Shown here piece after piece: positions 1 to 64,000 of a DNA stretch of 64,000 nucleotides. A program made the translations under genes and the position numbers. The notes under the pieces were generated by a model. It had not been told where the DNA came from and ran no database searches. It saw only the letters and a list, made by a program, of their open reading frames with translations. Positions within the stretch are counted from its first letter, which is position 1. Each line of letters starts with the position of its first letter. Source of the DNA: Hymenobacter terrestris (lineage in GTDB: Bacteria; Bacteroidota; Bacteroidia; Cytophagales; Hymenobacteraceae); NCBI RefSeq assembly GCF_013377905.1, contig NZ_JABKAV010000012.1, positions 1 through 64,000 of the forward strand, given 5' to 3'.

Positions 1-230
1 GTGCCTTCGGCGAGTATCTAAGCGGGGGAGTCCCCCCACACCCCCCGCAGCATGCTCCGCTTCGCTCTGCATCACCTCGGCCTGCGCAGCCCCCAAAAAG
101 CTGCGCCACCCTCATAAGGTGCCCTTCGGGCGTGTTTCATTGGGGGCCTCACGGCCAGCCCCCAAACCCCTGGCCAAGGGTATTCAAGGTTTTGTAGGGT
201 CAGCCCCCAGTAGCCCGTGCCCCTGGCCTG
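1..230. other. GC-rich non-coding left edge with short hairpins
   Basis: I see no convincing gene here. There are two GC-rich self-complementary stretches: one around 22-48, and a cleaner one at 141-164 with 7-bp arms TGGGGGC/GCCCCCA. The second lies just past the stop codon of the minus-strand gene at 231-635 and could act as its terminator, although no T-tract is obvious. The segment may also hold the end of a gene that starts outside the window. Confidence 0.35.
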
Positions 231-635
231 CTACAAGCCCAGCCCGCCGGGTACCGGGGCGGCCGTGGGGGCGGGGCGGGCCAGCCACTCGCAGCGGCGG
301 CCCAGGCGGGCAGCCGCCCGGGCCGCGCCCAGCGTGCCCCGGCTATGGCCGTCCCAGCACACTAGCACCAGGCTTGCCCGGCGCACTATTTCCGCGTTGC
401 GCACGTGGGGCGCGGCCGGGCCGTGGGTGGCGTAGTCGGGGCGCAGCTCCGTGCAGGCTACTCCGTGGGCTTGGCACCAGGTTGCCGCCAGCCGGTCCAC
501 CCCGGCCGCGCCCCCGCTCACTACCTCGGCCAGTTGCCCAGCTACCCGCAGGGCGTCCAGGCGGGCCAGCAGGGGGGCGCAGTTTGTTAGGCTCCGGCTA
601 CCTACCACGGCCACCGTTATTTGCACATTATCCAT
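231..635 (-). CDS. SLOG-fold (DUF2493/YspA-like) nucleotide-binding protein
   Basis: This 134-aa protein begins with a beta strand and a VVGSRSL loop (about residues 10-16). It then has VVSGGAAGVDRLAATWC (about 38-54), the two signatures of the cpYpsA-related SLOG family (DUF2493). The family has a Rossmann-like fold and is thought to bind nucleotides or their derivatives; the ligand is not known for this branch. Such proteins are common on plasmids, phages and conflict-related loci. It is divergent from the plus-strand operon that starts at 816, across an AT-rich spacer. The ATG lies only a few bases after a TATATTTA promoter-like box, so the mRNA may be nearly leaderless. The family call is firm; the function is unknown. 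Confidence 0.75.
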   Translation of the reverse strand: MDNVQITVAVVGSRSLTNCAPLLARLDALRVAGQLAEVVSGGAAGVDRLAATWCQAHGVACTELRPDYATHGPAAPHVRNAEIVRRASLVLVCWDGHSRGTLGAARAAARLGRRCEWLARPAPTAAPVPGGLGL

Positions 636-735
636 ACCTAAATATACGCATTATTGTCCTGTTTAAATGTATGTTTTTATCATTTATTTTCCTGTTTCAT
701 AGTATCCATTTCAATGTATTTTCGTATATTTAGGT
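636..735. promoter_or_regulatory. AT-rich divergent promoter region with a 13-bp inverted repeat
   Basis: In a very GC-rich neighbourhood this ~100-bp spacer is strikingly AT-rich. Its ends are a perfect inverted repeat: ACCTAAATATACG at 636-648 and CGTATATTTAGGT at 723-735. Read outward, each arm contains TATATTTA, one mismatch from the Bacteroidetes -7 box TAnnTTTG. The arms would therefore drive the SLOG gene leftward and the operon at 816 rightward. The symmetry could also serve a shared regulator; that part is inference. Confidence 0.55.
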
Positions 736-815
736 AGTAGTTCGGGAAAGGCCCGGACGCCACGCGCACCCCGGCGGGCCCCCGGCCGCGCACCCCACGG
801 CTTACCCCTACAGCC

Positions 816-1169
816 ATGTTCACCGCCCAGCAGTTTTCGCAGTTAGCCGCCGCCGCCTGGTCAGGCCCCGCCGCCGCCCACATTGCCAGTAGCTCCTTCC
901 ACCAGCAGCCGTGCGGCTACTCGGTCAGCTCGTTCACCGTCTCCTACCATGTAGGGCCGGCCATGTACTACGCCGCCGCCGTCTGCCCTTTCGAGGCCAT
1001 AGCCACCGCCATTGCGGCCGCCGCGGCCGCCGGCGTGCCGGTTTCCCGCTACAAGGCCCAGCGCGTCATTGCCCGCACCGCGGCCGCCCTTTGCGGGCTT
1101 GCTTCCATCCGCGTCAGCTTCGCCGGCCGGGCCCGCCGCCACCGGGTTGCCCGCCTCTTCCATGGTTAG
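816..1169 (+). CDS. Hypothetical Ala-rich protein, first gene of the island operon
   Basis: A 117-aa protein that I do not recognise. It has an Ala-rich helix around residues 60-75 and a basic C-terminus (RARRHRVARLF). It is the first gene of a tightly packed plus-strand series running to 4136. Its stop overlaps the next start by 8 bp (ATGGTTAG), which suggests translational coupling. The long minus-strand reading frame over the same bases has low-complexity Gly/Ala content and looks like a GC-rich shadow. No membrane segment or catalytic motif is evident. Confidence 0.5.
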   Translation: MFTAQQFSQLAAAAWSGPAAAHIASSSFHQQPCGYSVSSFTVSYHVGPAMYYAAAVCPFEAIATAIAAAAAAGVPVSRYKAQRVIARTAAALCGLASIRVSFAGRARRHRVARLFHG

Positions 1170-1383
1170 CCAGTCCACCCGCGTAGCGCCGGCTCCGGTA
1201 GGGGCCGGCACCTGGGCGGCCAGCCTGCAGGGCCTAAGCTCCCAGCAGCGCCTCGCCGCCTGCGCTGCCCGCCTCGAAGAGCTAGCCGCCAAGCCCCTGC
1301 TGCCGCCCGACCTCATGGAGAAGTTCGGGCCCCTGCTCGCCGCTTGCACCGCCCTGGCCACTCCCCGCACTTTACAGCCCTAG
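1162..1383 (+). CDS. Small hypothetical protein coupled to the preceding gene
   Basis: I chose the ATG at 1162, which overlaps the stop of the previous gene; the frame is open further upstream but only as a shadow of that gene. The 73-aa product has a Ser/Thr-rich start and then a helical stretch (QRLAACAARLEELAAK). I do not recognise the family. The only support is the close packing (the next start is 4 bases after the stop) and the coherent helical composition. It is unlikely to be an enzyme at this size. Confidence 0.45.
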   Translation: MVSQSTRVAPAPVGAGTWAASLQGLSSQQRLAACAARLEELAAKPLLPPDLMEKFGPLLAACTALATPRTLQP

Positions 1384-1387
1384 CCCC

Positions 1388-1567
1388 ATGCAGCGCAAAA
1401 TCAAAGTCGAGTGCCGCCACCGCCGCCGGGTATTCGGCTACGCCGCCACCGCCAAGCTGCTGCTTTCCGGCCACTGGCTGCAGGCCGCCGGCTTCGCCCC
1501 CGGCACCGTGGCCGCCATCGAAGTGCAGGCCGGCCGCCTCATCATCACGCCCGCCCCCATCCAGTAA
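1388..1567 (+). CDS. SymE-like minimal toxin-family protein
   Basis: This 59-aa protein is short but recognisable. After a basic N-terminus it has LLLSGHWLQAAGFAPGT (about residues 24-40), followed by a beta strand and GRLIITP near the end. This matches the SymE pattern of a short beta strand, L-x-L-x-G-x-W-L-x-x-A-G-F, then V-x-V-x-x-G-x-L-x-I-x-P. SymE of E. coli is an SOS-induced protein with an AbrB-like fold, described as an RNA-targeting or nucleoid-condensing toxin and controlled by an antisense RNA. Here the core is kept without extensions. It lies in an operon rather than alone, and I see no clear antisense promoter. It may be an AbrB-like regulator rather than a toxin. Confidence 0.6.
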   Translation: MQRKIKVECRHRRRVFGYAATAKLLLSGHWLQAAGFAPGTVAAIEVQAGRLIITPAPIQ

Positions 1568-1618
1568 TCATCCGGCCCGCGCCCCAGTCCGGCGGCGCGG
1601 GCCCAAAGCCCCCGCATT

Positions 1619-1933
1619 ATGCCCGCCACCGCTACCGCTTACCAGCCCCAACTACTCGACCCGCACAGCGCCGAGCCCCAACCCGTCTGCCCAGCCAACG
1701 GCCGCAGCTTCCGGCTGGCCGAACTCTACCAGCTGCTCGACTGCCAAACCGTCGAAGTCGTGCGCCTCACGGCGGAACTCATCCTCATTATCGACGAGGA
1801 GGGCAAGTTCCGCAGCCCTTGCTACCTGAACCTGCTGGCCACCTACCTCTGGTACCAGCACCAGCCCGCCGCCCGCGGCCAGGACTCCATCGTCGGCCGC
1901 GCCCTGCTCTGCCACGACCGCCAATTCCGCTAA
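1619..1933 (+). CDS. DUF3846-like protein
   Basis: The 104-aa product has a run typical of DUF3846-type proteins: P-x-C/V-P-x-N-G-x-x-F near residue 24, a helix ELYQLLDC, then IIDEEGKFRSPCYLNLLAT with the E-E-G-K and N-x-x-A-T positions. It ends in IVGRALLC. These small proteins are frequent on phages and conjugative elements; no biochemical role is established. It sits fourth in the island operon, upstream of the recombination-type genes. A partner role in element maintenance is possible but unproven. Confidence 0.6.
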   Translation: MPATATAYQPQLLDPHSAEPQPVCPANGRSFRLAELYQLLDCQTVEVVRLTAELILIIDEEGKFRSPCYLNLLATYLWYQHQPAARGQDSIVGRALLCHDRQFR

Positions 1934-2007
1934 CCCTAGCTCCTAAATACGGCGACGGGGCCGGCCGCTGACGGGCCCCGCTTTTTCACTCCCTTACCCT
2001 TTTCGTT

Positions 2008-2712
2008 ATGGCAACTGCCACCAAAACCCTCAAAGCCCAAGCCGCTACAATCACCGCCGTAGCCGCCCTCACCACCACTACGCCGGCCCCGAGCCGCGCC
2101 TACCTCACGGCTTCCGTGGACGAGGAAACCGGCGAGGTAACCGAAACCAGCCGCTTCCGCTACCTGCCCGGCCACCCCCGTCAGATTCGCTTTGATGCGA
2201 AGGCCGGCCAGTTCAACAGCAACGGCCTTACCCAATTGGGCGGCTCCATCAGCTTTATTCCGCTGGCCTGGCGCATCTTCTCCGACGACATTCTCAACAT
2301 GGGCCGCAAGCTCTGGGCCGAACTGTTCTACGCCGACGAGCGGGGCGCCATTTGCGCCGTGCTCTTCCACGGCTACAGTGTCGAGAACCTCTACCGCCTC
2401 ATCGAGCCGCTGTTTTACGACGAGCTCATGCTGGCCGATGTCGTGGTAACGGTGCAGGCCAGCAAGAAGGAAACGACCAAGGAAGGCAAGAAGGCCACCT
2501 ACTACATCGCCGAGTTCAGCTACGAGCCCGCCGAGCTGGCCGAGATACAGGCCCGCCGCGACTTTGCCCAGGACTTTCCCATCTGGCGCGAGGAAACCCA
2601 CACCGGCGCGGCCGATATGCGCACCAGCCATGCCTACAGCCCCCCGCCGGCCACCGCCCCGGCCCGCCTCGAAGCAGCCCTGACCGCTGCCCTTGTCCAA
2701 ACCGCCGCGTGA
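2008..2712 (+). CDS. Hypothetical element protein next to a RecE-like nuclease
   Basis: A 234-aa protein with a Thr/Ala-rich N-terminus (residues 1-35), a compact middle domain (about 50-190) rich in alternating beta strands and aromatic residues, and a Pro/Ala-rich tail. I cannot assign a family. The position, two genes before a PD-(D/E)XK nuclease of RecE type, fits a single-strand DNA-binding or annealing partner. No sequence signature of RecT, Red-beta or an OB-fold SSB is obvious, so this is inference from context only. A short spacer with a moderate purine-rich RBS precedes the ATG. Confidence 0.55.
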   Translation: MATATKTLKAQAATITAVAALTTTTPAPSRAYLTASVDEETGEVTETSRFRYLPGHPRQIRFDAKAGQFNSNGLTQLGGSISFIPLAWRIFSDDILNMGRKLWAELFYADERGAICAVLFHGYSVENLYRLIEPLFYDELMLADVVVTVQASKKETTKEGKKATYYIAEFSYEPAELAEIQARRDFAQDFPIWREETHTGAADMRTSHAYSPPPATAPARLEAALTAALVQTAA

Positions 2713-2810
2713 GCCCGTCCGGCCCTCTTTCCACCGCCGCCGGCAGGGGAGAGGGCCACCTGGCAGCTCTTTCCACCAGACCAGAAACTCCAGCCCCAAG
2801 CCCTACCACT

Positions 2811-3086
2811 ATGCCCCTGACTTCCCGCGCCCCCGACCCTGAACTCTACCCGCCTCAACTCCCGGAGCTGGTTTGCCGCCAGGCCCCCGCTGACGAACCC
2901 GAGGCTGCCCGCCTTACCCAGCTGGCCCAACTCGTGGCCACCAGCCCGCCACTGTCCGACGTGCGCGACCTGGCCCCGGCCGTGCGGGCTCTGTTTCCGC
3001 CCCCGGCCTACGAAGTGGGTTGCGGCGGGGCCCACATCTGGCTCCACCGCACCGACGAGAAAAGCCAACTAGCCGTCATTTCCTAA
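2811..3086 (+). CDS. Small hypothetical protein upstream of the nuclease
   Basis: The ATG at 2811 gives a 91-aa protein; the longer upstream frame is a shadow of the previous gene. It has a Pro-rich N-terminus, a helix containing EAARLTQLAQLV, and a C-terminal stretch GCGGAHIWLHRTDEKSQLAVIS that looks like two beta strands. The family is not recognised. It lies 19 bases before the nuclease gene and is most likely co-transcribed with it. Confidence 0.45.
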   Translation: MPLTSRAPDPELYPPQLPELVCRQAPADEPEAARLTQLAQLVATSPPLSDVRDLAPAVRALFPPPAYEVGCGGAHIWLHRTDEKSQLAVIS

Positions 3087-3105
3087 CAGCTAAAAACCCA
3101 ACGCT

Positions 3106-3783
3106 ATGTTCACCTACCTCACTGCTCATCCCGCCCTGACCCAGCCCAGCCACCGCGCCCTGCCGCACGTCAGCAACACCGACCTCTCCAACCTTAAAGC
3201 CGAACTGCTCGGCCAGCCCCGTCGCCATAACTCCCCGGCCCTGACCTTCGGCACGGCCTTCCACGAAGCCGTATTAGAGCCGGCCCGCTACTGCCCGCCG
3301 CCCACGCTGGCCCCGGCCCAGCGGCGCCTGCTCGACACGCTGGCCACCGCCGTGCGCCGCAACCGCTACTGCCGCGACCTGCTCTACCGCGGCACGCCCG
3401 AGCTGACGCACACCGCCACCCACGCCGAAACCGGCCTGCCAGTCAAAATCCGCCCCGACCTGCTGCTCACCACCCCGCGCCTTGGCCGCCGGGTGCTGGT
3501 CGATTTCAAAACCACCAGCTGCCGCGACTACGCCCAGTTCGCCGCCACCGTCGAGCAGTACGATTACGACCGCCAGGCCGCCTTCTACCTCGATGTGATG
3601 CAGGCCGACCGCTTCCTGATAGTAGGCGTGCAGAAGCGGGCGCCCAACGACATCTGGCTCCTGGAGGTATCGGCCGACGCCCACGCCATGGCCCAGGGCC
3701 GCAAGAAGTACCAGCGCCTGCTGCGCACCTACACCGAGCATCTGGCTAACCAACAAGCAGTTGAACTACGCTTAGTTGCCTAA
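3106..3783 (+). CDS. RecE-like PD-(D/E)XK exonuclease
   Basis: The 225-aa protein shows the nuclease core of the RecE/Cas4-type PD-(D/E)XK group. It has an N-terminal S-N-T-D-L-S-x-L motif, FGTAFHEAVLEP near residues 46-57 (the conserved H-x-x-x-L), KIRPDLLL followed by VLVDFKTTS (the D...D-x-K catalytic block, about 111-132), and YDYDRQAAFYLD (the conserved Q-x-x-x-Y helix, about 148-159). RecE-type enzymes resect duplex DNA 5'-to-3' to feed a strand-annealing protein in phages and mobile elements. The length is close to that of the minimal RecE nuclease domain. All catalytic positions look intact. Confidence 0.75.
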   Translation: MFTYLTAHPALTQPSHRALPHVSNTDLSNLKAELLGQPRRHNSPALTFGTAFHEAVLEPARYCPPPTLAPAQRRLLDTLATAVRRNRYCRDLLYRGTPELTHTATHAETGLPVKIRPDLLLTTPRLGRRVLVDFKTTSCRDYAQFAATVEQYDYDRQAAFYLDVMQADRFLIVGVQKRAPNDIWLLEVSADAHAMAQGRKKYQRLLRTYTEHLANQQAVELRLVA

Positions 3784-3815
3784 CTTACTTACTTTCACTT
3801 TTCTCCTTATTCTCT

Positions 3816-4136
3816 ATGGCGACTTTCCAAATCTTCCAGAGCAGCGGCCAGTATTGGTATCACCTGCGCGCCGGCAACGGCGAAATCGTCCAGTCGGGCG
3901 AAGGCTACACCACCAAGGCCAGCTGCCAGAACGGTATCCGCTCGGTGCAGGCCAACTGCCAGCCTCACCGCTTCGAATCCTATTTCGCCAGCGGCCTGTA
4001 CGGCTTCAACCACGTGGCTGCCAACGGCGAAATCATCGGCCGCAGCGAGAAATACACCACCGCCCAGTCCCGCGACCATGGCATCCAGGTCGTACTGCAG
4101 CAGGCCCCCACCGCTGCCGTCGAAGACCAGAGCTAG
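3816..4136 (+). CDS. YegP/UPF0339 (DUF1508) two-repeat protein
   Basis: The 106-aa product contains two tandem ~48-aa DUF1508 units. Each has an aromatic beta hairpin, N-G-E-I, a Ser/Glu-rich turn, Y-T-T and a helix (about residues 3-47 and 51-95). UPF0339/YegP proteins are small globular proteins of unknown role, common in Bacteroidetes and on plasmids. It closes the plus-strand operon and is followed at once by a strong hairpin. The family call is firm. Confidence 0.85.
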   Translation: MATFQIFQSSGQYWYHLRAGNGEIVQSGEGYTTKASCQNGIRSVQANCQPHRFESYFASGLYGFNHVAANGEIIGRSEKYTTAQSRDHGIQVVLQQAPTAAVEDQS

Positions 4137-4150
4137 TGGCTGTGTGTTTA

Positions 4151-4197
4151 GCAAGCAAACGCCCCGTCAGCGTCATGCTGACGGGGCGTTTGCTTGC
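4151..4197 (+). terminator. 21-bp perfect hairpin ending the island operon
   Basis: The arms at 4151-4171 and 4177-4197 are exact complements (GCAAGCAAACGCCCCGTCAGC), with the loop GTCAT. It begins 14 bases after the stop of the YegP-type gene. The stem ends in TTTGCTT rather than a long U-run, so it may terminate or protect mRNA ends in both directions. Confidence 0.75.
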
Positions 4198-4220
4198 CAG
4201 GAGCCATTGACAAGCAGCGC

Positions 4221-4344
4221 CTTGAATTATGCAACAGCCTGTTGCACAATTTGACCCATCCCTAGTTAAGGGCAATTTTGCAGCAGACTGCTGCAAAAAT
4301 TACGACTGCCACTTCATTCGGTGCCAGCTCAAAAACTCCTGATC
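4221..4344. repeat. 124-bp double-palindrome block, copy 1
   Basis: The block contains a degenerate palindrome around CTTGAATTATGCAACAG (4221-4256) and a second one at 4275-4300 (ATTTTGCAGCAG and its complement). After these comes a stretch that, read on the minus strand, encodes DQEFLSWHRMKWQS and a stop. It aligns end to end, without length change, to 5969-6092. The encoded tail matches the C-terminus of the protein at 6048-6392, so this is a remnant of a second copy of that gene's 3' end. Confidence 0.65.
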
Positions 4345-4360
4345 GAGTAGCAAGCAATGG
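4300..4360 (-). pseudogene. Remnant 3' end of an HNH-associated N-domain gene
   Basis: Read on the minus strand, the residues DQEFLSWHRMKWQS then stop resemble DPEFLDWHRIKWHR then stop at the end of the gene at 6048-6392. Upstream of about 4360 the similarity fades and the frame encodes unrelated residues. The rest of the gene is missing. I infer a duplicated and decayed gene end. Confidence 0.5.
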
Positions 4361-4548
4361 AAGACGTGGCGTAAACACAAGCGCCGACGCCGTTGCACAG
4401 GCAGCAGCCGAATAACTTAATATCTTGCCACTGCGAGTCAGGGAGGGGGAATTAGCCGTCAACCATACTGCGGCCTAGAAACTCCGTCTGCAACTCACAA
4501 ACGCATTTTCAATTAGTCTCAATTCTACTTCCCAAATACGTTCTGATA
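4345..4548. other. Intergenic spacer upstream of the amidohydrolase
   Basis: Apart from the gene remnant and palindromes of copy 1, this stretch holds no gene that I can support. It is somewhat less GC-rich than the operon on its left. It must contain the promoter of the amidohydrolase, but no clear TAnnTTTG box stands out. Confidence 0.4.
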
Positions 4549-5850
4549 ATGAAGTATTGCTACTTGCTACTACTCTGCCTTTTTCCCCTCGTGGGCAACA
4601 GCCAAGCTCTGAAAAAGACGGACAGAAGCTATGTCTTCCGGGGAGTGAACGTGGTGGATGTAGAGTCGGGATCAATCGTATCCAACACCAATGTCCTGGT
4701 CAGCAATGGGAAGATCGTGGAAGTTGGGCGCAACCAGAAAACCCCCCCCAAGGGCACGGTGGTGCTTAATGCAAAAGGCAAATTCGTCATGCCCGGCATG
4801 TACGACATGCATGCCCATTTTCCCAACGTCGATGGCGAACCCTTTCCCGTTGACGACTACCTGTTGCTCAACCTGTCGCGGGGCATCACCTCCCTGCGGA
4901 TCATGCGGGGCGCGCCGGTCGTGTTGGATTGGAAACAAAAGATCCGCAACGAAGAAGTAATCGGCCCTTCTCTTTTTGTCGGTTCTCCTGCCCTGGTGGT
5001 AGACGAAAAACTGCAGAAGCAAAATCTACGCCCGCTCCTGGCAGGCTACCAGCGAGATGGCTATGATTTCATCAAATACCTCGGCGGCAATAACCAAGGG
5101 GTGTATGACTCCATCAACAGCATCGCGAAAGAAATCGGCCTGAAGGTCGCCGGTCATGGGCCACCCATGGGCCTGGAGGCCGCCGTAAACGCCGGTCAGT
5201 CGTCGGTGGAGCACATCGAACCCTTCATCGGCCTCTATTTGTACGACAGCACGCGCTATGCAGGCGTGATGACCAAGTTCGTGGAGAAAAAACTATGGTC
5301 GTGCCCCGACCTGTACTGGTACCTGATATACGGGTATCAGATTCCGAAGCCGAAGCTGCTGGCCTCCCCCGGTATCGAGTATGTTTCGAAAGAGATGGTA
5401 GCCCGCTGGGAAAAAGAGCTGTACGGCATCGATAGCGCCACCTTCAAACGCAAGTACGATGGCTATTCCCTGCGGATAAACACGTACAAAAAGCTGTTAC
5501 CGCGCAAGGACAAACAAGGCGTCAATCTACTGGTAAGTCCCGGCGACGGTTTATTTATTATCCCTGGGTACAGCTACTTTGAAGAAATGAAACTGTTCGC
5601 CCAGTGCGGTATCAGTAACGCCAATATACTGAGGGCATGTACGTATAACGCTGCCCGATATTTTGGTGATGACAACCTGGGCAAGATTGAAGCGAATCAA
5701 AATGCCGATATCGTGTTACTTGATGCGAATCCACTGCTGGATATTGCAAATACTACCAAGATCAGTGGGGTAATGGTCCGCGGCCGGTGGTTCTCCAAAA
5801 AGGAGCTAGACGAGAAATTGGCGGCTATAAAAAAGAAGTACACTAATTGA
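4549..5850 (+). CDS. Secreted amidohydrolase-family protein
   Basis: This 433-aa protein starts with a signal peptide (MKYCYLLLLCLFPLVGNSQA). It then has the amidohydrolase small beta domain (FRGVNVVDVESG), MPGMYDMHAHFP with the metal-binding H-x-H (about residues 82-93), VAGHG and SSVEHIEP supplying the later His residues (about 200 and 220), and a Gly-Asp-Gly segment near 335. It ends with the return beta domain (NADIVLLDANPLLDI). The family resembles imidazolonepropionase/prolidase-type secreted metal hydrolases; the substrate cannot be told. Codon use and GC are lower than in neighbours, and the gene lies between two copies of a 124-bp repeat block, so it may be an insertion. Confidence 0.75.
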   Translation: MKYCYLLLLCLFPLVGNSQALKKTDRSYVFRGVNVVDVESGSIVSNTNVLVSNGKIVEVGRNQKTPPKGTVVLNAKGKFVMPGMYDMHAHFPNVDGEPFPVDDYLLLNLSRGITSLRIMRGAPVVLDWKQKIRNEEVIGPSLFVGSPALVVDEKLQKQNLRPLLAGYQRDGYDFIKYLGGNNQGVYDSINSIAKEIGLKVAGHGPPMGLEAAVNAGQSSVEHIEPFIGLYLYDSTRYAGVMTKFVEKKLWSCPDLYWYLIYGYQIPKPKLLASPGIEYVSKEMVARWEKELYGIDSATFKRKYDGYSLRINTYKKLLPRKDKQGVNLLVSPGDGLFIIPGYSYFEEMKLFAQCGISNANILRACTYNAARYFGDDNLGKIEANQNADIVLLDANPLLDIANTTKISGVMVRGRWFSKKELDEKLAAIKKKYTN

Positions 5851-5956
5851 CCGCGCATCCGAAATCACCCGCACGATTCATTTGCTGAGCGTATTTGTGA
5901 ATGAAGACCCGGTTGAGCAACATGGTGATGTTGGCCAGTATATAGCCAAGCAACAT
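5843..5956 (-). pseudogene. Possible fragment of a membrane-protein gene
   Basis: A 37-codon minus-strand frame begins MLLGYILANITMLLNR and reads like the last helix of a membrane protein. It overlaps the 3' end of the amidohydrolase by a few bases and abuts repeat copy 2. I cannot name a family. It is too short to call a gene and may be a relic or chance. Confidence 0.2.
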
Positions 5957-5962
5957 GGCTGA

Positions 5963-6009
5963 CAGGGGCTTGAATTGTGCAGCAAACTGCTGCACAATTC
6001 AAGCCCCTG
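5963..6009. terminator. 22-bp perfect palindrome (first of a tandem pair)
   Basis: The arms at 5963-5984 and 5988-6009 are exact complements (CAGGGGCTTGAATTGTGCAG and on), with a 3-base loop. It lies downstream of the minus-strand gene at 6048-6392 and downstream of the amidohydrolase, so it could stop both transcripts. It is part of the 124-bp block shared with 4221-4344. Confidence 0.6.
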
Positions 6010-6092
6010 CCGTTGCAAGCTAAATTTTGCAACAGCCTGTTGCAAAATCATCTATGCCATTTAATGCGGTGCCAGTCCAGAAACTCCGGGTC
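5969..6092. repeat. 124-bp double-palindrome block, copy 2
   Basis: This is the better preserved copy. It holds most of the 5963-6009 palindrome, then a second palindrome at 6024-6048 (ATTTTGCAACAG, centre C, complement), then the last ~15 codons of the gene at 6048-6392. The copy at 4221-4344 has equal length and the same order. The palindrome cores have changed on both arms together (GCAACAG/CTGTTGC versus GCAGCA/TGCTGC), so pairing is conserved. Confidence 0.65.
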
Positions 6093-6392
6093 CGGCAGAA
6101 ACAGCCGCTGCTCACTCTCCAGCACCCGCCCGGCCCAGTCGGCATAGAACTCTGCCCACACTTGCCGGTCCAGCTTGCTGGCATTGCTCATGCCCGTCCG
6201 GTCCAGGCTCGGGTCCAAACTGGCGAAGTTCACCAGCTTGAGGGCAATGGAGCTGGCCGTGCGCCCCAGCAACCCAGCCAGCCGTATAATTTCCGGGTTG
6301 CCCTTGTGCAGCTGCCCGAACGGCAGCTTACAGTACAGGTTGATGGCCAGCAGCAGCTCATCCCGGTTCCAGAGGCGTTGCCCTTCTTTCAT
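6048..6392 (-). CDS. N-terminal domain of an HNH-endonuclease-type protein, without the nuclease
   Basis: The 114-aa protein matches the N-terminal module often seen before an HNH nuclease in putative restriction endonucleases. The visible motifs are WNRDELLLAINLYCKLPFG (about residues 8-26), GNPEIIRLAGLLGRT and IALKLVNFASLDPSL. Full proteins usually run on to a C-terminal HNH domain; here the frame ends after DPEFLDWHRIKWHR, so the catalytic part is absent. It could be a true short variant, an orphan specificity domain, or a decayed nuclease. The ATG is 7 bases after a CGTATATT promoter-like box. A tandem palindrome follows the stop codon directly. Confidence 0.6.
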   Translation of the reverse strand: MKEGQRLWNRDELLLAINLYCKLPFGQLHKGNPEIIRLAGLLGRTASSIALKLVNFASLDPSLDRTGMSNASKLDRQVWAEFYADWAGRVLESEQRLFLPDPEFLDWHRIKWHR

Positions 6393-6399
6393 ACCGACG

Positions 6400-6407
6400 A
6401 ATATACG
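6400..6407 (-). promoter_or_regulatory. CGTATATT promoter-like box before the HNH-N gene
   Basis: On the minus strand CGTATATT lies 7 bases before the ATG at 6392. The same octamer precedes the genes at 635 and 28142. It fits the first half of the Bacteroidetes -7 element (TAnnTTTG), and would give an mRNA with almost no leader. Confidence 0.4.
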
Positions 6408-6549
6408 GGCACCTGTTTGGCCTTAGTAGTCAGCTTTATTGTGCCGGCAGAAAGAATATCCATGCACGGATAGGACAGAAGCGCTAGAATCAGCAGATTT
6501 ACGCATTACCCGGTATAAATTGCCGGCTGCTACTTTTTCTCTATCCCCG

Positions 6550-7089
6550 ATGAAATCATTACTACTGCTGGCTCTGGGAGCCAGTTTGTTCACCGCCGGG
6601 CCCAAAGATGGCCCCACTACCCGTAAACCCACTACCCGTCCTGCCAAGGCCTTAGCCGCTGCCCTGGGCCGCTGTTCCGGCAATGAGTACTGCCGCTCGT
6701 GTCGCAACTGCAGCGCCTGTGGCCACTGCGCCGGTGGGGGCGGCACCTGCGGGGTGTGCGCCAGCTACTCGGTGCCCGTGCGCACGTACCGGCCCCCGGC
6801 CCGCACCCGCTCCACCAGCAAGCGCAGCAGCTCCGGTAGTTCCACCACCACGACCCGGCCCAGAACAGTGCTGGTTGAGAACATGCGTTACGTGGTAGCT
6901 GCTACCACGCTCAACCTGCGGGAGGAGCCCAGTGCTGAGGCAGCGGTATTAAGAGTGTTGGATGCCGGCGACAGTGTGACTGTACTAGAATTGGTGGACA
7001 GCAAGTGGGCGCGGGTATCAGCCGAAAGCGCCACGCTAGGTGACCAAGAGGGCTACGTGGCCCGGGCATACTTGAGCAGTCAGCGGTAA
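6550..7089 (+). CDS. Secreted Cys-rich protein with a bacterial SH3 domain
   Basis: I chose the ATG at 6550 because it opens a signal peptide (MKSLLLLALGASLFTAG). Next comes a Thr/Lys/Arg linker and a striking Cys cluster (about residues 38-65, spaced as CSGNEYCRSCRNCSACGHC). A Ser/Thr-rich stretch follows, and the C-terminus (about 118-178) is an SH3b domain with TTLNLREEPS, VLRVLDAGDSVTVLE and KWARVS. SH3b domains of this type bind cell-wall or surface ligands. The Cys cluster may form disulphides or bind metal. The 179-aa protein probably acts in the envelope; the partner is unknown. Confidence 0.65.
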   Translation: MKSLLLLALGASLFTAGPKDGPTTRKPTTRPAKALAAALGRCSGNEYCRSCRNCSACGHCAGGGGTCGVCASYSVPVRTYRPPARTRSTSKRSSSGSSTTTTRPRTVLVENMRYVVAATTLNLREEPSAEAAVLRVLDAGDSVTVLELVDSKWARVSAESATLGDQEGYVARAYLSSQR

Positions 7090-7134
7090 ATTTGTATTTC
7101 TGATTTAATTAGTCAAGTTTATTCAAAGAACTTT

Positions 7135-8157
7135 ATGGCAACCAAACCAACCAATAGTACTGTTACATCCAAGCCACAGCGTGCTTCTAAGCGCACAATT
7201 GCGACGAAAGAAGGCTCTTCACCTATTCCTCCACGAATTGCTCATTCCGACCGCACAATTCACTATTACGATATCACCTTTAGCTTTAAGGATGATTCTC
7301 TTCCCTACGAACACTTTGTTGAACTGTTCAAACAAGTAGTTAAAATGTCTGAAGACAGGGCTGATGATCGATATGTAAAAAGCATAGATAAGCGCTTATT
7401 CATTCAAGGAATACGCTTTGTAGGCAAAGACAAGCAAATACATGGACAATTAAGGGCTGTCCGTCTAGATATCTCTCCTGAGATATTAAACATGAAGACT
7501 GATCAAGCCAGAGACATTGAAATGGCTGAGGAAGAAGGGATAGTAGAAACTACTCACTTTGTACTTGATTACAGAAAAAAGCGGCATAGAATAGGAATTG
7601 AGTATAATGTAGCTGGTGCTAAAGCACATGAGCTAGCTCTGTATTTAGAAAAAGTCGGGGCTAAAGCAGGATTATTAAAAGTTCATCTTTCACCAATTTT
7701 ATCAGATGATTCTCTAAGAGATTTTCAACGCCGTGTGGGAGCTTTGAAAGCATTAGAAATTAGCGTTCCTGCAGATAGCATTGGACGAATTAAAAAATAC
7801 AGCCCTGGCTTAGCATCCTCGATTCAAGCTTCAAAGGATTTTTTCAATTGTGAAACAGTTATCTTAAAACCTACTTTTGATATATCAAGCCAGTCTCAAA
7901 CAAACTCGGCATTTGGTGTCGTCATAGATGTAATTAAAGAGTGGACACGCAATCCATTGCGACGTAAAGATTTTGAAAAATTCAGTGTAAAAGGCAAAGA
8001 TTCGGATAACAGGGACACTTTACAGATTTTTGATTTGTTAAAAGACGATGTAAAAGACCGCATCAATGTTGAGCGAAGAGCGAAGTCACGTGTTCTTAAC
8101 TCAATCGATATGTTCGGGAAAATGGTCGATTCAATGAAGAAGCGTCGTTTGATATGA
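7135..8157 (+). CDS. DUF4747-like cytosolic protein of a two-gene AT-rich module
   Basis: A 340-aa soluble protein with a Lys/Ser/Thr-rich, probably disordered first 30 residues. Then comes a beta-rich domain opening with IHYYDITFSF. The layout recalls DUF4747-type proteins: an early strand, an HGQLRAVRLDI segment, a THFVLDYRKKRHRIGIEY hairpin (about 142-159), and a later ALEISVP strand (about 205-211). The resemblance is from memory and needs a profile search. GC is far below that of its neighbours, a sign of recent transfer. Its stop overlaps the next start by four bases (ATGA), so the two are coupled. I infer a sensor or regulator paired with a membrane effector. Confidence 0.6.
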   Translation: MATKPTNSTVTSKPQRASKRTIATKEGSSPIPPRIAHSDRTIHYYDITFSFKDDSLPYEHFVELFKQVVKMSEDRADDRYVKSIDKRLFIQGIRFVGKDKQIHGQLRAVRLDISPEILNMKTDQARDIEMAEEEGIVETTHFVLDYRKKRHRIGIEYNVAGAKAHELALYLEKVGAKAGLLKVHLSPILSDDSLRDFQRRVGALKALEISVPADSIGRIKKYSPGLASSIQASKDFFNCETVILKPTFDISSQSQTNSAFGVVIDVIKEWTRNPLRRKDFEKFSVKGKDSDNRDTLQIFDLLKDDVKDRINVERRAKSRVLNSIDMFGKMVDSMKKRRLI

Positions 8158-8651
8158 ATCGTCTATTAGATGGATACTTAAATCATCCTGGTATTTGGGA
8201 TGTCGTCATTTGTGTCGCCGCTTGCATTGGACTACATTATGGAGCCGATATAATTGCAATTTCATCTAGCGAAGTATCGTCAATTCAGACAAGCTTAGCC
8301 AGCACGGCTGTCTCTCTCGCTGGTTTTATTATCGCTGCATTAACGATTATCGTAACATTTAAGGCAAATATCACGGCTAAAAGAATCGATGATTCCGCTA
8401 ATGGAATGGAGTTATTATTTAATAGTGATAATTACGGAAGAATAGTGAGCGTCTTTCAATTCGCTATATTAGAACTTGTAGCTTGTTTCGGTGTAATGCA
8501 TGGAGCAATGTTTATTACTAACATGCTGACACCAAGACATAATCTTTTGCTGGCAATTATTGTATTAATAATTATTTTGCTTTCATTAGCTCGATGTCTG
8601 TTTGTTTTATTTAATGTTCTTTCTGTTGAATCACAGACAAAACCCGAGTAA
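8154..8651 (+). CDS. Small multi-pass membrane protein of the AT-rich module
   Basis: The 165-aa product has about four hydrophobic segments: residues about 14-34, 48-72, 98-122 and 131-152. A charged loop with KANITAKRIDDS lies between the second and third. No enzymatic motif is visible. It overlaps the upstream gene by ATGA, shares its low GC, and is followed by a strong terminator, so the two form a compact module. In defence and toxin systems such small membrane partners often act by disturbing the membrane. That role is inference; a transporter accessory protein is the alternative. Confidence 0.6.
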   Translation: MNRLLDGYLNHPGIWDVVICVAACIGLHYGADIIAISSSEVSSIQTSLASTAVSLAGFIIAALTIIVTFKANITAKRIDDSANGMELLFNSDNYGRIVSVFQFAILELVACFGVMHGAMFITNMLTPRHNLLLAIIVLIIILLSLARCLFVLFNVLSVESQTKPE

Positions 8652-8652
8652 T

Positions 8653-8689
8653 AAAAGAAGCCTCTCCATATGTTGGAGAGGCTTCTTTT
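8653..8689 (+). terminator. Rho-independent terminator of the AT-rich module
   Basis: The 15-bp arms AAAAGAAGCCTCTCC (8653-8667) and its complement (8675-8689) flank a 7-base loop and end in a T-run. This is the best-formed terminator in the island and closes the two-gene module. Confidence 0.85.
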
Positions 8690-8732
8690 TCACAGCAGCC
8701 CATATATGAGCTAGTTAATTTTGAGGGGCGAC

Positions 8733-8870
8733 CTAACTATCGAGATAACCAGTGCTTCTGCTCCTCAAGCTCACTTGGCTCAATAAGCCCTGATCACGCA
8801 AATAGTTGAGCTTTTGCAATTCACTGGTTATGTATGTGGAGGAAGGTGCTTGCTCGGCGGTCTTAAGCAT
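8733..8870 (-). pseudogene. Frameshifted SHOCT-type short domain
   Basis: From the ATG at 8870 the frame reads MLKTAEQAPSSTYITSELQK, then LNYLRDQG. One base out of frame it continues LIEPSELEEQKHWLSR and a stop. Joined, this is the typical helix-turn-helix SHOCT pattern (leucine-rich helix, G-L-I, E-x-E-E-x-K). A single-base change appears to have broken it. The start overlaps the stop of the gene at 8863-9309, so it was probably the distal gene of that transcript. Confidence 0.45.
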
Positions 8871-9309
8871 CCACCTCCACTGTCTCCGGAATCTGAGGAG
8901 GCGACATACTTTCGTCTCGTAGCACCGGCGGCGGACTCACCACCGGAGGCCCGCTCACGACCTCCCCGAACAGCACGTCCGGCGGCAGCGGCTGCCCGCC
9001 GTTACCATCAGGAATGGGGTTGAAGAGCTGCAGCTCCTCGCCCGGCGTGCTCTGCCCGAGTACCGTCGTAAGCTGGTCGGGTTGCACTATATCGAGCAGG
9101 TCGTGCACCAGAATGGTCTGGGTGCTCACGTCCACGTTATAGAGCTGGTTGAGGGCGTTCAGCTGCGCGGCCGCGTCCTGGCTGAGCCGTAGCGCGTCGG
9201 CCAGCTTTTGGGCGTAGCGCCGGGCCTTGGAATCAGACGAAGCGCGCAGCCGCAGCGCCCGCTTCATGCGGGTGCGGAACTGCCGTTGGTAGGGAGTGGT
9301 AGTAGCCAT
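8863..9309 (-). CDS. Hypothetical basic-start, Pro-rich-tail protein
   Basis: A 148-aa protein with a strongly basic N-terminus (RQFRTRMKRALRLRASS), a helical middle (DALRLSQDAAAQLNALNQLY) and a Pro-rich acidic tail. I do not recognise a family. It lies downstream of the gene at 9434-10174 on the same strand and upstream of a broken SHOCT frame. The split charge distribution would fit a small structural or nucleic-acid-binding protein, but nothing is proven. Confidence 0.5.
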   Translation of the reverse strand: MATTTPYQRQFRTRMKRALRLRASSDSKARRYAQKLADALRLSQDAAAQLNALNQLYNVDVSTQTILVHDLLDIVQPDQLTTVLGQSTPGEELQLFNPIPDGNGGQPLPPDVLFGEVVSGPPVVSPPPVLRDESMSPPQIPETVEVDA

Positions 9310-9433
9310 GGTAGTAGAAGTGAGATTGTGATAGAGGAGAAGGGAGACAAAAACGGTGAGTTGTGAGCGGGAGAAAGTCGTCCGGGCTTACACCAGAACG
9401 AGGGTTTCACCTCTCACCGTCTCAGGTCTAGCA

Positions 9434-10174
9434 TTAGCCCACCGCCACCACGCTCAGGGCGTTGTAGGCGTTGGAGTTGAGCGGGTAGAACTTGCCGTTC
9501 AGTTGCTGGAAGAAGTCCACGCCCACGGCCACAATCAGCGACTCTTCAGCCGTGGCGGCGCGGGCCAGCTGCAGACTTTCGGCCGGGCGCAGGGCATTGT
9601 CCAGCGGCAGCTCCGGGGTGCTGGCCTCGGTGCTGTCGTAGGTACCCGTCTCGAAGTTGACGCTGGCCACGGCCGCATTGATGCGGTAGTGGGTCGCGCC
9701 CTGGGGGGCGGCTACGTCGCGCGAGGGGTTGAGCTCGCCCAGGTTCACCACGTGGTTGCCCGTGGCCCGGTCGGGAGCCGCTTCCACGCGCCCGAAGTAG
9801 GTGCTCGACAAGGCCGAGCCGGCATTGAAGTCGAAGCCCACCAGCGCCGGCAGGTTCTCGGGCAGAATCTGCCGGCCGCCGCGGTCGGAGTCCTCGTCCA
9901 GATTCAGAATCTGCTTCATCTTCTGCTGCAGGCGCGAAACCACCAGCCGGTCGGAGGCCAGGGCCACCACGCGGCGCAGCGCATCGCGCACGAGCTTGCC
10001 GGCCGAAGCCGCCGTGCCGAACTCGCTGGCATTTTCGCGCACTCGCTGCATGGAGGCGGACGAATTGAACTGGCTCTTATTCGAGCCCTGCTTTTGGCGC
10101 ACCGTGCCGTCTTTGGCGAAAACCACGCCGCCCACGGTGCCACTGATTTGAATTACGCCGGTCTGACGTGCCAT
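9434..10174 (-). CDS. Conserved Bacteroidetes hypothetical protein (MARQTG type)
   Basis: I chose the start at 10174 (MARQTGVIQISGTVGG) because the extra upstream residues are low-complexity and this opening recurs in Bacteroidetes proteins of unknown function. The 246-aa product has a Gly-rich start (G-T-V-G-G-V-V-F), a basic patch (GTVRQKQGSNKSQF) and a long region of mixed strands. I believe such proteins appear near phage-like or secreted genes, but the role is not known. No transmembrane segment is seen. It is the first of at least two genes on this strand. Confidence 0.55.
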   Translation of the reverse strand: MARQTGVIQISGTVGGVVFAKDGTVRQKQGSNKSQFNSSASMQRVRENASEFGTAASAGKLVRDALRRVVALASDRLVVSRLQQKMKQILNLDEDSDRGGRQILPENLPALVGFDFNAGSALSSTYFGRVEAAPDRATGNHVVNLGELNPSRDVAAPQGATHYRINAAVASVNFETGTYDSTEASTPELPLDNALRPAESLQLARAATAEESLIVAVGVDFFQQLNGKFYPLNSNAYNALSVVAVG

Positions 10175-10232
10175 AGTGGTAGGGAAAAAAAGGTGAGAAG
10201 AAGTTGACTGCCCGTCTTTATGCGTCTTTGCC

Positions 10233-10772
10233 CTACCGGGGGCAGTCAATCCGGTAGTGCCGCTTTATTTCCTTGTTGAAGCCCCGCCACAGCCAGGGCG
10301 GCACGGCCGCGTCGAGTCCGCATTGCCACAGCCCGAGGCCGCCGGCCTGTGCCCGCTGCTGCTCGGCCACCCAGCGCACCCGCTGTCGGCCCGGCGCGTA
10401 GGTCCAGGCCCAGCCGCGCACCACCAGCACCGAATCCAGCGCGAGCAATCGGCCGGTAGGAGTGAGGCCCACCCGTACCGTGCCCAGCGTCCGTCCGTAC
10501 AGGTCGTGCCCGTAAAGGGTCAGCTCCACCAGCCCGCCGGCGCGCCCCAGCAGCGCCCGCACCGAGTCGCTGGCCACCGCCCCGAAAGGCTGGCTTTGTT
10601 CGGGCGCATCCACGCCCAGCAGGCGCACCCGCTCGCGGCGGCTCTGGCTGATTACCTCGTAGGTATCGGCATCCACTACCCGGCTCACCCGCACCAGCTC
10701 CTGCGCGGCGACGCCTGGCCCAACTGCCAGCAGCGCACCCAGCAGCAATCCTACAGTTCGGAACAGTATCAT
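10233..10772 (-). CDS. Secreted staphylococcal-nuclease-like (SNase) protein
   Basis: The 179-aa product has a signal peptide (MILFRTVGLLLGALLAVGPGVAAQ) and an SNase fold. It shows VVDADTYEV (about residues 32-40), RVRLLGVDAPE with the catalytic Arg and the conserved Asp-Ala-Pro-Glu, a YGRTLGTV strand (second catalytic Arg, about 92-99), and LVVRGWAWTYAP. SNase-family enzymes cut DNA and RNA with calcium. All expected residues appear present. The family call is confident; the nuclease is probably exported. On a mobile element it might degrade extracellular DNA, but that is inference. Confidence 0.85.
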   Translation of the reverse strand: MILFRTVGLLLGALLAVGPGVAAQELVRVSRVVDADTYEVISQSRRERVRLLGVDAPEQSQPFGAVASDSVRALLGRAGGLVELTLYGHDLYGRTLGTVRVGLTPTGRLLALDSVLVVRGWAWTYAPGRQRVRWVAEQQRAQAGGLGLWQCGLDAAVPPWLWRGFNKEIKRHYRIDCPR

Positions 10773-10804
10773 GCCCTGAACCTACGCACCTATCTATTTC
10801 GTTG

Positions 10805-10812
10805 TATATTTA
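10805..10812 (+). promoter_or_regulatory. TATATTTA -7-type box
   Basis: TATATTTA lies 30 bases before the ATG of the small gene at 10843 and is one mismatch from the Bacteroidetes TAnnTTTG element. No strong -33 TTTG is seen at the right distance. Confidence 0.4.
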
Positions 10813-10842
10813 TCTACTCCAATAGACCCCAAACTACCCCAC

Positions 10843-11055
10843 ATGACCCAGGTATGCATCTACCCCAAAGACGCGGCCCGGCTCACCGGCACCCAGTATA
10901 CGGCCGGTAAGCGCCTGCTCCAGCGCATCCGCCTGGCCCTTGGTAAGCCCACCGGCTCCTATATCTCTGTAGGGGAGTTCTGCGCCTACACCCGCCTGCC
11001 CGAGCCCGAGGTCACCGCGGCTATCAATGCTACGGCCGTGCCCACCCGCCGGTAG
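10843..11055 (+). CDS. Small conserved Bacteroidetes protein, likely DNA-binding
   Basis: A 70-aa basic protein reading IYPKDAARLTGTQY, then GKRLLQRIRLALGK, then ISVGEFCAYTRLPEPEV. This order (YPKD-x-x-R-x-T-G, R-x-x-x-x-x-x-x-G-K, E-F-C-x-Y-T) is one I have seen in many short Bacteroidetes hypothetical proteins. The helix content suggests a small DNA-binding or adaptor protein. It stands alone and is divergent from the SNase gene. Function unknown. Confidence 0.6.
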   Translation: MTQVCIYPKDAARLTGTQYTAGKRLLQRIRLALGKPTGSYISVGEFCAYTRLPEPEVTAAINATAVPTRR

Positions 11056-11452
11056 CTTCGGCCGTAGCTCACCCGCCCCTTAAGCATGGCTTAAGTATGG
11101 CTTCCGTATGACCTAGTGCCGGGGTCGGACCAACCTTCCCTATCACGCCGCCGGCTCCACCGAGGATATTACCTCCGCACTGCCGGTTGTCTGTCCCACC
11201 TGCCCGATACTTTCCTATAACCGTCGCATAGTCAGGTGCTGGGATTCCTCCACGATTTTGGCGTAAACCAGCGTCGCCTTGATGTTAGCTTGCCCCAGCA
11301 CCCACACCTACAACGGGGCCAAGCAGCGGCAGCAGGAGGGGGCGTTGGCACTTTGAAGGCCACACGCAGATAGAGGTTGGTTTGGCCGAAAACTTTAGCC
11401 TATTTGAGGGGCTGATTACCACCTACACTATACGTCGCCTGTCAGCCACCAG
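11056..11452. other. Intergenic stretch containing an integrase remnant
   Basis: Apart from the integrase relic at 11143-11301 there is no gene. The last ~90 bases (from about 11365) are AT-richer and include TTGGTTTGGCC and CTATTTGAGG, which could form the promoter of the WYL regulator. Confidence 0.4.
11143..11301 (-). pseudogene. Remnant 3' end of a tyrosine integrase gene
   Basis: Read on the minus strand the frame gives VLGQANIKATLVYAKIVEE, then SQHLTMRRL, then a stop, and after the stop a tail ending in SVEPAA and a second stop. The intact integrase at 17410-18705 reads VLGHANIKTTLIYAKIVED, QHLTMRRI and ends AVEPSAA. The relic has lost the catalytic His (now Gln), has a premature stop, and its similarity breaks off sharply at 11301. 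It is the end of a second, related integrase. Confidence 0.8.
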
Positions 11453-12421
11453 ATGCCCGCGCCAATCCAACCATTTCCAGAATCGACATCTGACAACAAT
11501 GCTATTCCGCAGCAAAAGCTGCTGGCGCTGCTCCGGCTCGTTCGCCTGCTCAAAGAGCCTGGCGGGCGCACAATGGCGCAGCTGCTAAGCGAGCTTGATA
11601 AAAAACAGCGGACTATGCAGCGCTACCTCCGGCTGCTGGAAGAAGTGGGCTACCCCGTAGATAAAACAACGACCCAACCCGCCCGCTACTTTCTGTTCGA
11701 GCCCGCACCCGAGGGGCGCGGTATCCGCCACGAGCCGCTAAACGACCAGGAAACGGAATTGCTCAGCCTGCGGCTGGCCGACCTGGGCACCCCCAACCCC
11801 GTGCTGGCCGGCCTGCGCCAGAAGCTGCAGCTGCCGGCGCTGCTGCTGCCCCAGCCCCACGAGCTGCGCAGCCTGCGCCAGGCCCGTATTCTTGAAACGC
11901 TGGCCCTAGGCATCGAGCTGCGCCGCCAAGTGCGGCTACTGGCCTACGAGTCGGGCAACACGGGCACCGTGCGCGACCGGGATGTGGAGCCGCTGGCCCT
12001 GGCCAACAATCACACCCAGCTCGCCTCTAACGATGTAGCTACCGGCCAATACCGCACCTACAACCTCAACCGAATGGGCGGGGCCGAGCTGCTGGATGCT
12101 ACCTGTACGCTTCCTGACTCCGACCGCCGTCCCGACGTATTCGGCATGGCCGAAACCGACGAATGGACCACCGTCGAGTTGCTGCTGACTTCCCGCAGCT
12201 ATCAGCAACTGCTGCGCGAGTCAGCTACTGCCGCGGCCGAGTGCCAGCCGGCCACGGCCACTGAGCAGGCCGAAGGCTGGGCCCACCGATACCGGGACCG
12301 CGTGCACGGCTTTCACGGGGTGGGCCGCTTTGTGCTGGGCCTGCCGCTGGAAGTGCGAGTAGCAGCCCCCGAAAGCCTGCGCCAGTTCGTGCTGGACAAG
12401 GTGGCTGGGGCTAAATGGTAG
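11453..12421 (+). CDS. WYL-domain transcriptional regulator
   Basis: The 322-aa protein has an N-terminal winged helix of DeoR type (about residues 20-70: KLLALLRLVRLLKEPGGRT, then TMQRYLRLLEEVGYPV). A linker follows, then the WYL domain (about 150-240) with the conserved R-R-x-V-x-L-L-x-Y and the VEPLAL, AND YRTYNLNRM segments. A C-terminal extension (WCX) ends with GRFVLGLPLEV. WYL regulators sense nucleic-acid-type ligands; relatives control defence loci (BrxR, CapW). No defence operon of those types is next door, but a TPR protein, an HNH nuclease and unknown genes follow. Confidence 0.75.
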   Translation: MPAPIQPFPESTSDNNAIPQQKLLALLRLVRLLKEPGGRTMAQLLSELDKKQRTMQRYLRLLEEVGYPVDKTTTQPARYFLFEPAPEGRGIRHEPLNDQETELLSLRLADLGTPNPVLAGLRQKLQLPALLLPQPHELRSLRQARILETLALGIELRRQVRLLAYESGNTGTVRDRDVEPLALANNHTQLASNDVATGQYRTYNLNRMGGAELLDATCTLPDSDRRPDVFGMAETDEWTTVELLLTSRSYQQLLRESATAAAECQPATATEQAEGWAHRYRDRVHGFHGVGRFVLGLPLEVRVAAPESLRQFVLDKVAGAKW

Positions 12422-12741
12422 TGCCCGGCTAGGTTGACTGAGGTAGTTTACGCTACTCGAAAACAAGGAAGTTCTCCGGGACCATCAGGACCTCCGATGC
12501 GCTCGACAACAGCGCGTCACTTATTGTCGCACGGGTGCCGATACTTTTGTCCAACTCTTCCGACCGGGAAAAGTGCGGTGCCAGTGGGCATCCGTCCTCG
12601 TTCTTTGAATAGCAGGCAGTGTCTAACGCTAAAAAGCGCTGCTAACTGATTGCGAAAAGGCCTTTTACGGGCCAGGGCTAGCTTCAATTCTAGCCCGTTT
12701 CTTTTTGCTTGCAAAAGCTTCAACCCCGAATCTTTCCTTGT
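12422..12741. other. Intergenic stretch with a terminator
   Basis: No gene is supported here. It includes the hairpin at 12675-12707. The interval between the WYL stop and the hairpin has no clear repeat or RNA gene. Confidence 0.4.
12675..12707 (+). terminator. Short hairpin with T-rich tail
   Basis: GGGCTAG (12675-12681) pairs with CTAGCCC (12690-12696) around an 8-base loop and is followed by GTTTCTTTTTG. It could end a transcript coming from the WYL gene. Confidence 0.55.
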
Positions 12742-13215
12742 ATGGATACACGCATCCCTCCTGTGACGTTGGCCAAATGGTACTGCCTGACCGACGACTC
12801 CCATATTCAACTCCTAATCAACCCCACACTACCGCAATGGCGCGTGGTAGGCGCCCCCGAGTATGTAAGCGTCGCCACGCGCTTTGTCGTGACTTCGAGC
12901 GACACTACATGGCCTACCCCTCTCGAAGAACCTACTTGCTGCGGGCTATGCTTAGCTCGTCAGGGTGGCCCGGTGGAAGTGCGGGAGGGGGCTCTGCTCA
13001 ACTTCGATAACCTGGCTTTTGCCCGCCTCACCAACATGGGCCGCCCTTACTGGCGACAGGTTACTTCCCCACCAGATAAGGTAGGGTTCTATTCCGGTCG
13101 CCTCAACTATCTGCTGAGTTATTGCCAACTGGAGTTTGTGGCTGCGCAGGACCTCACCACGAATGATATGGCTGCGTCCCTGCTACTCCAGCCCACGGAT
13201 ATTGACTTCGATTGA
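12742..13215 (+). CDS. Hypothetical protein
   Basis: Using the ATG at 12742 (an in-frame start also exists at 12709) the product is 157 aa. It has several aromatic-rich strands (WYCLTDDSHIQLLIN), a Cys trio (TCCGLCLARQ, about residues 65-74), and a C-terminal acidic end. I do not recognise the family. The Cys trio may bind metal. It lies between the WYL regulator and the TPR protein with large gaps on both sides, so it is probably transcribed on its own. Confidence 0.45.
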   Translation: MDTRIPPVTLAKWYCLTDDSHIQLLINPTLPQWRVVGAPEYVSVATRFVVTSSDTTWPTPLEEPTCCGLCLARQGGPVEVREGALLNFDNLAFARLTNMGRPYWRQVTSPPDKVGFYSGRLNYLLSYCQLEFVAAQDLTTNDMAASLLLQPTDIDFD

Positions 13216-13373
13216 GCCAAGGTTTGCCACCGTTGCATTGCCAAAAGGCTAGGCTGCCCTATGGAGTGTACACTACCCCCATCTAAGCTTAGCCGCCCAT
13301 CATTTAATTCCTCTTCTGTTTCGCCAGAGGGTAACTGGGCCTATTGCGCCCCCACCAACCCATTGCTTTGCCT

Positions 13374-15149
13374 ATGCCCAAGTTCTTGGAACCCGTTCAA
13401 ACACTTTATGAAGCCGCTTTAGCCCACGAAGATGCCTACGACTGGGGCGCAGCTGCGGCCTGTTACGAAGAGGCCGTTACGCTGGTCACCGACTCGCCCG
13501 AGCTGTGGGCGCGCTATGCCCGGCTGCTGAATCGGGAAGGGGTGCGCAACAAGGACGGGCATATCGACCTGTCGGCGGCCGCCGAGGCCACCAGATGCGC
13601 CGCCACCACGGCCGATGAACTGTACTGGCGAGGCATCGGGGCTTACCTCACCGATGGCGGTGGTGATTCGCAGCGCGACCTAGCCGCATCTTTGGCTCTG
13701 AATCCCACCCACGCTGATGCTTGGTACTACTATGCCGAGGCCCTTGAACACCCCGCTGCCTATTTCTCCGGTTCCGATTATGATGAGTTGGCTGAAGGGC
13801 AAGCCCACCGGCTGGCCGCTTATGACCAAGCCCTGGCCCTGGACCCTGGCAATAGTGAGTACCTTATTGGCCGGGCCGACTTCCACTTGGCTCACGACCG
13901 GCTCGCGGATGCCCTGGTCGACCTGGATACTGTCCTGGAACAACACCCGGCTAATAAGTATGCGATGCAACTTCGGGCAATTATCCGGGTTCTGCAGTAT
14001 GATTTTCGGGGTGCGCTGCGCGATTTTGCAGCTGGCGGTACCCTGTCCGGCAACTGGCGAAATAGTGGTGTCGGGTTACATATCCGCTACCCTAACGAGC
14101 AGCTGCCATCTCCGGCTGCACGCTGGGCCGAGGCTCTGGCGGCATTCGAGCAAACTGGTATTCGGGAGCCGACCACGGCAACATACCTGAGCGAGCGGGC
14201 CGCGTATTTCCTGCGCCACGGTGCCCCCAACCGGGCCTTGGATGATGCGCTGGCAATAGTGGGGCGGCAACCCCAAAAGCCGGCGCACCGGGAGCTGTTG
14301 GTAAGCTGCCTACTGGCCCAGCCAACTCCCGACCTGGGAGCCCTATTGGCGGAGTACGAATGGCTGGCGGCCCGGCCGATACCGGCTCTGTCCAGGAAGA
14401 AGAGTGGATTTTCTGAAAATGCCCCGGAAGTTGCCCGTTGCCTCTGGAATCAGGCATTCTACCGGCACCAAGCGGCCTGGGTAATGTACCGGCTGGGACG
14501 CCCGAAGGAGTCACTGGCATATTTCGAAGCCGCCTGTAGTTTTGCCTTCACCCAGGAACCCTACAGTGTTGAGCGGGAGAAGCATTTTACGTGGTATCCA
14601 GCCAACCCAGACGAGCCAGACACACTACCCTGCGGGCCGCGCCGGTCGGTAGAGGTAGGGGTGGCCAACGGGACGCAGTTTGTCGCAGATGTAAACGGGC
14701 TGCTGCCGGCGTGCAACTTACAGTATTTCAGCCGCAAGTCACCAGATATGGAGTATCTGCGCTGGCAGTTGGCCCAGCAGCTCAAGCAGGAATACGCTAC
14801 TGATGGGGTCTTGAGTGCCGTCGGCGAGTGGCTCTGCGCGGCGGCGTGGCAACTGGCCGGCCCGCCGCTGGGCGAGGCCTGCGAGGCCTGCCTGAAGCTG
14901 CAGTTGCCAACCGGCCATTGGTTCAGGAAGGCTCGGGAAGCCAACGAGTTTGCCGTAGCCCGGGAGCTGTGCCTTACCGGCCTGGCGCAACTTCCAGCCT
15001 ACGCGCCGGAGTTCCGGCTGCTGCAACAGGCCCTGCTACGGGCTGAGCTACGCAACACCAAAGGCCGACCCGGTGCCACGCCCGCTAATATCGAGGCAGC
15101 CCTAGAACGGTACGATGCCGGCCTAGCTGCGCTACGAGACAAAAGCTAG
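13374..15149 (+). CDS. Large TPR-repeat protein
   Basis: I chose the ATG at 13374; an in-frame TTG exists 30 bases upstream. The 591-aa product is a series of tetratricopeptide-like helical pairs. Examples are WGAAAACYEEAVTLVTDSPE (about residues 25-44), HRLAAYDQALALDPGNSEYL (about 142-161) and ADALVDLDTVLEQHPANKYA (about 177-196). There is no signal peptide or transmembrane helix, so it should be cytosolic. TPR arrays bind partner proteins; in accessory regions they may serve as scaffold or sensor. No effector domain is fused. It stands in an island with an HNH nuclease further downstream. Confidence 0.65.
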   Translation: MPKFLEPVQTLYEAALAHEDAYDWGAAAACYEEAVTLVTDSPELWARYARLLNREGVRNKDGHIDLSAAAEATRCAATTADELYWRGIGAYLTDGGGDSQRDLAASLALNPTHADAWYYYAEALEHPAAYFSGSDYDELAEGQAHRLAAYDQALALDPGNSEYLIGRADFHLAHDRLADALVDLDTVLEQHPANKYAMQLRAIIRVLQYDFRGALRDFAAGGTLSGNWRNSGVGLHIRYPNEQLPSPAARWAEALAAFEQTGIREPTTATYLSERAAYFLRHGAPNRALDDALAIVGRQPQKPAHRELLVSCLLAQPTPDLGALLAEYEWLAARPIPALSRKKSGFSENAPEVARCLWNQAFYRHQAAWVMYRLGRPKESLAYFEAACSFAFTQEPYSVEREKHFTWYPANPDEPDTLPCGPRRSVEVGVANGTQFVADVNGLLPACNLQYFSRKSPDMEYLRWQLAQQLKQEYATDGVLSAVGEWLCAAAWQLAGPPLGEACEACLKLQLPTGHWFRKAREANEFAVARELCLTGLAQLPAYAPEFRLLQQALLRAELRNTKGRPGATPANIEAALERYDAGLAALRDKS

Positions 15150-15232
15150 CGTGAAAGCAGATGCCGCTGACCACCCGCTTGATCACAAAACACGACACGT
15201 TGCTTCCCCAATGCGGGCAAAAACAGATTCCT

Positions 15233-15859
15233 ATGCTTACCAGACCCCTTTCTGCCAACCCGTACTGGCTGCGAACATTGGTCGGCCTGCTGTTGCTCAC
15301 GGTAATGTCCGGGGCTAACTCCGCCGAGGAGCCGGCCCGCCACCGCTTCCGTTCCGTACCCCTGAACCAACTCACGCTGCCCTGCGACTTGACCGCCCTC
15401 AACGCCGAGTACGTGGCGGCCCTTAACTACCGCCGGGCCCAGCGGAACCCCGGCGCGCGCCCTGCCCACTTCGAGGCCGGCCTGCTGCCTGGTACCTTTC
15501 TGCACACCTATGAAATGGAGCGGCGCGACAGCCTCTACCATGACCGCGACGACCGCACCGTTGGCGAAATTTGCGCTTCAGTCAGCAATCTGGCACCCTA
15601 CCGCGGCCGGCCCCGGGAGTTGGCCCGCTACATCTGGACGCGCTTCCACAACTCGCCGCCCCACGCGGCCATCCAGCGCGATACAAGCCTGCGCTTCGTG
15701 AGCGTAAGCTGCCTCAACGACTTCTTCGTGGTCCGTCTCAGCTCTCGGCCCTACCGCGCCAATGCTACCCGGCAGCAGCAATTCCAGCAAACGCTGGCTA
15801 TCGTTCAGGCAGCCACTGCCCGGCAGGCCCGGCAGGCCCGCCTGGCAATACGCCGGTAG
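15233..15859 (+). CDS. Secreted CAP-superfamily-like protein
   Basis: The start at 15233 opens a hydrophobic signal (YWLRTLVGLLLLTVMSGA). The 208-aa product has the layout of CAP/SCP-like proteins: an early LNAEYVAALNYRRAQR (L-N-x-x-R), an internal His-x-x-Glu segment (LHTYEMERR), HDRDDRTVGEICASVSN (the G-E-I block), and IWTRFHNSPPHAAIQ (W-x-x-S-P-x-H, about residues 139-153). CAP proteins act outside the cell, with varied and often unknown roles. The call rests on motif order, not on a profile match. Confidence 0.55.
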   Translation: MLTRPLSANPYWLRTLVGLLLLTVMSGANSAEEPARHRFRSVPLNQLTLPCDLTALNAEYVAALNYRRAQRNPGARPAHFEAGLLPGTFLHTYEMERRDSLYHDRDDRTVGEICASVSNLAPYRGRPRELARYIWTRFHNSPPHAAIQRDTSLRFVSVSCLNDFFVVRLSSRPYRANATRQQQFQQTLAIVQAATARQARQARLAIRR

Positions 15860-15998
15860 TGCCCAATTGCGTACTCTTGCCCCACATGTCCGCTCGCCGT
15901 GCAAAATCTAGTCAGGTGCTACGCCCACAGAATCATCCAGCTGTCGGTAAATTCTCGCTTTTTTTCAATTCTCTTTCACCATTCCCCTTCTTAAACGC

Positions 15999-16961
15999 AT
16001 GGCCAATCAAGCAACCCCTGGCGCCGTCGCCAACACCCATGTTCGCTACCTATTAACCAAAGCCGGTTTAGCCGCTGGCGGACTCGCTACCCGAGGGGCC
16101 GACAATCAATGGGAGGCTACCCAGGACTTCTTTGGCAATAAGTGCGCCTATACGGGGGAAGACCTAACCGGAAAGCCGATTGATAAAGACCACGCCATTG
16201 CCCTCAACCGCGTATCCGGTGGTCTGCACGTCTTCGGTAATGTGGTTCCGTCAACCCCAAAAGCCAACGCCCAAAAGAGCGGCCGGCGTTACGACGACTT
16301 TTTGCGCTCGAAAGGGGAGAAGTTTGACAGCATCGCGCACCTCACCGACGAGCAGCGGGAGGCGGCCATTGCGCGCATCGAGGCCTTCATGCAGCAAGCC
16401 CGCCCCGACGGCCTGCTCAAACCGCACCCCGAGCTACTGGCGTTTTATGAAACGCAGTACCAAAAAGCCAAAGAGCTATGCGCGACGGGGGCTCAGGAGC
16501 TGGAAGAGCTGCTAAACAAGCTAAACCTAGCCGCTGCACCGCTCCTCAATGAAGCAGTAGCAGCAGACGAGGCCACTCTGGATTTGCCCAGCGTGGAGCA
16601 GTTTGAGCTGGAGGAAACCGGGGCTGATAATCTACCGGAAGCGTACCGACAGATTCAGGCGCGCAGCTACGAAATGAATGTGGGTGCCTATGCGCAAGCT
16701 GTATTCGCCCAGCTTTTTGCCGATGGCACTATCGCCAAGTTTCTGCCCAACCTCACCTACCGCGAAGACCTCTGCACCTTCGCCCTGAAGCTTTCGTTCC
16801 CGCCCCTTATTACCCGGCGCCAGGATGCCCCCACCCGTTACTACGCTACCCCATACCGGCACAACGGCACCGAGTATTACCTGTGCAGCCAGTGGTATGA
16901 GCGTAACCGCGAACCCCTCAGCAATTGGCTGACGGAAATGGTGTTCGCTCAGCGTGCATAA
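15999..16961 (+). CDS. HNH endonuclease
   Basis: The 320-aa protein contains an HNH (beta-beta-alpha metal) motif between residues about 48 and 95: CAYTGEDLTG, IDKDHAIALNR (the D-H pair), then HVFGNVVPSTPKANAQKS (the N-V-V-P and N-x-x-K). Helical regions follow, and a C-terminal domain with aromatic strands (YYATPYRHNGTEYYLCSQW) has no known match for me. HNH enzymes nick or cut DNA in restriction, homing and toxin systems. A 101-aa protein follows 11 bases later, which could be a partner or immunity protein. No methyltransferase is nearby. Confidence 0.75.
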   Translation: MANQATPGAVANTHVRYLLTKAGLAAGGLATRGADNQWEATQDFFGNKCAYTGEDLTGKPIDKDHAIALNRVSGGLHVFGNVVPSTPKANAQKSGRRYDDFLRSKGEKFDSIAHLTDEQREAAIARIEAFMQQARPDGLLKPHPELLAFYETQYQKAKELCATGAQELEELLNKLNLAAAPLLNEAVAADEATLDLPSVEQFELEETGADNLPEAYRQIQARSYEMNVGAYAQAVFAQLFADGTIAKFLPNLTYREDLCTFALKLSFPPLITRRQDAPTRYYATPYRHNGTEYYLCSQWYERNREPLSNWLTEMVFAQRA

Positions 16962-16972
16962 GTATTAGGGAT

Positions 16973-17278
16973 ATGAATCAACCTACCGCGAATCCGCTAA
17001 ATGCCTACCTCACGTGGTCTCTTGGGATAGATTTGCCCGGATTGTCCGTCGTGTATGCCGAAGACCCGGCCCATGCCATGCGCTTGCTGGAAGATTACTG
17101 TCTAGGGGCGCAGCCTAAGCATTCTCTACGCCCTGCCTACATGCCCATGGAAATTCGCAGAAATGCGTCTGACAATGGAGCCGATATCCACCTTTTTCCA
17201 GTAGGTGTTGCCTCCCCCGGTGTTTCCGCTGGGATTCTGGTAATTGACCGGGGAGAAGATGTTCGCTTCTACGACTAG
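16973..17278 (+). CDS. Small hypothetical protein after the HNH nuclease
   Basis: I chose the ATG at 16973. The 101-aa acidic product has LTWSLGIDLPGLSVVYAEDP, a helix (AHAMRLLEDYCLG) and a C-terminal strand pair. I do not recognise it. It lies 11 bases after the HNH gene and before a terminator, so the two form a likely operon. A small acidic protein directly behind a nuclease is the usual place for an immunity or accessory protein; this is inference. Confidence 0.5.
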   Translation: MNQPTANPLNAYLTWSLGIDLPGLSVVYAEDPAHAMRLLEDYCLGAQPKHSLRPAYMPMEIRRNASDNGADIHLFPVGVASPGVSAGILVIDRGEDVRFYD

Positions 17279-17298
17279 AGAGTTACTAAGCTGTATTG

Positions 17299-17348
17299 AA
17301 AAGCCGCCGCAAGTATGCTGAGATTCCAGCGTATCTGCGGCGGCTTTT
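17299..17348 (+). terminator. 13-bp hairpin between HNH operon and integrase
   Basis: The arms AAAAGCCGCCGCA (17299-17311) and TGCGGCGGCTTTT (17336-17348) flank a 24-base loop and end in T's on both strands. It separates two convergent transcripts. Confidence 0.75.
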
Positions 17349-17409
17349 ACTGTAGCTCAATCGGTAAAGTGATTATAATGGGCTTTCATGCCTATTAAGA
17401 GGCAATAAC

Positions 17410-18705
17410 CTACGCTGCCGAGGGCTCCACGGCGCATACCTGGCTATCCAAGCTCGCCGAGGTATCCTTCGTTTCCTCACCTTCCCATATCCGCCGCATG
17501 GTCAGGTGCTGGAAGTCCTCCACGATTTTGGCGTAAATCAGCGTCGTCTTGATGTTGGCGTGCCCCAGCACCTTCTGCAGGATTTCCACCGGCATGCCCC
17601 GCAGCAGGCTCTGCGTGGCGAAAGTGTGGCGGGCCGTGTGCATGGTCACCAACTCAAACTTGCTTCGCTGCTGCTTCACCAGCCGTCCGGCCCGCACTTC
17701 CGCTACCTCCACCGAGGCCGTCACGCCGGCCAGCCGGCAAATACGCTTGAGGTAGCGGTTCATCACCTGGTTCTGATACACCGGCAGCAGCATGGCTCGC
17801 TCCCCGGCATACTTGTCGATAATTAGCCGCGCCGGTTCGGTCAGGTAGATGCTCACCGGCCGGCGGGTCTTGCTCTGCGTCAGCCGCAGCACTTGCCCCC
17901 CGTCCCAGCCGGCCACGTTGCCCTGGTGCAGCTGGCGCACGTCAGAGTAGCGCAAACCCGTATAGCAGCAGAACAAAAACACGTCCCGCACCGGTACTAG
18001 CGTCGAGGGCAGTACCGCCGTGCGTAGCTGCTCCAGCTCGCCGGCCGTCAGATACACCTTCTCCACGTCCACGCTCGTTGCCTTCAGGCTGGCCACCTTC
18101 AACGCCAACTCGTAGCCGCGCTCCTGCTGCAGGTAGTTGAACAGGGCCTTGAGATTTTTAACCAGCGTGTATACCGAATTGGGGGCCAGTTCCCGCGTCA
18201 GCGTCAGGTAGTGCAGCAGCGCGTCGTGCTCCACTAGTGAGTAGGACTCGGCCAGCAGCGGCCGGCGCCGGTGCTGCTCGAAGTCGCGCAGCCAGTTGCC
18301 CACCACCAGGTAGTGGCGCAGCGTATCGCGCATGTACCCGCGCCCGCGCAGCACTTCTCGAAAATCGCTCATCAGCATCACCAGGTTGTGCTCGCGCACA
18401 ATAGGCGCCGCGGCCGGAGCCAGGGCCGCCTTTAGACTGGCCGGGGTAGGCGTGCCGCCTTCCGCCCGCTGTCGGCGGTGGGCCTCGGTCAGCCGGGCTG
18501 CTAGGGCGGCCAGCAGCTCATTGGCTTCCTGATAGCCGGGGTAGGAGCGGCGGAACTGCTGGCGCCGGTCGTCCCACTGGGCGGGCAGGCATTTTTCGCC
18601 CGTACTCATGCGCAGTCGTTTCTGGTTGAAGTGGGCCACCAGGTAAACGACGGCACTTCCTTCCTCATTGATATTCTCGGTTCGGTGTTGGAATTGAATG
18701 GTCAT
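17410..18705 (-). CDS. Tyrosine recombinase (integrase) of a tRNA-inserted element
   Basis: The 431-aa protein follows the Bacteroidetes pattern. It has an N-terminal Arm DNA-binding domain (LRMSTGEKCLPAQWDD, about residues 31-46), a SAM-like core-binding domain (about 110-220), and the catalytic domain. The catalytic residues are R in CYTGLRYSDVRQL (about 258), K in LRLTQSKTRRPV, H-x-x-R in MHTARHTFATQSLL (about 358-361), H in VLGHANIKTT and Y in LIYAKIVED (about 394). All are present, so it should be active. It cuts and joins DNA at attachment sites. Its 5' end faces the 3' end of tRNA-Thr 148 bases away, the classic int-tRNA arrangement. A decayed relative's 3' end lies at 11143-11301. Confidence 0.9.
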   Translation of the reverse strand: MTIQFQHRTENINEEGSAVVYLVAHFNQKRLRMSTGEKCLPAQWDDRRQQFRRSYPGYQEANELLAALAARLTEAHRRQRAEGGTPTPASLKAALAPAAAPIVREHNLVMLMSDFREVLRGRGYMRDTLRHYLVVGNWLRDFEQHRRRPLLAESYSLVEHDALLHYLTLTRELAPNSVYTLVKNLKALFNYLQQERGYELALKVASLKATSVDVEKVYLTAGELEQLRTAVLPSTLVPVRDVFLFCCYTGLRYSDVRQLHQGNVAGWDGGQVLRLTQSKTRRPVSIYLTEPARLIIDKYAGERAMLLPVYQNQVMNRYLKRICRLAGVTASVEVAEVRAGRLVKQQRSKFELVTMHTARHTFATQSLLRGMPVEILQKVLGHANIKTTLIYAKIVEDFQHLTMRRIWEGEETKDTSASLDSQVCAVEPSAA

Positions 18706-18786
18706 AAGAAGTGAATTTACTGGGGCGTGTACTGGGACGTGCAGCAGGGATTACATCGACTTATTGAGGGATTAGACCAAACGCAA

Positions 18787-18836
18787 AACGCCCGGAAAAC
18801 CGCTTCTGTTGCCAGATGAGCGACTTTCCGGGCGTT
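18787..18836. terminator. 12-bp hairpin beyond tRNA-Thr
   Basis: AACGCCCGGAAA (18787-18798) pairs with TTTCCGGGCGTT (18825-18836) around a 26-base loop. On the minus strand it lies just after the tRNA and probably ends its transcript. It also lies in the attachment-site region. Confidence 0.6.
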
Positions 18837-18853
18837 CCGGGATTAAATACGTG

Positions 18854-18926
<73 letters not shown>

Positions 18927-19027
18927 GGGGAAGTGGCACAAAAGTAGGCCTTGGATATGAACCCGCCAAGTAATTAGGTAAATTTTCCTCCTCTATAGTA
19001 CTAACTATCTAACTGCCCGGAAAATAA

Positions 19028-19059
19028 AAACACCCCGCTGCCTGAGTAGCGGGGTGTTT
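19028..19059. terminator. Hairpin downstream of the DUF349 gene
   Basis: AAACACCCCGCT (19028-19039) and AGCGGGGTGTTT (19048-19059) form a 12-bp stem with an 8-base loop, 25 bases past the stop of the minus-strand gene at 19085. A run of T's on the minus strand follows. Confidence 0.8.
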
Positions 19060-19084
19060 CGACCAAATTCAGTGCTCCTACAGG

Positions 19085-21409
19085 TTAGCTGCGCACGGCC
19101 TTAAGCTGCCGCTTCAGGTTCTCAATGCGAACTTGCGCTTCATCCACGCGGCCCTGGTACTCTTGGCGGAGCTGGGCGGCGTTTTTAGAGCGGGCGAAGA
19201 ACTCTAGGTTGGTTTGCAGCGTCGAGATGTCGTTTTCTAGCTCGCTGATTTCCCGGCGTAGGGCCTGCTCTTTCTTGTAGAGCAGCTGCTGAGCATCGGG
19301 GGAGGCCTTGAGGCGCTCTACCTGCAGGCTGAACAGCAAATCGGTGCGGTCTTGGTAAGCTAGCTCGGGCACCTGAGTGAGGTACTGGGTCATCAGCTTC
19401 TGGAACCGTTCCTCGGCCTGTGGGCGGGTGGCTCCATTGAAGGCGCGCCAGCCGGCTACCTGCTCGCGGAAACCCTCCAGCGTGCCAGGCTGCTCGGCCG
19501 AGAGACCGGCCACGGCTTCGGCCACAGCGGCCAAGTGGTTGGTCTGGTCTTCGCTGAGCTGCTGCACCTGCTGCTCACGCTGGCGGCCTTCCTCTTTTTT
19601 GCGGTCGAAGAAGGCGTCGCAGGCGGTACGGAACCGCTTCCACACCTTGTCCGACTGCTTCTCGGGAATCCGGCCCACTAGCTTCCACTCTTTCTGCAGC
19701 TGGATAACGGTCTGGCGGCTGGCTTCCCAGTCGGAGCTTTGCAGGGCAGCTTCGGCCTGCTCACACATTTCGAGCTTGCGCTTCAGGTTGGTGCTTTTCT
19801 CTTCGTCGAGAGCCTTAAAGAACTGGTTTTTCTTCTGGAAGAATCCTTTGTAGGCGCTCCAGAATTGCTTATTAACCTGTTCGGCCTGCTTGCGCGGCAC
19901 CAAGCCGGCGGCGTCCCATTGCTGCTTGAGCAGCTGTAACTCGTCGGTTTTGCTGCGCCACTCGTTCACGCGCTCCGTTTCAAACTCGCCGAAGGGCGTA
20001 AGTTGCTCCAGCAGGGCAGTTTTGCGCTCCAAGTTGGCAGTTTCTTCGGCGTTGCGGGCCGTTGAGGCCTCCTGCCGGCGTCCGTGCACCAGCTCGGAAG
20101 CCTGCAGGAAACGCTGCCACAGCGGCTCGCGCTGCTCGTTGGGTACCGGCCCGATGTGCTTCCACTCCTCGTGCAACTGGCGTAGCTCCTGGGTGGCCTT
20201 GTTGATGTTAGACTGATCAGCCAGGGCCTCGGCCCGCACAATCAGGGCCTCTTTGGCCTCTTGGTTGCGGCGCCGGTCCAGTTCCTTCATCTCGAAGAAC
20301 AGGCCCCGGTTGTTGTAATAGATGTCGAGCAGCGCGTGGTAGCTGTTCCAGAGCTCTTGTGAATCGGTTTGAGGTACCGGACCGGTATTCTTCCAGTCGC
20401 TTTGCAGGCTTTTGATGCGGGCTGAGCTGTCCTCGGTTTCGGCCGACTCTACCAGCTGGCGCAGCTGCGTGAGCAGCTCCTGCTTGTGGGCCAGGTTCTT
20501 ACCACGCTGCTCGTCCTCGGCTTTAGCATCGCGTACCTTGCTGGCGCGGAACTCCTGGTAGGACTGCTGCAACTCCTGATGGCCTGCCGGATCGTTCGAG
20601 ACAAAGTCCTCGGCCGTTCCACCAGCTTCTACAAACTGCCGGCGTTGTTCAGTGCGGTCGGCTTTCAGGCCGGTTTCGTAGCGGCGGTAGAGGTCGGTAA
20701 TGGTCTGGCGCTTCTTACCGGCGCTGGACTGCCCCAGCAACCCGCGCAGGTGAGCTGCCTGGCCGCCCAAATCAAGGCTGTCGAAATCAACAGAGGAAGC
20801 TTCTGGCTGGGGCTTGGCATCGGCCAGAGAAGTGGCCGTGTCGGGCAGGGCCGGAGCGGCGGGCTGGTGGGCCGTGGTGGTGGTGCCGGGGCTGGCCGGC
20901 GAGTCAGAAGAAGTGGGCAGTGCGCCAACGCCGGGCGTGGCTTCCAGCGCTTCGGCTATAGTTTCGCCGGCCGGTACATCTACCACGGGGGTGACGTGCG
21001 GCGCTTCGGCGCTGGTGGCTTCGGCCGCCTGGGCGGGCGCGTTGTCGGGCTCGGGCATTTCGGCCGGTGGCTCGGTGGCAGTAGGAGCGGAGGGCACCGG
21101 CACGCTGGTTGGCAGCTGGGTGTCGGTGGTCGGTGGTGTGTTGGGCTGGTCGGCGGCGGCGTGCGTGGCCTCGGCCGTTTCGGTAGCGGCGGCCGAGGGC
21201 TCGGCCGTGCCGGCACCGGCGGGCTGGTTGGCGGGCAGAGGCGTAGTTCCCTGGGCCGGCTGCTCGGTAATATCGTCGGCGGCCATGTCAGTCGCGGCGG
21301 TCTTGTCGGTGGCGAGTTCGGCCAGGCGGCGGGCCAGAATCTGCTGGGGCGATTCGGCGTTGGCGTCAGCGCCGGAAGCGCCGGTGGGGGTCGGTTGGTC
21401 GGGATGCAT
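19085..21409 (-). CDS. DUF349 multi-repeat protein
   Basis: The 774-aa protein has a long low-complexity N-terminus rich in Ala, Thr, Pro and Glu (about residues 1-200). Then come four to five DUF349 units of about 70 aa, each with a W-K-x-x-G-x-V/I-P core (DWKNTGPVP, EWKHIGPVP, QWDAAGLVP, EWKLVGRIP) and a W-x-x-F/Y segment. The C-terminus (about 700-774) is a coiled coil (EQALRREISELENDISTLQT). DUF349 proteins are common in Bacteroidetes and Actinobacteria; no accepted molecular role is known to me. It is the first chromosomal gene beyond the tRNA and is transcribed alone. Confidence 0.85.
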   Translation of the reverse strand: MHPDQPTPTGASGADANAESPQQILARRLAELATDKTAATDMAADDITEQPAQGTTPLPANQPAGAGTAEPSAAATETAEATHAAADQPNTPPTTDTQLPTSVPVPSAPTATEPPAEMPEPDNAPAQAAEATSAEAPHVTPVVDVPAGETIAEALEATPGVGALPTSSDSPASPGTTTTAHQPAAPALPDTATSLADAKPQPEASSVDFDSLDLGGQAAHLRGLLGQSSAGKKRQTITDLYRRYETGLKADRTEQRRQFVEAGGTAEDFVSNDPAGHQELQQSYQEFRASKVRDAKAEDEQRGKNLAHKQELLTQLRQLVESAETEDSSARIKSLQSDWKNTGPVPQTDSQELWNSYHALLDIYYNNRGLFFEMKELDRRRNQEAKEALIVRAEALADQSNINKATQELRQLHEEWKHIGPVPNEQREPLWQRFLQASELVHGRRQEASTARNAEETANLERKTALLEQLTPFGEFETERVNEWRSKTDELQLLKQQWDAAGLVPRKQAEQVNKQFWSAYKGFFQKKNQFFKALDEEKSTNLKRKLEMCEQAEAALQSSDWEASRQTVIQLQKEWKLVGRIPEKQSDKVWKRFRTACDAFFDRKKEEGRQREQQVQQLSEDQTNHLAAVAEAVAGLSAEQPGTLEGFREQVAGWRAFNGATRPQAEERFQKLMTQYLTQVPELAYQDRTDLLFSLQVERLKASPDAQQLLYKKEQALRREISELENDISTLQTNLEFFARSKNAAQLRQEYQGRVDEAQVRIENLKRQLKAVRS

Positions 21410-21602
21410 AGTGGTCAGCGAAAACTCCCCGCAGTGGGCGGGGCACAGTGGTTGAATTTAGCCGTTAGCCAGTAGCTGACAGCTGTTAGCTCTTGTTAGG
21501 GTGGGGCTTTATGGCTGGATGTACAGAAATCTACGGCTGAATCGGCGCTTGTCGTCGGTTACTCAACTAAAAGCTAGCAGCTACCGGCTGTCAGCTAGCA
21601 GC
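21410..21602. repeat. Intergenic repeat of AGCT-word type
   Basis: The gap between the DUF349 and YqgE genes contains short related words (TAGCTGACAGCTGTTAGCTC near 21475 and AGCTAGCAGCTACCGGCTGT near 21575) that can pair with each other. Similar word families occur at 22330-22425, 27595-27690 and 28955-29037. Confidence 0.5.
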
Positions 21603-22169
21603 TTAGTTTAAACTTGGGTCGGTAGGGTAATTGGACAGCATCCGGTAGCGGCCGCCTTTTTCGCGCAGAATGGCCTGCCAAAAGGCATCGTTAGTCAAAG
21701 TAAACACTTTCGCGGCAGCATCGGGCTCCACAATCCATACTTTCTCGCGCACCTCGTCGGCCAGCTGCCCGTTGGCCCAGCCCGAATAGCCGACAAACAG
21801 CCGCACTTCGGCCGGGGCCAGCTCGCCTTTGATGAGCAGTTCCAGCAGCCGTCCGAAGTCACCACCCCAGTACACGCCCCCGCCCAGGGATACGGTATCG
21901 GGCAGGTCGGCGCGCTGGTGCACAAAGTGCAGCGTATCGGGCTCGACGGGCCCGCCTACGCCCAAGGGCGTGGCCGCCGCGGGCAGCACCTCACCGCCGG
22001 GCAGCGTCAGCACGTCGGAGAGCTGCAGGTTGGTTGGGCGGTTGAGCACGAGCCCAAACGAGCCATCGGTTTCGGAGTGCGCGCACAGCAGCACCACGCT
22101 GCGCTCGAAGTTGGGGTCACCCAGAAAGGGCTGGGAAATAAGCAGGTTGCCAGGGCGAAGTCGGGCCAT
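21603..22169 (-). CDS. YqgE/AlgH family protein (UPF0301)
   Basis: With the start at 22169 (MARLRPGNLLISQPFLGDP) the product is 188 aa, the normal family size; an in-frame ATG ten codons earlier is less typical. Motifs are LLISQPFLGDPNFERSVVLL (about residues 8-27), GSFGLVLNRPT, GGPVEPDTLHFVH and FVGYSGWANGQLADE. The family is widespread and linked to transcriptional regulation in Pseudomonas (AlgH), but its biochemical activity is not settled. It is cytosolic. The call is firm. Confidence 0.9.
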   Translation of the reverse strand: MARLRPGNLLISQPFLGDPNFERSVVLLCAHSETDGSFGLVLNRPTNLQLSDVLTLPGGEVLPAAATPLGVGGPVEPDTLHFVHQRADLPDTVSLGGGVYWGGDFGRLLELLIKGELAPAEVRLFVGYSGWANGQLADEVREKVWIVEPDAAAKVFTLTNDAFWQAILREKGGRYRMLSNYPTDPSLN

Positions 22170-22313
22170 TTGGAGGGAGCTATAAGCTTTATGCCGCAAG
22201 TCACAAGCAGTGAGCCGCGAACTTTTTATAGGGGATCTGTCGGGAACAAGCAGCGACCAAATGGTTCTTACGGCTCGCAGGGGGCGTAAGGTTCCAGCCC
22301 CGGCTCATTGTAG

Positions 22314-22321
22314 TACCTTTG
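22314..22321 (+). promoter_or_regulatory. TACCTTTG -7 box upstream of pdxH
   Basis: TACCTTTG is a perfect match to the Bacteroidetes -7 element TAnnTTTG. It lies 107 bases before the pdxH ATG, and the interval holds AGCT-word repeats, so the leader would carry a structured RNA. Confidence 0.5.
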
Positions 22322-22329
22322 TTTTGTCT

Positions 22330-22425
22330 GAGCTACAAGCTGTCAGCCACGAGCTACCAGCATGTTCAAAAGGCTGCCGGCACTTTGCTTGCGGCTTGTA
22401 GCTCGCCGCCTGTAGCTTTTTTACT
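22330..22425. repeat. AGCT-word repeat in the pdxH leader
   Basis: Words such as CTACAAGCTGTCAGCCACG and GGCTTGTAGCTCGCCGCCTG pair imperfectly. They resemble the intergenic repeats at 21475 and 27600 but are not identical. Confidence 0.4.
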
Positions 22426-22427
22426 GT

Positions 22428-23081
22428 ATGAACGACCAGCAGCTGGCCGATTTGCGCCAGACCTATTCCCAGCGCACCCTCACTGAGGCCGACGTGCTGC
22501 CCGAGCCGGTGGCTCAGTTCCGCGCATGGCTCGACGAGGCCCTGGATGCCCGACTTGACGAACCCACGGCTATGAATCTGGCCACCGTGGATGCCGCCGG
22601 CCAGCCCGCCGCCCGCATCGTGCTGCTTAAGGGTCTGCCCGCCGATGAAGGGTTTCTGTTTTTCACCAATTACGACTCGCGTAAGGGGCGGGAGCTGGCT
22701 GGTAGTCCGCTGGCCGCGCTTACCTTCTTCTGGCCGGGTCTCGAACGGCAGGTCCGCATCGAAGGCCGAGTGGAAAAGGCTTCCGACGCCGACTCGACCG
22801 AGTACTTCCAGAGCCGCCCGCGCAGTAGCCAGATCGGGGCCTGGGCCTCGCCCCAGAGCCAGCCCATTGCCAGCCGTGAAGCCCTGGAACAGCGCGAGCA
22901 GGAGGTTGAAGCCCGGTTCGCCGGCCAAGAGCCGCTGCCGCGCCCCGAGCACTGGGGCGGCTACCTGCTGCGGCCTCACCGCGTCGAGTTCTGGCAGGGC
23001 CGCCCTTCGCGCCTGCACGACCGTATCGTGTACGAGCGCACCGCCGCCGGCCAGTGGCAGCTCAACCGCCTGGCCCCCTGA
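22428..23081 (+). CDS. pdxH: Pyridoxamine 5'-phosphate oxidase
   Basis: The 217-aa protein has the full PdxH layout: N-terminal [30 protein letters not shown] (FMN-binding block, about residues 46-69), [31 protein letters not shown] and the C-terminal signature [22 protein letters not shown]. It uses FMN and oxygen to turn pyridoxamine or pyridoxine phosphate into pyridoxal phosphate. The length is standard. It stands alone and is followed by a long hairpin repeat. Confidence 0.95.
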
Positions 23082-23095
23082 ACAAGAGAAGAACG

Positions 23096-23219
23096 ATGTC
23101 ATGCGGAGCGTAGCGAAGTCAAAGCATCTCTACCGCTTCGTTGTATTCAACCAGTAGACAGGGTCAGCATTGCAGTAGAGATGCTTCGACTGTGGATTCG
23201 ACTACGCTCCGCATGACAT
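23096..23219. repeat. Long hairpin repeat, GTCATGC/GAAGCATCTCTACCGC family
   Basis: The stretch opens GTCATGCGGAGCGTAGCGAAG, includes AAGCATCTCTACCGC, and ends with the complementary GTAGAGATGCTTCGAC and CGCTCCGCATGAC. The arms are imperfect. Related elements lie at 45680-45792, 53762-53863 and, more distantly, 25208-25304 and 63178-63250. Confidence 0.8.
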
Positions 23220-23266
23220 ACTATTTCACCTCATCTTAGTCTTCATTACCTCATTACCCATCAGGT

Positions 23267-24589
23267 TTGGCTGAAATTCAACCTATCCGGGGCTGGCGCT
23301 ACGGGCCCGGATTAAGCTCCCAGATTGACCGGCTCGTGTCGCCGCTCTTCGATGTGGTGTCGCCCCGGCAGCGGGAGGCGCTCTACCAGAACCCGCTCAA
23401 CAGCATTCACCTTTCGGTGCCCCGCGGAGATGATCCTGCCGGTCAGGCGCTGGCGCGGCTCCGCGAGTGGGAGCAGGCCGGCGTGCTGCAACAGGATGAG
23501 CTGCCGGGCATCTACGTGTATTACCAGTATTTCCGGCTGCCGGGCAGCCCCCGCGAGTACTGCCGCAAGGGCTTCATGTGCCACATTAAGGCTACTGATT
23601 GGGACGAGAACGTGGTGCTGCGCCACGAAAGCACGCTACCCGCCGCCGTGAACGACCGGGCAGAGTTGCTGGCCCGCACCGACTTTCAGTCCAGCGCCAC
23701 CCACGGCCTGTACCGCGACGACGATTTCGACCTGGAGCCCTACCTGGACGAGGCCATGCGCAGCCCGCTCTACGAAACCGAGGAGGACTACCAGGGCGCC
23801 CGCGACGTACTGGCTGTTATTCAGGATGCCGACGTAATCCGCCATTTCCAGCGCGTGTTGGCGGCCCGCGAGGTAATTCTGGCCGACGGCCACCACCGCT
23901 ACGAAGGCTCACTGGCTTACCGCCAGGCCCGGCAGGCGGCGGCCGGCGACGCTTACACGGGGCATGAGGCCTGGAATTTCCACCTCATGTACCTGACCAA
24001 CGCGGCGGCCGACGACCTGCGAATTTTGCCCACCCACCGGTTGCTGCTGGACCTGCCTGGCATTGCCGGCGTGGCTGACCTGCTGGCCCAGCTGGAACCC
24101 TACTTCACCGTTCTCACCCTCGACGACCCCTACGATCTGCCCGAGCGTATTGCCGGCAAGCAGTGGGCATTTGGGCTGTATCTGGGCGAAGGCGAGGTGT
24201 ACAAAATCCGCCTGCGCCCCGAAGTACACGCCCAACTCGACTGGTCCACGACGGAGGAGGTGAAGAACCTCGACCTGACGGTGCTCCACTACTTCGTACT
24301 CGAAAAAGTACTGGGCATTGCGGGCTCGGAGGCGCAGCGGCAGTGGCCCGGCGTGGCCTACGTGCGCAACTTCCCCGAGTGCCTCACCCGCGTAAACAAG
24401 GGCGAGGCCCGGGCCGCCTTCATCACCAACGAGGTGAGCATGGCCGAAGTGGAGCGCGTCTGTCATTCGGGGGCTGTAATGCCGGCCAAGTCCACATTCT
24501 TCTTCCCCAAAACCATTGGCGGTTTCCTGTTCAGCAGTATTGCCGAGCGCGAAACCAGCGCCCCGTTTACCGATGTTTTCCGTGTCTGA
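23267..24589 (+). CDS. DUF1015 family protein
   Basis: The 440-aa protein starts from a TTG (no ATG fits) and shows the DUF1015 features: IQPIRGWRYGP, LVSPLFDVVSPRQREALYQNPLNSIHL split over residues about 24-50, a conserved ILADGHHRYEGSLAYR (about 204-219) and VKNLDLTVLHYFVLE. The family is cytosolic, roughly 400-450 aa, and its members have been called putative SerC-associated or HTH-like; the true function is not settled. The gene overlaps maf by 17 bases, which suggests coupling of translation. Confidence 0.8.
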   Translation: MAEIQPIRGWRYGPGLSSQIDRLVSPLFDVVSPRQREALYQNPLNSIHLSVPRGDDPAGQALARLREWEQAGVLQQDELPGIYVYYQYFRLPGSPREYCRKGFMCHIKATDWDENVVLRHESTLPAAVNDRAELLARTDFQSSATHGLYRDDDFDLEPYLDEAMRSPLYETEEDYQGARDVLAVIQDADVIRHFQRVLAAREVILADGHHRYEGSLAYRQARQAAAGDAYTGHEAWNFHLMYLTNAAADDLRILPTHRLLLDLPGIAGVADLLAQLEPYFTVLTLDDPYDLPERIAGKQWAFGLYLGEGEVYKIRLRPEVHAQLDWSTTEEVKNLDLTVLHYFVLEKVLGIAGSEAQRQWPGVAYVRNFPECLTRVNKGEARAAFITNEVSMAEVERVCHSGAVMPAKSTFFFPKTIGGFLFSSIAERETSAPFTDVFRV

Positions 24590-25193
24590 TTCTGTGCTGA
24601 ATACTGCTCCGGCTGCCACCCGGCCGCGGCTGGTGCTGGCTTCCGGCTCGCCGCGCCGCCGCCAGCTGCTCTCCGATTTGGGGCTGGACTACGAAATCCG
24701 CCTGCGGGAAGTGGACGAAAGCTTCCCCGACCACCTGCGCCGGGCCGAAATTGCCGAGTACCTGGCCGCCCACAAGGCTGCCGCTTACGCCCCTGATCTG
24801 GCCCCCGACGAAATCGTGCTCACGGCCGATACCATCGTCTGCCTCGACGATGACGTGCTCAACAAGCCCGCCGACGAAGCTGAGGCCGTAGCCATGCTGC
24901 AGCGCCTGCAGGGCTGTGCCCACGAGGTGTACACCGGCGTCTGCCTGCTGGCTGCCGATGGCCGCCAGGTGGTTTTTGCCGACGAAACCCGGGTGCATTT
25001 TCGTGCGCTTTCCACTGCCGAAATCGAACACTACGTCCGGTACTACCAACCCTTCGATAAGGCTGGCTCCTACGGCGCCCAGGATTGGATTGGCATGGTG
25101 GCCATCACCCGGCTTGAAGGATCTTATTTTAACGTAATGGGCCTGCCGGTGCATCGCGTCTGGGAGGAACTAGCTGGTTTCGGGGTGGTTTGA
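24573..25193 (+). CDS. maf: Maf-like nucleoside triphosphate pyrophosphatase
   Basis: I chose the ATG at 24573, within the end of the DUF1015 gene. The 206-aa product has LVLASGSPRRRQLLSDLGL (S-x-S-P-R-R, about residues 20-38), VDESFP, EYLAAHKA, VLTADTIVCLDDDVLNKP (the T-A-D-T-x-V) and GSYGAQDWIGM followed by GSYFNVMGLP. Maf proteins hydrolyse non-canonical nucleotides and dTTP/UTP. All signature residues are intact. Confidence 0.9.
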   Translation: MFSVSDSVLNTAPAATRPRLVLASGSPRRRQLLSDLGLDYEIRLREVDESFPDHLRRAEIAEYLAAHKAAAYAPDLAPDEIVLTADTIVCLDDDVLNKPADEAEAVAMLQRLQGCAHEVYTGVCLLAADGRQVVFADETRVHFRALSTAEIEHYVRYYQPFDKAGSYGAQDWIGMVAITRLEGSYFNVMGLPVHRVWEELAGFGVV

Positions 25194-25207
25194 AGCGACT
25201 TTGTGGA

Positions 25208-25304
25208 CCCGTCTGTCATCCTGAGCTTGCGAAGGACCTTATCACGATTAAACGAGTTGTTCAACCGTGATAAGGTCCTTCGCAAGCTCAGGATGACAGA
25301 CGGG
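25208..25304. repeat. 39-bp perfect-stem hairpin, GTCATCCTGAGC family
   Basis: Arms at 25208-25246 and 25266-25304 are exact complements over 39 bp (starting CCCGTCTGTCATCCTGAGCT) with a 19-base loop. It lies between convergent maf and the flavin reductase gene, so it may terminate both. GTCATCCTGAGC...GAAGGACC variants occur in intergenic DNA of several bacterial phyla. Confidence 0.85.
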
Positions 25305-25315
25305 TTTGCCTTGCC

Positions 25316-25960
25316 CTACATATCCAGCTCTTCCAGGTTCTGGTTGGGGCGGGCGTACCCGTAGCGGGCTACGGGTTGGGCTGTGTAATAGGTGTCGAGG
25401 CCGCTGAGGGCCACGGTGCCGGCGGCGGCCAGGTCGAGCGAGCCGTCGGGGCGGAGCACGCCGGGCGTGTCGGGTAGGTACAGGTGCTGCACCTTGCCTA
25501 TCAGCATCACGGTGCCATTGGCCTCAATGGGTAGTTCCTGCAGTAGCTCCAGCCCGATCTGCAACCGGCTTTCCTGCACGTAGGGCGCCGAAAAATCGTC
25601 GTGGTACGCGGGCGTCAGGCCGCAGGCATCAAACTCCGAAACCTCCCGCGGGAAGTTGGCCGAGGTGTAGTGAGCGGCCTTGATTATGCCCTCGTGTACA
25701 TGGTTGAGCGTGTAGCAGTCCGTTGCCCGGATGTTGTCGTACGAGTGGCGCTCGACGGAGGGCGGGCGCATAATAAGGCCCAGCAGCGCCGGGTTGGAGC
25801 CCAGGTGCACCACCGAGCTGATGATGGCCAGGTTGGTGCGCCCGGCAGCATCGGCCGTGCCCAGTAGGTTGGCCGGCTTGAAGCCCGTGATGGCGTTGAT
25901 GAGATTGAGGCGGTAAACCTTTTCGAGCTGGCCGAGGTCGGCGGCGGTAAAGTGGCGCAT
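25316..25960 (-). CDS. Flavin reductase-like FMN-binding protein
   Basis: The start at 25960 (MRHFTAADLGQLEKVYRLNLINAI) is preferred over one 20 codons earlier, whose residues look non-coding. The 214-aa product has GFKPANLLGTADAAGRTNLAIISSV (an S-x-x-x-x FMN-loop type region), LGLIMRPPS, YTLNHVHEGIIKAAHYTSA and GLTPAYHDDFSAPYVQES, the pattern of flavin reductase/DIM6-NTAB-like proteins. It probably binds FMN and reduces it or serves a partner oxygenase. The exact substrate is unknown. Confidence 0.75.
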   Translation of the reverse strand: MRHFTAADLGQLEKVYRLNLINAITGFKPANLLGTADAAGRTNLAIISSVVHLGSNPALLGLIMRPPSVERHSYDNIRATDCYTLNHVHEGIIKAAHYTSANFPREVSEFDACGLTPAYHDDFSAPYVQESRLQIGLELLQELPIEANGTVMLIGKVQHLYLPDTPGVLRPDGSLDLAAAGTVALSGLDTYYTAQPVARYGYARPNQNLEELDM

Positions 25961-26091
25961 GCGGCGGTGAGGTGATGGGCGATAGGAGTGAGGGTAACCA
26001 CGACGGCTCATAAAAGTCACCGGCAGTATGGGTTGCCGGCTTCGCTCTCTGCAATAAATGAGTTATTCTTCAAGTTAGTTTTAATTAAAAT

Positions 26092-26136
26092 AAATAAACC
26101 CGCCCCGATATAAAACATATCGGGGCGGGTTTATTT
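26092..26136. terminator. 20-bp hairpin downstream of the fasciclin gene
   Basis: AAATAAACCCGCCCCGATAT (26092-26111) and its exact complement (26117-26136) flank the 5-base loop AAAAC, with T's at both ends. It ends the minus-strand fasciclin transcript. Confidence 0.85.
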
Positions 26137-26155
26137 ATTTTAATTATTGTGCCGG

Positions 26156-26728
26156 TTAGGGCATCAGTACTTTGTCGATTACGTGAATTACGCCGTTGCT
26201 CTGCATCACATCGTAGGTAGAGATGCTGGACACGTTACCTTTCTCGTCCTGCAGTACTACGTTCTTGGGGCCGTTCATCATGGCCTTAAGTGTGCCGCCG
26301 CTTACGGTTTTAATAGTGGCCGTACCCTTGCCGGCCTTGATGGCGGCCATGATTTTTTCGGCTGTCATGTTGCCGGCTACCACGTGGTAGGTCAGGATTT
26401 TGGTGAGTGTAGCCTTGTTCTCGGGCTTTACCAGGTTTTCAACCGTGCCGGCGGGCAGGGCGTTGAAAGCGGCGTTGGTGGGGGCAAAAACTGTGAAGGG
26501 GCCTTTGCCCTGCAGGGTTTCTACTAAACCAGCGGCCTTTACGGCGGCTACCAGTGTGGTGTGGTCTTTGGAGTTTACCGCGTTTTCAACGATGTTCTTG
26601 TTGGGGTACATGGCCATTCCACCCACCATTACAGTGTTGGGTGTCATCTTGGCCTGGGCCGAAGCGGTGGTAGCAGAAGCGCCGCCCAGTAGGGCCACGA
26701 AAGCGAGGGAAAGAAGTTGCTTTTTCAT
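26156..26728 (-). CDS. Secreted fasciclin (FAS1) domain protein
   Basis: The ATG at 26728 opens a signal peptide (MKKQLLSLAFVALLGGASAT). The 190-aa product has a single FAS1 domain (about residues 45-188): TLVAAVKAAGLVETLQGKGP, FTVFAPTNAAFNALP (H1 region), ILTYHVVAGN (H2 region) and VMQSNGVIHVIDKVLMP. FAS1 domains mediate adhesion at the cell surface or in the periplasm. The length is standard for a one-domain bacterial member. Confidence 0.9.
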   Translation of the reverse strand: MKKQLLSLAFVALLGGASATTASAQAKMTPNTVMVGGMAMYPNKNIVENAVNSKDHTTLVAAVKAAGLVETLQGKGPFTVFAPTNAAFNALPAGTVENLVKPENKATLTKILTYHVVAGNMTAEKIMAAIKAGKGTATIKTVSGGTLKAMMNGPKNVVLQDEKGNVSSISTYDVMQSNGVIHVIDKVLMP

Positions 26729-27126
26729 CGGAAATAAAAGGGAGGGTAGAAGAGACGATTGAAACAATCTGCCCCCACTTACGCCCCTTTGCCGCACTCC
26801 GGATTTACTGCAACGCAAAATAATATATAAGGCAAGCTGCAGTTGGTTTCTAGAAAAGTATATGCACCTGACTTGGTGTAAATAACAATAATTGACAAGG
26901 CTGAAAAAAAGTCGGTTTGATGGTGATAAAAAAAAGACGGATGCCGAAAATACTCTGTAAAAAAAGAATAGCGCCCATTTTATAAGGGTTCATGTAAAAG
27001 GACGCTACAAGTCTGTAGTGCGACCCAAGGACAACGAAAAGTACAGTTGAGTTAAGTCAGTGAACGGTTCGCGAAGCAGAAGATTAGTTGGTGTGTGGGC
27101 CGCCGCGCTAAAAGCATAAGTTGTAG
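26729..27126. other. Non-coding stretch with A-rich runs
   Basis: No gene, tRNA or long repeat is seen. The middle part has several poly-A tracts. The side next to 26728 must hold the promoter of the fasciclin gene. Confidence 0.4.
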
Positions 27127-27579
27127 CTATTTTAGCCGTTCGTCAAACGGGTGTGGCTCCATGCTCAGTACGCGCAGGCTCCGGCTGTGGTCGGGGTGCA
27201 GCGGGTTGAGCAGGTAGTTCCACTCGGCCGGGGCGTGGGCCGAGGGTACGCGCAACACCCAGTGCGTACCGGCATCCAGCCAAGCCCGGCCCAGTTCGGT
27301 CAGCTCGGCCGGGTAGGGTACCTGCTGCCAGTTGGCAGGCAAGTCTGCCGGGGCGTACTCCAGAAAGGGCGTATCGTCGGGTATTTCCAGCGTGAGGGCG
27401 AAATAGCGGCGCGGCAGTACCGGCGAATTAGCCAGCACTTCCAGCTTCGCCAGCGACAAATGCTCGGCCGTGTACAGAATCTGCCGTCCCACCGGATGCC
27501 AGCGCCCCCCATAGTATAGCCCGCCCTTCCCCGAGGTATCCGATATATAAGGGGCCTTGCCCAAACGGTAAAGCTTCAT
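27127..27579 (-). CDS. RES-domain toxin (NAD+ phosphorylase family)
   Basis: With the start at 27579 (MKLYRLGKAPYI) the protein has 150 aa. RES signatures are the early YRLGKAPY, GGRWHPVGRQILYTAEHLSLAKLEVL (R-W-x-x-x-G, then L-Y-x-A-x-x-x-S-L-A-x-L-E, about residues 25-50) and the C-terminal EWNYLLNPLHPD. RES toxins break down NAD+ and are neutralised by an Xre-type antitoxin; the expected partner lies just upstream at 27690-28142. The gap between the two genes is about 110 bases and holds a repeat, unlike the usual overlap. Confidence 0.85.
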   Translation of the reverse strand: MKLYRLGKAPYISDTSGKGGLYYGGRWHPVGRQILYTAEHLSLAKLEVLANSPVLPRRYFALTLEIPDDTPFLEYAPADLPANWQQVPYPAELTELGRAWLDAGTHWVLRVPSAHAPAEWNYLLNPLHPDHSRSLRVLSMEPHPFDERLK

Positions 27580-27594
27580 TCTTTTGAGCGGCAA

Positions 27595-27690
27595 GCCTTA
27601 AGCTACAAGCTGCAAGTACGTTCGGTCACAATCTGCAAGTCACATCTAAAATCTGAAGGCTTATAGCCTAAAGCTTGCAACTCTTCATAT
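27595..27690. repeat. AGCT-word repeat inside the toxin-antitoxin operon
   Basis: The gap contains CTTAAGCTACAAGCTGCAAG and CTTATAGCCTAAAGCTTGCA, which pair imperfectly, plus CAATCTGCAAGTCACATC. It resembles the intergenic repeat words at 22330-22425. It separates the antitoxin from the toxin. Confidence 0.45.
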
Positions 27691-28142
27691 TAAGAAAAGT
27701 GGCCGTGCTCGATGCGGCCTAGGATGTCGTGTACCTGGCCGCGGCCGATGACGGAGTAGAGCAAGTCTTTAGGTTTCTGGCCGCCCAGGGCGGGGATGGG
27801 GGAGTTGAGCCAGAAATGCAGGTCGGCTTCCTCCTCGAACACCTCCATGCCCTTGGCCAGCACGGCCGAGAGCTGAATGGCCTTCTCGCTTTCGTCGAGG
27901 GTGAGGGGCTTGTGGTTCTGCTCGCGCCGGGTGAGGGTGCTTTCCGACACGCCGAGCACGGCGCTCATTTCCTTGTTGGAAAAGCCCAAATGGCGCTGCA
28001 ACGCCCGCACGGCCTGCACCGACAGGCCCTTGATGGCCACGCCCAATAGGTCCATCTCGTTTCGTACGAGCTGCGGAATAACGGCCGGGCCGCCCATCAG
28101 GGCCACCATATCGGCGACGGAAGTGTTGCGAACCATTGTCAT
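27690..28142 (-). CDS. Xre/MbcA/ParS-type antitoxin
   Basis: The 150-aa protein has the RES-partner layout. The N-terminal HTH_60 / Xre-like part is IKGLSVQAVRALQRHLGFSN (about residues 38-57) with VLGVSESTLTRREQNHKPLT as the recognition helix. The C-terminal DUF2384 part has SEKAIQLSAVLAKGMEVF, then WLNSPIPALGGQKPKDLL. It binds the RES toxin and probably represses its own promoter. The start may be 28142 or the second Met at 28136. Confidence 0.85.
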   Translation of the reverse strand: MTMVRNTSVADMVALMGGPAVIPQLVRNEMDLLGVAIKGLSVQAVRALQRHLGFSNKEMSAVLGVSESTLTRREQNHKPLTLDESEKAIQLSAVLAKGMEVFEEEADLHFWLNSPIPALGGQKPKDLLYSVIGRGQVHDILGRIEHGHFS

Positions 28143-28172
28143 TTGCAGAATATTAAAGCGTCATTTGAAGTC

Positions 28173-28180
28173 AATATACG
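28173..28180 (-). promoter_or_regulatory. CGTATATT promoter-like box of the antitoxin gene
   Basis: CGTATATTGA on the minus strand lies about 30 bases before the antitoxin ATG. The core TATATTGA is a loose match to TAnnTTTG, and the same octamer precedes the genes at 635 and 6392. Confidence 0.4.
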
Positions 28181-28245
28181 CTAAACTTTCGCATTTGACT
28201 AGTAGTTCCCGAACCTGCGGCTGTGCCATCCCGGTAGGTTCGTTC

Positions 28246-28253
28246 TACTTTTG
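28246..28253 (+). promoter_or_regulatory. TACTTTTG -7 box of the HD-hydrolase gene
   Basis: TACTTTTG matches TAnnTTTG exactly, 25 bases before the ATG at 28279. A clear -33 element is not visible. Confidence 0.55.
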
Positions 28254-28278
28254 CCCGCACCTACCTCTTACATCTGTT

Positions 28279-28956
28279 ATGTCTCTTTCTGCCACCGATT
28301 CCCAACTCATCGCCGCTACCGTTGATTTCATCCGCGAAAAATTCCTGCACGAAGGCTCGGGCCACGACTGGGAGCATATCCGCCGGGTGTGGCAGGTAGC
28401 CCGCCGACTGGCCGCCCAGACCCCCGAAGCCGACTTGCTGGTAACCGAGTTGGGCGCGTTGCTGCACGACGTGGCCGACTGGAAATTTCACGACGGCGAC
28501 GAAGAAGCTGGCCCGCGCGCCGCCCGCGCCTGGCTGACCAGCCAGCACGCCGACCCGGCCGTAATGGATAGGGTAGAAGCCATCATCCGCGAAATCAGCT
28601 TCAAAGGCCTCGGCGTACCCACGCCCATGAGTTCGGTAGAAGGCGCGCTGGTGCAGGATGCCGACCGGCTCGATGCCATCGGGGCCATTGGGATAGCCCG
28701 GGCCTTTGCCTACGGGGGCCACAAAAACCGCCAGTTGCACGACCCCGCTATACCGCCCGTCAGCCACGATACATTCGAGAGCTATAAACAGAACACGGCA
28801 CCCACCGTCAACCACTTCTACGAAAAGCTGCTGCACCTACGGGAGAGGATGAACACGCCCGCCGCCCGCCGGGTAGCCGACGAGCGCCACGCGTATATGG
28901 AGCAGTTCCTGGAGCAGTTTCTGCGCGAGTGGGAAGGGGAGGACGTTTCATCATAG
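28279..28956 (+). CDS. HD-domain phosphohydrolase
   Basis: The ATG at 28279 follows a good -7 box; the longer upstream frame is a shadow of the antitoxin gene. The 225-aa product has the HD pattern GHDWEHIRRVWQVARRLA (first His, about residues 27-44), LGALLHDVADWKF (the H-D, about 56-68) and a later VQDADRLDAIGAIGIARAFAYGG (the final Asp, about 124-146). This places it with YedJ-type HD hydrolases. The substrate is not known. Confidence 0.85.
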   Translation: MSLSATDSQLIAATVDFIREKFLHEGSGHDWEHIRRVWQVARRLAAQTPEADLLVTELGALLHDVADWKFHDGDEEAGPRAARAWLTSQHADPAVMDRVEAIIREISFKGLGVPTPMSSVEGALVQDADRLDAIGAIGIARAFAYGGHKNRQLHDPAIPPVSHDTFESYKQNTAPTVNHFYEKLLHLRERMNTPAARRVADERHAYMEQFLEQFLREWEGEDVSS

Positions 28957-29037
28957 CTGTTAGCTGAGAGCTATTAGCTCTTAGATTCGTTAAACGATAA
29001 GCTGCCGGCTAAAAATCTCAGCCAAGAGCTAAAAAAC
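28957..29037. repeat. AGCT-word hairpin repeat
   Basis: TAGCTGTTAGCTGAGAGC and TATTAGCTCTTAG near the left, and CTCAGCCAAGAGCTAAAAA near the right, can pair. The element fills the gap between the HD and HAD genes and runs up to the next ATG. Confidence 0.5.
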
Positions 29038-29757
29038 ATGCTCCCCATCACCACCATCCTTTTCGACCTCGACGATACGCTCTACGACCACACCGCCACG
29101 GCCCGGGCGGCGCTGGCGGCTACGGCTGCTGGTCAGGCTAGTCTGCGCGAGGTGCCGGCCGATGTGTTGTACCAGCGCTACAGCGACTTGCTGGAAGAAA
29201 TGCACCCGCGGATAATGCGCGGGGAAATCGACTACCTGACGGCGCGGGAGCTGCGTTTCCGGCAGTTGTTGGCACCGTACGAGCCAGCCCCGACGGCCGG
29301 CAGCCTCACGCAGCTGGCCGAGGAGCACTATGGCCATTACCGGCAGTTCCGGCAGCCGATGACCGGGGCGCTGGCGCTGCTGCAGCGGCTTAAGCCCGAT
29401 TTCCGCATAGGTGTAGTGACCAATAACCGCACGAGCGAGCAGGAAGAGAAGCTCGATTTCCTGGGGATGAGTGGGCTAGTGGACGCGCTCATTACCTCGG
29501 AGGCCGTGGGCGTACTCAAGCCCGACCCCGCCATCTACCACGTAGCCCTGCAGCGCCTGCAGGCCCGGCCGGCCGAAACCGTGATGGTGGGTGACAACTG
29601 GGTGGCCGACGTGGTGGGCGCGCAGGCTGCGGGCATCCGGCCGGTGTGGCTCAACCGTGGGGGGAGTGTGGCGCCGGTGCCGGCCGTGGCCGAGCTGAAT
29701 AGCCTGGAGCCGCTGAAGCTAGCCTACGCGTTGCTGACAACAGCTGCCTCCTGCTAG
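29038..29757 (+). CDS. HAD-superfamily hydrolase (YjjG-like)
   Basis: The 239-aa protein has the four HAD motifs: ILFDLDDTLYDH (motif I, about residues 7-18), GVVTNN (motif II, about 123-128), VGVLKPDPAIYH with the Lys (motif III, about 157-168) and MVGDNWVADVVGAQAAG (motif IV, about 182-198). The alpha-helical cap after motif I fits the YjjG type of non-canonical pyrimidine nucleotidase. The substrate is an inference from the subfamily. Confidence 0.85.
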   Translation: MLPITTILFDLDDTLYDHTATARAALAATAAGQASLREVPADVLYQRYSDLLEEMHPRIMRGEIDYLTARELRFRQLLAPYEPAPTAGSLTQLAEEHYGHYRQFRQPMTGALALLQRLKPDFRIGVVTNNRTSEQEEKLDFLGMSGLVDALITSEAVGVLKPDPAIYHVALQRLQARPAETVMVGDNWVADVVGAQAAGIRPVWLNRGGSVAPVPAVAELNSLEPLKLAYALLTTAASC

Positions 29758-29794
29758 GAGCAACCGGGCACCTTCTTCGCTTCGTCATATTTGG

Positions 29795-29802
29795 TACCTT
29801 TA
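29795..29802 (+). promoter_or_regulatory. TACCTTTA -7-type box
   Basis: TACCTTTA, one mismatch from TAnnTTTG, ends six bases before the ATG at 29808. The lipoprotein mRNA may therefore have almost no leader. Confidence 0.4.
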
Positions 29803-29807
29803 CGCCA

Positions 29808-30059
29808 ATGAATACTCCCCGTTCGTTTTCCTCCCGTCTGGGCCTGCTGGCTGTGGGTTGCCTTTTGGCCGTTTCGTCGTGCCGCACCTGCCCCATGCAG
29901 TCCTGTCACACCCGTAAGGTGCACATGCACAATGGCACCAAGTTCCGCGGTCAGCCGCTCTGGAAAAAGCAGAACCCGGCCATCGGCGAGAAAATCAAGG
30001 TGTACAAGCCCGATGCGGTGAAACGCAAAAACGACCGCAGCCGGACCATCAACGACTAA
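29808..30059 (+). CDS. Small lipoprotein
   Basis: An 83-aa protein with a hydrophobic signal and lipobox (LLAVSSC, Cys at about residue 25). A Cys/His-rich start of the mature part follows (RTCPMQSCHTRKVHMHNG), then a basic tail (KRKNDRSRTIND). Signal peptidase II should lipidate it and place it in the envelope. The Cys and His cluster might bind metal. No family is recognised, but similar short lipoproteins are common in Bacteroidetes. Confidence 0.65.
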   Translation: MNTPRSFSSRLGLLAVGCLLAVSSCRTCPMQSCHTRKVHMHNGTKFRGQPLWKKQNPAIGEKIKVYKPDAVKRKNDRSRTIND

Positions 30060-30088
30060 GCGGATTGGCTGGTGCGCATAGCGCCCCG

Positions 30089-30120
30089 AACCCGGCCGCG
30101 ACAGGCATTGCGGCCGGGTT
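30089..30120 (+). terminator. 11-bp GC-rich hairpin
   Basis: AACCCGGCCGC (30089-30099) and GCGGCCGGGTT (30110-30120) flank a 10-base loop, 30 bases after the lipoprotein stop. There is only a short T-tract. Confidence 0.7.
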
Positions 30121-30274
30121 GGTAAGGGGGCTCCCGGCGGTGGTTGGAATAGCCTTTTAGGCTAGATAAAACGCACTTTTTTGCGTATCTTGCAGGCTTC
30201 AACGAAGTTCATTTTCACGGGCCTGTAAGCTCCTCCATTACCCCGGAGATTTACCGGCCGACTATAAGCTCCCT

Positions 30275-32872
30275 ATGGCGGAAGGCGAAAAAATCATTCC
30301 GATTAACATCGAAGATGAGATGCGCGGGGCCTACATCGATTACTCGATGTCGGTTATCATCTCCCGGGCGCTGCCCGATGTGCGCGACGGCCTCAAGCCC
30401 GTGCACCGCCGCGTACTCTACGGCATGTCCGATCTGGGCGTTTCGTACAACAAAGCACACAAGAAAAGCGCCCGTATTGTGGGTGAGGTACTGGGTAAGT
30501 ACCATCCGCACGGCGACTCCAGTGTGTACGACACCATGGTGCGCATGGCCCAGGAGTGGAGCCTGCGCTACCCGCTGGTAGACGGCCAGGGCAACTTCGG
30601 TTCCATCGACGGCGACTCGCCGGCCGCTATGCGTTACACCGAAGCCCGCCTAAAGCGACTCGCTGATGAGCTGCTCGGCGACCTCGACAAGGATACGGTC
30701 GATTTCCAGCCTAACTTCGATGACTCCCTGGAGGAGCCGTCGGTGCTGCCGGCCAAGTTTCCTAACCTGCTGGTAAACGGTACGACCGGTATTGCTGTGG
30801 GCATGGCCACCAATATGGCCCCGCATAACCTGACGGAAGTAGTGGACGGTATCGTGGCCTACCTGGCCAACCCCGATATCACCATTGCCGAGCTCATGGA
30901 GCACGTCACCGCTCCCGACTTCCCGACCGGCGGAACTATCTACGGCTACGAGGGCGTGAAGCAGGCATTCGAAACCGGCCGCGGCCGGGTGGTGATGCGG
31001 GCCAAGGCTCACTTCGAAACCACCGCCACCGGCAAGGAACAGGTCGTCATCACCGAGATTCCCTATATGGTGAACAAGGCCTCGATGATCGAGAAGACGG
31101 CCGCGCTCATCAACGACAAGAAGATCGAGGGCATTTCCGACCTGCGCGACGAGTCGGACCGCGACGGTATGCGCATCGTGTACGACCTCAAGCGCGACGC
31201 CATGCCGACCGTGGTGCTCAACAACCTCTATAAGTATACTCAGCTGCAAAGCTCGTTCGGCGTCAACAACGTGTGCCTGGTAAAGGGCCGCCCGATGACG
31301 CTCAACCTGAAGGAGCTGATCCACTACTTTGTGGAGCACCGCGCCGATGTAGTAGTGCGCCGCACTCGCTACGAGCTGGCTGAAGCCCAGAAGCGCGCCC
31401 ACATCCTCGAAGGCCTGCTGATTGCGCTTGACCATTTGGATGAAGTTATTGCCCTCATCCGCAGCTCGCGTGATGGCGAAGTAGCTCGCGGGCAGCTCAT
31501 CGAGCGTTTCTCGCTGAGTGAAGTGCAGGCCCGCGCCATCCTCGACCTGCGTCTGCAGCGCCTGACCGGCCTGGAGCGCGACAAGATTGTGGCCGAATAC
31601 AACGAGTTGATGGCGCTGGTAGACCACCTGAAGGCCGTACTGGCCTCGGAGGACATGCAGCGCGACATCATCCGCACCGAACTGGCCGAAATCAAGGAGC
31701 GCTACGGCGACGCCCGCCGCACCATGATTGAGTACGCCGGCGGCGACTTCTCGATGGAGGATATGATTGCCGATGAGGCCATGGTTATCACCGTCTCGCG
31801 CGAAGGCTACATCAAGCGCACGGCGTTGGATGAGTACCGGAGCCAGGGTCGGGGTGGGGTAGGAGCCCGCGGGGCTGCTTCCAAGCAGGACGACTTTACG
31901 GAGCACTTGTTTGTAGCTACCACCCACGAGTACCTGCTCTTCTTCACCGAAGCCGGCCGGGTGTTCTGGCTGAAAGTGTACGAGGTGCCGGAAGGCGGTA
32001 AGAACACCAAGGGCCGTCCGATTCAGAACCTGATTGAGATTCCGCGCGAGGACAATATCCGTTCGGTACTCAACGTGCGCGGCCTGCGCGACCCCGATTA
32101 CCTCGACAACACCTTCCTCATGTTCTGCACCGAGCAGGGCACGGTGAAGAAAACCCCGCTCGAGGCCTACTCGCGTCCCCGCACGGCCGGCATCAACGCC
32201 ATTACCATCAATGAGGGCGACCGGCTGCTTGACGTGCAGCTGCTCAACGGCAACGATGAGGTTGTGCTAGCGCTGCGCTCGGGCCGGGCGGTGCGTTTCC
32301 CCGAGCACAAAGTGCGCTCGATGGGCCGCACCGCCGCCGGCGTGCGCGGTATTACGCTGGATGAAACGCTGGCCGGTGGTGACCGGGTAGTAGGGATGGT
32401 GTGCCTGAATAACGAAAGCGAGCAGGAACTGCTGGTGGTATCAGAGAACGGCTACGGTAAGCGCAGCCCGCTCGACGAGTACCGCATCACCAACCGCGGC
32501 GGCAAAGGCGTGCGGGCCATGAAGCTGACCGATAAAACCGGCCAGCTCGTGTCCATCAAGGCTGTAGACGATACCGATGACCTGATGATCATCAACAAGT
32601 CGGGCATCACCATTCGCCTGCGGATGAGCGAACTGCGCAGCATTGGCCGGGCCACCCAGGGCGTACGGCTGCTGAAAATCAGCAACGGCGACGAGATTTC
32701 GTCGGTGGCTAAAGTGGCGGCCGAAGAGAAAATTGAGGAGCTGGAGGCAGATGCAGCGTTGCTGGAAGGAGCGGAGCCCAATGGTAGCGAGTCGACGGAG
32801 CTGCCGATTGCCGCTGCCCCGGACGACGACCTGACGGAGCTGACCGACCCGGACACGCTTAGCGCTAACTAA
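30275..32872 (+). CDS. gyrA: DNA gyrase subunit A
   Basis: The 865-aa protein has the GyrA N-terminal breakage-reunion domain and a C-terminal beta-pinwheel of six blades. The quinolone-determining region reads [17 protein letters not shown] (about residues 79-95), with Ser and Asp at the positions of E. coli 83 and 87, so no classical resistance change is seen. The catalytic Tyr lies in [10 protein letters not shown] (about 122). The GyrA box appears as [10 protein letters not shown] (about 523). GyrA pairs with GyrB to introduce negative supercoils; gyrB is not in the window. An acidic tail ends the protein. Confidence 0.98.
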
Positions 32873-32890
32873 GCAGTTGTTAACTTGCGA

Positions 32891-32918
32891 CGGCAGAACT
32901 TCCCCGGAAGTTCTGCCG
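32891..32918 (+). terminator. 13-bp hairpin after gyrA
   Basis: CGGCAGAACTTCC and its complement are separated by two bases (32891-32918), 18 bases after the gyrA stop. The stem ends GCCGTT without a long T-run. Confidence 0.75.
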
Positions 32919-32968
32919 TTTGCGCTATAATTCCTTCCACTAAACTGCAGATTCTTCACTCAACTCCC

Positions 32969-34108
32969 ATGAAGAAAGTTCTTTTAACGCTTGTGGCCGC
33001 CGCCGCCCTACATACGGCCTCGGCCCAGAACTCGGCCGTTACCAACGCCATTCTCTACCAGCGCCAGGGTACGCTCGACAAAGCCAAAACCGAAATTGAC
33101 AAGGCGGTTACGAACGAAAAAACGTCGGGCAAAGCCAAGACCTGGTTTACCCGGGGCGAAATCTACGAGGGCATGGTTAGCAGCCCGATTTACAAGAAGA
33201 GCCTCGGCACCGAAGATGGCGGTAAAATTGCCTTTGAGGCTTACACGAAGGCTTTGAGCCTGGACGGTAAAGATGGTGAGTACGGGAAGCAGGCCGAGGC
33301 CAAGCTCGATGGACTGTATGGTATGGCCCTGAACGCCGGCGTAGAAAGCTACAATAGCAAAGACTTCGCAAAGGCTATGGACTCGTATCGGATGGCCCAG
33401 CAAATCAAGCCGCAGGACACGACGGCGTATCTGTACGCTGCTTATGCTGCCGAAGCGAATGAGAATTTCGCCGGTGCTAAGGAGATGTATGGTAAACTAC
33501 AGGGCATCGGCTACCAGTCGACCCAGATGTATGGCCGGATGCTGCAGATTGCCCGTCAGCAGAAAGACGATGCTGCCGCAATGAAAGTGGTACAGGACGC
33601 GCTAAAGGTATATCCCAACAACAAAGGCTTCATGCTGGAAGAGTTGAATATGTACCTGAGCGCCGGCCGTGGCAAAGAGGCCCTCGACAAAATCGACCGG
33701 GCCATTGTAGCCGATCCAACTAACTCGAACCTTTATGCGGTGAAGGGCTCGATTCTCGACTCTGATAAGAAGCCGGCTGAAGCACTGGCCGCTTATCGGA
33801 AGGCTGTGGAGATAGATCCGAATAACTTCGATGCTAACTTCAACCTTGGCATTTACAACTACAACAAGGCCGCTGATTACTATACCCGGGCCAGCAAAAT
33901 GAGTCTGGCGGAATACCAGAAGTCGGGAAAGAAGCTGGAAATAGAGGGTAAGAAATACTTCCAGGATTCGTTGCCGTATTTCGAGAAGGCCCTGGAAGTC
34001 CAGCCCAATGACCGTAGCACGATGAGCGCCCTTCAGAAAGTGTACCTACGTCTGGACCGTAAAGCGGATTCGCAGCGGATGATGGACAAGCTGGATGCAG
34101 CCAAATAA
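32969..34108 (+). CDS. Periplasmic TPR-repeat protein
   Basis: The ATG at 32969 opens a signal peptide (MKKVLLTLVAAAALHTASAQ). The 379-aa product has several TPR units. Examples are ESYNSKDFAKAMDSYRMAQ (about residues 121-139) and KPAEALAAYRKAVEIDPNNF (about 269-288), plus a partly degenerate set in between. It is likely periplasmic and binds other proteins. No enzymatic domain is seen. A hairpin with T's closes the gene. Confidence 0.75.
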   Translation: MKKVLLTLVAAAALHTASAQNSAVTNAILYQRQGTLDKAKTEIDKAVTNEKTSGKAKTWFTRGEIYEGMVSSPIYKKSLGTEDGGKIAFEAYTKALSLDGKDGEYGKQAEAKLDGLYGMALNAGVESYNSKDFAKAMDSYRMAQQIKPQDTTAYLYAAYAAEANENFAGAKEMYGKLQGIGYQSTQMYGRMLQIARQQKDDAAAMKVVQDALKVYPNNKGFMLEELNMYLSAGRGKEALDKIDRAIVADPTNSNLYAVKGSILDSDKKPAEALAAYRKAVEIDPNNFDANFNLGIYNYNKAADYYTRASKMSLAEYQKSGKKLEIEGKKYFQDSLPYFEKALEVQPNDRSTMSALQKVYLRLDRKADSQRMMDKLDAAK

Positions 34109-34151
34109 CACGCTTTAAGTTTTTTCTCCAGCTCAATTAACGAGCCTCCAA

Positions 34152-34181
34152 AATACGGCCGGCTATACAGTCGGCCGTATT
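34152..34181 (+). terminator. 10-bp hairpin after the TPR gene
   Basis: AATACGGCCG (34152-34161) and CGGCCGTATT (34172-34181) surround a 10-base loop, followed by CTTATTTATG. It ends the transcript of the TPR gene. Confidence 0.75.
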
Positions 34182-35205
34182 CTTATTTATGTTACTTAAC
34201 ATAATATAAATTATAAGACAAAAGATGCTGTGTGATTATGCACTCCGAAAGTCATATTTAGATACCCGGTATTGTGGCCATCGCGCCTTCTTATTGTGCA
34301 GTAGTTGAATTCGGTAGTTGCTTAACGCAGACTCATCTTAATGAGCCACATCATATTAATAACCACTATTGCTCACGGGCTAATCTGATGCTTTGAAGTG
34401 CCGCCTCAGCTGCTTCTGACATACATCTTTCAAGTATAGTCTGCCAACATGATGTGTAGCAGCCGAAACCAATGCGCCACCCGACCTTTTCTGATCCAGG
34501 CAGAAATACGCCTCTAGTGTATTTCAAGTCGCGGCTGCACGATCTATAGAAATGAATAGAATCTAATGCGGCTGAAGGTGCGTTCGTAATGAGTTGTGTA
34601 TTGTTCTTGGGTGTGATGCTTACATTCGAGCTACTCGCAAAGTTATAAGTGACTCAGCTCCGGATTCTGCTATAGCTAGCTGCTCAAGGCGGCTTCAACG
34701 CCTGTCGAGTAGCAAGCTACCACCCGGCGCGTTGTTTTCAGGGCCAGACTACTGTGCAAGATTTTTGCGGCCAGCAGGTTGTTGTAAAGGTGACCGAACA
34801 CCTTCGCAAAGTGCTTCTAACCTTCACGGTGTCAGATAAAGAAAATTCTTCCTCACTCCTAACCAGATAAGCCAGCAGTTTCAGCGCTTCTAATAGGCCT
34901 CTATGAATAGCTGTCTATCAATGCAGTTGACTTGGTAATTATTGCTGTAGAGCAGTTGTGGGTATTAAGAGGATAGCTTAGCAGTAAGTAAATCATTGCT
35001 CCTGCCCCGTTCGCCCTTACGATAGAAGGTATTTATACTGTATATGTATAGATGGTGTGTATTAATAGCTTATAAAGTAAATAAAAGCACAAAAAGTATA
35101 AGAAAGTTTTACTTTTACATACTTTATACTACTTATTATTACTATTGCTTGTATTTTTGACTATTATTGCTACTTAGCCAGTAGTATCACTTGTTAATTC
35201 TTCTT
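34182..35205. other. 1-kb AT-richer gene-free stretch
   Basis: GC is clearly lower than in neighbours. No reading frame has plausible coding character; the longest frames are rich in Ser, Arg and Cys and lack structure. The part nearest the gene at 35206 (about 35030-35190) is very AT-rich, with repeated TATAC and ACTTT words, and probably holds its promoter. I find no tRNA, ncRNA or transposase relic. Confidence 0.4.
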
Positions 35206-36234
35206 ATGCCAAAGACCATAGACTATCCCCGCACATCGTATCAAAGTGCCTGGGAAGTAGCTGAAGTTGTTGACGACACTGGTGGCAAGTGCGCTATTGA
35301 AACATCTGCTCGTAAGCTTAACCGCAAGGTGAGTGGCTCTTTCAAGGCCATCATAGGCTCGGCTGTTAAATTTGGTCTCTTGACCAGTAAGCGAGAGTTG
35401 CTTACTACCACGAACCTGTTTCGCCGTATTAAGAACGCCTACGACAAACAGGAAGAGCGAATCTATGAGCGCGAAGCGTTCCTGCACCCGCCCCTGTTCA
35501 CCCAGATATGCCGAAAGTTCAGGAACCGTGAGCTACCTGTGCACATGTTCGACGTGATGTTGGTGCGTGAGTTCGGCGTGGAAGAAATCAATGCTCAGGC
35601 CGTTACAAAGGCTTTCATCGATGGTGCGCGCATGGTTGGTGTTCTAAATGAGCAAAACATCATTGCCGATATCGACCAGTTAGCCGCTCAGCAACAGCCA
35701 CGCCGGGAACTAGCCAGTACCGAACTACCATTGAGCCGATTCCAATCGGTGGTGGATGGCTCAAGCCACCCAGCTACCGGAGACACAGCCTACAAAAGCG
35801 CTAACACAACAAAGGCAACGGGTATATCGGAGAAACCGATGTTTGTACCTCAGCCCACCCATATACAGCGCCTTACAGATACCGTATCCAGTCTCTTTGG
35901 GCTCGACACGGACGATATGGAAGATGAATCTGACATCATAGCTTCTGATAGTACTACCGCTAACTCAGGCATTGTACCAAATCAGGCCTTTGTAGCGGCC
36001 CCTCAGAACCAGCCAAAGTATGTAGAGACAATGGCTCCTGCTAGCCCAACCGTGGGCACTATGGGCACTACTGAAGCAGCATCAGTAACACAGGAGCTTG
36101 CTGTACCTGCAAATACGTTTGCTATCCATCTGCACGGGCCAGGGCTAAACACACACCTGACTATTGAGCACGTTGATGACCTGGAACTAGTACAGGCCCT
36201 TTTGAACAAGATCAAACGTCAGCTAAGCGAATAG
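35206..36234 (+). CDS. Orphan hypothetical protein with a winged-helix-like N-terminus
   Basis: The 342-aa protein has a GC content well below its neighbours. Residues 1-55 read as YPRTSYQSAWEVAEVVDD, then SARKLNRKVSGSFKAIIGSAV, then FGLL, which resembles the winged-helix start of DUF5343-like proteins. A second helical domain follows to about residue 160. The middle (about 165-285) is low-complexity Ser/Thr/Ala/Pro, and the C-terminus (about 290-342) has a small alpha/beta end. I do not know its role; it may be an islet gene of foreign origin. A strong hairpin follows. Confidence 0.55.
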   Translation: MPKTIDYPRTSYQSAWEVAEVVDDTGGKCAIETSARKLNRKVSGSFKAIIGSAVKFGLLTSKRELLTTTNLFRRIKNAYDKQEERIYEREAFLHPPLFTQICRKFRNRELPVHMFDVMLVREFGVEEINAQAVTKAFIDGARMVGVLNEQNIIADIDQLAAQQQPRRELASTELPLSRFQSVVDGSSHPATGDTAYKSANTTKATGISEKPMFVPQPTHIQRLTDTVSSLFGLDTDDMEDESDIIASDSTTANSGIVPNQAFVAAPQNQPKYVETMAPASPTVGTMGTTEAASVTQELAVPANTFAIHLHGPGLNTHLTIEHVDDLELVQALLNKIKRQLSE

Positions 36235-36247
36235 TTAATCGGCGACT

Positions 36248-36311
36248 CCAAGCAGTTCGGGCTTACACAATCACACATAATTTGTGGATAATGTAAGCCC
36301 GAACTGCTTGG
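36248..36311. terminator. 20-bp hairpin after the orphan gene
   Basis: Arms at 36248-36267 (CCAAGCAGTTCGGGCTTACA) and 36292-36311 are exact complements around a 24-base loop. It begins 13 bases after the stop. Confidence 0.75.
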
Positions 36312-36531
36312 TATGCTTTAGATGATCCTTTTATAAGCTGTATAGACAGATGTTCCTAACTTGATACTACTGCTACTCGATATTTCTATCTGCTAAAGCT
36401 GAAGAATGGGTAATCAATGGCATCAAGTAAATGCTCCACTCCTACAGCATCTGAGCAAAAGATCTTGATTTGTTTAATAATTATGTTAAGTTACCTAACA
36501 ATGCAACTACCTTGCTGCCAGCCAATTGATT
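36312..36531. other. AT-rich spacer without a gene
   Basis: No gene or clear repeat is seen. The segment lies between the hairpin after the orphan gene and the stop of the GT39 gene. Confidence 0.35.
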
Positions 36532-38271
36532 TTAACGAGACATTTGCTCAATAGGCTCTAACTTAGAAACAAACCATACGCCCGAATTCCGGCTTCTATC
36601 CAGATAGAACGAATCCTGCCGAGAAATGCGGATAAACTTAGACCATCCTGCCGGTAACCTATCCTCGGCTGGCTGACCCGATACGGCAACTATCGGATGA
36701 GACAAATCGGATAGTTGGGCGATAGTAGGATGCCAGATAGGCACAGCCTGACCAGCGGCCCAAACCTGCTTAACGTGGAGTGTATCGAGGCTATACCACT
36801 CCCCCACCCCCCGAAACCCCGGCAACTGCCTTACCTCCCGCATATGCTGCCGCCCGAGTACATCACGGCGGGCTTCCCAACGCGGATAAGCCGGCATAGC
36901 CAGCCCGATAATACTCAACACCATAGCCAGCGTGCTACTAATAAGGGAACTTACCCGGCCCCGCAAAACCCCTTCCCTGATCAGCCCTAGGCCTAGTACC
37001 GCGGCCAACACCACCATTAGCCCAAACCGGAGCGAACCGACCCCGAAGCCGGAAAACCCGACGAACGCCATGGCGACGGGCAGCGCCAGCAGTAGCACTA
37101 GTAACAGAGTGGCCCAAACCCGGGGAAGAAAGGCATAGGAGACTCTGGCAGGGCTAGTTGGATATGCGGGCTGGTTTAACCAATAGCGTAGCAGCCCGGC
37201 CACCAGTAAGGCTAATGGAGGCATAAGCGGCAACATGTACCGCTCCTTTTTTTCAGGCACGATACTCAGCAGCAGTAAACCGATCAGCACCCACCCAAAG
37301 ACCACTGCATACGGGATAAAGCCCCGTAGCCTCGGGCGGGCGTACGGCCACACCAGGGCGGCCAGCGCCACCAGGGCCCACAAGCCCGTGAAGGCGAAAA
37401 AAGGCCAGTAATACCAATAAGGCTGAACATGCCGATCTGCCCACGATGCCATTTCAATCCGGGCCACGGCACGGGCAGCCGGAGCCACTTTCAACCAAAC
37501 GTAAAGCGGCCAACTACCCCCGATTATAATGGCCAGCACGGCCCCCAGTAGCGTGGCACCAGCCCGGGCCCGCACTGCCTGCCGATGAACGGGCTGACCA
37601 ATTAAATAAGCCAACACAAAAGGAAGAACCAACGCGTAGAGAGGTACCGGGCCTTTACTTAGCACGGCCAGCCCCAGCAGAACCCCTGCCCCTACCAGCC
37701 ATCGATACGCTTGTCGTACCGGCCGCTGCCAGCCGCCAACCAGCAGCCAAAGTCCCCCCATGGCTAGACTGGTGGCAAATATATCCCACTGCCCTTCACG
37801 CCCTGTGGTAATAACGAGTAGGCTGGTGGCCAGCACCAAGGCCGCGAGCCAGGCGGTATGGCCCGGGGCAGTATTCTCAAAGCGCTGGCGTCGGGTCAGC
37901 TCATAACACAGACCCCAGAAAAAGAATACCAGCAACGTAGCGGCCAGACCCGCAGGTATTCGCAATAGCGCCAGGTTATCGGTAGGCCCGATTAGTTGCT
38001 GAAGGGCTGCCACGGCCCAGGTAGGTAATGGGGGCTTGGCCAGCCGCAGTTCCTGATTGATCGTCGGAATCAGCCACGAGCCCCCAGCAACCATCTCGCG
38101 GGCGGCCACAAAGTTGCGGCTCTCCATCAGGCTGACTGCCGATGCGCCACTGTGCAGGAAAAAACTCACCCCGCACACCAACCCTAGCAAAAGCGCCCGT
38201 CCCCATTGGGAGACCAGAAAACGGGTGATAAAAGAGGCGTTAGGCTGAGTGAGTTCGGTGTGGTCCGACAT
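36532..38271 (-). CDS. GT39-type (ArnT-like) lipid glycosyltransferase
   Basis: I chose the ATG at 38271 (MSDHTELTQPNASFI); the longer frame adds no plausible residues. The 579-aa protein has about 12 hydrophobic helices. It shows the GT-C hallmarks of the PMT/ArnT group: MESRNFVAAREMV with an acidic pair in the first periplasmic loop (about residues 51-63), KPPLPTW (about 81-87) and later WPLYVWL. Such enzymes use a polyprenyl-phosphate sugar to modify lipid A or other periplasmic acceptors. The neighbours (epimerase, LAB_N protein, GT2) support this. The donor sugar is an inference. Confidence 0.8.
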   Translation of the reverse strand: MSDHTELTQPNASFITRFLVSQWGRALLLGLVCGVSFFLHSGASAVSLMESRNFVAAREMVAGGSWLIPTINQELRLAKPPLPTWAVAALQQLIGPTDNLALLRIPAGLAATLLVFFFWGLCYELTRRQRFENTAPGHTAWLAALVLATSLLVITTGREGQWDIFATSLAMGGLWLLVGGWQRPVRQAYRWLVGAGVLLGLAVLSKGPVPLYALVLPFVLAYLIGQPVHRQAVRARAGATLLGAVLAIIIGGSWPLYVWLKVAPAARAVARIEMASWADRHVQPYWYYWPFFAFTGLWALVALAALVWPYARPRLRGFIPYAVVFGWVLIGLLLLSIVPEKKERYMLPLMPPLALLVAGLLRYWLNQPAYPTSPARVSYAFLPRVWATLLLVLLLALPVAMAFVGFSGFGVGSLRFGLMVVLAAVLGLGLIREGVLRGRVSSLISSTLAMVLSIIGLAMPAYPRWEARRDVLGRQHMREVRQLPGFRGVGEWYSLDTLHVKQVWAAGQAVPIWHPTIAQLSDLSHPIVAVSGQPAEDRLPAGWSKFIRISRQDSFYLDRSRNSGVWFVSKLEPIEQMSR

Positions 38272-38504
38272 ATGGAGAGTAAGAGAAACAGAGAATGCGG
38301 GTACTGGAATACGGGCAGCAACCGGCACAATTTCAGGGTTGATTACGGTACTGCTGAAAGCTACAGGTATTACGCCGCTTACTACTTACAGCACGGGCAG
38401 CAGTACCGACAGCAAACAACTACCAATAGGCGGACGCCGAAATCGAACTACATTTGCTCAGTTGCCCTTACGGGCTCCGATTGACCTTTCCTCTGCCTAT
38501 TTTC

Positions 38505-39482
38505 ATGGCTTCAATTCTGATTACGGGCTGCGCGGGCTTTATCGGCTCACACCTGGCCGAGCGCCTGCTCCACAAAGGCCACCGCGTTATCGGCCTCGAC
38601 AACTTCGACCCCTTCTATGACCGCGCCCTGAAAGAGCGCAACCTGACGGTCTGCCGAGCTCACCCCCGCTTCAGCTTCCACGAAACCGACCTGCGCCGCG
38701 GCACCGACGCGCTGGTAGACGCCCTGCCTGCCGACCCGGTAGACGTTGTGGTGCACCTGGCCGCCAAGGCCGGCGTAGGCCCCTCGGTGCAAGAACCCGC
38801 CGCCTACCTCGACAATAACGTACTCGGCACGGCGCACCTGCTGGAGTGGATGCGCCAGCGCGACATTACCAAGCTGTTTTTCTCCTCCTCCTCCTCGGTG
38901 TATGGCAACACTCGCGAACAGCCCTTCCGCGAGAACATGAACCTGCTGGCCAGCTGCATTTCACCCTACGCGGCTTCCAAGCTCAGCGGCGAACAGCTTA
39001 CGGCCACCTACCATCACCTACACGGATTCGATGTACTCAATGCCCGCTTCTTTACCGTGTATGGCCCCCGGCAGCGGCCCGACCTGGCCATCCACAAGTT
39101 CGTGCGGCTGCTACGCGCCGGGGAAGCAATTCCGGTATTCGGCGACGGCAGCACGGCCCGCGACTACACCTTTGTGCTTGATACCGTGGATGGCATTGCC
39201 CGGGGCGTGGAGTACTTGCTGGAGCACCACGGCGTGTACGAAACCCTGAACCTGGGCAATCATCAGCCCGTGCCACTGCTAGACCTTATTGCCGCCGTGG
39301 GCCGGGCCGTAGGCACAGAGCCGCGCCTGGAGTTCCGCCCCATGCAGCCCGGCGACGTAGACACAACCTGCGCCGACATCAGCAAAGCCCGGCAGCTGCT
39401 AGGATATGCTCCACAAACCAACCTAAACGAAGGCCTCAAGGCTTTTGTGGACTGGCTGGCAGAACAGCCCCTAGACCTTTAA
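38505..39482 (+). CDS. NAD-dependent nucleotide-sugar epimerase (UDP-glucuronate 4-epimerase type)
   Basis: The start at 38505 gives 325 aa. It has ILITGCAGFIGSHLAERLL (Rossmann G-x-x-G-x-x-G, about residues 4-22), LDNFDPFYD (about 30-38), and SSSSSVYG with the Ser and SPYAASKLSGE with the Tyr-x-x-x-Lys catalytic pair (about 124 and 153-163). It also has FFTVYGPRQRPDLAIHKFV. The DNFDPFYD segment is typical of UDP-glucuronate 4-epimerases, which make UDP-galacturonate. The gene is divergent from the GT39 gene. Confidence 0.8.
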   Translation: MASILITGCAGFIGSHLAERLLHKGHRVIGLDNFDPFYDRALKERNLTVCRAHPRFSFHETDLRRGTDALVDALPADPVDVVVHLAAKAGVGPSVQEPAAYLDNNVLGTAHLLEWMRQRDITKLFFSSSSSVYGNTREQPFRENMNLLASCISPYAASKLSGEQLTATYHHLHGFDVLNARFFTVYGPRQRPDLAIHKFVRLLRAGEAIPVFGDGSTARDYTFVLDTVDGIARGVEYLLEHHGVYETLNLGNHQPVPLLDLIAAVGRAVGTEPRLEFRPMQPGDVDTTCADISKARQLLGYAPQTNLNEGLKAFVDWLAEQPLDL

Positions 39483-39530
39483 CAATACGACGTAGGGGCA
39501 AGCCCCACCCCTACGCCGTTCGGCATGAAC

Positions 39531-40229
39531 CTAGTGGCCTAGTGGCGGTGGAGTCTCGGAAGGGACGCTGAATGGGACCGACTCCTGCCGGCGCAACAGC
39601 ACAATATTGCGGGCATATACCACCGCGCCGAAGATGTTGCCAATAAACAGCACCAGGTCGCGGCGCAGTACGGCATAGGCCAGAATCAGCAGCGAGCCGA
39701 CCAGGCTAATAACCCAGAAGCTCAGCGGCAGGCTAGACTCGCCCCGGCGCTCGGAGTAAATCCACTGATACACGAAGCGCAGCAGGAAAATGGCCTGGCC
39801 CACGGTGCCCAGCACCAGCAGCCCGCCGGGAATTTCAGTGCCCAACATGGCCCGCAGGCTGAAATGACGGTTACCGGCCACAAACCAGCTCATCAGCGCC
39901 ACCGGTAGCACATAGGCCGCCGACCGGAACCAGACGTTTAGCTTGTCCCACTCGCCCAGCAGTTGCAGATTCCGCACATAAATGGCGTAGCTGATGAGCT
40001 GGGCTCCCAAAATCACCGGGTCGTGGCGCAGCAGGCCGTACACCAGCATCAGAAACGACGAAACCAGGCTGATTTGCCAAAACAGCGTGGGCACCAGCAC
40101 CCGCTTGGCCCGCTCGCTCTGAATCCATTGCAGCACGATGCGGCTGGAAAACAACAGCTGCGACACCAGCCCGATAACCAGCGCCACGTTGGCCGTCGTC
40201 AGCAGCGTCTGGATCTTCAGCATCCCCAC
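39531..40229 (-). CDS. LAB_N double-domain membrane protein
   Basis: The 232-aa protein contains two copies of the lipid-A-disaccharide-synthase N-terminal-like (LAB_N) unit. The first has LLFSSRIVLQWIQSERAKR, SFLMLVYGLLRHDPV and YVRNLQLL. The second has RFVYQWIYSERRGESS, LLILAYAVLRRDLV and YARNIVLL. Each unit has about three membrane helices. LAB_N proteins of this size often lie next to a GT2 in lipid-modification clusters; their role is unclear. The gene ends 12 bases before... no; its start at 40229 lies 11 bases after the stop of the GT2 gene, so the two are co-transcribed. Confidence 0.8.
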   Translation of the reverse strand: MGMLKIQTLLTTANVALVIGLVSQLLFSSRIVLQWIQSERAKRVLVPTLFWQISLVSSFLMLVYGLLRHDPVILGAQLISYAIYVRNLQLLGEWDKLNVWFRSAAYVLPVALMSWFVAGNRHFSLRAMLGTEIPGGLLVLGTVGQAIFLLRFVYQWIYSERRGESSLPLSFWVISLVGSLLILAYAVLRRDLVLFIGNIFGAVVYARNIVLLRRQESVPFSVPSETPPPLGH

Positions 40230-40240
40230 CTCCGGCTTGC

Positions 40241-41032
40241 TTAGTAGTTAGTGCCTGACTGCCCCACTGAGGCCGGGGCAGCCGGAGCGCCGACGTGCTG
40301 CTCCCCTATTTCATAGTTCTTCCAGCGCGAGCGAATCCAGCGGAAGCCGAACGTGTCGACCAGTGGTTTCCAGGCCCGGTTCCAGAGGTTGTACTTGGCC
40401 GTGCCCGCGAAGCGCGGGAAGTGGCGCACCGGCAGCTGCTTCACGCGGCCACCCTGCAACTGAACCAGCGCCCCCAGAAAGCGGTGCATCCCGTGGAATA
40501 GCGGCAGCCGGCGGGCATAGTCGGTCTTGATAATTTTCAGCGGGCAGCCCGTATCCTGAATTCCGTCGTTGATGAGCGTGCGACGCACGCCGTTGGCTAC
40601 TTTAGAAGAAAGCTTCTTCACGAACGTATCCTGGCGCTTGGCCCGGATGCCGTTCACCATATCAAACTCAGGAAAGAACTCGAAGAAGCCCATAAAGTCA
40701 AGCGGCGTGGTCTGGATATCGGAGTCGATGTAGCCGATGAGCGTGGTGCGGGCGTGGTCAACACCGGCCTTGATGGCCGTACTCAGCCCCCGGTTCTGGC
40801 TCAGGCTGATAAACTCATAGCCCGACTTGCTACTACACACTTCCCGCAGCAGCGCCAAGGAACCGTCGGTCGAACCGTCGTTCACGAAAAGCACCGTAGT
40901 GGGCACCGGCGTCTGGGCCAGAAACTTGTCCATCTCCACCACAAACTGCCCCAGACTCTCCTCCTCATTATACACGGGCACGAGCACCGTCAGGCTTTGC
41001 TCGGACAGATAGGCGGAATTGGAAGCGGACAT
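40241..41032 (-). CDS. GT2 glycosyltransferase, polyprenyl-phosphate sugar synthase type
   Basis: The 263-aa protein is a GT-A enzyme: LTVLVPVYNEEESLGQFV (about residues 14-31), VLFVNDGSTDGSLALL (the D-G-S-T-D, about 47-62), RGLSTAIKAGVDHA and the metal-binding IGYIDSDIQTTPLDF (D-x-D, about 94-108). It lacks the C-terminal membrane helices of ArnC but shares its core. It probably moves a sugar from a nucleotide donor to polyprenyl phosphate, supplying the GT39 enzyme. It precedes the LAB_N gene on the same strand. Confidence 0.8.
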   Translation of the reverse strand: MSASNSAYLSEQSLTVLVPVYNEEESLGQFVVEMDKFLAQTPVPTTVLFVNDGSTDGSLALLREVCSSKSGYEFISLSQNRGLSTAIKAGVDHARTTLIGYIDSDIQTTPLDFMGFFEFFPEFDMVNGIRAKRQDTFVKKLSSKVANGVRRTLINDGIQDTGCPLKIIKTDYARRLPLFHGMHRFLGALVQLQGGRVKQLPVRHFPRFAGTAKYNLWNRAWKPLVDTFGFRWIRSRWKNYEIGEQHVGAPAAPASVGQSGTNY

Positions 41033-41138
41033 AGAGCGACTGAGAAGAGGAGCCGCAAGGTACGGAAGGTCCCCCGAAAGGTATTTTGGTTACGTAACTG
41101 TGACCTATTGGATAAGGCAGTTTACTCAGGTGATGAAC

Positions 41139-41777
41139 TTACTCCCGGCGCACGCCTCCGGAAATGGTGCTGTGCCGCTCGCGTAGCACCTCCACCACGT
41201 CTTCCAGCGACAGACCCGAAGCCGTCAGCAGGACCACCAAATGGTACAACAGGTCGGCGGCCTCACCTTTGAGGCCCGCCACATTACCGCCCACCGCGTC
41301 GATAACAGTCTCCACGGCCTCCTCTCCTACTTTCTGGGCGATTTTGGGCATTCCCTTGCGGAAAAGCGAGGCGGTGTACGAGTTGGGATCCTCGTCGGGA
41401 AACTGATGGCGACGCTGCACCAGCCGTTCCAATTCCGCAATGAAACCCACGGCCGGGGCCGGGTAGACAGTCTGGTTGGGCTGCTCGAAGCAGCTGGTGG
41501 TGCCGCGGTGGCAGGTGGGGCCGTCGGGAATGGCGCGGATGAGCAGCGCGTCCTGGTCGCAGTCCTCGTGCTCGCTCACTACGGTGAGGTAGTTGCCGGA
41601 GGTTTCGCCTTTGGTCCAGAGGCGCTGCTTGGAACGCGAGAAGAACGTGACACGGCCCGTTTCGCGGGTTACGCGCTGCGCTTCCTCGTTCTGGTAGCCC
41701 AGCATCAGCACCTGGCCCGTGGCAGCATCCTGCACAATTACGGGAATCAGCCCATCGGGCATTTTGGCAAAGTCCAT
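41139..41777 (-). CDS. hisIE: Bifunctional phosphoribosyl-AMP cyclohydrolase / phosphoribosyl-ATP pyrophosphatase
   Basis: The 212-aa protein fuses HisI (about residues 1-110) and HisE (about 115-212). HisI carries IVQDAATGQVLMLGYQNEEA, LWTKGETSGN and the zinc-site segment EHEDCDQDALL, then GPTCHRGTTSCF. HisE carries SYTASLFRKGMPKIAQKVGEE and LLYHLVVLL. It performs steps 2 and 3 of histidine synthesis. It is the last gene of the operon and lies 10 bases after the zinc-ribbon gene. Confidence 0.95.
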   Translation of the reverse strand: MDFAKMPDGLIPVIVQDAATGQVLMLGYQNEEAQRVTRETGRVTFFSRSKQRLWTKGETSGNYLTVVSEHEDCDQDALLIRAIPDGPTCHRGTTSCFEQPNQTVYPAPAVGFIAELERLVQRRHQFPDEDPNSYTASLFRKGMPKIAQKVGEEAVETVIDAVGGNVAGLKGEAADLLYHLVVLLTASGLSLEDVVEVLRERHSTISGGVRRE

Positions 41778-41787
41778 TTGGTGTTGG

Positions 41788-42096
41788 TTAAGTTACCCGA
41801 ACGCTGTCCGCGTAAATTTTTACAAATTCTCGCGCCTCGCGCAGGTTCTCTGGATACCGCACATAACTCCGAACTTCATCAGAGGGCAAAGGCGATACAT
41901 GTTGGTAGAAGAATCCATGCTGAACTAAGAATTCAGCCACCTTCCACTTGGCAGAATCTTGTTTTTTAGGCGGGCGAAAACGATGCGCAAGCACTACTAT
42001 CCCCTTCCCGCAATTAGGGCACACAATAGGTCCAACTAATCCAAATGGAGTGTTGAAAGCTTTTTTGCAAGGAAAACAAACGTGTTTGGCTCCCAT
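41788..42096 (-). CDS. Zinc-ribbon protein inside the his operon
   Basis: The 102-aa protein opens with a C-x-x-C...C-x-x-C zinc ribbon (CFPCKKAFN, about residues 7-15, and CPNCGKG, about 27-33). A basic linker (RFRPPKKQDSAKWK) and a helical C-terminus follow. It lies 21 bases after hisF and 10 bases before hisIE, both without repeats, so it is co-transcribed with them. No role in histidine synthesis is known for this type; I infer a small regulatory or nucleic-acid-binding protein. Confidence 0.65.
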   Translation of the reverse strand: MGAKHVCFPCKKAFNTPFGLVGPIVCPNCGKGIVVLAHRFRPPKKQDSAKWKVAEFLVQHGFFYQHVSPLPSDEVRSYVRYPENLREAREFVKIYADSVRVT

Positions 42097-42117
42097 ATCT
42101 GTTTAAGTATTGAATTT

Positions 42118-42876
42118 CTATAGTCGCATCGGAATACCATCCTGGCGCAGATGTTCTTTCAGCTCGCGGATACCTATTTCGCCGAAGTGAAATATGCTGG
42201 CGGCCAAACCGGCGTCGGCCTGGGCCTGCTGAAACACGTTGGTGAAGTCCTGCTTGGAGCCGGCCCCGCCCGAGGCGATAACCGGGATGGTTACGGCCCG
42301 GCTTACGGCCCCGGTGATGTCGAGGGCAAAGCCATCCTTGGTGCCGTCGTTGCTCATGGAAGTCAGCAGGATTTCACCTGCCCCCCGGTCGGCGGCCTCG
42401 CGGCACCAGTCCACGGCGTTGCGCCCGGTGTTGTTGGTGCCGGCGCGGGTGTACACCTGCCAGCCGTCGGCGGCGTTATAACGGGCATCGGCGGCCACTA
42501 CAATGCACTGGCTGCCGAAGCGGGCGGCCAATTCGTTGATGAGCTCGGGTCGGGCCAACCCGGCCGAGTTGATGCTCACCTTGTCGGCCCCATTCATCAG
42601 CAGCGCCTCCACATCAGCTATTGACCCAATGCCACCGCCCACCGTGAACGGAATGTCCAGCTCGCGGGCCACGTCGCGCACCAGCGCTATCAGCGTGGCC
42701 CGCTTTTGGTTGGTGGCCGTGATGTCGAGAAACACCAGTTCGTCGGCGCCTTCGCGGGCGTAGCGGGCGGCCAGCGCCACCGGGTCACCGGCGTCGCGCA
42801 GCCCCTCAAATTGCACGCCCTTTACGGTGCGGCCATCCTTAATATCGAGGCAGGGAATGATTCGTTTGGTCAGCAT
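42118..42876 (-). CDS. hisF: Imidazole glycerol phosphate synthase, cyclase subunit
   Basis: The 252-aa TIM-barrel protein has the HisF features: [20 protein letters not shown] with the first catalytic Asp (about residue 11), [31 protein letters not shown], a second catalytic Asp region at GRNAVDWC (about 130), and [10 protein letters not shown]. It works with HisH to form IGP and AICAR. The length is standard. Confidence 0.97.
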
Positions 42877-42896
42877 CTGCTTTTACTTTTTTAATG

Positions 42897-42940
42897 GGTT
42901 GTTGTTGGTTTGTGGGTGATAACCACCGACCAACAACCGA
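42897..42940. repeat. Hairpin-forming sequence between hisF and hisA
   Basis: GGGTTGTTGTTGGTTT at the left pairs with ACCGACCAACAACC at the right around TGTGGGTGATAACC. A related word, GGTTGGTTATCAGATGCTGG, lies in the next gap (43660-43680). Confidence 0.5.
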
Positions 42941-42943
42941 CAC

Positions 42944-43660
42944 CTACAGCCAGGGCCGCAGTTGCTCCAGCGTAATGGTGCCCTCGTAGATGGCCTTGCC
43001 GATAATAGCCCCGTGCATCCCAATGGCAGCCAGCGCCTCCACATCGGCAATGGTCGTGACGCCCCCACTGGCAATAAGTTCGGCGGCGGGAAGCTGCTGG
43101 CGAAGTTCCGTGTACGTGGCCAACGAAGGTCCCTGAAGCTTACCGTCCTTGCTCACATCGGTGCAAATAAAGGTGGTGGCACCGGCAGTGAGGTAGTTCT
43201 CCACGAACTCGCGTAGGGTCCGCTCGCTTTGCTCGGCCCAGGCATTGATGGAAATGTGGTTGTCGCGGTAGTCGGCCCCGATGATGATGCGGTTGGCTCC
43301 GAACGTAGTCAGCCAGCCGCTAACTGTATCAGGTTCGCGCACGGCAATGCTGCCGGCTGTAATCTGCCGGGCACCCGCGTCGAAGGCGGCGCGCACGGCC
43401 TCCTCGCTCTGCAGGCCGCCACCGAAGTCAATATGCAGGCTGGTATGGCGGGCAATCCGTTCGAGCACCGGCAGGTTCACTGGCTGCTTGGCGCGGGCCC
43501 CATCCAGGTCGACGAGGTGCAGGCGCTTGACGCCGGCGGCTTCGAAACGCTGGGCTACAGCCAGCGGGTCGGAGTCGTAGGTGGTTTGCTGAGAAAAGTC
43601 GCCCTCCGTCAGGCGCACGCACTGGCCGTTGATGAGGTCGATGGCGGGAATGATTTCCAT
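42944..43660 (-). CDS. hisA: Phosphoribosylformimino-AICAR-phosphate isomerase
   Basis: The 238-aa TIM-barrel has EIIPAIDLINGQCVRLTEGD with the catalytic Asp (about residue 8), KRLHLVDLDGARAKQP, IDFGGGLQSEEAV, FICTDVSKDGKLQGP with the second Asp (about 128) and ASGGVTTIADVEAL. It performs step 4 of histidine synthesis by an Amadori rearrangement. Confidence 0.97.
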   Translation of the reverse strand: MEIIPAIDLINGQCVRLTEGDFSQQTTYDSDPLAVAQRFEAAGVKRLHLVDLDGARAKQPVNLPVLERIARHTSLHIDFGGGLQSEEAVRAAFDAGARQITAGSIAVREPDTVSGWLTTFGANRIIIGADYRDNHISINAWAEQSERTLREFVENYLTAGATTFICTDVSKDGKLQGPSLATYTELRQQLPAAELIASGGVTTIADVEALAAIGMHGAIIGKAIYEGTITLEQLRPWL

Positions 43661-43729
43661 TGGTTGGTTATCAGATGCTGGTTGTCAGTTATAGGACGGT
43701 CATGCTGCGCTTGGCGAAGCATGACACTC
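43661..43729. repeat. Hairpin repeat between hisA and hisH
   Basis: The gap holds a short GTCATGCTGCGCTTGGCGAAGCATGAC element (inner arms GTCATGCT/AGCATGAC), a shortened form of the long hairpin family. Next to it is a GGTTGGTTATCAGATGCTGG word like that between hisF and hisA. Confidence 0.6.
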
Positions 43730-44323
43730 TTACAGCTTCAGGAAGTTTTCCAGAATGCGGGTGCCTACGGGGCCGCTCTTTTCGGTGTGGAACTGCACGG
43801 CGTAGAAGTTCTCGTGCTGCACCGCGGCACTGAAGGGCGCGGGATATTCGGCTTCAGCAATCGTGTAGTCGCCTACCGGGGCATAATAGCTATGCACGAA
43901 GTACACGAAGTCTGCGGCCTGCAGGCCTTCGAACAACGGGCTGCGCAACTGCTGCAGGTTGTTCCAGCCCATATGCGGGATTTTGTGCTCCGGACCGGCG
44001 GCCGTGAAGCGCACCACATCAAAGGGCAGAATACCCAGCATGTCGGTGCCGCCGCCTTCCTCGGTGTGCCGGCCCAGCAATTGCATACCCAGGCAGATGC
44101 CGAGGAAGGGTTGTGTCAGCGTCGGCAGCAACTCGTGCAGGCCCTGGGCCCGCAACTCCCGCATGGCCGAAGCAGCTTCACCTTCCCCAGGAAACAGCAC
44201 CTTGTCAGCCCGGCGCAGCACGTCGTGGTCGGCCGTGAGGGTGGCCTGCACTCCCAGGCGTTCCAGGGCAAACAGGACCGACTGCACGTTGCCTCCTTTG
44301 TAATCAACTACGGCTATTTCCAT
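43730..44323 (-). CDS. hisH: Imidazole glycerol phosphate synthase, glutaminase subunit
   Basis: The 197-aa class-I glutamine amidotransferase has VVDYKGGNVQSVLFALERLG (about residues 5-24), LFPGEGEAASAM, the nucleophile in FLGICLGMQLLG (Cys about 79), and AVQFHTEKSGPVG with the catalytic His and Glu (about 177-184). It supplies ammonia to HisF. Confidence 0.97.
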   Translation of the reverse strand: MEIAVVDYKGGNVQSVLFALERLGVQATLTADHDVLRRADKVLFPGEGEAASAMRELRAQGLHELLPTLTQPFLGICLGMQLLGRHTEEGGGTDMLGILPFDVVRFTAAGPEHKIPHMGWNNLQQLRSPLFEGLQAADFVYFVHSYYAPVGDYTIAEAEYPAPFSAAVQHENFYAVQFHTEKSGPVGTRILENFLKL

Positions 44324-44511
44324 TTGAATACTCTTAATTGAAAACTCAGCTTATTCATTTGTTTAACATTTGTATAAAAAAATATTCGCCTTTGTTTGCC
44401 CATTCTGAATTCAGCTATTGAAGCAATTTCGCCAGGATCATCACTCAATGGATTCGAGAGGAGAGGCTCTTTGCTTACGGTGCCATGTAATGGGGTTACA
44501 CGTGCCGGTCA

Positions 44512-44549
44512 GTAGCATACCCATTTGTTTATACAAATGGGTATGCTAC
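44512..44549. terminator. 17-bp hairpin between hisB and hisH
   Basis: GTAGCATACCCATTTGT (44512-44528) and its complement (44533-44549) flank the 4-base loop TTAT. The arm overlaps the hisB stop by a few bases. On the minus strand it lies between hisB and hisH, so it may weaken or stop read-through inside the operon. The ~220-base gap also contains AT-rich DNA that could carry an internal promoter. Confidence 0.65.
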
Positions 44550-45664
44550 AAAATACCCTTGGTACTCGGTATTTCCATACGGCCCGCATCACGAACCAGC
44601 GCCATTTTGATGGCTTTGGCTACGGCCTTGAATATGGCTTCAATCTTATGGTGCTCGTTCTGCCCCTCGGCTTTAATGTTGAGGTTGCAGCGGGCCGCAT
44701 CGGCGAAGCTCTTGAAGAAATGGTAGAACATTTCGCAGGGCATATCCCCTATTTTCTCCCGCTTGAACTCGGCATCCCACACCAGCCAGGGCCGGCCCGA
44801 GAAGTCGATGGCGGCTTGGGCCAGCACGTCATCCATGGGTAGCAGGAAGCCGTAGCGAGCCAGCCCGCGCTTGTCGCCCAGCGCCTGGTTGAAGGCTTCG
44901 CCCAAGGCAATAGCCGCGTCCTCGATGGTATGGTGTTCGTCGATGTGCAGGTCACCCTGCACATCAATTTTCATATCGACGCCCGAGTGCTTGCTGAGCT
45001 GATCGAGCATGTGGTCGAAGAAGCCCAGGCCGGTATGCATCTGGGGCCGGCCCTGGCCATCGAGGTTGAGCTCAATGCGGATTTTGGTTTCGTTCGTGTC
45101 GCGCTGCACCACGGCGGTGCGGGCGGGGAGACGCAGGAACTGGTAGATTTTCTCCCAGCTCATCGTCGTGAGGGCGGCGCGCTCGTCGCCCCCCTCCCCT
45201 TCCTCCGGCTGCAGCAGGATAGACTGGCAGCCCAGGTTCTGGGCCAACTCCACGTCGGTCAGCCGGTCGCCGATAACGAAAGAGCCCGGCAGGTCGTAGC
45301 CGCTGGCTTCGCCCAGATACTGCTGCAACATGCCGGTGCCCGGCTTGCGGGTGGGCAGGTTGTCGTGGGGGAAGCTCCGGTCGATGTGCTCGCGCACAAA
45401 CTCCACGCCTTCCGAGCGCAGCACGTCGAGCATCATCGTGTGGGCTGGCCAGAAGGTATCTTCCGGATAGCTGGCGGTGCCTAGGCCATCCTGGTTGCTC
45501 ACCAGCACCAGCTCGTAATCCAGCTCGCGGGCAATGCGCGCGAGGCCGCTAATAGCGCCGGGCACAAACTGGAATTTCTCCCGCGTCAGCGCATCTACCT
45601 GAAAATCCGTCGGCGGCTCGATAAGGATGGTCCCGTCGCGGTCGATAAAGAGTACTTTTTTCAT
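44546..45664 (-). CDS. hisB: Bifunctional histidinol-phosphatase / imidazoleglycerol-phosphate dehydratase
   Basis: The 372-aa protein fuses a HAD phosphatase ([15 protein letters not shown] with the D-x-D, about residues 4-18; [30 protein letters not shown]) to an IGP dehydratase domain from about 175. That domain has the metal-binding [17 protein letters not shown] and [20 protein letters not shown]. It performs steps 6 and 8 of histidine synthesis. The fusion is like that of E. coli. Confidence 0.97.
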
Positions 45665-45679
45665 GGGTGGTTTGAGATT

Positions 45680-45792
45680 GTCATGCTGAGCAAAGGCGCA
45701 GGCGCAGCATCTCTACTGTAATACGAATCCTACTGACTGCAACGAAGCGGTAGAGATGCTTCGACTACGGCTGCGCCTTCGCTCAGCATGAC
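45680..45792. repeat. Long hairpin repeat between hisB and hisC
   Basis: It opens GTCATGCTGAGCAAAGGCGC, has GCATCTCTACTGTAATACG in the middle and closes GGTAGAGATGCTTCGACTAC and GCTCAGCATGAC. Arms pair over most of their length. It belongs to the family at 23096 and 53762. Confidence 0.8.
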
Positions 45793-45809
45793 GTGCTTAT
45801 TATACGTTG

Positions 45810-46862
45810 TTACTCCGCAAACTCCCCCAGCGCCCACAGCAACTGCTCGTTCTCGGCGGGCGTGCCCACGGTGAGGCGGAGCGTGCCGGCACAGCCGGGC
45901 TGGGTGGTGCGGTTGCGCACGATGATGCCCCGGGCTACCAGGAAATTGTAGAGAGCCGTGGCGTCGGGCCTGAAACGCACCAGCAGGAAGTTGGCATCCG
46001 ACGGAAACACCTCGGCCACGATGTCCAGCGCAGGCAGCCGCTCGGCCAGCCAGTCGCGGCCCACCAGCAACTGCCGGCGCAGCTGCTCGGCGCGGGGCGC
46101 GTCGTGCAGGGCAGCCAGCGCGTGCTGCTGCGTGGCTTCCGACACGTTGTAAGGGGGCTTGATTTTGTTGAGGTACCCGATGACTTCCGGCGAGGCGAAG
46201 GCCATACCCAGCCGCAGACCAGCCAAACCCCAGGCCTTGGAGAAGGTCTGCAGCACCACCAGGTTCGGAAACTCGGCGAGGCGGGTCGTCCAGCTCGGCG
46301 CTTCGGCGAAGTCAGCGTAAGCCTCATCCACCACTACCAGTCCACCGAAACCCCGCAGAATCTGCTCGATGCACTCGGTGTGCAGCAGGTTGCCGGTGGG
46401 GTTGTTGGGCGAGCACAGCCACACCAGCTTCGCCTTCGAAGCCAACACCCCAGCCACGATTTCGGGCGAGAGCTGAAAATCGGCCGTGAGTTGCAGGCGC
46501 TCCACAGTCACGTCGTTCAGGTTGGCGGCCACCTCGTACATGCCGTAAGTGGGCGGCAGGATAAGCAAGCTGTCCTGGCCGGGCACGCAGGTCAGGCGCA
46601 CCAGCAGGTCGATGGCCTCATCGGAACCGTTGCCGAGGAAAATCTGCGCTGGGCTCACTCCTTTTAGCTTCGCCAACTCGGCTTTAACGGCCCGCTGCTG
46701 CGGGTCGGGGTAACGGTTGAACCGCTCGGGGCCGGCGCTGCCGAGGCTGTTCTCGTTGGCGTCGAGCATCACCTGGGCCTCGCCCTGAAATTCGTCGCGG
46801 GCCGAGGAGTAAGGTTTCATGTCCCGCAGGTTGGGCCGCACGAGGCTATCAAGGTTGAACAT
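45810..46862 (-). CDS. hisC: Histidinol-phosphate aminotransferase
   Basis: With the start at 46862 (MFNLDSLVRPNLRDMKPYSS) the product has 350 aa, the standard length. Class-I/II aminotransferase motifs are MLDANENSLGS, FLGNGSDEAIDLLVR, WLCSPNNPTGNLL, VVDEAYADFA and the PLP Lys segment LQTFSKAWGLAGLRLGMA (about residues 206-223). It performs step 7 of histidine synthesis with PLP. Confidence 0.97.
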   Translation of the reverse strand: MFNLDSLVRPNLRDMKPYSSARDEFQGEAQVMLDANENSLGSAGPERFNRYPDPQQRAVKAELAKLKGVSPAQIFLGNGSDEAIDLLVRLTCVPGQDSLLILPPTYGMYEVAANLNDVTVERLQLTADFQLSPEIVAGVLASKAKLVWLCSPNNPTGNLLHTECIEQILRGFGGLVVVDEAYADFAEAPSWTTRLAEFPNLVVLQTFSKAWGLAGLRLGMAFASPEVIGYLNKIKPPYNVSEATQQHALAALHDAPRAEQLRRQLLVGRDWLAERLPALDIVAEVFPSDANFLLVRFRPDATALYNFLVARGIIVRNRTTQPGCAGTLRLTVGTPAENEQLLWALGEFAE

Positions 46863-46967
46863 AAATCTCAGATTTTGCGAATTTTTCAGCTGATTACGCT
46901 GATTCATTATACGGTTGAACGTCATGCTTCATCTGGCGGCGTCCGCTTACCGAAGCACGATTGTCTA
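46863..46967. repeat. Repeat-like sequence between hisC and hisD
   Basis: The gap holds CAGATTTTGCGAATTTTTCAG followed by CTGATTACGCTGATTCATTA. This is a degenerate form of the CAGATTACGCAGATT type of intergenic repeat. A fragment GTCATGCTTC...GAAGCACGA recalls the long hairpin family. Confidence 0.45.
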
Positions 46968-48278
46968 TTACTCCTGCTCCCCGCCGGCCAACGCCTCCAG
47001 CCGGAGCGTGACGGCGCGGGCGTGGGCACGCAGACCCTCGGCTTCGGCCATCGTTTCCACCACGGGCCCCACGTTGCGCAAGCCTTCGGGAGTCAGGCGC
47101 TGGAAGGTAATTTTCTTGAAGAACGAGTCGAGCGAAACACCGCTGTAGTTGCGGGCGTAGCCGTTGGTGGGCAGCGTGTGGTTGGTACCCGAGGCGTAGT
47201 CGCCTACGGCTTCGGGCGTGAGGTGGCCCAGAAACACCGAACCGGCGTTGGTGACGCCCGCGGCCAGCGGCTCGGGGTTTTCCACAGCCAGAATCAAGTG
47301 TTCCGGGGCGTACTCGTTCGAGAAATCCAGCATTTCCTGGGCATCGCGCAGCAGAATGGCCCGGCTTTCCGTCAGGGCCTGAGCGGCCACTTCGGCCCGG
47401 GGCAGTTCGCGCAGCTGGCGTTCCACTTCGGCTTTGGTTTGCTCCAGTATATATAAGGAGTCGGAGAGCAGAATAACCTGCGAATCGGGTCCGTGCTCGG
47501 CCTGGCTGAGCAGGTCGGCCGCCACGAAGGCGGGATTAGCTGAGGCGTCGGCCATCACCAGCACTTCCGAGGGACCAGCCGGCATATCAATGGCCACGCC
47601 GTAGCGGGTGGACAGTTGCTTGGCGGCCGTTACGTAACGGTTGCCGGGACCGAAAATCTTGTCTACGGCCGGCACCGATTCGGTACCACCGCTGAGCGCA
47701 GCCACGGCTTGGGCTCCGCCGGCTTTTACTATCGTATCAATACCGAGCAGCTGGGCCGTGAACAGGATAACCGGGTTCACCGCGCCATCCTTCTGGGGCG
47801 GCGTGCAAAGCACAATGTTCGGGCAGCCCGCCAGCTTAGCCGGCACGCCCAGCATCAGCAGCGTACTAAACAGCGGCGCCGTGCCGCCCGGAATGTAGAG
47901 GCCTACCCGCTGCACAGGCACCGCCCGCCGCCAGCAGAGTACGCCCGGCATGGTTTCTACCCGCTCCTCAGCTGGCACCTGGGCTTCGTGGAAGCGCAGA
48001 ATATTGGCGTGAGCCTGCCGGATGGCCGCCTGGAGCGCGGCCGGAACCTGGGCTTCGGCGGCGGCCAGCTCCTGGGCCGAAACGCGCAGACCGCCCGCGG
48101 CAGGCAAATCGGCCCCATCGAACTGTTGGGCATAATCGAGCAGGGCCGCGTCGCCGCGTTGGCGCACGTCCTCAAAAATCTGCTGCACGCGCTGGGCTAC
48201 ATCGGCGCCCTGCTGCTGGGCTGCCCGCTGCTGCAACCCGGCCCACTCTGCCCGCAAAGGATATTGAATGAGATTCAT
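46968..48278 (-). CDS. hisD: Histidinol dehydrogenase
   Basis: The 436-aa protein has the HisD features: a WRRAVPVQRVGLYIPGGTAP segment (about residues 109-128), GGAQAVAALSGGTESVP, DKIFGPGNRYVTAAK, IDMPAGPSEVLVMADASANP, LLSQAEHGPDSQ (zinc-site Gln and His) and the C-terminal HTLPTNGYARNYSGVS. It performs the last two oxidations to histidine with NAD and zinc. All sites look intact. Confidence 0.97.
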   Translation of the reverse strand: MNLIQYPLRAEWAGLQQRAAQQQGADVAQRVQQIFEDVRQRGDAALLDYAQQFDGADLPAAGGLRVSAQELAAAEAQVPAALQAAIRQAHANILRFHEAQVPAEERVETMPGVLCWRRAVPVQRVGLYIPGGTAPLFSTLLMLGVPAKLAGCPNIVLCTPPQKDGAVNPVILFTAQLLGIDTIVKAGGAQAVAALSGGTESVPAVDKIFGPGNRYVTAAKQLSTRYGVAIDMPAGPSEVLVMADASANPAFVAADLLSQAEHGPDSQVILLSDSLYILEQTKAEVERQLRELPRAEVAAQALTESRAILLRDAQEMLDFSNEYAPEHLILAVENPEPLAAGVTNAGSVFLGHLTPEAVGDYASGTNHTLPTNGYARNYSGVSLDSFFKKITFQRLTPEGLRNVGPVVETMAEAEGLRAHARAVTLRLEALAGGEQE

Positions 48279-48285
48279 TTGGGAT

Positions 48286-48366
48286 AGTGCTTGGTGCTTA
48301 GTTGGTAGTGCTTAGTGTAATCCTAGCTCCTATTGCCAAGCACTAGGCACTACCAACTAAGCACTA
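48286..48366. repeat. Long hairpin repeat between hisD and hisG
   Basis: GTGCTTAGTTGGTAGTGCTT on the left pairs with AGGCACTACCAACTAAGCAC on the right around CCTAGCTCCTATTG. The word family (GCTTAGTTGGTAGTGC) is different from the GTCATGC type. Confidence 0.65.
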
Positions 48367-48367
48367 A

Positions 48368-49219
48368 TCAGGAAATCATTTTCTCAATCGGGAGAACCAG
48401 GATGCCTTCGGCGCCGACGGCCTTGAGCTGGCTGGTAATATGCCAGAAATCGTCCTCGTTTACCACCGACTGCACCGACACCCAGCCTTCTTCGGCCAGC
48501 GGGGTAATGGTGGGCGACTTAATACCGGGCAGCAATTGCTTCACTGCATCCAGGGCCGCGACGGGCGCGTTCAGTATGATGTACTTGTTGCGGCGGGCGC
48601 GGCGCACGGCCTGCATCCGAAACATCAGCTGCTCGAGCAACTCCTTCTTCTCGGCGTTCAGGTTTTGGTTGGCGATGAGCACGGCTTCGGAGCGGAACAC
48701 GGTTTCCACTTCCCGCAGACCGTTGCCAAGCAGCGTCGAGCCACTGCTCACGATGTCGCAGATGGCCTCGGCCAGCCCGATGCTGGGGGCAATTTCCACC
48801 GAGCCGCTGATGGTGTGCAGGTGGGCCTGCACGCCCTGCCCGGCCAGATAATCGCCCAGGATTTTAGGGTACGAGGTGGCAATGCTCACGCCCTGCAGAC
48901 TATGGATGGAGTCGTAAGCAGCGGCGCGGGGCACGGCCAGGCTCAGGCGGCACTTGCTGAAACCCAGGCCTTCCACTTCCAGCTCCGGAAAGCCGGCCTC
49001 TACCAGCACGTTCTGGCCCACAATACCCAGATCGGCCACGCCGTCCTGCACATAACCGGGAATGTCGTCGTCGCGCAGGTACAGGATTTCGAGCGGGAAG
49101 TTGGTGGCTTCGGTTTTGAGCTTGTTGGAAGCCGCGAGGAAGCTGATACCGCACTCCCGAATCAGGTTCAGGGAGTCTTCGCTTAAGCGGCCGGATTTCT
49201 GGATAGCCAGACGGAGCAT
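48368..49219 (-). CDS. hisG: ATP phosphoribosyltransferase (long form)
   Basis: The 283-aa protein is of the long HisG type. The catalytic domains contain LRLAIQKSGRLSEDSLNLIR, DLGIVGQNVLVEAG and ATSYPKILGDYLAG, with the phosphate-loop region SGSVEIAPSIGLAEAICDIVSSGSTL split across residues about 137-162. The C-terminal ACT-like regulatory domain (about 208-283) allows histidine feedback, so HisZ is not needed. It performs step 1 of the pathway and is the first gene of the operon. Confidence 0.96.
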   Translation of the reverse strand: MLRLAIQKSGRLSEDSLNLIRECGISFLAASNKLKTEATNFPLEILYLRDDDIPGYVQDGVADLGIVGQNVLVEAGFPELEVEGLGFSKCRLSLAVPRAAAYDSIHSLQGVSIATSYPKILGDYLAGQGVQAHLHTISGSVEIAPSIGLAEAICDIVSSGSTLLGNGLREVETVFRSEAVLIANQNLNAEKKELLEQLMFRMQAVRRARRNKYIILNAPVAALDAVKQLLPGIKSPTITPLAEEGWVSVQSVVNEDDFWHITSQLKAVGAEGILVLPIEKMIS

Positions 49220-49380
49220 TCTTTTTGTATTAAGTAGTAAGAATCAGGAACTGGCCATTCGGGCTCAATTGACGATTCGAGAAGATTTGACGGCTGGCCC
49301 GATTGGCCGAAACGGCGGTGGGCATGTTCTGAAGAAAGAGGCAGGGCGACCCATAACGGTTGGCGATGGTCAGAAGCCGG

Positions 49381-49412
49381 CCGGACCCCCGTTTTTCCGG
49401 GGGCCGGGGAGC
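49381..49412 (-). terminator. Attenuator-type hairpin between leader peptide and hisG
   Basis: On the minus strand CCCCGGCCCCCGGAAAAACG and GGGGTCCGG form a GC-rich stem with the loop GAAAAA-like, about 45 to 75 bases after the leader stop. It is the most stable hairpin between the leader and hisG and could be the terminator of an attenuator. A long U-run is not evident, so the mode of termination is uncertain. Confidence 0.5.
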
Positions 49413-49456
49413 CTGATACGGCTCGCCCAACGGGTCAATATGATGCGTTCATTCCT

Positions 49457-49585
49457 CTAGAAAGAGGAATGGTACCCGTGATGATGCCAAGTGGCAGACT
49501 CAGACGCGCCGGCCCCGGCCGGGCGGCCCGCTACGGGGGCAGCCGGGTGGCTTAGGGCAGTAAAACGAGGCGCGGAGAAAATCAT
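49457..49585 (-). CDS. his operon leader peptide
   Basis: The 42-codon minus-strand frame ends ATWHHHGYHSSF then stop. It has four His codons within six residues, about 7 codons before its end, and a further His earlier. The ATG at 49585 lies 18 bases after a perfect TACATTTG box, so the frame is first on the transcript. It lies about 240 bases upstream of hisG, with a GC-rich hairpin in between. This is the classic layout of a his attenuator: ribosomes stall at His codons when charged tRNA-His is scarce. Leader control of his in Bacteroidetes is plausible from general knowledge, but I infer it here from sequence alone. Confidence 0.75.
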   Translation of the reverse strand: MIFSAPRFTALSHPAAPVAGRPAGAGASESATWHHHGYHSSF

Positions 49586-49603
49586 AAGGGCTAAGTAGCG
49601 GGG

Positions 49604-49611
49604 CAAATGTA
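49604..49611 (-). promoter_or_regulatory. TACATTTG -7 box of the his operon
   Basis: On the minus strand TACATTTG matches TAnnTTTG exactly. The start site would lie near 49597, giving a leader of about a dozen bases before the leader-peptide ATG. The -33 region is weak (a GTTTTC lies about 18 bases upstream). Confidence 0.6.
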
Positions 49612-49695
49612 CGAGCAGACCAATAGGATGAAAACTTTTCCCCAAAAAAATTATCAAAAAACCGGGAACTTCACGTTTCCTGTAACAGGTCGACC

Positions 49696-49703
49696 TACTT
49701 TTG
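49696..49703 (+). promoter_or_regulatory. TACTTTTG -7 box of the DUF2911 gene
   Basis: TACTTTTG matches TAnnTTTG exactly and points toward the gene at 49787. Together with the box at 49604-49611 it makes a divergent promoter pair in the his regulatory region. Confidence 0.55.
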
Positions 49704-49786
49704 GCACCATTGTTACTGCATAACCGGCGGTGCGGTCGTCGTGCCGGCTATGTTACAGTTTCCTGCCCCGCTTTGTTTTCTGGCTT

Positions 49787-50776
49787 ATGTCTATTGCCTG
49801 CTCTTTCACTCTTCGTTTCGGACTCCTGCTTGCCCTGAGCACCGGTAGCTCGCTGGCGGCCCACGCCCAGACAATACCGGCTCCTGCGCCCGCATCAGCA
49901 GCTACCCCGCCCCCCCTGACTGGCAAACCGGCACCTGCTGCGCTGCCGCCGCCCAGTACGGGCGTGCCGACGGGCATCGAGCTGTTGCTGCCCCAGGCCA
50001 GCCCTCGGGCCCTGGTAGCCCAGGCCGTGGGCCTTACCGACGTGACGGTGGAATACCATTCGCCCTCGGTACGTAGCCGCACTGTGTGGGGCGGGCTGGT
50101 GCCTTACGAGCAGGTGTGGCGCGCCGGAGCCAACGAAAACACGCTTATCCGTTTCTCAACCCCAGTGCTGCTGAATGGGCAGAGCGTGCCCGCCGGCCAG
50201 TACTCCTACTACGTAATTCCGCACCAGGACCGCGACTGGGAAGTGGCGCTCAACCGCGTAACCACCCACTGGGGAACCGATGGCTACGACCCGCAGCAGG
50301 ACGTCATCCGGGTACCGGTCCAGACCGAGCAGGCCCAATTTCAGGAAAGCCTGCTGTATTGGTTTTCCAATGTGCGGCCCAACGGTGCCCACCTTAACCT
50401 AACCTGGGAGAAGCGTACTGTGGTGCTGCTGTTCGAGGTAGAAGTACACAAACAGGTGCTGGCTGGCGTCGAGCGGGCGCTGCTGCAACAGCCCAACAAC
50501 TGGGAGCTGCTGGCCCAGGCCGCCGACTACCTCGTGCAGAACAACCTGCAGCCCGAGCGGGCCCTAACCTGGATCAACGAGTCAATTCGGCTGCAGAGCG
50601 AGGTGAGCAACAACTGGATCAAGGCCCGTTTACTGGCCCAGCAGCAGGACTACGGCACGGCCATCGTGTACGCCCGCAAGGCCATCAAAATGGGCGACAA
50701 AGACGATGAGGCGTTCAAATCTCGCCTGCCCAACATGCGTCTTTCCCTCACTGAGTGGCAGGCCCGCGCATACTAA
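49787..50776 (+). CDS. Secreted DUF2911 protein
   Basis: The ATG at 49787 opens a signal (FGLLLALSTGSSLAAHA); a TTG start 57 bases earlier is possible. The 329-aa product has a Pro/Ala-rich linker (about residues 28-60). Then comes the DUF2911 domain: VTVEYHSPSVRSRTVWGGLVP split at residues about 86-106, WRAGANENTLIRFSTPVLLNG and PAGQYSYYVIPHQ. A TPR-like helical C-terminus (about 225-320) follows. DUF2911 proteins are typical of Bacteroidetes; their function is unknown. Confidence 0.8.
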   Translation: MSIACSFTLRFGLLLALSTGSSLAAHAQTIPAPAPASAATPPPLTGKPAPAALPPPSTGVPTGIELLLPQASPRALVAQAVGLTDVTVEYHSPSVRSRTVWGGLVPYEQVWRAGANENTLIRFSTPVLLNGQSVPAGQYSYYVIPHQDRDWEVALNRVTTHWGTDGYDPQQDVIRVPVQTEQAQFQESLLYWFSNVRPNGAHLNLTWEKRTVVLLFEVEVHKQVLAGVERALLQQPNNWELLAQAADYLVQNNLQPERALTWINESIRLQSEVSNNWIKARLLAQQQDYGTAIVYARKAIKMGDKDDEAFKSRLPNMRLSLTEWQARAY

Positions 50777-50906
50777 ATTTTGGCAAGGGTAAGCGCATTG
50801 GGGGCAAGCCCGATCCAGGACAAGCGGGCCGGAGAATGCGCATGGGGCCACAACCCGGCCAGCCGAAAATGAGTTGTAAAGAGGCAACTACCTTATTTCG
50901 GCTCCC

Positions 50907-52136
50907 ATGACCAAATTCGCTTTTTTACTGACCACGGCGCTGGCCACTAGCCTGACGGCCGCCGCCCAGAACGATTACCAGAAGTCGGTGGAGGCTTCCT
51001 ATGAAGGCCATATCTTCAAGCCCAAGCAGGTGGATGCCACCGACGACCGCGTGGCCCAACTGAAGGTGCCGGCCGGCTTCGCTATCACCAAGTTTGCCGA
51101 GAAACTCGACAAGCCCCGGATGCTGGCCGTAGCCCCCAACGGCGACGTGTATGTGTCGAACCGCGACAAAGGCACCATCACGCTGCTGCGCGACACCAAC
51201 CAGGACGGCCGCGCCGACCAGACCCGCCAGGTAGCCCAGGCCGAGCACCTGCACGGGCTGGCCATTCGCGACGGCAAGCTCTACGCCTCGGCCATCCGGG
51301 AGCTGTACGTGGCTGATATCCGGCCCGATGGGACGCTCAGTCCGCTCAAGCGCCTTTACAACGACCTGCCCGACGCCGGCCAGCATCCCAATCGCACCCT
51401 CAATTTTGCTCCCGACGGCACGCTCTACCTCTCGGTAGGCAGCACCTGCAACGCCTGCGACGAGGGCAACAAGGAAAACGCCACCCTGCTGCAAGTGAAG
51501 CCCGACGGTTCGGGCCGCTCCGTGTACGCCCAGGGCCTGCGCAACACCATTGGCTTCGGCTGGCACCCGCGCACCGGGCAGCTGTTCGGCTTCGACCACG
51601 GCATCGACTGGCTGGGCGATGAGCAGCAGCAAGAGGAGTTGAATGAAATCAAGCCGGGCGGCAACTACGGCTGGCCCTTCGTGTTCGAGAATGGCAAGGC
51701 CAACCTGGCCGACGAGCCGCCCGGGGGCCAGACCCACGCGGAGTACGCGGCCAAAACAACCAATCCCAAACTGCTTTACAAGGCCCACTCGGCTCCGCTG
51801 GGCATGGTGTTTTACAACGGTCAGCAGTTCCCGAAAGAGTACCAGAACGACGCCATCGTAACCATGCACGGCTCCTGGAACCGCGCCGAGCCTTCGGGCT
51901 ACAAGCTGGTACGGGTGCATTTCAACGAACAGGGCCAGCCCGAGAAGTTCGAGGATTTCGTGACCGGCTGGTTGGTGAACGACAACCAGGAGCAGTTCGG
52001 CCGCGTGTGCGGCATTGCCCAGCACGCCGACGGCTCGCTGCTGGTGTCGGACGACGCCAACGGCGTCGTGTACCGGGTAGCGTATACCGGCAGCGGCAAA
52101 CCCGCACCCGCTGGCAAAGCCCGGAAACGCGGCTAA
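50907..52136 (+). CDS. Periplasmic sorbosone/PQQ-dependent sugar dehydrogenase-like protein
   Basis: The 409-aa product has a signal (FAFLLTTALATSLTAAA) and a six-bladed beta-propeller. Motifs are GFAITKFAEKLDKPRMLAVA (about residues 51-70), GDVYVSNRDKGTITLL, HPNRTLNFAPDGTLYLSVGS, GLRNTIGFGWHPRTGQLFG and GGNYGWPFV followed by SAPLGMVFY. These are marks of the soluble PQQ-dependent sugar dehydrogenase / L-sorbosone dehydrogenase family. The cofactor and sugar are not proven. PQQ genes are not in the window. Confidence 0.85.
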   Translation: MTKFAFLLTTALATSLTAAAQNDYQKSVEASYEGHIFKPKQVDATDDRVAQLKVPAGFAITKFAEKLDKPRMLAVAPNGDVYVSNRDKGTITLLRDTNQDGRADQTRQVAQAEHLHGLAIRDGKLYASAIRELYVADIRPDGTLSPLKRLYNDLPDAGQHPNRTLNFAPDGTLYLSVGSTCNACDEGNKENATLLQVKPDGSGRSVYAQGLRNTIGFGWHPRTGQLFGFDHGIDWLGDEQQQEELNEIKPGGNYGWPFVFENGKANLADEPPGGQTHAEYAAKTTNPKLLYKAHSAPLGMVFYNGQQFPKEYQNDAIVTMHGSWNRAEPSGYKLVRVHFNEQGQPEKFEDFVTGWLVNDNQEQFGRVCGIAQHADGSLLVSDDANGVVYRVAYTGSGKPAPAGKARKRG

Positions 52137-52163
52137 CCACGCCTTTCAATGGGTTACAGCCTC

Positions 52164-52209
52164 AAAATAAAGCAGCCGGTGCTATATGCAGCGGCTGCAT
52201 TTTATTTTA
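52164..52209 (+). terminator. Hairpin with A/T flanks after the dehydrogenase
   Basis: AAAATAAAGCAGCCG at the left and CGGCTGCATTTTATTTT at the right form a stem with a T-rich tail. It lies about 28 bases past the stop. Confidence 0.75.
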
Positions 52210-52220
52210 CCTACCCTATG

Positions 52221-52248
52221 ACTGGCGCTACACGCGCATTGCGCCAGT
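52221..52248. promoter_or_regulatory. 8-bp inverted repeat upstream of the Crp/Fnr gene
   Basis: ACTGGCGC (52221-52228) and GCGCCAGT (52241-52248) lie 19 bases before the Crp/Fnr ATG. A TACCTTGG box (52253-52260) follows. It may be an operator or a second small terminator. Confidence 0.35.
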
Positions 52249-52266
52249 CCTGCTACCTTGGGCCAC

Positions 52267-52836
52267 ATGGACGCTTTGCTGGCGGTTTGCCGCGCTATTC
52301 ATCCGCTTTCCCCGGGCCTGGAGGCCGAGTTGCGCCGGCTGGCGCGACCCGAAACCGTGGCGGCCCGCACCATGCTGCTCGAACCCGGCAGTGTGGCGCA
52401 GCGGCTGTATTTCCTGGAATCGGGCCTGGTAAGAGGGTTTTATCTGAAAGAAGGCAAGGAGGTTACGTCGTGGTTTATGCCGGCGGGCCACTTTGTTATT
52501 TCGATTCTGAGCTTCTTTTCGCGCCGGCCTTCCCACGAGTACCTGCAGGCGCTGGCCGAGTGCCGGGGTTGGTCGCTCACCCACGAGCAGGTGCAGGCGT
52601 TGTACCGGCAGTTTCCTGAGTTCAATTTAATTGGCCGGGTGCTCACCGAGCGCTACTACGTGCTCAGCGAGCAGCGCGCCCTCGACCTGCGCATGCTGCC
52701 CGCCGCCGAACGCTACGCTCGGATGCTACACGACTTTCCCGACCTCGCCCAACAGGTACCGCTACACATGCTGGCCTCTCACCTCGGCATTACCCCCGAA
52801 ACCCTGAGCCGCCTACGCGCCCGCCGTTCCGGCTAA
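52267..52836 (+). CDS. Crp/Fnr-family transcription factor
   Basis: With the ATG at 52267 the product has 189 aa. The N-terminal cyclic-nucleotide-binding fold spans about residues 10-125 (TMLLEPGSVAQRLYFLESGLVRGFY, split by a turn). A dimer helix (ALDLRMLPAAERYARML) follows, and a short C-terminal helix-turn-helix reads VPLHMLASHLGITPETLSRLRARR. Classic cNMP contact residues are not clear, so the signal is unknown. It lies just before a gene with a matching palindrome in its promoter region (52844-52859). Confidence 0.85.
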   Translation: MDALLAVCRAIHPLSPGLEAELRRLARPETVAARTMLLEPGSVAQRLYFLESGLVRGFYLKEGKEVTSWFMPAGHFVISILSFFSRRPSHEYLQALAECRGWSLTHEQVQALYRQFPEFNLIGRVLTERYYVLSEQRALDLRMLPAAERYARMLHDFPDLAQQVPLHMLASHLGITPETLSRLRARRSG

Positions 52837-52843
52837 TTACGAT

Positions 52844-52859
52844 CTTGACAAATGTCAAG
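52844..52859. promoter_or_regulatory. Palindromic operator, likely Crp/Fnr site
   Basis: CTTGACA-AA-TGTCAAG is a perfect palindrome around two central bases. It resembles the FNR/CRP class (TTGA-n6-TCAA). Its centre, 52851.5, lies 41.5 bases before position 52893, where a start is expected from the ACCTTTG box at 52882-52888. A class-II activator position is thus plausible. Confidence 0.55.
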
Positions 52860-52919
52860 GGTTAAGGGTGGCGCGGACCGCACCTTTGGAGCATGGTTTT
52901 ACCCCTTAACCCTGCTCCT

Positions 52920-53735
52920 ATGAATCCGTTGTTTTCACCGCCGCTGCTGCTAAGCTGCGACTTTGTCCTTAGTCTATCCAACCTGCTCCAATGGGGTGCC
53001 CCACCCATGCTGGTCGTTATTTTCGCGGCCTTTGCGTTCTGCTTTGTGCTGGAGCGCGTGGTGCCGGGCTGGAAGCTGCCGCGGGTAGCCACCTGGCCTT
53101 TCCGAGTGCTGGTCATTAACGGCGCTCAGCTGCTGGTTGTAGTGGTGGCGGGCCTTACCTGGGAGAAGTGGTTTTCGGCCTACTCGCTGCTGCACGTTTC
53201 GCGCCATCTGGGGCCAGTGGCCGGCGGGCTGCTGGCCTACGTGGTAGCCACGTTCATTTTCTACTGGTGGCACCGCTGGCGCCACACCCAGGACTTTCTG
53301 TGGCTGCACTTTCACCAGATTCATCACAGCCCCCGCCGCCTTGAAGTCATCACGTCCTTCTACAAGCACCCACTCGAAATGACCGTCAATTCGCTGCTGG
53401 GCGGGCTGCTGGTGTTCACCGTGCTAGGCCTGAGCCCGGCGGCCGGGGCCGTGTACACGCTTTGCACAGCGCTGGGCGAATTCTTCTACCACACCAATGT
53501 GCGCACGCCCCGCTGGGTAGGCTACATCTTACAGCGCCCCGAAATGCACCGCGTCCATCATCAGTACCAGCAGCACAGCCACAACTACGGCGACCTAGTG
53601 GTCTGGGACTACCTCTTCGGCACCTACCGCAACCCCGTCACCTTTGAGGCCACCTGCGGCTTCGACCCCGAAATGGAGGAACGCCTCACCGATATGCTAC
53701 GCTTCAAAGATGTGCATGCCGAAAATCAGAAGTGA
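52920..53735 (+). CDS. Sterol-desaturase/fatty-acid-hydroxylase superfamily membrane protein
   Basis: I prefer the ATG at 52920 (MNPLFSPPLLLSCDFVL), since the likely transcription start falls near 52893; an ATG also exists there. The 271-aa product has four to five hydrophobic helices and the three His boxes of the di-iron family: HRWRH (about residues 118-122), HQIHH (about 132-136) and HRVHH (about 211-215). Such enzymes hydroxylate or desaturate lipids in the inner membrane. A Crp/Fnr gene directly upstream and the palindrome between them suggest regulation by it. Confidence 0.85.
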   Translation: MNPLFSPPLLLSCDFVLSLSNLLQWGAPPMLVVIFAAFAFCFVLERVVPGWKLPRVATWPFRVLVINGAQLLVVVVAGLTWEKWFSAYSLLHVSRHLGPVAGGLLAYVVATFIFYWWHRWRHTQDFLWLHFHQIHHSPRRLEVITSFYKHPLEMTVNSLLGGLLVFTVLGLSPAAGAVYTLCTALGEFFYHTNVRTPRWVGYILQRPEMHRVHHQYQQHSHNYGDLVVWDYLFGTYRNPVTFEATCGFDPEMEERLTDMLRFKDVHAENQK

Positions 53736-53761
53736 GATAGTGAGTTGTGTTTAAGAGCTTG

Positions 53762-53863
53762 ATAGCACGTCATGCTGAGCGAAGCCGAAGCATCTCTACC
53801 GCAATAGCAACCATATACCATTGCGGTAGAGATGCTTCGGCTTCGCTCAGCATGACGTGCTAT
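53762..53863. repeat. 44-bp perfect-stem hairpin repeat
   Basis: Arms at 53762-53805 and 53820-53863 are exact complements over 44 bp (opening ATAGCACGTCATGCTGAGCG), with a 14-base loop. It lies between convergent genes, so it may stop both transcripts. It is the most intact member of the GTCATGCTGAGC / GAAGCATCTCTACCGC family in the window. Confidence 0.9.
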
Positions 53864-53882
53864 TGACTACTGGCACCTACCG

Positions 53883-56456
53883 CTAAAAACGGGCAATTAC
53901 CCGCAGGTTTACCAAGCGGTTCGAGAGGAAGTTAGGTACGCTGTAGGTGAGGCCGTTGAGGTCCTGCACGTAATTATAGCCGGCCAGATTACTGGCTCCC
54001 AGCACGTTGAGCACTTCCAGGCTCAGCCACAGCGTTTGCAGCTGTACGCTGCGGCCACGGGCAGCCAACTCGGCCTCGGTGCGCAGGCTTACTACTTTGG
54101 TGAAGCCCAGATCGGCCCGCCGGTAGGCCCGGGTGAGCTTACTGGTGCCCCGCAAATCGGGCGCGTCGGGGGGACTGAAGGGCAGGCCGGTGCCAAACAC
54201 GAAGTTCACGTAGCCCTTCACCGAGGGGTCGTTGGGCAGGTTGTCCTGCAGGAAAATTCCCAGGTTCAGGCGCTGATCAGAAGGCCGGCGGATATAGCCC
54301 TTGGACTGGCGGCCGATAACCTGACCCTCGGAATCGAAGACATTGAGCGAGTCGCCGACCAGGTTTTCGCGGGTCGAGAGCACGCCCAGGCTAAACCACG
54401 ATTCGGTGCCGGGGATGAACTCGCCGCTCACCCGCGCATCGAAGCCGGCGGCGTAAGCCTTGGCGTTGTTGTTGGCCTGATAGCGCAGGCGCACGTTGTC
54501 GATGTCGTAGGGCACCACATCGGTGAGGTACTTGTAGTAGGCCTCGCCGGTGAACCGAAACGGCCGGCCCCAGCTCTGAAAACGCAGCTCGTTGCCCACA
54601 ATAAAGTGTAACGAGCGTTGGGCCCGCAGGTCGAGGTTGAGCGCGCCCTCCTGGTTTTGCGGGGCCCCGGACTGAAAGCGCAGCTCGCGGTAGAAGGGCG
54701 GCTGCACGTACACGCCGGCCGCCGCTTTCCAGGCCAGCCGCGGGTTACGGGCACTTCGGAAGGCGTACTGTACCCGCGGGCTGAGCGTGGTCTGCCCATT
54801 CACGGTCCAGTAGTTGAGGCGGGCGCCGTAGGTGAGCGTGCGCAGCGAATCGAAGCGAATGGTGTGCTGGGCGTAGCCTTGGGTGCGGGTACTGTTCAGG
54901 CTAAGGTCGGAGCGCAGGCGGGTACGGCGGAAGTCGGGTACGAAGTCAGCCGAATCGACGAAGCTGTACTCGTTTAACTCGTCGTTTATTTGCTCGCGGC
55001 CGGCCTTCAGGCCCCAGCGCACGGTGTGGCGCAGGCCCGGCGTCCAGGTGCCGCGGGTTTCGAGTGAGGCAACCCGGGCTTCGAGCGAGTTGCGCGAGTT
55101 CTTGAAAAGCGAGCCTATGCCCCGCCGGTTGCGGTCGGCCCCAAAGTCGGGCGAGTTTGGGTCGCGGTTGATTTCGGCAATAAAATAAGCTGCTTCCACG
55201 TCGCGGTACTCAAACTCGCGCGAGTAAAGCAGCCCTCCCAGCAGCTCCAGGCGCAGGTTGGTCCGCAACTGGTGGCTCAGGCTCAGCCCGCCCTGGTAGG
55301 TATCATACTGCATCCGCTCCCGCCCCGAGTAGTCGATGATAAGGCGCGAAAACTGGTTGACGCCGGTACTGAACGTGCTTTCGCCACTTTCGGGGTTGAA
55401 GCGAAAATCGTTGTGAGCAAAGGTATTCAGGACGCTTACCGTAGTGCGGTCGAGGTTGTCTTTGGGGCCCAGGGCCAGCGTAATCAGGCTCTGGCCGTCG
55501 TAAAAGGTGGGGTTGTAGCCGCCCTGCTGCTGCTGGAGCGAGTTGAAAACGTAGGTGGCGTTTTTGTAGCGCACCCCGGCCAGGTAACTAACGCGGCGGT
55601 TGGGCGAGGCGGCCTCTACGTGGGCCGTGCCACCTACCAAACTAGCCGTAGCAGAAGCCCCGAACTTGAGGGGGCGCTTGTACTCAATGTTGAGCACCGA
55701 CGAGAGCTTGTCGCCGAACTTGGGCTGCCAGCCCCCGCTCGAAAACTCAATCGTGTTCACCAGATCGGGGTTTACGAAGCTCAAACCCTCCTGCTGGGCC
55801 GTGGTTACCAGAAACGGCCGGTACACCTCGAAGCCGTTGACGTAAATCAGGTTTTCCTCGTAGTTGCCGCCCCGCACCGAATACGTGCTGGTCAGCTCGT
55901 TGGTGCTGGTTACGCCGGGCAGCGTTTTGAGGATGGCCGAAAAGTCGCCGAAGGGCGAAGGAATTTCCTTGGCCGCCCGCGGCTCCAGCTGCATAATGCT
56001 TACCTGCTCGCGGGTATCGGTGCCATCCTGGCGGCCGCGCACGGTTACGTTGTCGAGGGCCCGGCCATCATCGGCCAGCACCAGCCGGAGCTCCGGGTTC
56101 TGGGCCAGGTCGAGTTTCAGGCGTTCGAGGCGGTAGCCAAGGCGGCGCAGTACCAGCACCGGAGCCGCGCCACCGGCCGCCGGCCGCGCTACGCTCAGCG
56201 AAAAGCGGCCTTGGGCATTGGTGCTGGTGCTGCCCGTCTGGCCCTCCACGCCTACTGTCACGTCTTCCAGGGGCCGGCCGCTGCCGTCGCGCACTACGCC
56301 GGTTACCGGCACGCGGCTGGTTTGAGCCAGCGCCGGCGTGGCCAGGCCGGCCAGCAGCAACAGCGCGGCAGTGCCCGGGCGGGCGGCGGGCGCCGTTAGC
56401 AGCCGAAGCCACAAACGAGTCGGAACGCAGAAGGAAGCGCGGAAATCAGGCAGCAT
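53883..56456 (-). CDS. TonB-dependent receptor with carboxypeptidase-regulatory-like domain
   Basis: The 857-aa protein has a signal region (TAALLLLAGLATPALAQ), an N-terminal CarbReg-like domain (VTGVVRDGSGRPLEDVTVGV, about residues 51-70) and a plug (LKTLPGVTSTNELTSTYSVR, then GGNYEENLIYVNGFEVYRP, about 175-215). A 22-strand-type barrel runs to the C-terminus (VNLRVIARF). It should import a large substrate through the outer membrane with TonB-ExbBD. No SusD partner lies next to it, so a glycan or a metal chelate cannot be chosen. Confidence 0.9.
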   Translation of the reverse strand: MLPDFRASFCVPTRLWLRLLTAPAARPGTAALLLLAGLATPALAQTSRVPVTGVVRDGSGRPLEDVTVGVEGQTGSTSTNAQGRFSLSVARPAAGGAAPVLVLRRLGYRLERLKLDLAQNPELRLVLADDGRALDNVTVRGRQDGTDTREQVSIMQLEPRAAKEIPSPFGDFSAILKTLPGVTSTNELTSTYSVRGGNYEENLIYVNGFEVYRPFLVTTAQQEGLSFVNPDLVNTIEFSSGGWQPKFGDKLSSVLNIEYKRPLKFGASATASLVGGTAHVEAASPNRRVSYLAGVRYKNATYVFNSLQQQQGGYNPTFYDGQSLITLALGPKDNLDRTTVSVLNTFAHNDFRFNPESGESTFSTGVNQFSRLIIDYSGRERMQYDTYQGGLSLSHQLRTNLRLELLGGLLYSREFEYRDVEAAYFIAEINRDPNSPDFGADRNRRGIGSLFKNSRNSLEARVASLETRGTWTPGLRHTVRWGLKAGREQINDELNEYSFVDSADFVPDFRRTRLRSDLSLNSTRTQGYAQHTIRFDSLRTLTYGARLNYWTVNGQTTLSPRVQYAFRSARNPRLAWKAAAGVYVQPPFYRELRFQSGAPQNQEGALNLDLRAQRSLHFIVGNELRFQSWGRPFRFTGEAYYKYLTDVVPYDIDNVRLRYQANNNAKAYAAGFDARVSGEFIPGTESWFSLGVLSTRENLVGDSLNVFDSEGQVIGRQSKGYIRRPSDQRLNLGIFLQDNLPNDPSVKGYVNFVFGTGLPFSPPDAPDLRGTSKLTRAYRRADLGFTKVVSLRTEAELAARGRSVQLQTLWLSLEVLNVLGASNLAGYNYVQDLNGLTYSVPNFLSNRLVNLRVIARF

Positions 56457-56465
56457 CCGCAGGGC

Positions 56466-57164
56466 TTAGTCGTTGGTTTCGAGAGCTTCGGGGGCCAGCT
56501 CGGCCCGCATCCGGGCCAGGGTGCCCACTGGGTCGCCATCCTTGAACACGAACGAGCCGGCTACCAGCACATCGGCCCCGGCCGCTACCAGGGCGGGCGC
56601 GTTGTCAAGCGTTACGCCGCCGTCCACCTCAATCAGGGCCGACGAGCCACTATCCACCAGCAGCTCTTTCAGCTGGGCCACCTTGCGCAGCGTGTTCGGA
56701 ATAAAGGCCTGCCCCCCGAAACCGGGGTTCACCGACATAATCAGAACTACGTCGAGGTCGGCGGCAATGTCTTCGAGCAAACTTACGGGCGAATGCGGGT
56801 TGAGGGCCACGCCGGCCCGGCAACCCAGCTGCTTGATTTGCTGCACCACCCGGTGCAAGTGAATGCAGGCCTCGTAATGCACCGTTATCACCGCGGCCCC
56901 GGCGTCGCGGAAGGCGCTCAGGTAGTGCTGGGGCTCTTCGATCATCAGGTGTACATCGATGGGCTGCTTGGCGTAGCGATGCACGGCCTCCAGCACCGGA
57001 ATGCCGAACGAGATGTTGGGCACAAATCGGCCGTCCATCACATCGAAATGCAGCCAGTCGGCGGCCGAGGCGGCCAGCATTTCGGTTTCGGCCTGCAGGT
57101 TGCCGAAGTCGGCGGAAAGAAGCGAGGGGGCCAGCAGCGGGGCCTGGCGACGAGTCGGGTTCAT
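56466..57164 (-). CDS. rpe: Ribulose-phosphate 3-epimerase
   Basis: The start at 57164 (MNPTRRQAPLLAPSLLSADF) gives 232 aa. TIM-barrel motifs are APSLLSADFGNLQAE (about residues 12-26), WLHFDVMDGRFVPNISFG with metal-binding His and Asp (about 37-54), DVHLMIEEP, MSVNPGFGGQAFIP and IEVDGGVTLDNA. It interconverts ribulose-5-P and xylulose-5-P in the pentose phosphate pathway. It precedes the TonB receptor gene by 9 bases on the same strand. Confidence 0.96.
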   Translation of the reverse strand: MNPTRRQAPLLAPSLLSADFGNLQAETEMLAASAADWLHFDVMDGRFVPNISFGIPVLEAVHRYAKQPIDVHLMIEEPQHYLSAFRDAGAAVITVHYEACIHLHRVVQQIKQLGCRAGVALNPHSPVSLLEDIAADLDVVLIMSVNPGFGGQAFIPNTLRKVAQLKELLVDSGSSALIEVDGGVTLDNAPALVAAGADVLVAGSFVFKDGDPVGTLARMRAELAPEALETND

Positions 57165-57238
57165 GCCACGAAAGTAGTCATTACTCAACTCAAGTTGCTA
57201 AGCCCCGCCCCTGTAGCGCTCTTCGCGACCTAGATTAC

Positions 57239-57559
57239 TTAAGCCGGCTTTTCGAAGGCGCGCCAGTCGAGCTTGCCGTCTTCGGTTTTGCGCAGGAATA
57301 CGGTCTGGTCATCGTCCTGGCGCTTGCCAAAGGTTACGTCGCCGCGGCAATCGAGGCAGCGCAGGCTGGTGTATTTGAACTTGCCCTGGGCCTCGCGGGC
57401 CGTCAGGTCGAGGTTGTCGGAGCCGCAGAGGCCGCACTTGGCCACATCGGGGAAGCTGAGCCGGTCGTACTCGGCCACCGTTTCGTGGAACGTGGCTCCC
57501 TGAACGGTGAAGTGAAACTGGCGGCGCCCGAGGCGCTTGGAAACCATCATCTGTAGCAT
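57239..57559 (-). CDS. Small zinc-ribbon-type protein
   Basis: The 106-aa protein has a C-x-x-C...C-x-x-C pattern: CGLCGSDNLDL (about residues 42-52) and RCLDCRGDVTFGKR (about 67-80). A helical N-terminus and an acidic end follow. It probably binds zinc and may contact nucleic acid. I do not recognise a named family; similar proteins occur in Bacteroidetes and phages. It is transcribed leftward, separate from rpe by about 75 bases. Confidence 0.6.
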   Translation of the reverse strand: MLQMMVSKRLGRRQFHFTVQGATFHETVAEYDRLSFPDVAKCGLCGSDNLDLTAREAQGKFKYTSLRCLDCRGDVTFGKRQDDDQTVFLRKTEDGKLDWRAFEKPA

Positions 57560-57998
57560 GGCAAAAAAGAGGAAAGGGGTTTAAAATAGAGTTAAAAAAA
57601 GCCGCCGGGTTGAACGGGTGATGAAGATGCAGCAACCTACTTCAACCGTAATACAATGCCAAATTACTAACTATTTTCGCATCATCAAAACTAAATAAAT
57701 TGGCAATCATGATTCGTGGCACACCTCCCCAATTACAGCCACTGTGGCCAAAGCGTACGATTTTGACAACCATTAACTTAGCCCTTATATAGCGTGATTA
57801 GAGCCTTTATTTCTGCTTCAGCAGCTATTGGGGCGAACCTAACCGACAATCTGCAGCTTTACCAAGTACTGCTGGTAGATTCTTTAGAAGAACTGTATTA
57901 TCTAGCAGACTATGTTCGTTTGAAATAGCGGGTAAGCCTCTGTCTGAGAGCTATCCGCCCGCCTGTTGATAAGTGCCCGCCCACTTGCCTGCCCCTGT
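57560..57998. other. Gene-free spacer before the Ig-repeat gene
   Basis: The interval of ~440 bases separates divergent genes and is AT-richer than its surroundings. No reading frame looks coding. It must contain two promoters, but I cannot point to an exact TAnnTTTG box. Confidence 0.4.
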
Positions 57999-60900
57999 AT
58001 GCCCGCAACGCTTATTCTCCTGCCCGTTTCTCATCCTTTTTCACCTACCAAGGCTACTCGCCCGTTACCCGCTCGCCGGTACCTGAACCGACGGCGGCGG
58101 GCGGCAGTTGGGTGGCTGTTTACGCTGTTGATGCTGCTTGCAAGCGGGGCAGCCCGCGCACAAACCCCCACGGGCCCGCCGGAATGCAGCGAGGATGAGA
58201 AGTTCGCCAACACCTGGTATTTCGGCTTCAAAGCGGGGCTCGATTTCAACATGGCCACCGATTCCATCAAGCCCACGGTGCTCACCAATGGTGCCATGGA
58301 CGCGCCGGCCGGGGCCGGGGTAATGTCGGATGGCAGCGGCGAGATTCTCTTTTACAGCAACGGCGAAACCGTTTGGAACGGCGACGGCACCGTTATGACC
58401 AACGGCACCGGCTTACTGGGCAGCCGACTCGTTACCGATGGCCCCCTACCCATCCGGATGCCCGGCAGTCCCCCTCCGGGTTCAACGGGTGTGGCAACGC
58501 GCTACCTGCTGTTCACGCAGGACGCGGCGGGCGGGCCTAATGGCCTCCGTTATTCCGAAATCGTTATTCCGGCCGGCGGAGGCCCCGGTACAGTCGTTCT
58601 AGCCACCAAAAACACACCGCTTGCCCAGGGCACCGCCGAGAAAATGACGGCCGTGTTCCATAAAAACGGCTGCGACATCTGGCTTATCGTGCATGGCTGG
58701 GGCGGCGCAACATCGGGCAACAACAACCGCGGCGACGCCTTTATGGCCTACCGCGTGAAGCCGTCTACCGGCGGCATGGGCACGGGTCCGGTGAACATTG
58801 ATCCGCCCATTGCCTCCGCCGTAGGCTCGTTGCACGCGCCAAGCGTGTCGCCGGTTGGCTACCGCGGGCAGATGAAGGTGACGCCCGACGGCCAGCAGCT
58901 GGCCCTGGCCCGCTATAGCGAAATCACCACCGATAGGAGCAGCACCGTGGAGCTATTCAGCTTCGATACCGGGACGGGTGCGGTCGGCACCCCCCGCATT
59001 ATCGATGCCGATCAGGGCGGCTACTATGGCGTGGCGTTTTCGCCGGGCCGCAGCCGGCTGTATGCCACCGTGCTGGGCGCGGCACCCCGGCTGCCGCAGC
59101 TGCTGCAGTTCGATATCAGCACTATTGGTACCGGCGCCGGCAATGGCCCGGTAGGCCGCGAGGTTATTCCGCTTGGGCAAACTACGCCGGTAAACCTAGG
59201 CTCGATGCAGACCGCTCCCGACGGCAAGATTTACGTGGCCCGCGAAAACCAGCCGGCCCTGGGCTTTATTCCCTATCCCGATTCGCTGGGTGCTGCCATT
59301 GCCTACGCCGACGACAGCCTGCAACTGGGCGGGCGGCTGAGCGGGCTGGGCCTGGTTAATTTCAACCAGAGCTCCTTGCTGCGCTTTGGCTTCAGTGGAG
59401 AAGCTACGGGCTGCCTGCAATATACTTTCGAGGCTCCACCGGTTGAGTTCGACAACCCCCAATACGCCTGGGATTTTGGCGACGGCACCACCTCAACGGC
59501 GCAAAATCCGCCCCCGCACACCTACCCCCGCCCCGGCGACTATGAGGTGACGCTGCGTATTACAACCGAGTGCTTTTGCCGGGAGAGTAAGAGCCTGGTC
59601 CGGATTTTTGGCCCGCCTACCCCGGGCACGATTGCGGCCGCGCAGGCCGTGTGCGCCGGCGACACCCCCGCTTTGCTGACCAGCACGGCTCCGGCGGCAG
59701 AGGGCACCGGTCAGTTTGACTACCAGTGGCAGAGCTCGGCCGACGGTAATACCTGGGCCAACATTTCGGGTGCAACCAGCGAAACCTACCAGCCAGCGGC
59801 CGCCAACGCCGACATTTTCTACCGGCGGCTGGTTACTTCGGGCTTCTGCGCGCCGGGTACGCCTACTCCTTCCATTAAGATTACCGTGACGCCGGCCATA
59901 GTGCCCGGTACCATTGCCGCCGACCAGACCGTGTGCGTGGGTACCGCGCCGGCCCCGCTTACCAGCACGGCGGCCCCAACCGGGGGTACCGGCTCGTTTG
60001 CTTTCCAGTGGGAATCATCACTCGACAACGCCACCTGGACCGCCGTAGCCAACGGCACGGGCGAAACGTATGCGCCGGGCCCGCTCACGGTTACCACCTC
60101 GTTCCGCCGTCAGCTAAGCTCCGGCCCCTGCGACAGTATTGCTTCCAACGTCGTCACCGTTACGGTAACGCCGGCCCTGACAGCCGGGACCATTGCGGCC
60201 AGCCAGGACTTATGCGCCGGAGCAGTGCCGGCTTTGCTCACCAGCCCAACGGCCGCCACGGGCGGCAATGGCCCCATTACTTACCAGTGGGAGTCGTCGG
60301 GCGATAACGTCACCTGGGTTCCCATCACCGGCGCGACCAACGCCACGTACCAGCCGGTTGCCCTCACGGTTACCACCTCCTTCCGCCGCCGGGCCAGCTC
60401 GGGCGCGGGCTGCGCTCCGGCCGTGTCCAATGCGGTAACGATTACGGTGGCCCCGGCGGTGGTGGCCGGTACCATTGCCGCCGACCAGACGCTGTGCCAG
60501 GGAGCCACTCCCGCCCGTCTGACCAGCACCGGCGACGCCACTGGTGGCCTTGGCACTTTGACGTACCAGTGGGAATTTTCGACTGACAACACCACCTGGA
60601 CGCCGGTAAACGGGGCCACCAGCGCCGACTATGCGCCGGGCCCGCTCACGGTTACCACTTTCTTCCGCCGCCAGGCCCTGACGGCGGCCTGCGCACCGGT
60701 GCTATCGAATGTGGTAACGCTGACGGTGCTGCCCGAACTGCTGGCCGGTAGCATTGCCGCCGACCAGGACATTTGCGCGGGTACGGCCCCCGCGCCGCTG
60801 AGCAGCGCCGGTCCGGCCAGCGGTGGAACCGGCACGTTCGCCTACCAGTGGGAGTCTTCGTTGAATAACAGCACCTGGACGGCCGTTGGCGGGGCCACCG

Positions 60901-62066
60901 GCCCTACTTATCAGCCGGCTACCCTAAGCGCCACCACCTATTTCCGCCGCCGCGTCACGTCGGGCACCGGTACTTGCTCCACCCAGGTTTCGAACGTGGT
61001 AACTATTCGGGTGCTACCCTCGGTAACGCCCACCGTAACCGTGGCCACGCTGCCCGCTTCATGCCCCGGCACGCCGCTTACTTTCACGGCTGTGGCCACC
61101 GATGCGGGCACCACGCCGGCTTACCAGTGGTTCGTGAATGACATTCCTGTAGCCAGCGGGCCAACCTTTACCAGCAGCACGCTGGCAACCGGCGACCGGG
61201 TGCGGGTAGATGTAACCGCCAGCACGGGCCTGTGTAGCACCGGGCCGGCTACGGCCACCGTTACTGTTACGCGCACGCCTACCCCCACTCCTACCCTGGT
61301 TATTGCCCAGGAAGCCGGGCCGGCCGCCTGCACGGGCGAGCCCCAGACCTTCCGGGCCACCAGTGTAACGAATGGCGGCACGAACCCCGCCTACCAGTGG
61401 CGGGTGGATGGCAACGATGTACCCGGGGCCACAAATCCGGTGTTCACCAGCAGCACGCTGCGCGACGGCCAGACCGTGACGCTGCGCCTGAGCACGGCCA
61501 ACAGCTGCGGGCCGGTATCGACCACTTCCAATGGAGTAGTTGTGCGCGTTCAGCCAACGGTTAACATAAGCGCCGGCCCCGATAAGGAAGTTATCCTAGG
61601 CAACTCGGTGGTGTTGGAAGGCACTGCCGATGGCACTTATCCCGTTACGTGGACCCCGGCGGCGGGCCTGGATTTCTCGGGCAACGACCCGCTGCGGCCC
61701 CGGGCCTCACCTACAACCACCACCACCTACACCCTTTCGGCCGGGGCCGGCGGCTGCGCTGCCACCGACCAGGTAACGGTAACCGTGCGCGAGGCCATCC
61801 GGATTCCGAACGCCTTCACGCCCAACGGCGACGGCCGCAACGATACCTGGCAGATTGAGTTCATCGAGCAATTCCCCGACAACACCGTCACCGTGTTCAA
61901 CCGCTGGGGAACCCAGGTTTTCTCGGCCCAGAACTACAGCCGGGCCAACGAATGGAACGGCAACATCAACGGCAAGCCCGCGCCGGTCGGCACCTACTAC
62001 TACGTGGTGGTAACCAAAGGCCCCCTGGGTAAGTCCTTCAGCGGGTCTCTGACGGTACTTTATTGA
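57999..62066 (+). CDS. Giant type IX-secreted protein with PKD and repeated Ig-like domains
   Basis: I chose the ATG at 57999; a TTG start lies 33 bases before. The 1355-aa protein has a basic N-terminus and a signal helix (AAVGWLFTLLMLLASGAARA). A propeller-like domain (about residues 60-470) opens NTWYFGFKAGLDFN. A PKD domain (YAWDFGDGTTSTAQNP, about 490-530) follows, then about five tandem ~88-aa Ig-like units with the recurring words G-T-I-A-A-x-Q, Y-Q-W-E-S-S and F-R-R. Two more divergent units come next, and then a T9SS type B sorting domain (NAFTPNGDGRNDTWQIEFIE, VFNRWGTQVF, GTYYYVVV). It should be exported and held at the cell surface, with the PorP/SprF protein next to it. Confidence 0.9.
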   Translation: MPATLILLPVSHPFSPTKATRPLPARRYLNRRRRAAVGWLFTLLMLLASGAARAQTPTGPPECSEDEKFANTWYFGFKAGLDFNMATDSIKPTVLTNGAMDAPAGAGVMSDGSGEILFYSNGETVWNGDGTVMTNGTGLLGSRLVTDGPLPIRMPGSPPPGSTGVATRYLLFTQDAAGGPNGLRYSEIVIPAGGGPGTVVLATKNTPLAQGTAEKMTAVFHKNGCDIWLIVHGWGGATSGNNNRGDAFMAYRVKPSTGGMGTGPVNIDPPIASAVGSLHAPSVSPVGYRGQMKVTPDGQQLALARYSEITTDRSSTVELFSFDTGTGAVGTPRIIDADQGGYYGVAFSPGRSRLYATVLGAAPRLPQLLQFDISTIGTGAGNGPVGREVIPLGQTTPVNLGSMQTAPDGKIYVARENQPALGFIPYPDSLGAAIAYADDSLQLGGRLSGLGLVNFNQSSLLRFGFSGEATGCLQYTFEAPPVEFDNPQYAWDFGDGTTSTAQNPPPHTYPRPGDYEVTLRITTECFCRESKSLVRIFGPPTPGTIAAAQAVCAGDTPALLTSTAPAAEGTGQFDYQWQSSADGNTWANISGATSETYQPAAANADIFYRRLVTSGFCAPGTPTPSIKITVTPAIVPGTIAADQTVCVGTAPAPLTSTAAPTGGTGSFAFQWESSLDNATWTAVANGTGETYAPGPLTVTTSFRRQLSSGPCDSIASNVVTVTVTPALTAGTIAASQDLCAGAVPALLTSPTAATGGNGPITYQWESSGDNVTWVPITGATNATYQPVALTVTTSFRRRASSGAGCAPAVSNAVTITVAPAVVAGTIAADQTLCQGATPARLTSTGDATGGLGTLTYQWEFSTDNTTWTPVNGATSADYAPGPLTVTTFFRRQALTAACAPVLSNVVTLTVLPELLAGSIAADQDICAGTAPAPLSSAGPASGGTGTFAYQWESSLNNSTWTAVGGATGPTYQPATLSATTYFRRRVTSGTGTCSTQVSNVVTIRVLPSVTPTVTVATLPASCPGTPLTFTAVATDAGTTPAYQWFVNDIPVASGPTFTSSTLATGDRVRVDVTASTGLCSTGPATATVTVTRTPTPTPTLVIAQEAGPAACTGEPQTFRATSVTNGGTNPAYQWRVDGNDVPGATNPVFTSSTLRDGQTVTLRLSTANSCGPVSTTSNGVVVRVQPTVNISAGPDKEVILGNSVVLEGTADGTYPVTWTPAAGLDFSGNDPLRPRASPTTTTTYTLSAGAGGCAATDQVTVTVREAIRIPNAFTPNGDGRNDTWQIEFIEQFPDNTVTVFNRWGTQVFSAQNYSRANEWNGNINGKPAPVGTYYYVVVTKGPLGKSFSGSLTVLY

Positions 62067-62147
62067 GTTGGCAGCAGTGCCCGGCCGCCACCAGCTGGCA
62101 GCCGGGCACTGGCCGCCGGCACCTGACAATTAACACTCCATGCTGTT

Positions 62148-63128
62148 ATGAAGACATCTTTTCCCCTCCTGTCGCTGCTACTGCTGCTAACCGCCGCGCC
62201 GGCCCTGGCCCAGCAGGAGGCCCAGTACAGCCAGTACATGAACAACAACTACCTCATCAACCCCGGCGCGACGGGTGCGGAGGACTATATTGATGTGAAG
62301 TTCAGCTACCGGACCCAGTGGGTGGGGCTGGAGGGCGGCCCCCGAACCTACTACGCCAGCGTCAACTCGTCGCTGGGCAAGTGGCTTACCACTGATAAGC
62401 GCACCCGGCGCGACCTGCGCCGGCCGTTTCACGCCATCGGCGGCATGGTGTACCGCGACGCCACGGGCCCCATCAGCCGCACCAGCGCCTACGTTTCGTA
62501 CGCCTACAACGTGGTGCTCCGGCCCAACCTGCGGGCGGCGCTGGGCATGTCGGCGGGCCTGCAGCAGTTTGCCGTCGATGGCAGCAAGCTGCGGTTCTTC
62601 GACCCCGGCCCCGATCCGCTGGTGCTGGCCCCCAACGAATCCTCGCGGGTGTTCGACGGCTCGGTGGGCCTGTGGGTGTACAGCTCGAATTTTTTCGTGG
62701 GCGTATCCAGCACTCAGCTACTGGCCAATAGGCTTGATTTCTCCTACGGTCCCAACCAATTGGCGTCCGGCTCGGGCAACTCACTCCGGCGGCACTACTT
62801 TTTCACGGGTGGAGTGATGCTGCCGCTGACCGACGACTGGTCCCTGGTACCCTCCGTGCTGGTCAAAGCCGTCAGTCCGGCCCCGCTGTCCGTCGATGTG
62901 AATGCCAAGCTCAAGTACCAGGACTTGCTGTGGGCCGGTATATCGTGGCGCACTTCCGATGCAGCCGTGGCAATGGCCGGCGTTAACTACGAGCAGTTTG
63001 CGCTGGGCTACTCCTACGACATAGGCCATTCGCGGCTGTCGCCCTACCACAACGGCACCCACGAAATACTACTGGGCCTGCGGCTGAAGAAAAAGGCGCA
63101 GGTCGTCTGCACCAACCGTTTCTGGTAG
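62148..63128 (+). CDS. PorP/SprF-family outer membrane protein
   Basis: The 326-aa protein has a signal (FPLLSLLLLLTAAPALAQ) and the family opening QEAQYSQYMNNNYLINPGAT (about residues 21-40). It continues with SYRTQWVGLEGGPRTYYASV and a beta-barrel ending LLGLRLKKKAQVVCTNRFW. PorP/SprF proteins pair with gliding-motility-associated CTD (type B) proteins and help attach them to the cell surface. The upstream gene encodes exactly such a protein, 81 bases away. Confidence 0.92.
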   Translation: MKTSFPLLSLLLLLTAAPALAQQEAQYSQYMNNNYLINPGATGAEDYIDVKFSYRTQWVGLEGGPRTYYASVNSSLGKWLTTDKRTRRDLRRPFHAIGGMVYRDATGPISRTSAYVSYAYNVVLRPNLRAALGMSAGLQQFAVDGSKLRFFDPGPDPLVLAPNESSRVFDGSVGLWVYSSNFFVGVSSTQLLANRLDFSYGPNQLASGSGNSLRRHYFFTGGVMLPLTDDWSLVPSVLVKAVSPAPLSVDVNAKLKYQDLLWAGISWRTSDAAVAMAGVNYEQFALGYSYDIGHSRLSPYHNGTHEILLGLRLKKKAQVVCTNRFW

Positions 63129-63177
63129 CCGCGCAGCCCGTGAAGCTGTTCACAAAGCCGGCAATGGTCACGAAACG

Positions 63178-63250
63178 GTCATGCTGAGCTGGCCGAAGCA
63201 CCTCTATCGCTTCGTCGCAGTCGTCCAACGAAGCGGTCATGCTGAGCTGG
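63178..63250. repeat. Degenerate copy of the GTCATGCTGAGC repeat
   Basis: GGTCATGCTGAGCTGGCCGAAG and CGGTCATGCTGAGCTGGCCG occur as two direct copies 59 bases apart, with CACCTCTATCGCTTCGTCG between. The hairpin symmetry is lost. Confidence 0.6.
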
Positions 63251-63274
63251 CCGCCTTTTAACTTTGTAAAACGC

Positions 63275-63301
63275 AAAAGCAGGCCCACAAGGCCTGCTTT
63301 T
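63275..63301 (+). terminator. Hairpin after the PorP/SprF operon
   Basis: AAAAGCAGGCC (63275-63285) and GGCCTGCTTTT (63291-63301) flank the 5-base loop CACAA. It ends in T's and is well formed. Confidence 0.8.
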
Positions 63302-63335
63302 ATTGTGTCTATCCAATTGGCGGCTACTTACGATG

Positions 63336-63456
63336 CTACTGCATCACAAAGCGTACGGCCTGCTGCTGCGGGCCTTGCCCGATCAGGCAAGTGAAGATGC
63401 CCGGGCGCAACGTCGCCGTTTCGAGGCGCACCGTACCGGTAACGGCGGGTGCCCCC
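63336..63456 (-). pseudogene. 3' end fragment of a type IX-sorted protein gene
   Basis: On the minus strand the last 40 codons read APAVTGTVRLETATLRPGIF and TCLIGQGPQQQAVRFVMQ, then stop. This is the end pattern of a T9SS type A sorting domain (L-x-P-G-x-Y/F-x-x-x-L, then V-x-R-F-V). The frame runs into C-rich low-complexity sequence beyond about 63456 and the rest of the gene is missing. It may be a real relic or the edge of a misjoined contig. Confidence 0.5.
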
Positions 63457-63574
63457 CGCCGGCGTGTGGCCCGCCCCCCCCCGGGATCAAAAATACAGGT
63501 TTTTAACTTTTTTGTGGCCCCTCCCACGGGGAGGGTCCGAGACAACGGGGCCCCCCCCCCCCACCGCCTCTGGC
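63457..63574. other. Low-complexity stretch with long C-runs
   Basis: There are runs of 9 C (63474-63482) and 12 C (63551-63562), T-runs, and a small inverted repeat CCCTCCC/GGGAGGG. This unusual composition next to a gene fragment and directly before the next ATG suggests a sequencing or assembly problem. Confidence 0.5.
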
Positions 63575-64000
63575 ATGACTGAGCTGTCCGTTTTCGAACC
63601 GGCCACCCTGCCCCTGCAACCGGCCGCTTACGCCGCCATGCTAGGGCCCACTGTGGTAATCGCCCCTCATCCTGACGATGAAAGCCTGGGCTGCGGCGGG
63701 CTGCTGGCGCTGCTGGCTCGCGCCCGTGTGCCCGTGTGGTGCGCGCTGATGAGTGACGGCACGATGTCGCACCCTCACTCTACTAAGTTTCCTGCCCCGG
63801 CCCGCCAGGCCCTGCGCGAAACCGAGCTGCGGCTGGCTTTGTGCGAGCTGGGCCTGCGCGCCGATTGCCTCTTGCCCCTGAACCTACCTGACGGCCGCGT
63901 GCCCGGCCCCGAAACGCCGGCCGGCCAAACGGCCGTGGCCCGGCTGGTTGAGTTTTTCCAGGAAAAGCAGCCGGCCACCGTGCTGTGCCCCTGGCGGCGC
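63575..64000 (+). CDS. PIG-L/LmbE-family deacetylase, partial at the right edge
   Basis: The first 142 codons are in the window. They contain VVIAPHPDDESLGCGGLLALL (the zinc-binding H-P-D-D-E, split at residues about 28-48) and VWCALMSDGTMSHPHSTKF, the start of the PIG-L (LmbE) fold. The family removes acetyl groups from GlcNAc-type substrates, for example in bacillithiol or glycan synthesis; the substrate here is not known. The C-terminal part with the last His is beyond 64000. Confidence 0.85.
   Translation, partial: MTELSVFEPATLPLQPAAYAAMLGPTVVIAPHPDDESLGCGGLLALLARARVPVWCALMSDGTMSHPHSTKFPAPARQALRETELRLALCELGLRADCLLPLNLPDGRVPGPETPAGQTAVARLVEFFQEKQPATVLCPWRR

Follow-up and report, generated by a model that had tools for sequence, protein, structure and literature searches.

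Leader-peptide control of amino-acid operons is a textbook case of the Proteobacteria. Among the closest described counterparts of the element reported here is the his operon attenuator of enterobacteria (hisL; Rfam His_leader, RF00514), where a short leader with a run of histidine codons stands before hisG, with a hairpin near the leader end and further hairpins downstream, as found here. Bacteroid-trp RNA lies upstream of trp genes and includes a Trp leader peptide. It was listed as a candidate structured RNA of Bacteroidetes in the cited part of its source (RF01692, PMC2864571), concerns a different amino acid and gave no match at gathering score in the present locus.

Leader peptides had previously been known in Proteobacteria and Actinobacteria only, according to the passages cited from a survey that added the bacilli and selected for intrinsic terminators (PMC2965389). 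The bacilli His leader peptides of that survey are short open reading frames (ORFs) with a His-codon run outside the Proteobacteria, lying before other genes (hisS/hisZ) and in another phylum than the leaders described here. In the Rho-acting leader peptides (tnaC; Salmonella speF, PMC6386406; E. coli toiL, PMC12121999), as summarized in the cited excerpts, the position of the ribosome sets a Rho- or hairpin-dependent fate, and tryptophan, arginine/ornithine or ribosome drugs are sensed, not histidine.

Within the Bacteroidota, structured 5' elements before hisG were reported in Flavobacteriaceae, along with strong hints that amino-acid operons are preceded by leader-peptide attenuators (PMC9723704). 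That element is, like the present one, a conserved structured 5' region of the same phylum outside Rfam, and is likened here by description only, the cited passages dealing with flavobacteria and giving no His leader, sequence or mechanism. With this flavobacterial hisG leader already published, part of the present finding may be known. Leader-peptide-like small ORFs were mentioned in Bacteroides, without histidine in the cited excerpt (PMC7366714), and a study of his genes in Bacteroidota made no mention of a leader in its cited parts (PMC8305728). Searches of open-licence papers turned up no account of a His leader peptide from the Bacteroidota.

The window analyzed here is the whole stretch of 64,000 nucleotides from Hymenobacter terrestris (contig NZ_JABKAV010000012.1, positions 1 to 64,000). 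Unlike hisL, the leader type of its clade displayed neither a U-tract terminator nor a detected antiterminator, its hairpin included the stop codon, and it had no match in Rfam at gathering score.

Organization of the his locus

All features described below were located on the minus strand of the window. The gene hisG (48368-49219), coding for the long form of ATP phosphoribosyltransferase (TIGR00070 and TIGR03455, above cut-off), was the first gene of a complete hisGDCBHAF operon as assigned by NCBIfam matches, together with hisD (46968-48278, TIGR00069), hisC (45810-46925, TIGR01141), bifunctional hisB (44546-45664, NF003937), hisH (43730-44323, TIGR01855), hisA (42944-43660, TIGR00007) and hisF (42118-42876, TIGR00735). 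The same hisG was present in 119 of the 120 genomes searched in the genus. In three genomes of the genus (G061, G062 and G112), hisG matches were split over several frames, which may reflect frameshifts, decay or assembly errors.

Upstream of hisG, a putative promoter box TACATTTG (49604-49611) of the TAnnTTTG type of Bacteroidota was separated by 18 nt from the ATG (49585-49583) of a 42-codon leader ORF (49457-49585; MIFSAPRFTALSHPAAPVAGRPAGAGASESATWHHHGYHSSF) closed by TAG (49459-49457). The predicted peptide ended in WHHHGYHSSF, with a His-codon region CAT CAT CAC GGG TAC CAT at 49469-49486. Box, gap and frame were all found where the preliminary description of this DNA had placed them. It had also described a GC-rich hairpin followed by hisG; the hairpin (P3 below) was indeed present at 49407-49381, but hisG began 161 nt further on rather than adjoining it, and the most conserved hairpin of the region, P1 at 49471-49450, had been left out. 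The leader stop and the hisG start were 237 nt apart on the same strand, with no other gene between them, and the 381-nt leader region folded better than 100 of 100 shuffles (z -3.1).

The position of the box before the leader recurred in the genus: of 79 Hymenobacter loci, 76 carried TAnnTTTG no more than 60 nt before an in-frame ATG of the leader (56/1580 in shuffles), and a single one carried it between leader and hisG (1/79). In Rufibacter, Pontibacter and Adhaeribacter (L084-L110, L120, L121), the box was found between leader and hisG in 8 of 28 loci compared to 29 of 560 shuffles, an excess by which there may be a second promoter in these genera.

The leader ORF and its histidine codons

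Leaders were compared in 107 distinct Hymenobacteraceae hisG loci from Hymenobacter, Rufibacter, Pontibacter and Adhaeribacter. As the locus sets L001-L030 and L031-L110 share genomes, distinct loci were counted, distinctness being defined on the last 300 upstream bases. A leader was considered His-rich when an ATG ORF upstream of hisG carried at least three His within 8 residues. Such an ORF was present at all 107 loci, compared to 1/107 on the opposite strand and 46/2140 dinucleotide shuffles, and a stricter rule (at least four His in 8) retained 106 of 107 loci, none antisense and 2/2140 shuffles. When clusters of at least four identical residues in 8 were counted for each of the 20 residues over 249 distinct loci, His came first (165) and Ala next (59). 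The conserved His codons that the preliminary description had proposed to look for in related species, and whose lack there it would have taken as a refutation, were thus kept throughout the family, and the short, predicted-translated ORF with tandem His codons that precedes the his operon in a classical His attenuator was found at every locus. The leader had also been called longer than its proteobacterial counterparts; 42 codons holds for Hymenobacter, while many class-level leaders had about 14-20 codons.

The N-terminal two thirds of the peptide were free to vary and the C-terminus was conserved. Among 73 leaders ending in HSS or HSSF, His occupied positions -9, -6, -4 and -3 in 57, 70, 68 and 73 leaders, respectively. 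Between -10 and -4, CAT and CAC interchanged while the residue stayed, which argues that the His residue is under selection there. At -3 and -2, inside P1, the codons CAT and TCC themselves were fixed (73/73), and selection therefore appeared to act on the RNA. As judged from the comparison of sequences, the His leader is a real feature of this locus and of its relatives, and translation of the leader frame was shown by comparison to be under selection for His.

A hairpin over the leader stop codon

Hairpin P1 (CATTCCTCT-TTCT-AGAGGAATG, 49450-49471) covered the last His codon and the stop of the leader, the former opening its 5' arm and the latter lying in the loop or in the 3' arm. The His codons began five codons before it. 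In the enterobacterial his leader, a pause hairpin lies at about the same place. P1 exceeded shuffles (p ≤ 0.05) in 56 of 57 leaders of Hymenobacter clade A, to which the window belongs, and in 26 of 28 Rufibacter, Pontibacter and Adhaeribacter leaders, compared to only 2 of 52 leaders of the terminator type (type I, described below); in clade B, a local stem at the stop surpassed shuffles in 1 of 12 leaders only. The letters of P1 were nearly fixed in Hymenobacter (ATTCCTC/GAGGAAT), and stems at the same position in other families were complementary with other letters (GGCTCTC/GAGAGCC, ATCTCTC/GAGAGAT, ATCGCC/GGCGAT). A transcription factor operator was rejected for P1, as its loop ranged from 4 to 8 nt, its arms remained complementary and other families used other letters.

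In the window, P1 was followed at a fixed distance on its 3' side by CATATTG (49436-49442), which corresponded to near-invariant columns among 52 sequences. The GAGGAA-type arm and the YATA motif were both located in 80 of 90 leaders; the distance from the first to the second was 9 nt in 71 of the 80, and the intervening letters varied. Clades B and C were devoid of the motif (CATAT in 0/22). Selection on P1 as RNA, and a fixed distance between P1 and YATA, were hence shown by comparison of the leaders. Among the class-level loci, the His leaders of one family (f58, L258-L261) also had their last His codons and the stop covered by a hairpin, with ATCGCC/GGCGAT in three of four; some of these carried a weak A/T-rich hairpin and then a T-run, which escapes the terminator filter given below.

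Pairing of the P1 3' arm with an alternative downstream partner was detected (p ≤ 0.05) in 3 of 104 leaders, which is not above chance (116 candidate leaders minus 12 without a recognised arm), so that a terminator/antiterminator switch was not visible in the leaders of the window's type. The alternative antiterminator pairing that the preliminary description had put forward as a check was accordingly not recovered for the leader-tail hairpin. A role of the P1 3' arm as the 5' arm of a terminator was rejected, being supported only in the same three leaders by test (L109 and L044 at p ≤ 0.02) and by eye in two Adhaeribacter loci (L089 and L109), where it can pair with a downstream ATTATTCCTC followed by T. 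Two other candidates for downstream pairing, the His codons (8/104 at p ≤ 0.05) and the linker (2/104), were at chance level.

Leader architectures across the Bacteroidota

His-rich ORFs with any start codon were found at 59 of 66 class-level hisG loci, a count that includes one locus (L150) from the order of the window. At the other loci of this order, a His-rich ORF was present in 17 of 76 and missing by this rule in 59, which marks a genuine gap, and in the phylum it was present at 10 of 20 loci, picked over families and counted without shuffle control. In unrelated short leader peptides of the class, the His run was the only shared feature.

Two main architectures were distinguished. In type I, a short leader was followed by a canonical terminator, defined as a hairpin of -12 kcal/mol or better with 5 or more T in the next 8 nt; 48 of the 59 class-level leaders had one, compared to 14 of 2360 shuffles. 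In 36 of 52 terminator-bearing leaders (median p 0.01), a strand between the His codons and the terminator paired with the terminator 5' arm beyond 95% of shuffles, as an antiterminator does. Type I leaders look like textbook attenuators in their sequences. In type II, that of the window, the P1 hairpin at the last His codon and stop stood in place of a consistent terminator.

The strand that follows the His codons paired with one 45-60 nt downstream in Hymenobacter clades B and C (220 of 220 cells paired in 22 sequences), with 9 double-change cells compared to 2.1 in shuffles, although only 5 of 22 duplexes were significant when tested singly (p ≤ 0.05). With P1, this distant helix and the type I antiterminator, the strand right after the His run was the pairing strand in each architecture. 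Clade C (L073-L081, L116, L118) displayed a terminator-like site in 9 of 10 leaders (31% in shuffles), four of them directly before hisG. These four could be either a terminator or a hairpin hiding the hisG start. By comparison only, histidine leaders appear to be long established and widespread in the Bacteroidota, in two or more architectures, of which the terminator type offers ready test systems within the phylum. Among the phylum-level loci, three leaders of one family (f95; L295, L296, L299) were without a strong terminator; two of the three carried runs of the HHxHHGHH type.

A search of 143 genomes of the order under strict filters, with an RNA model based on 52 leaders of type II, gave 20 hits, each in a different genome and each directly upstream of hisG; several of the 20 matched loci were also in the model. 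At gathering score, Rfam release 15, with His_leader among its families, returned one tRNA only for the window and nothing for 13 loci. Over positions 49200-49650, it gave two matches on the opposite strand, both below threshold and attributed to chance, and at E ≤ 1 only an unrelated one (0.95), also on that strand.

Downstream hairpins and the lack of a consistent intrinsic terminator

Two further hairpins followed P1 in the window, P2 (GGGCGAGCC-GTATCA-GGCTCCCC, 49406-49428) and the GC-rich P3 (CCGGCCCCCG-GAAAAA-CGGGGGTCCGG, 49381-49407), whose two outer C overlap P2. Over 51 sequences and 1066 cells, the P1-P2-P3 pairing was kept in 97.6%, and both sides had changed in 34 cells compared to 8.7 in shuffles. 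P2 was paired in 95.2% of cells, with changes on both sides in four of seven pairs, and P3 in 98.7%, with such changes in two of six pairs. A second switch (C1:C2 versus C2:C3, i.e., CCCC-GTT-GGGG against P2) was suggested by eye in several families, but C1 and C2 hardly varied and offered no covariation in its support.

P3 was not followed by a U-tract. The 8 nt counted from its end, or from two and four columns later, contained on average 0.7, 1.7 and 3.0 T, and at least 5 T in 0, 0 and 5 of 51 sequences, respectively, compared to a mean of 6.2 T in type I leaders. A stretch of 8 nt with 5 T, starting at most 12 nt from P3, was found in 8 of 51 clade-A sequences. Between leader and hisG, terminator-like sites occurred in 11 of 57 clade-A leaders, scattered in position and about twice as frequent as in shuffles (226/2280), so that the intrinsic terminator of a classical attenuator was missing as a consistent feature of this clade. 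The family-wide count (26/107, compared to 123/1070 in shuffles) masks differences between clades.

It is possible, though unlikely, that the locus is a His attenuator of the usual kind whose intrinsic terminator has degenerated, and in which P3, a short hairpin after it or one before hisG would terminate despite a poor U-tract, P1 and P2 being the usual pausing and antiterminator parts. The stability and covariation of P3, the few clade-A relatives that are T-rich near it (such as L003, L007 and L054), the canonical terminators of class-level leaders and the downstream pairing in L089 and L109 are all consistent with it, and given the clade-C sites and the twofold excess in clade A, a terminator may exist in parts of the genus. 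However, 5 T at the end of P3 occurred in none of the 51 clade-A sequences, the clade-A terminator-like sites lay at differing places, and clear U-tract terminators did follow other genes of the window (8/52, compared to 14/520 in shuffles). The "same logic" as proteobacterial attenuation, claimed in the preliminary description, was hence not recovered in the window's clade, where neither a consistent terminator nor an antiterminator above chance was found; what stood of the attenuation reading was the conserved His leader, the box upstream and the complete his operon.

Proposed control of transcription

On balance, we favor a ribosome-sensing His leader that controls transcription of hisGDCBHAF and is gated at elongation via P1. 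The cell probably reads histidine supply by ribosome stalling, since a His leader precedes hisG in every close relative examined, and this sensing step is well supported by the comparison. Under scarcity of His-tRNA, the ribosome would wait at the first His codons, so that P1 could fold; with ample histidine, it would reach the stop and open P1. Folded P1, with the spaced YATA motif, would act on RNA polymerase as a pause or antitermination signal, as a hairpin pause needs a fixed distance between hairpin and motif; the E. coli his pause is the comparison case. The polymerase would then either continue into hisG or be removed within the leader, in which case a factor such as Rho is a likelier agent than a U-tract terminator. 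A ribosome halted at the first His codon would leave P1 exposed, and one halted at the last two would cover it. P1 could therefore act in either direction, and the direction proposed here, like the output step, is not well supported.

The tract between P3 and hisG (49220-49380) is a candidate Rho-binding region. C-rich, G-poor tracts are typical Rho sites, and in clade A this tract had mean C and G fractions of 0.32 and 0.16. The C content reached 1.5 times that of G or more in 46 of 51 clade-A sequences, compared to 6 of 38 upstream regions elsewhere in the window and 7 of 52 type I leaders; the bias was weak in clades B, C and other leaders (4/28) and in Rufibacter, Pontibacter and Adhaeribacter (13/28). 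Only clade A thus displayed before the gene the C-rich, G-poor tract of a Rho-dependent leader attenuator, a feature which, with the absence of a U-tract, it would share with the Rho-acting leader peptides.

A more specific and rather doubtful version would hold for Hymenobacteraceae and some other Bacteroidota families: P1, as one ribosome-gated hairpin, would replace the switch, a pause or antitermination state would be set near YATATYG, and Rho would terminate in the C-rich tract. P1, comprising the last His codon and the stop, would form in the RNA exit channel at a fixed distance from YATATYG. If true, histidine attenuation would operate here with no intrinsic terminator.

Control could instead be exerted on translation, the leader ribosome altering how accessible the hisG start is or whether ribosomes reinitiate there. 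In other systems, ribosomes that terminate are able to restart further downstream, and leader and hisG are uninterrupted neighbors on one strand. Reinitiation in Bacteroidetes was however reported at 11-14 bp in the cited passage (PMC4833913), far below the distance from leader stop to hisG, which makes translational control improbable. A small His-rich peptide with its own function, e.g., metal binding, unrelated to his control, would account for the conserved C-terminus but is very improbable given the freely varying N-terminal part, the terminal codons fixed at the RNA level, the occurrence of the element once per genome and solely before hisG (20/20), and unrelated class-level peptides sharing just the His run.

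Under the favored elongation control via P1, the Hymenobacter type poses the question of how a stalled ribosome controls transcription with no intrinsic terminator to prevent. Rho was encoded in the genome; at L284 (G000:C99:5842-8001), it was found in an open frame of 790 aa, the family model having only 415 positions.
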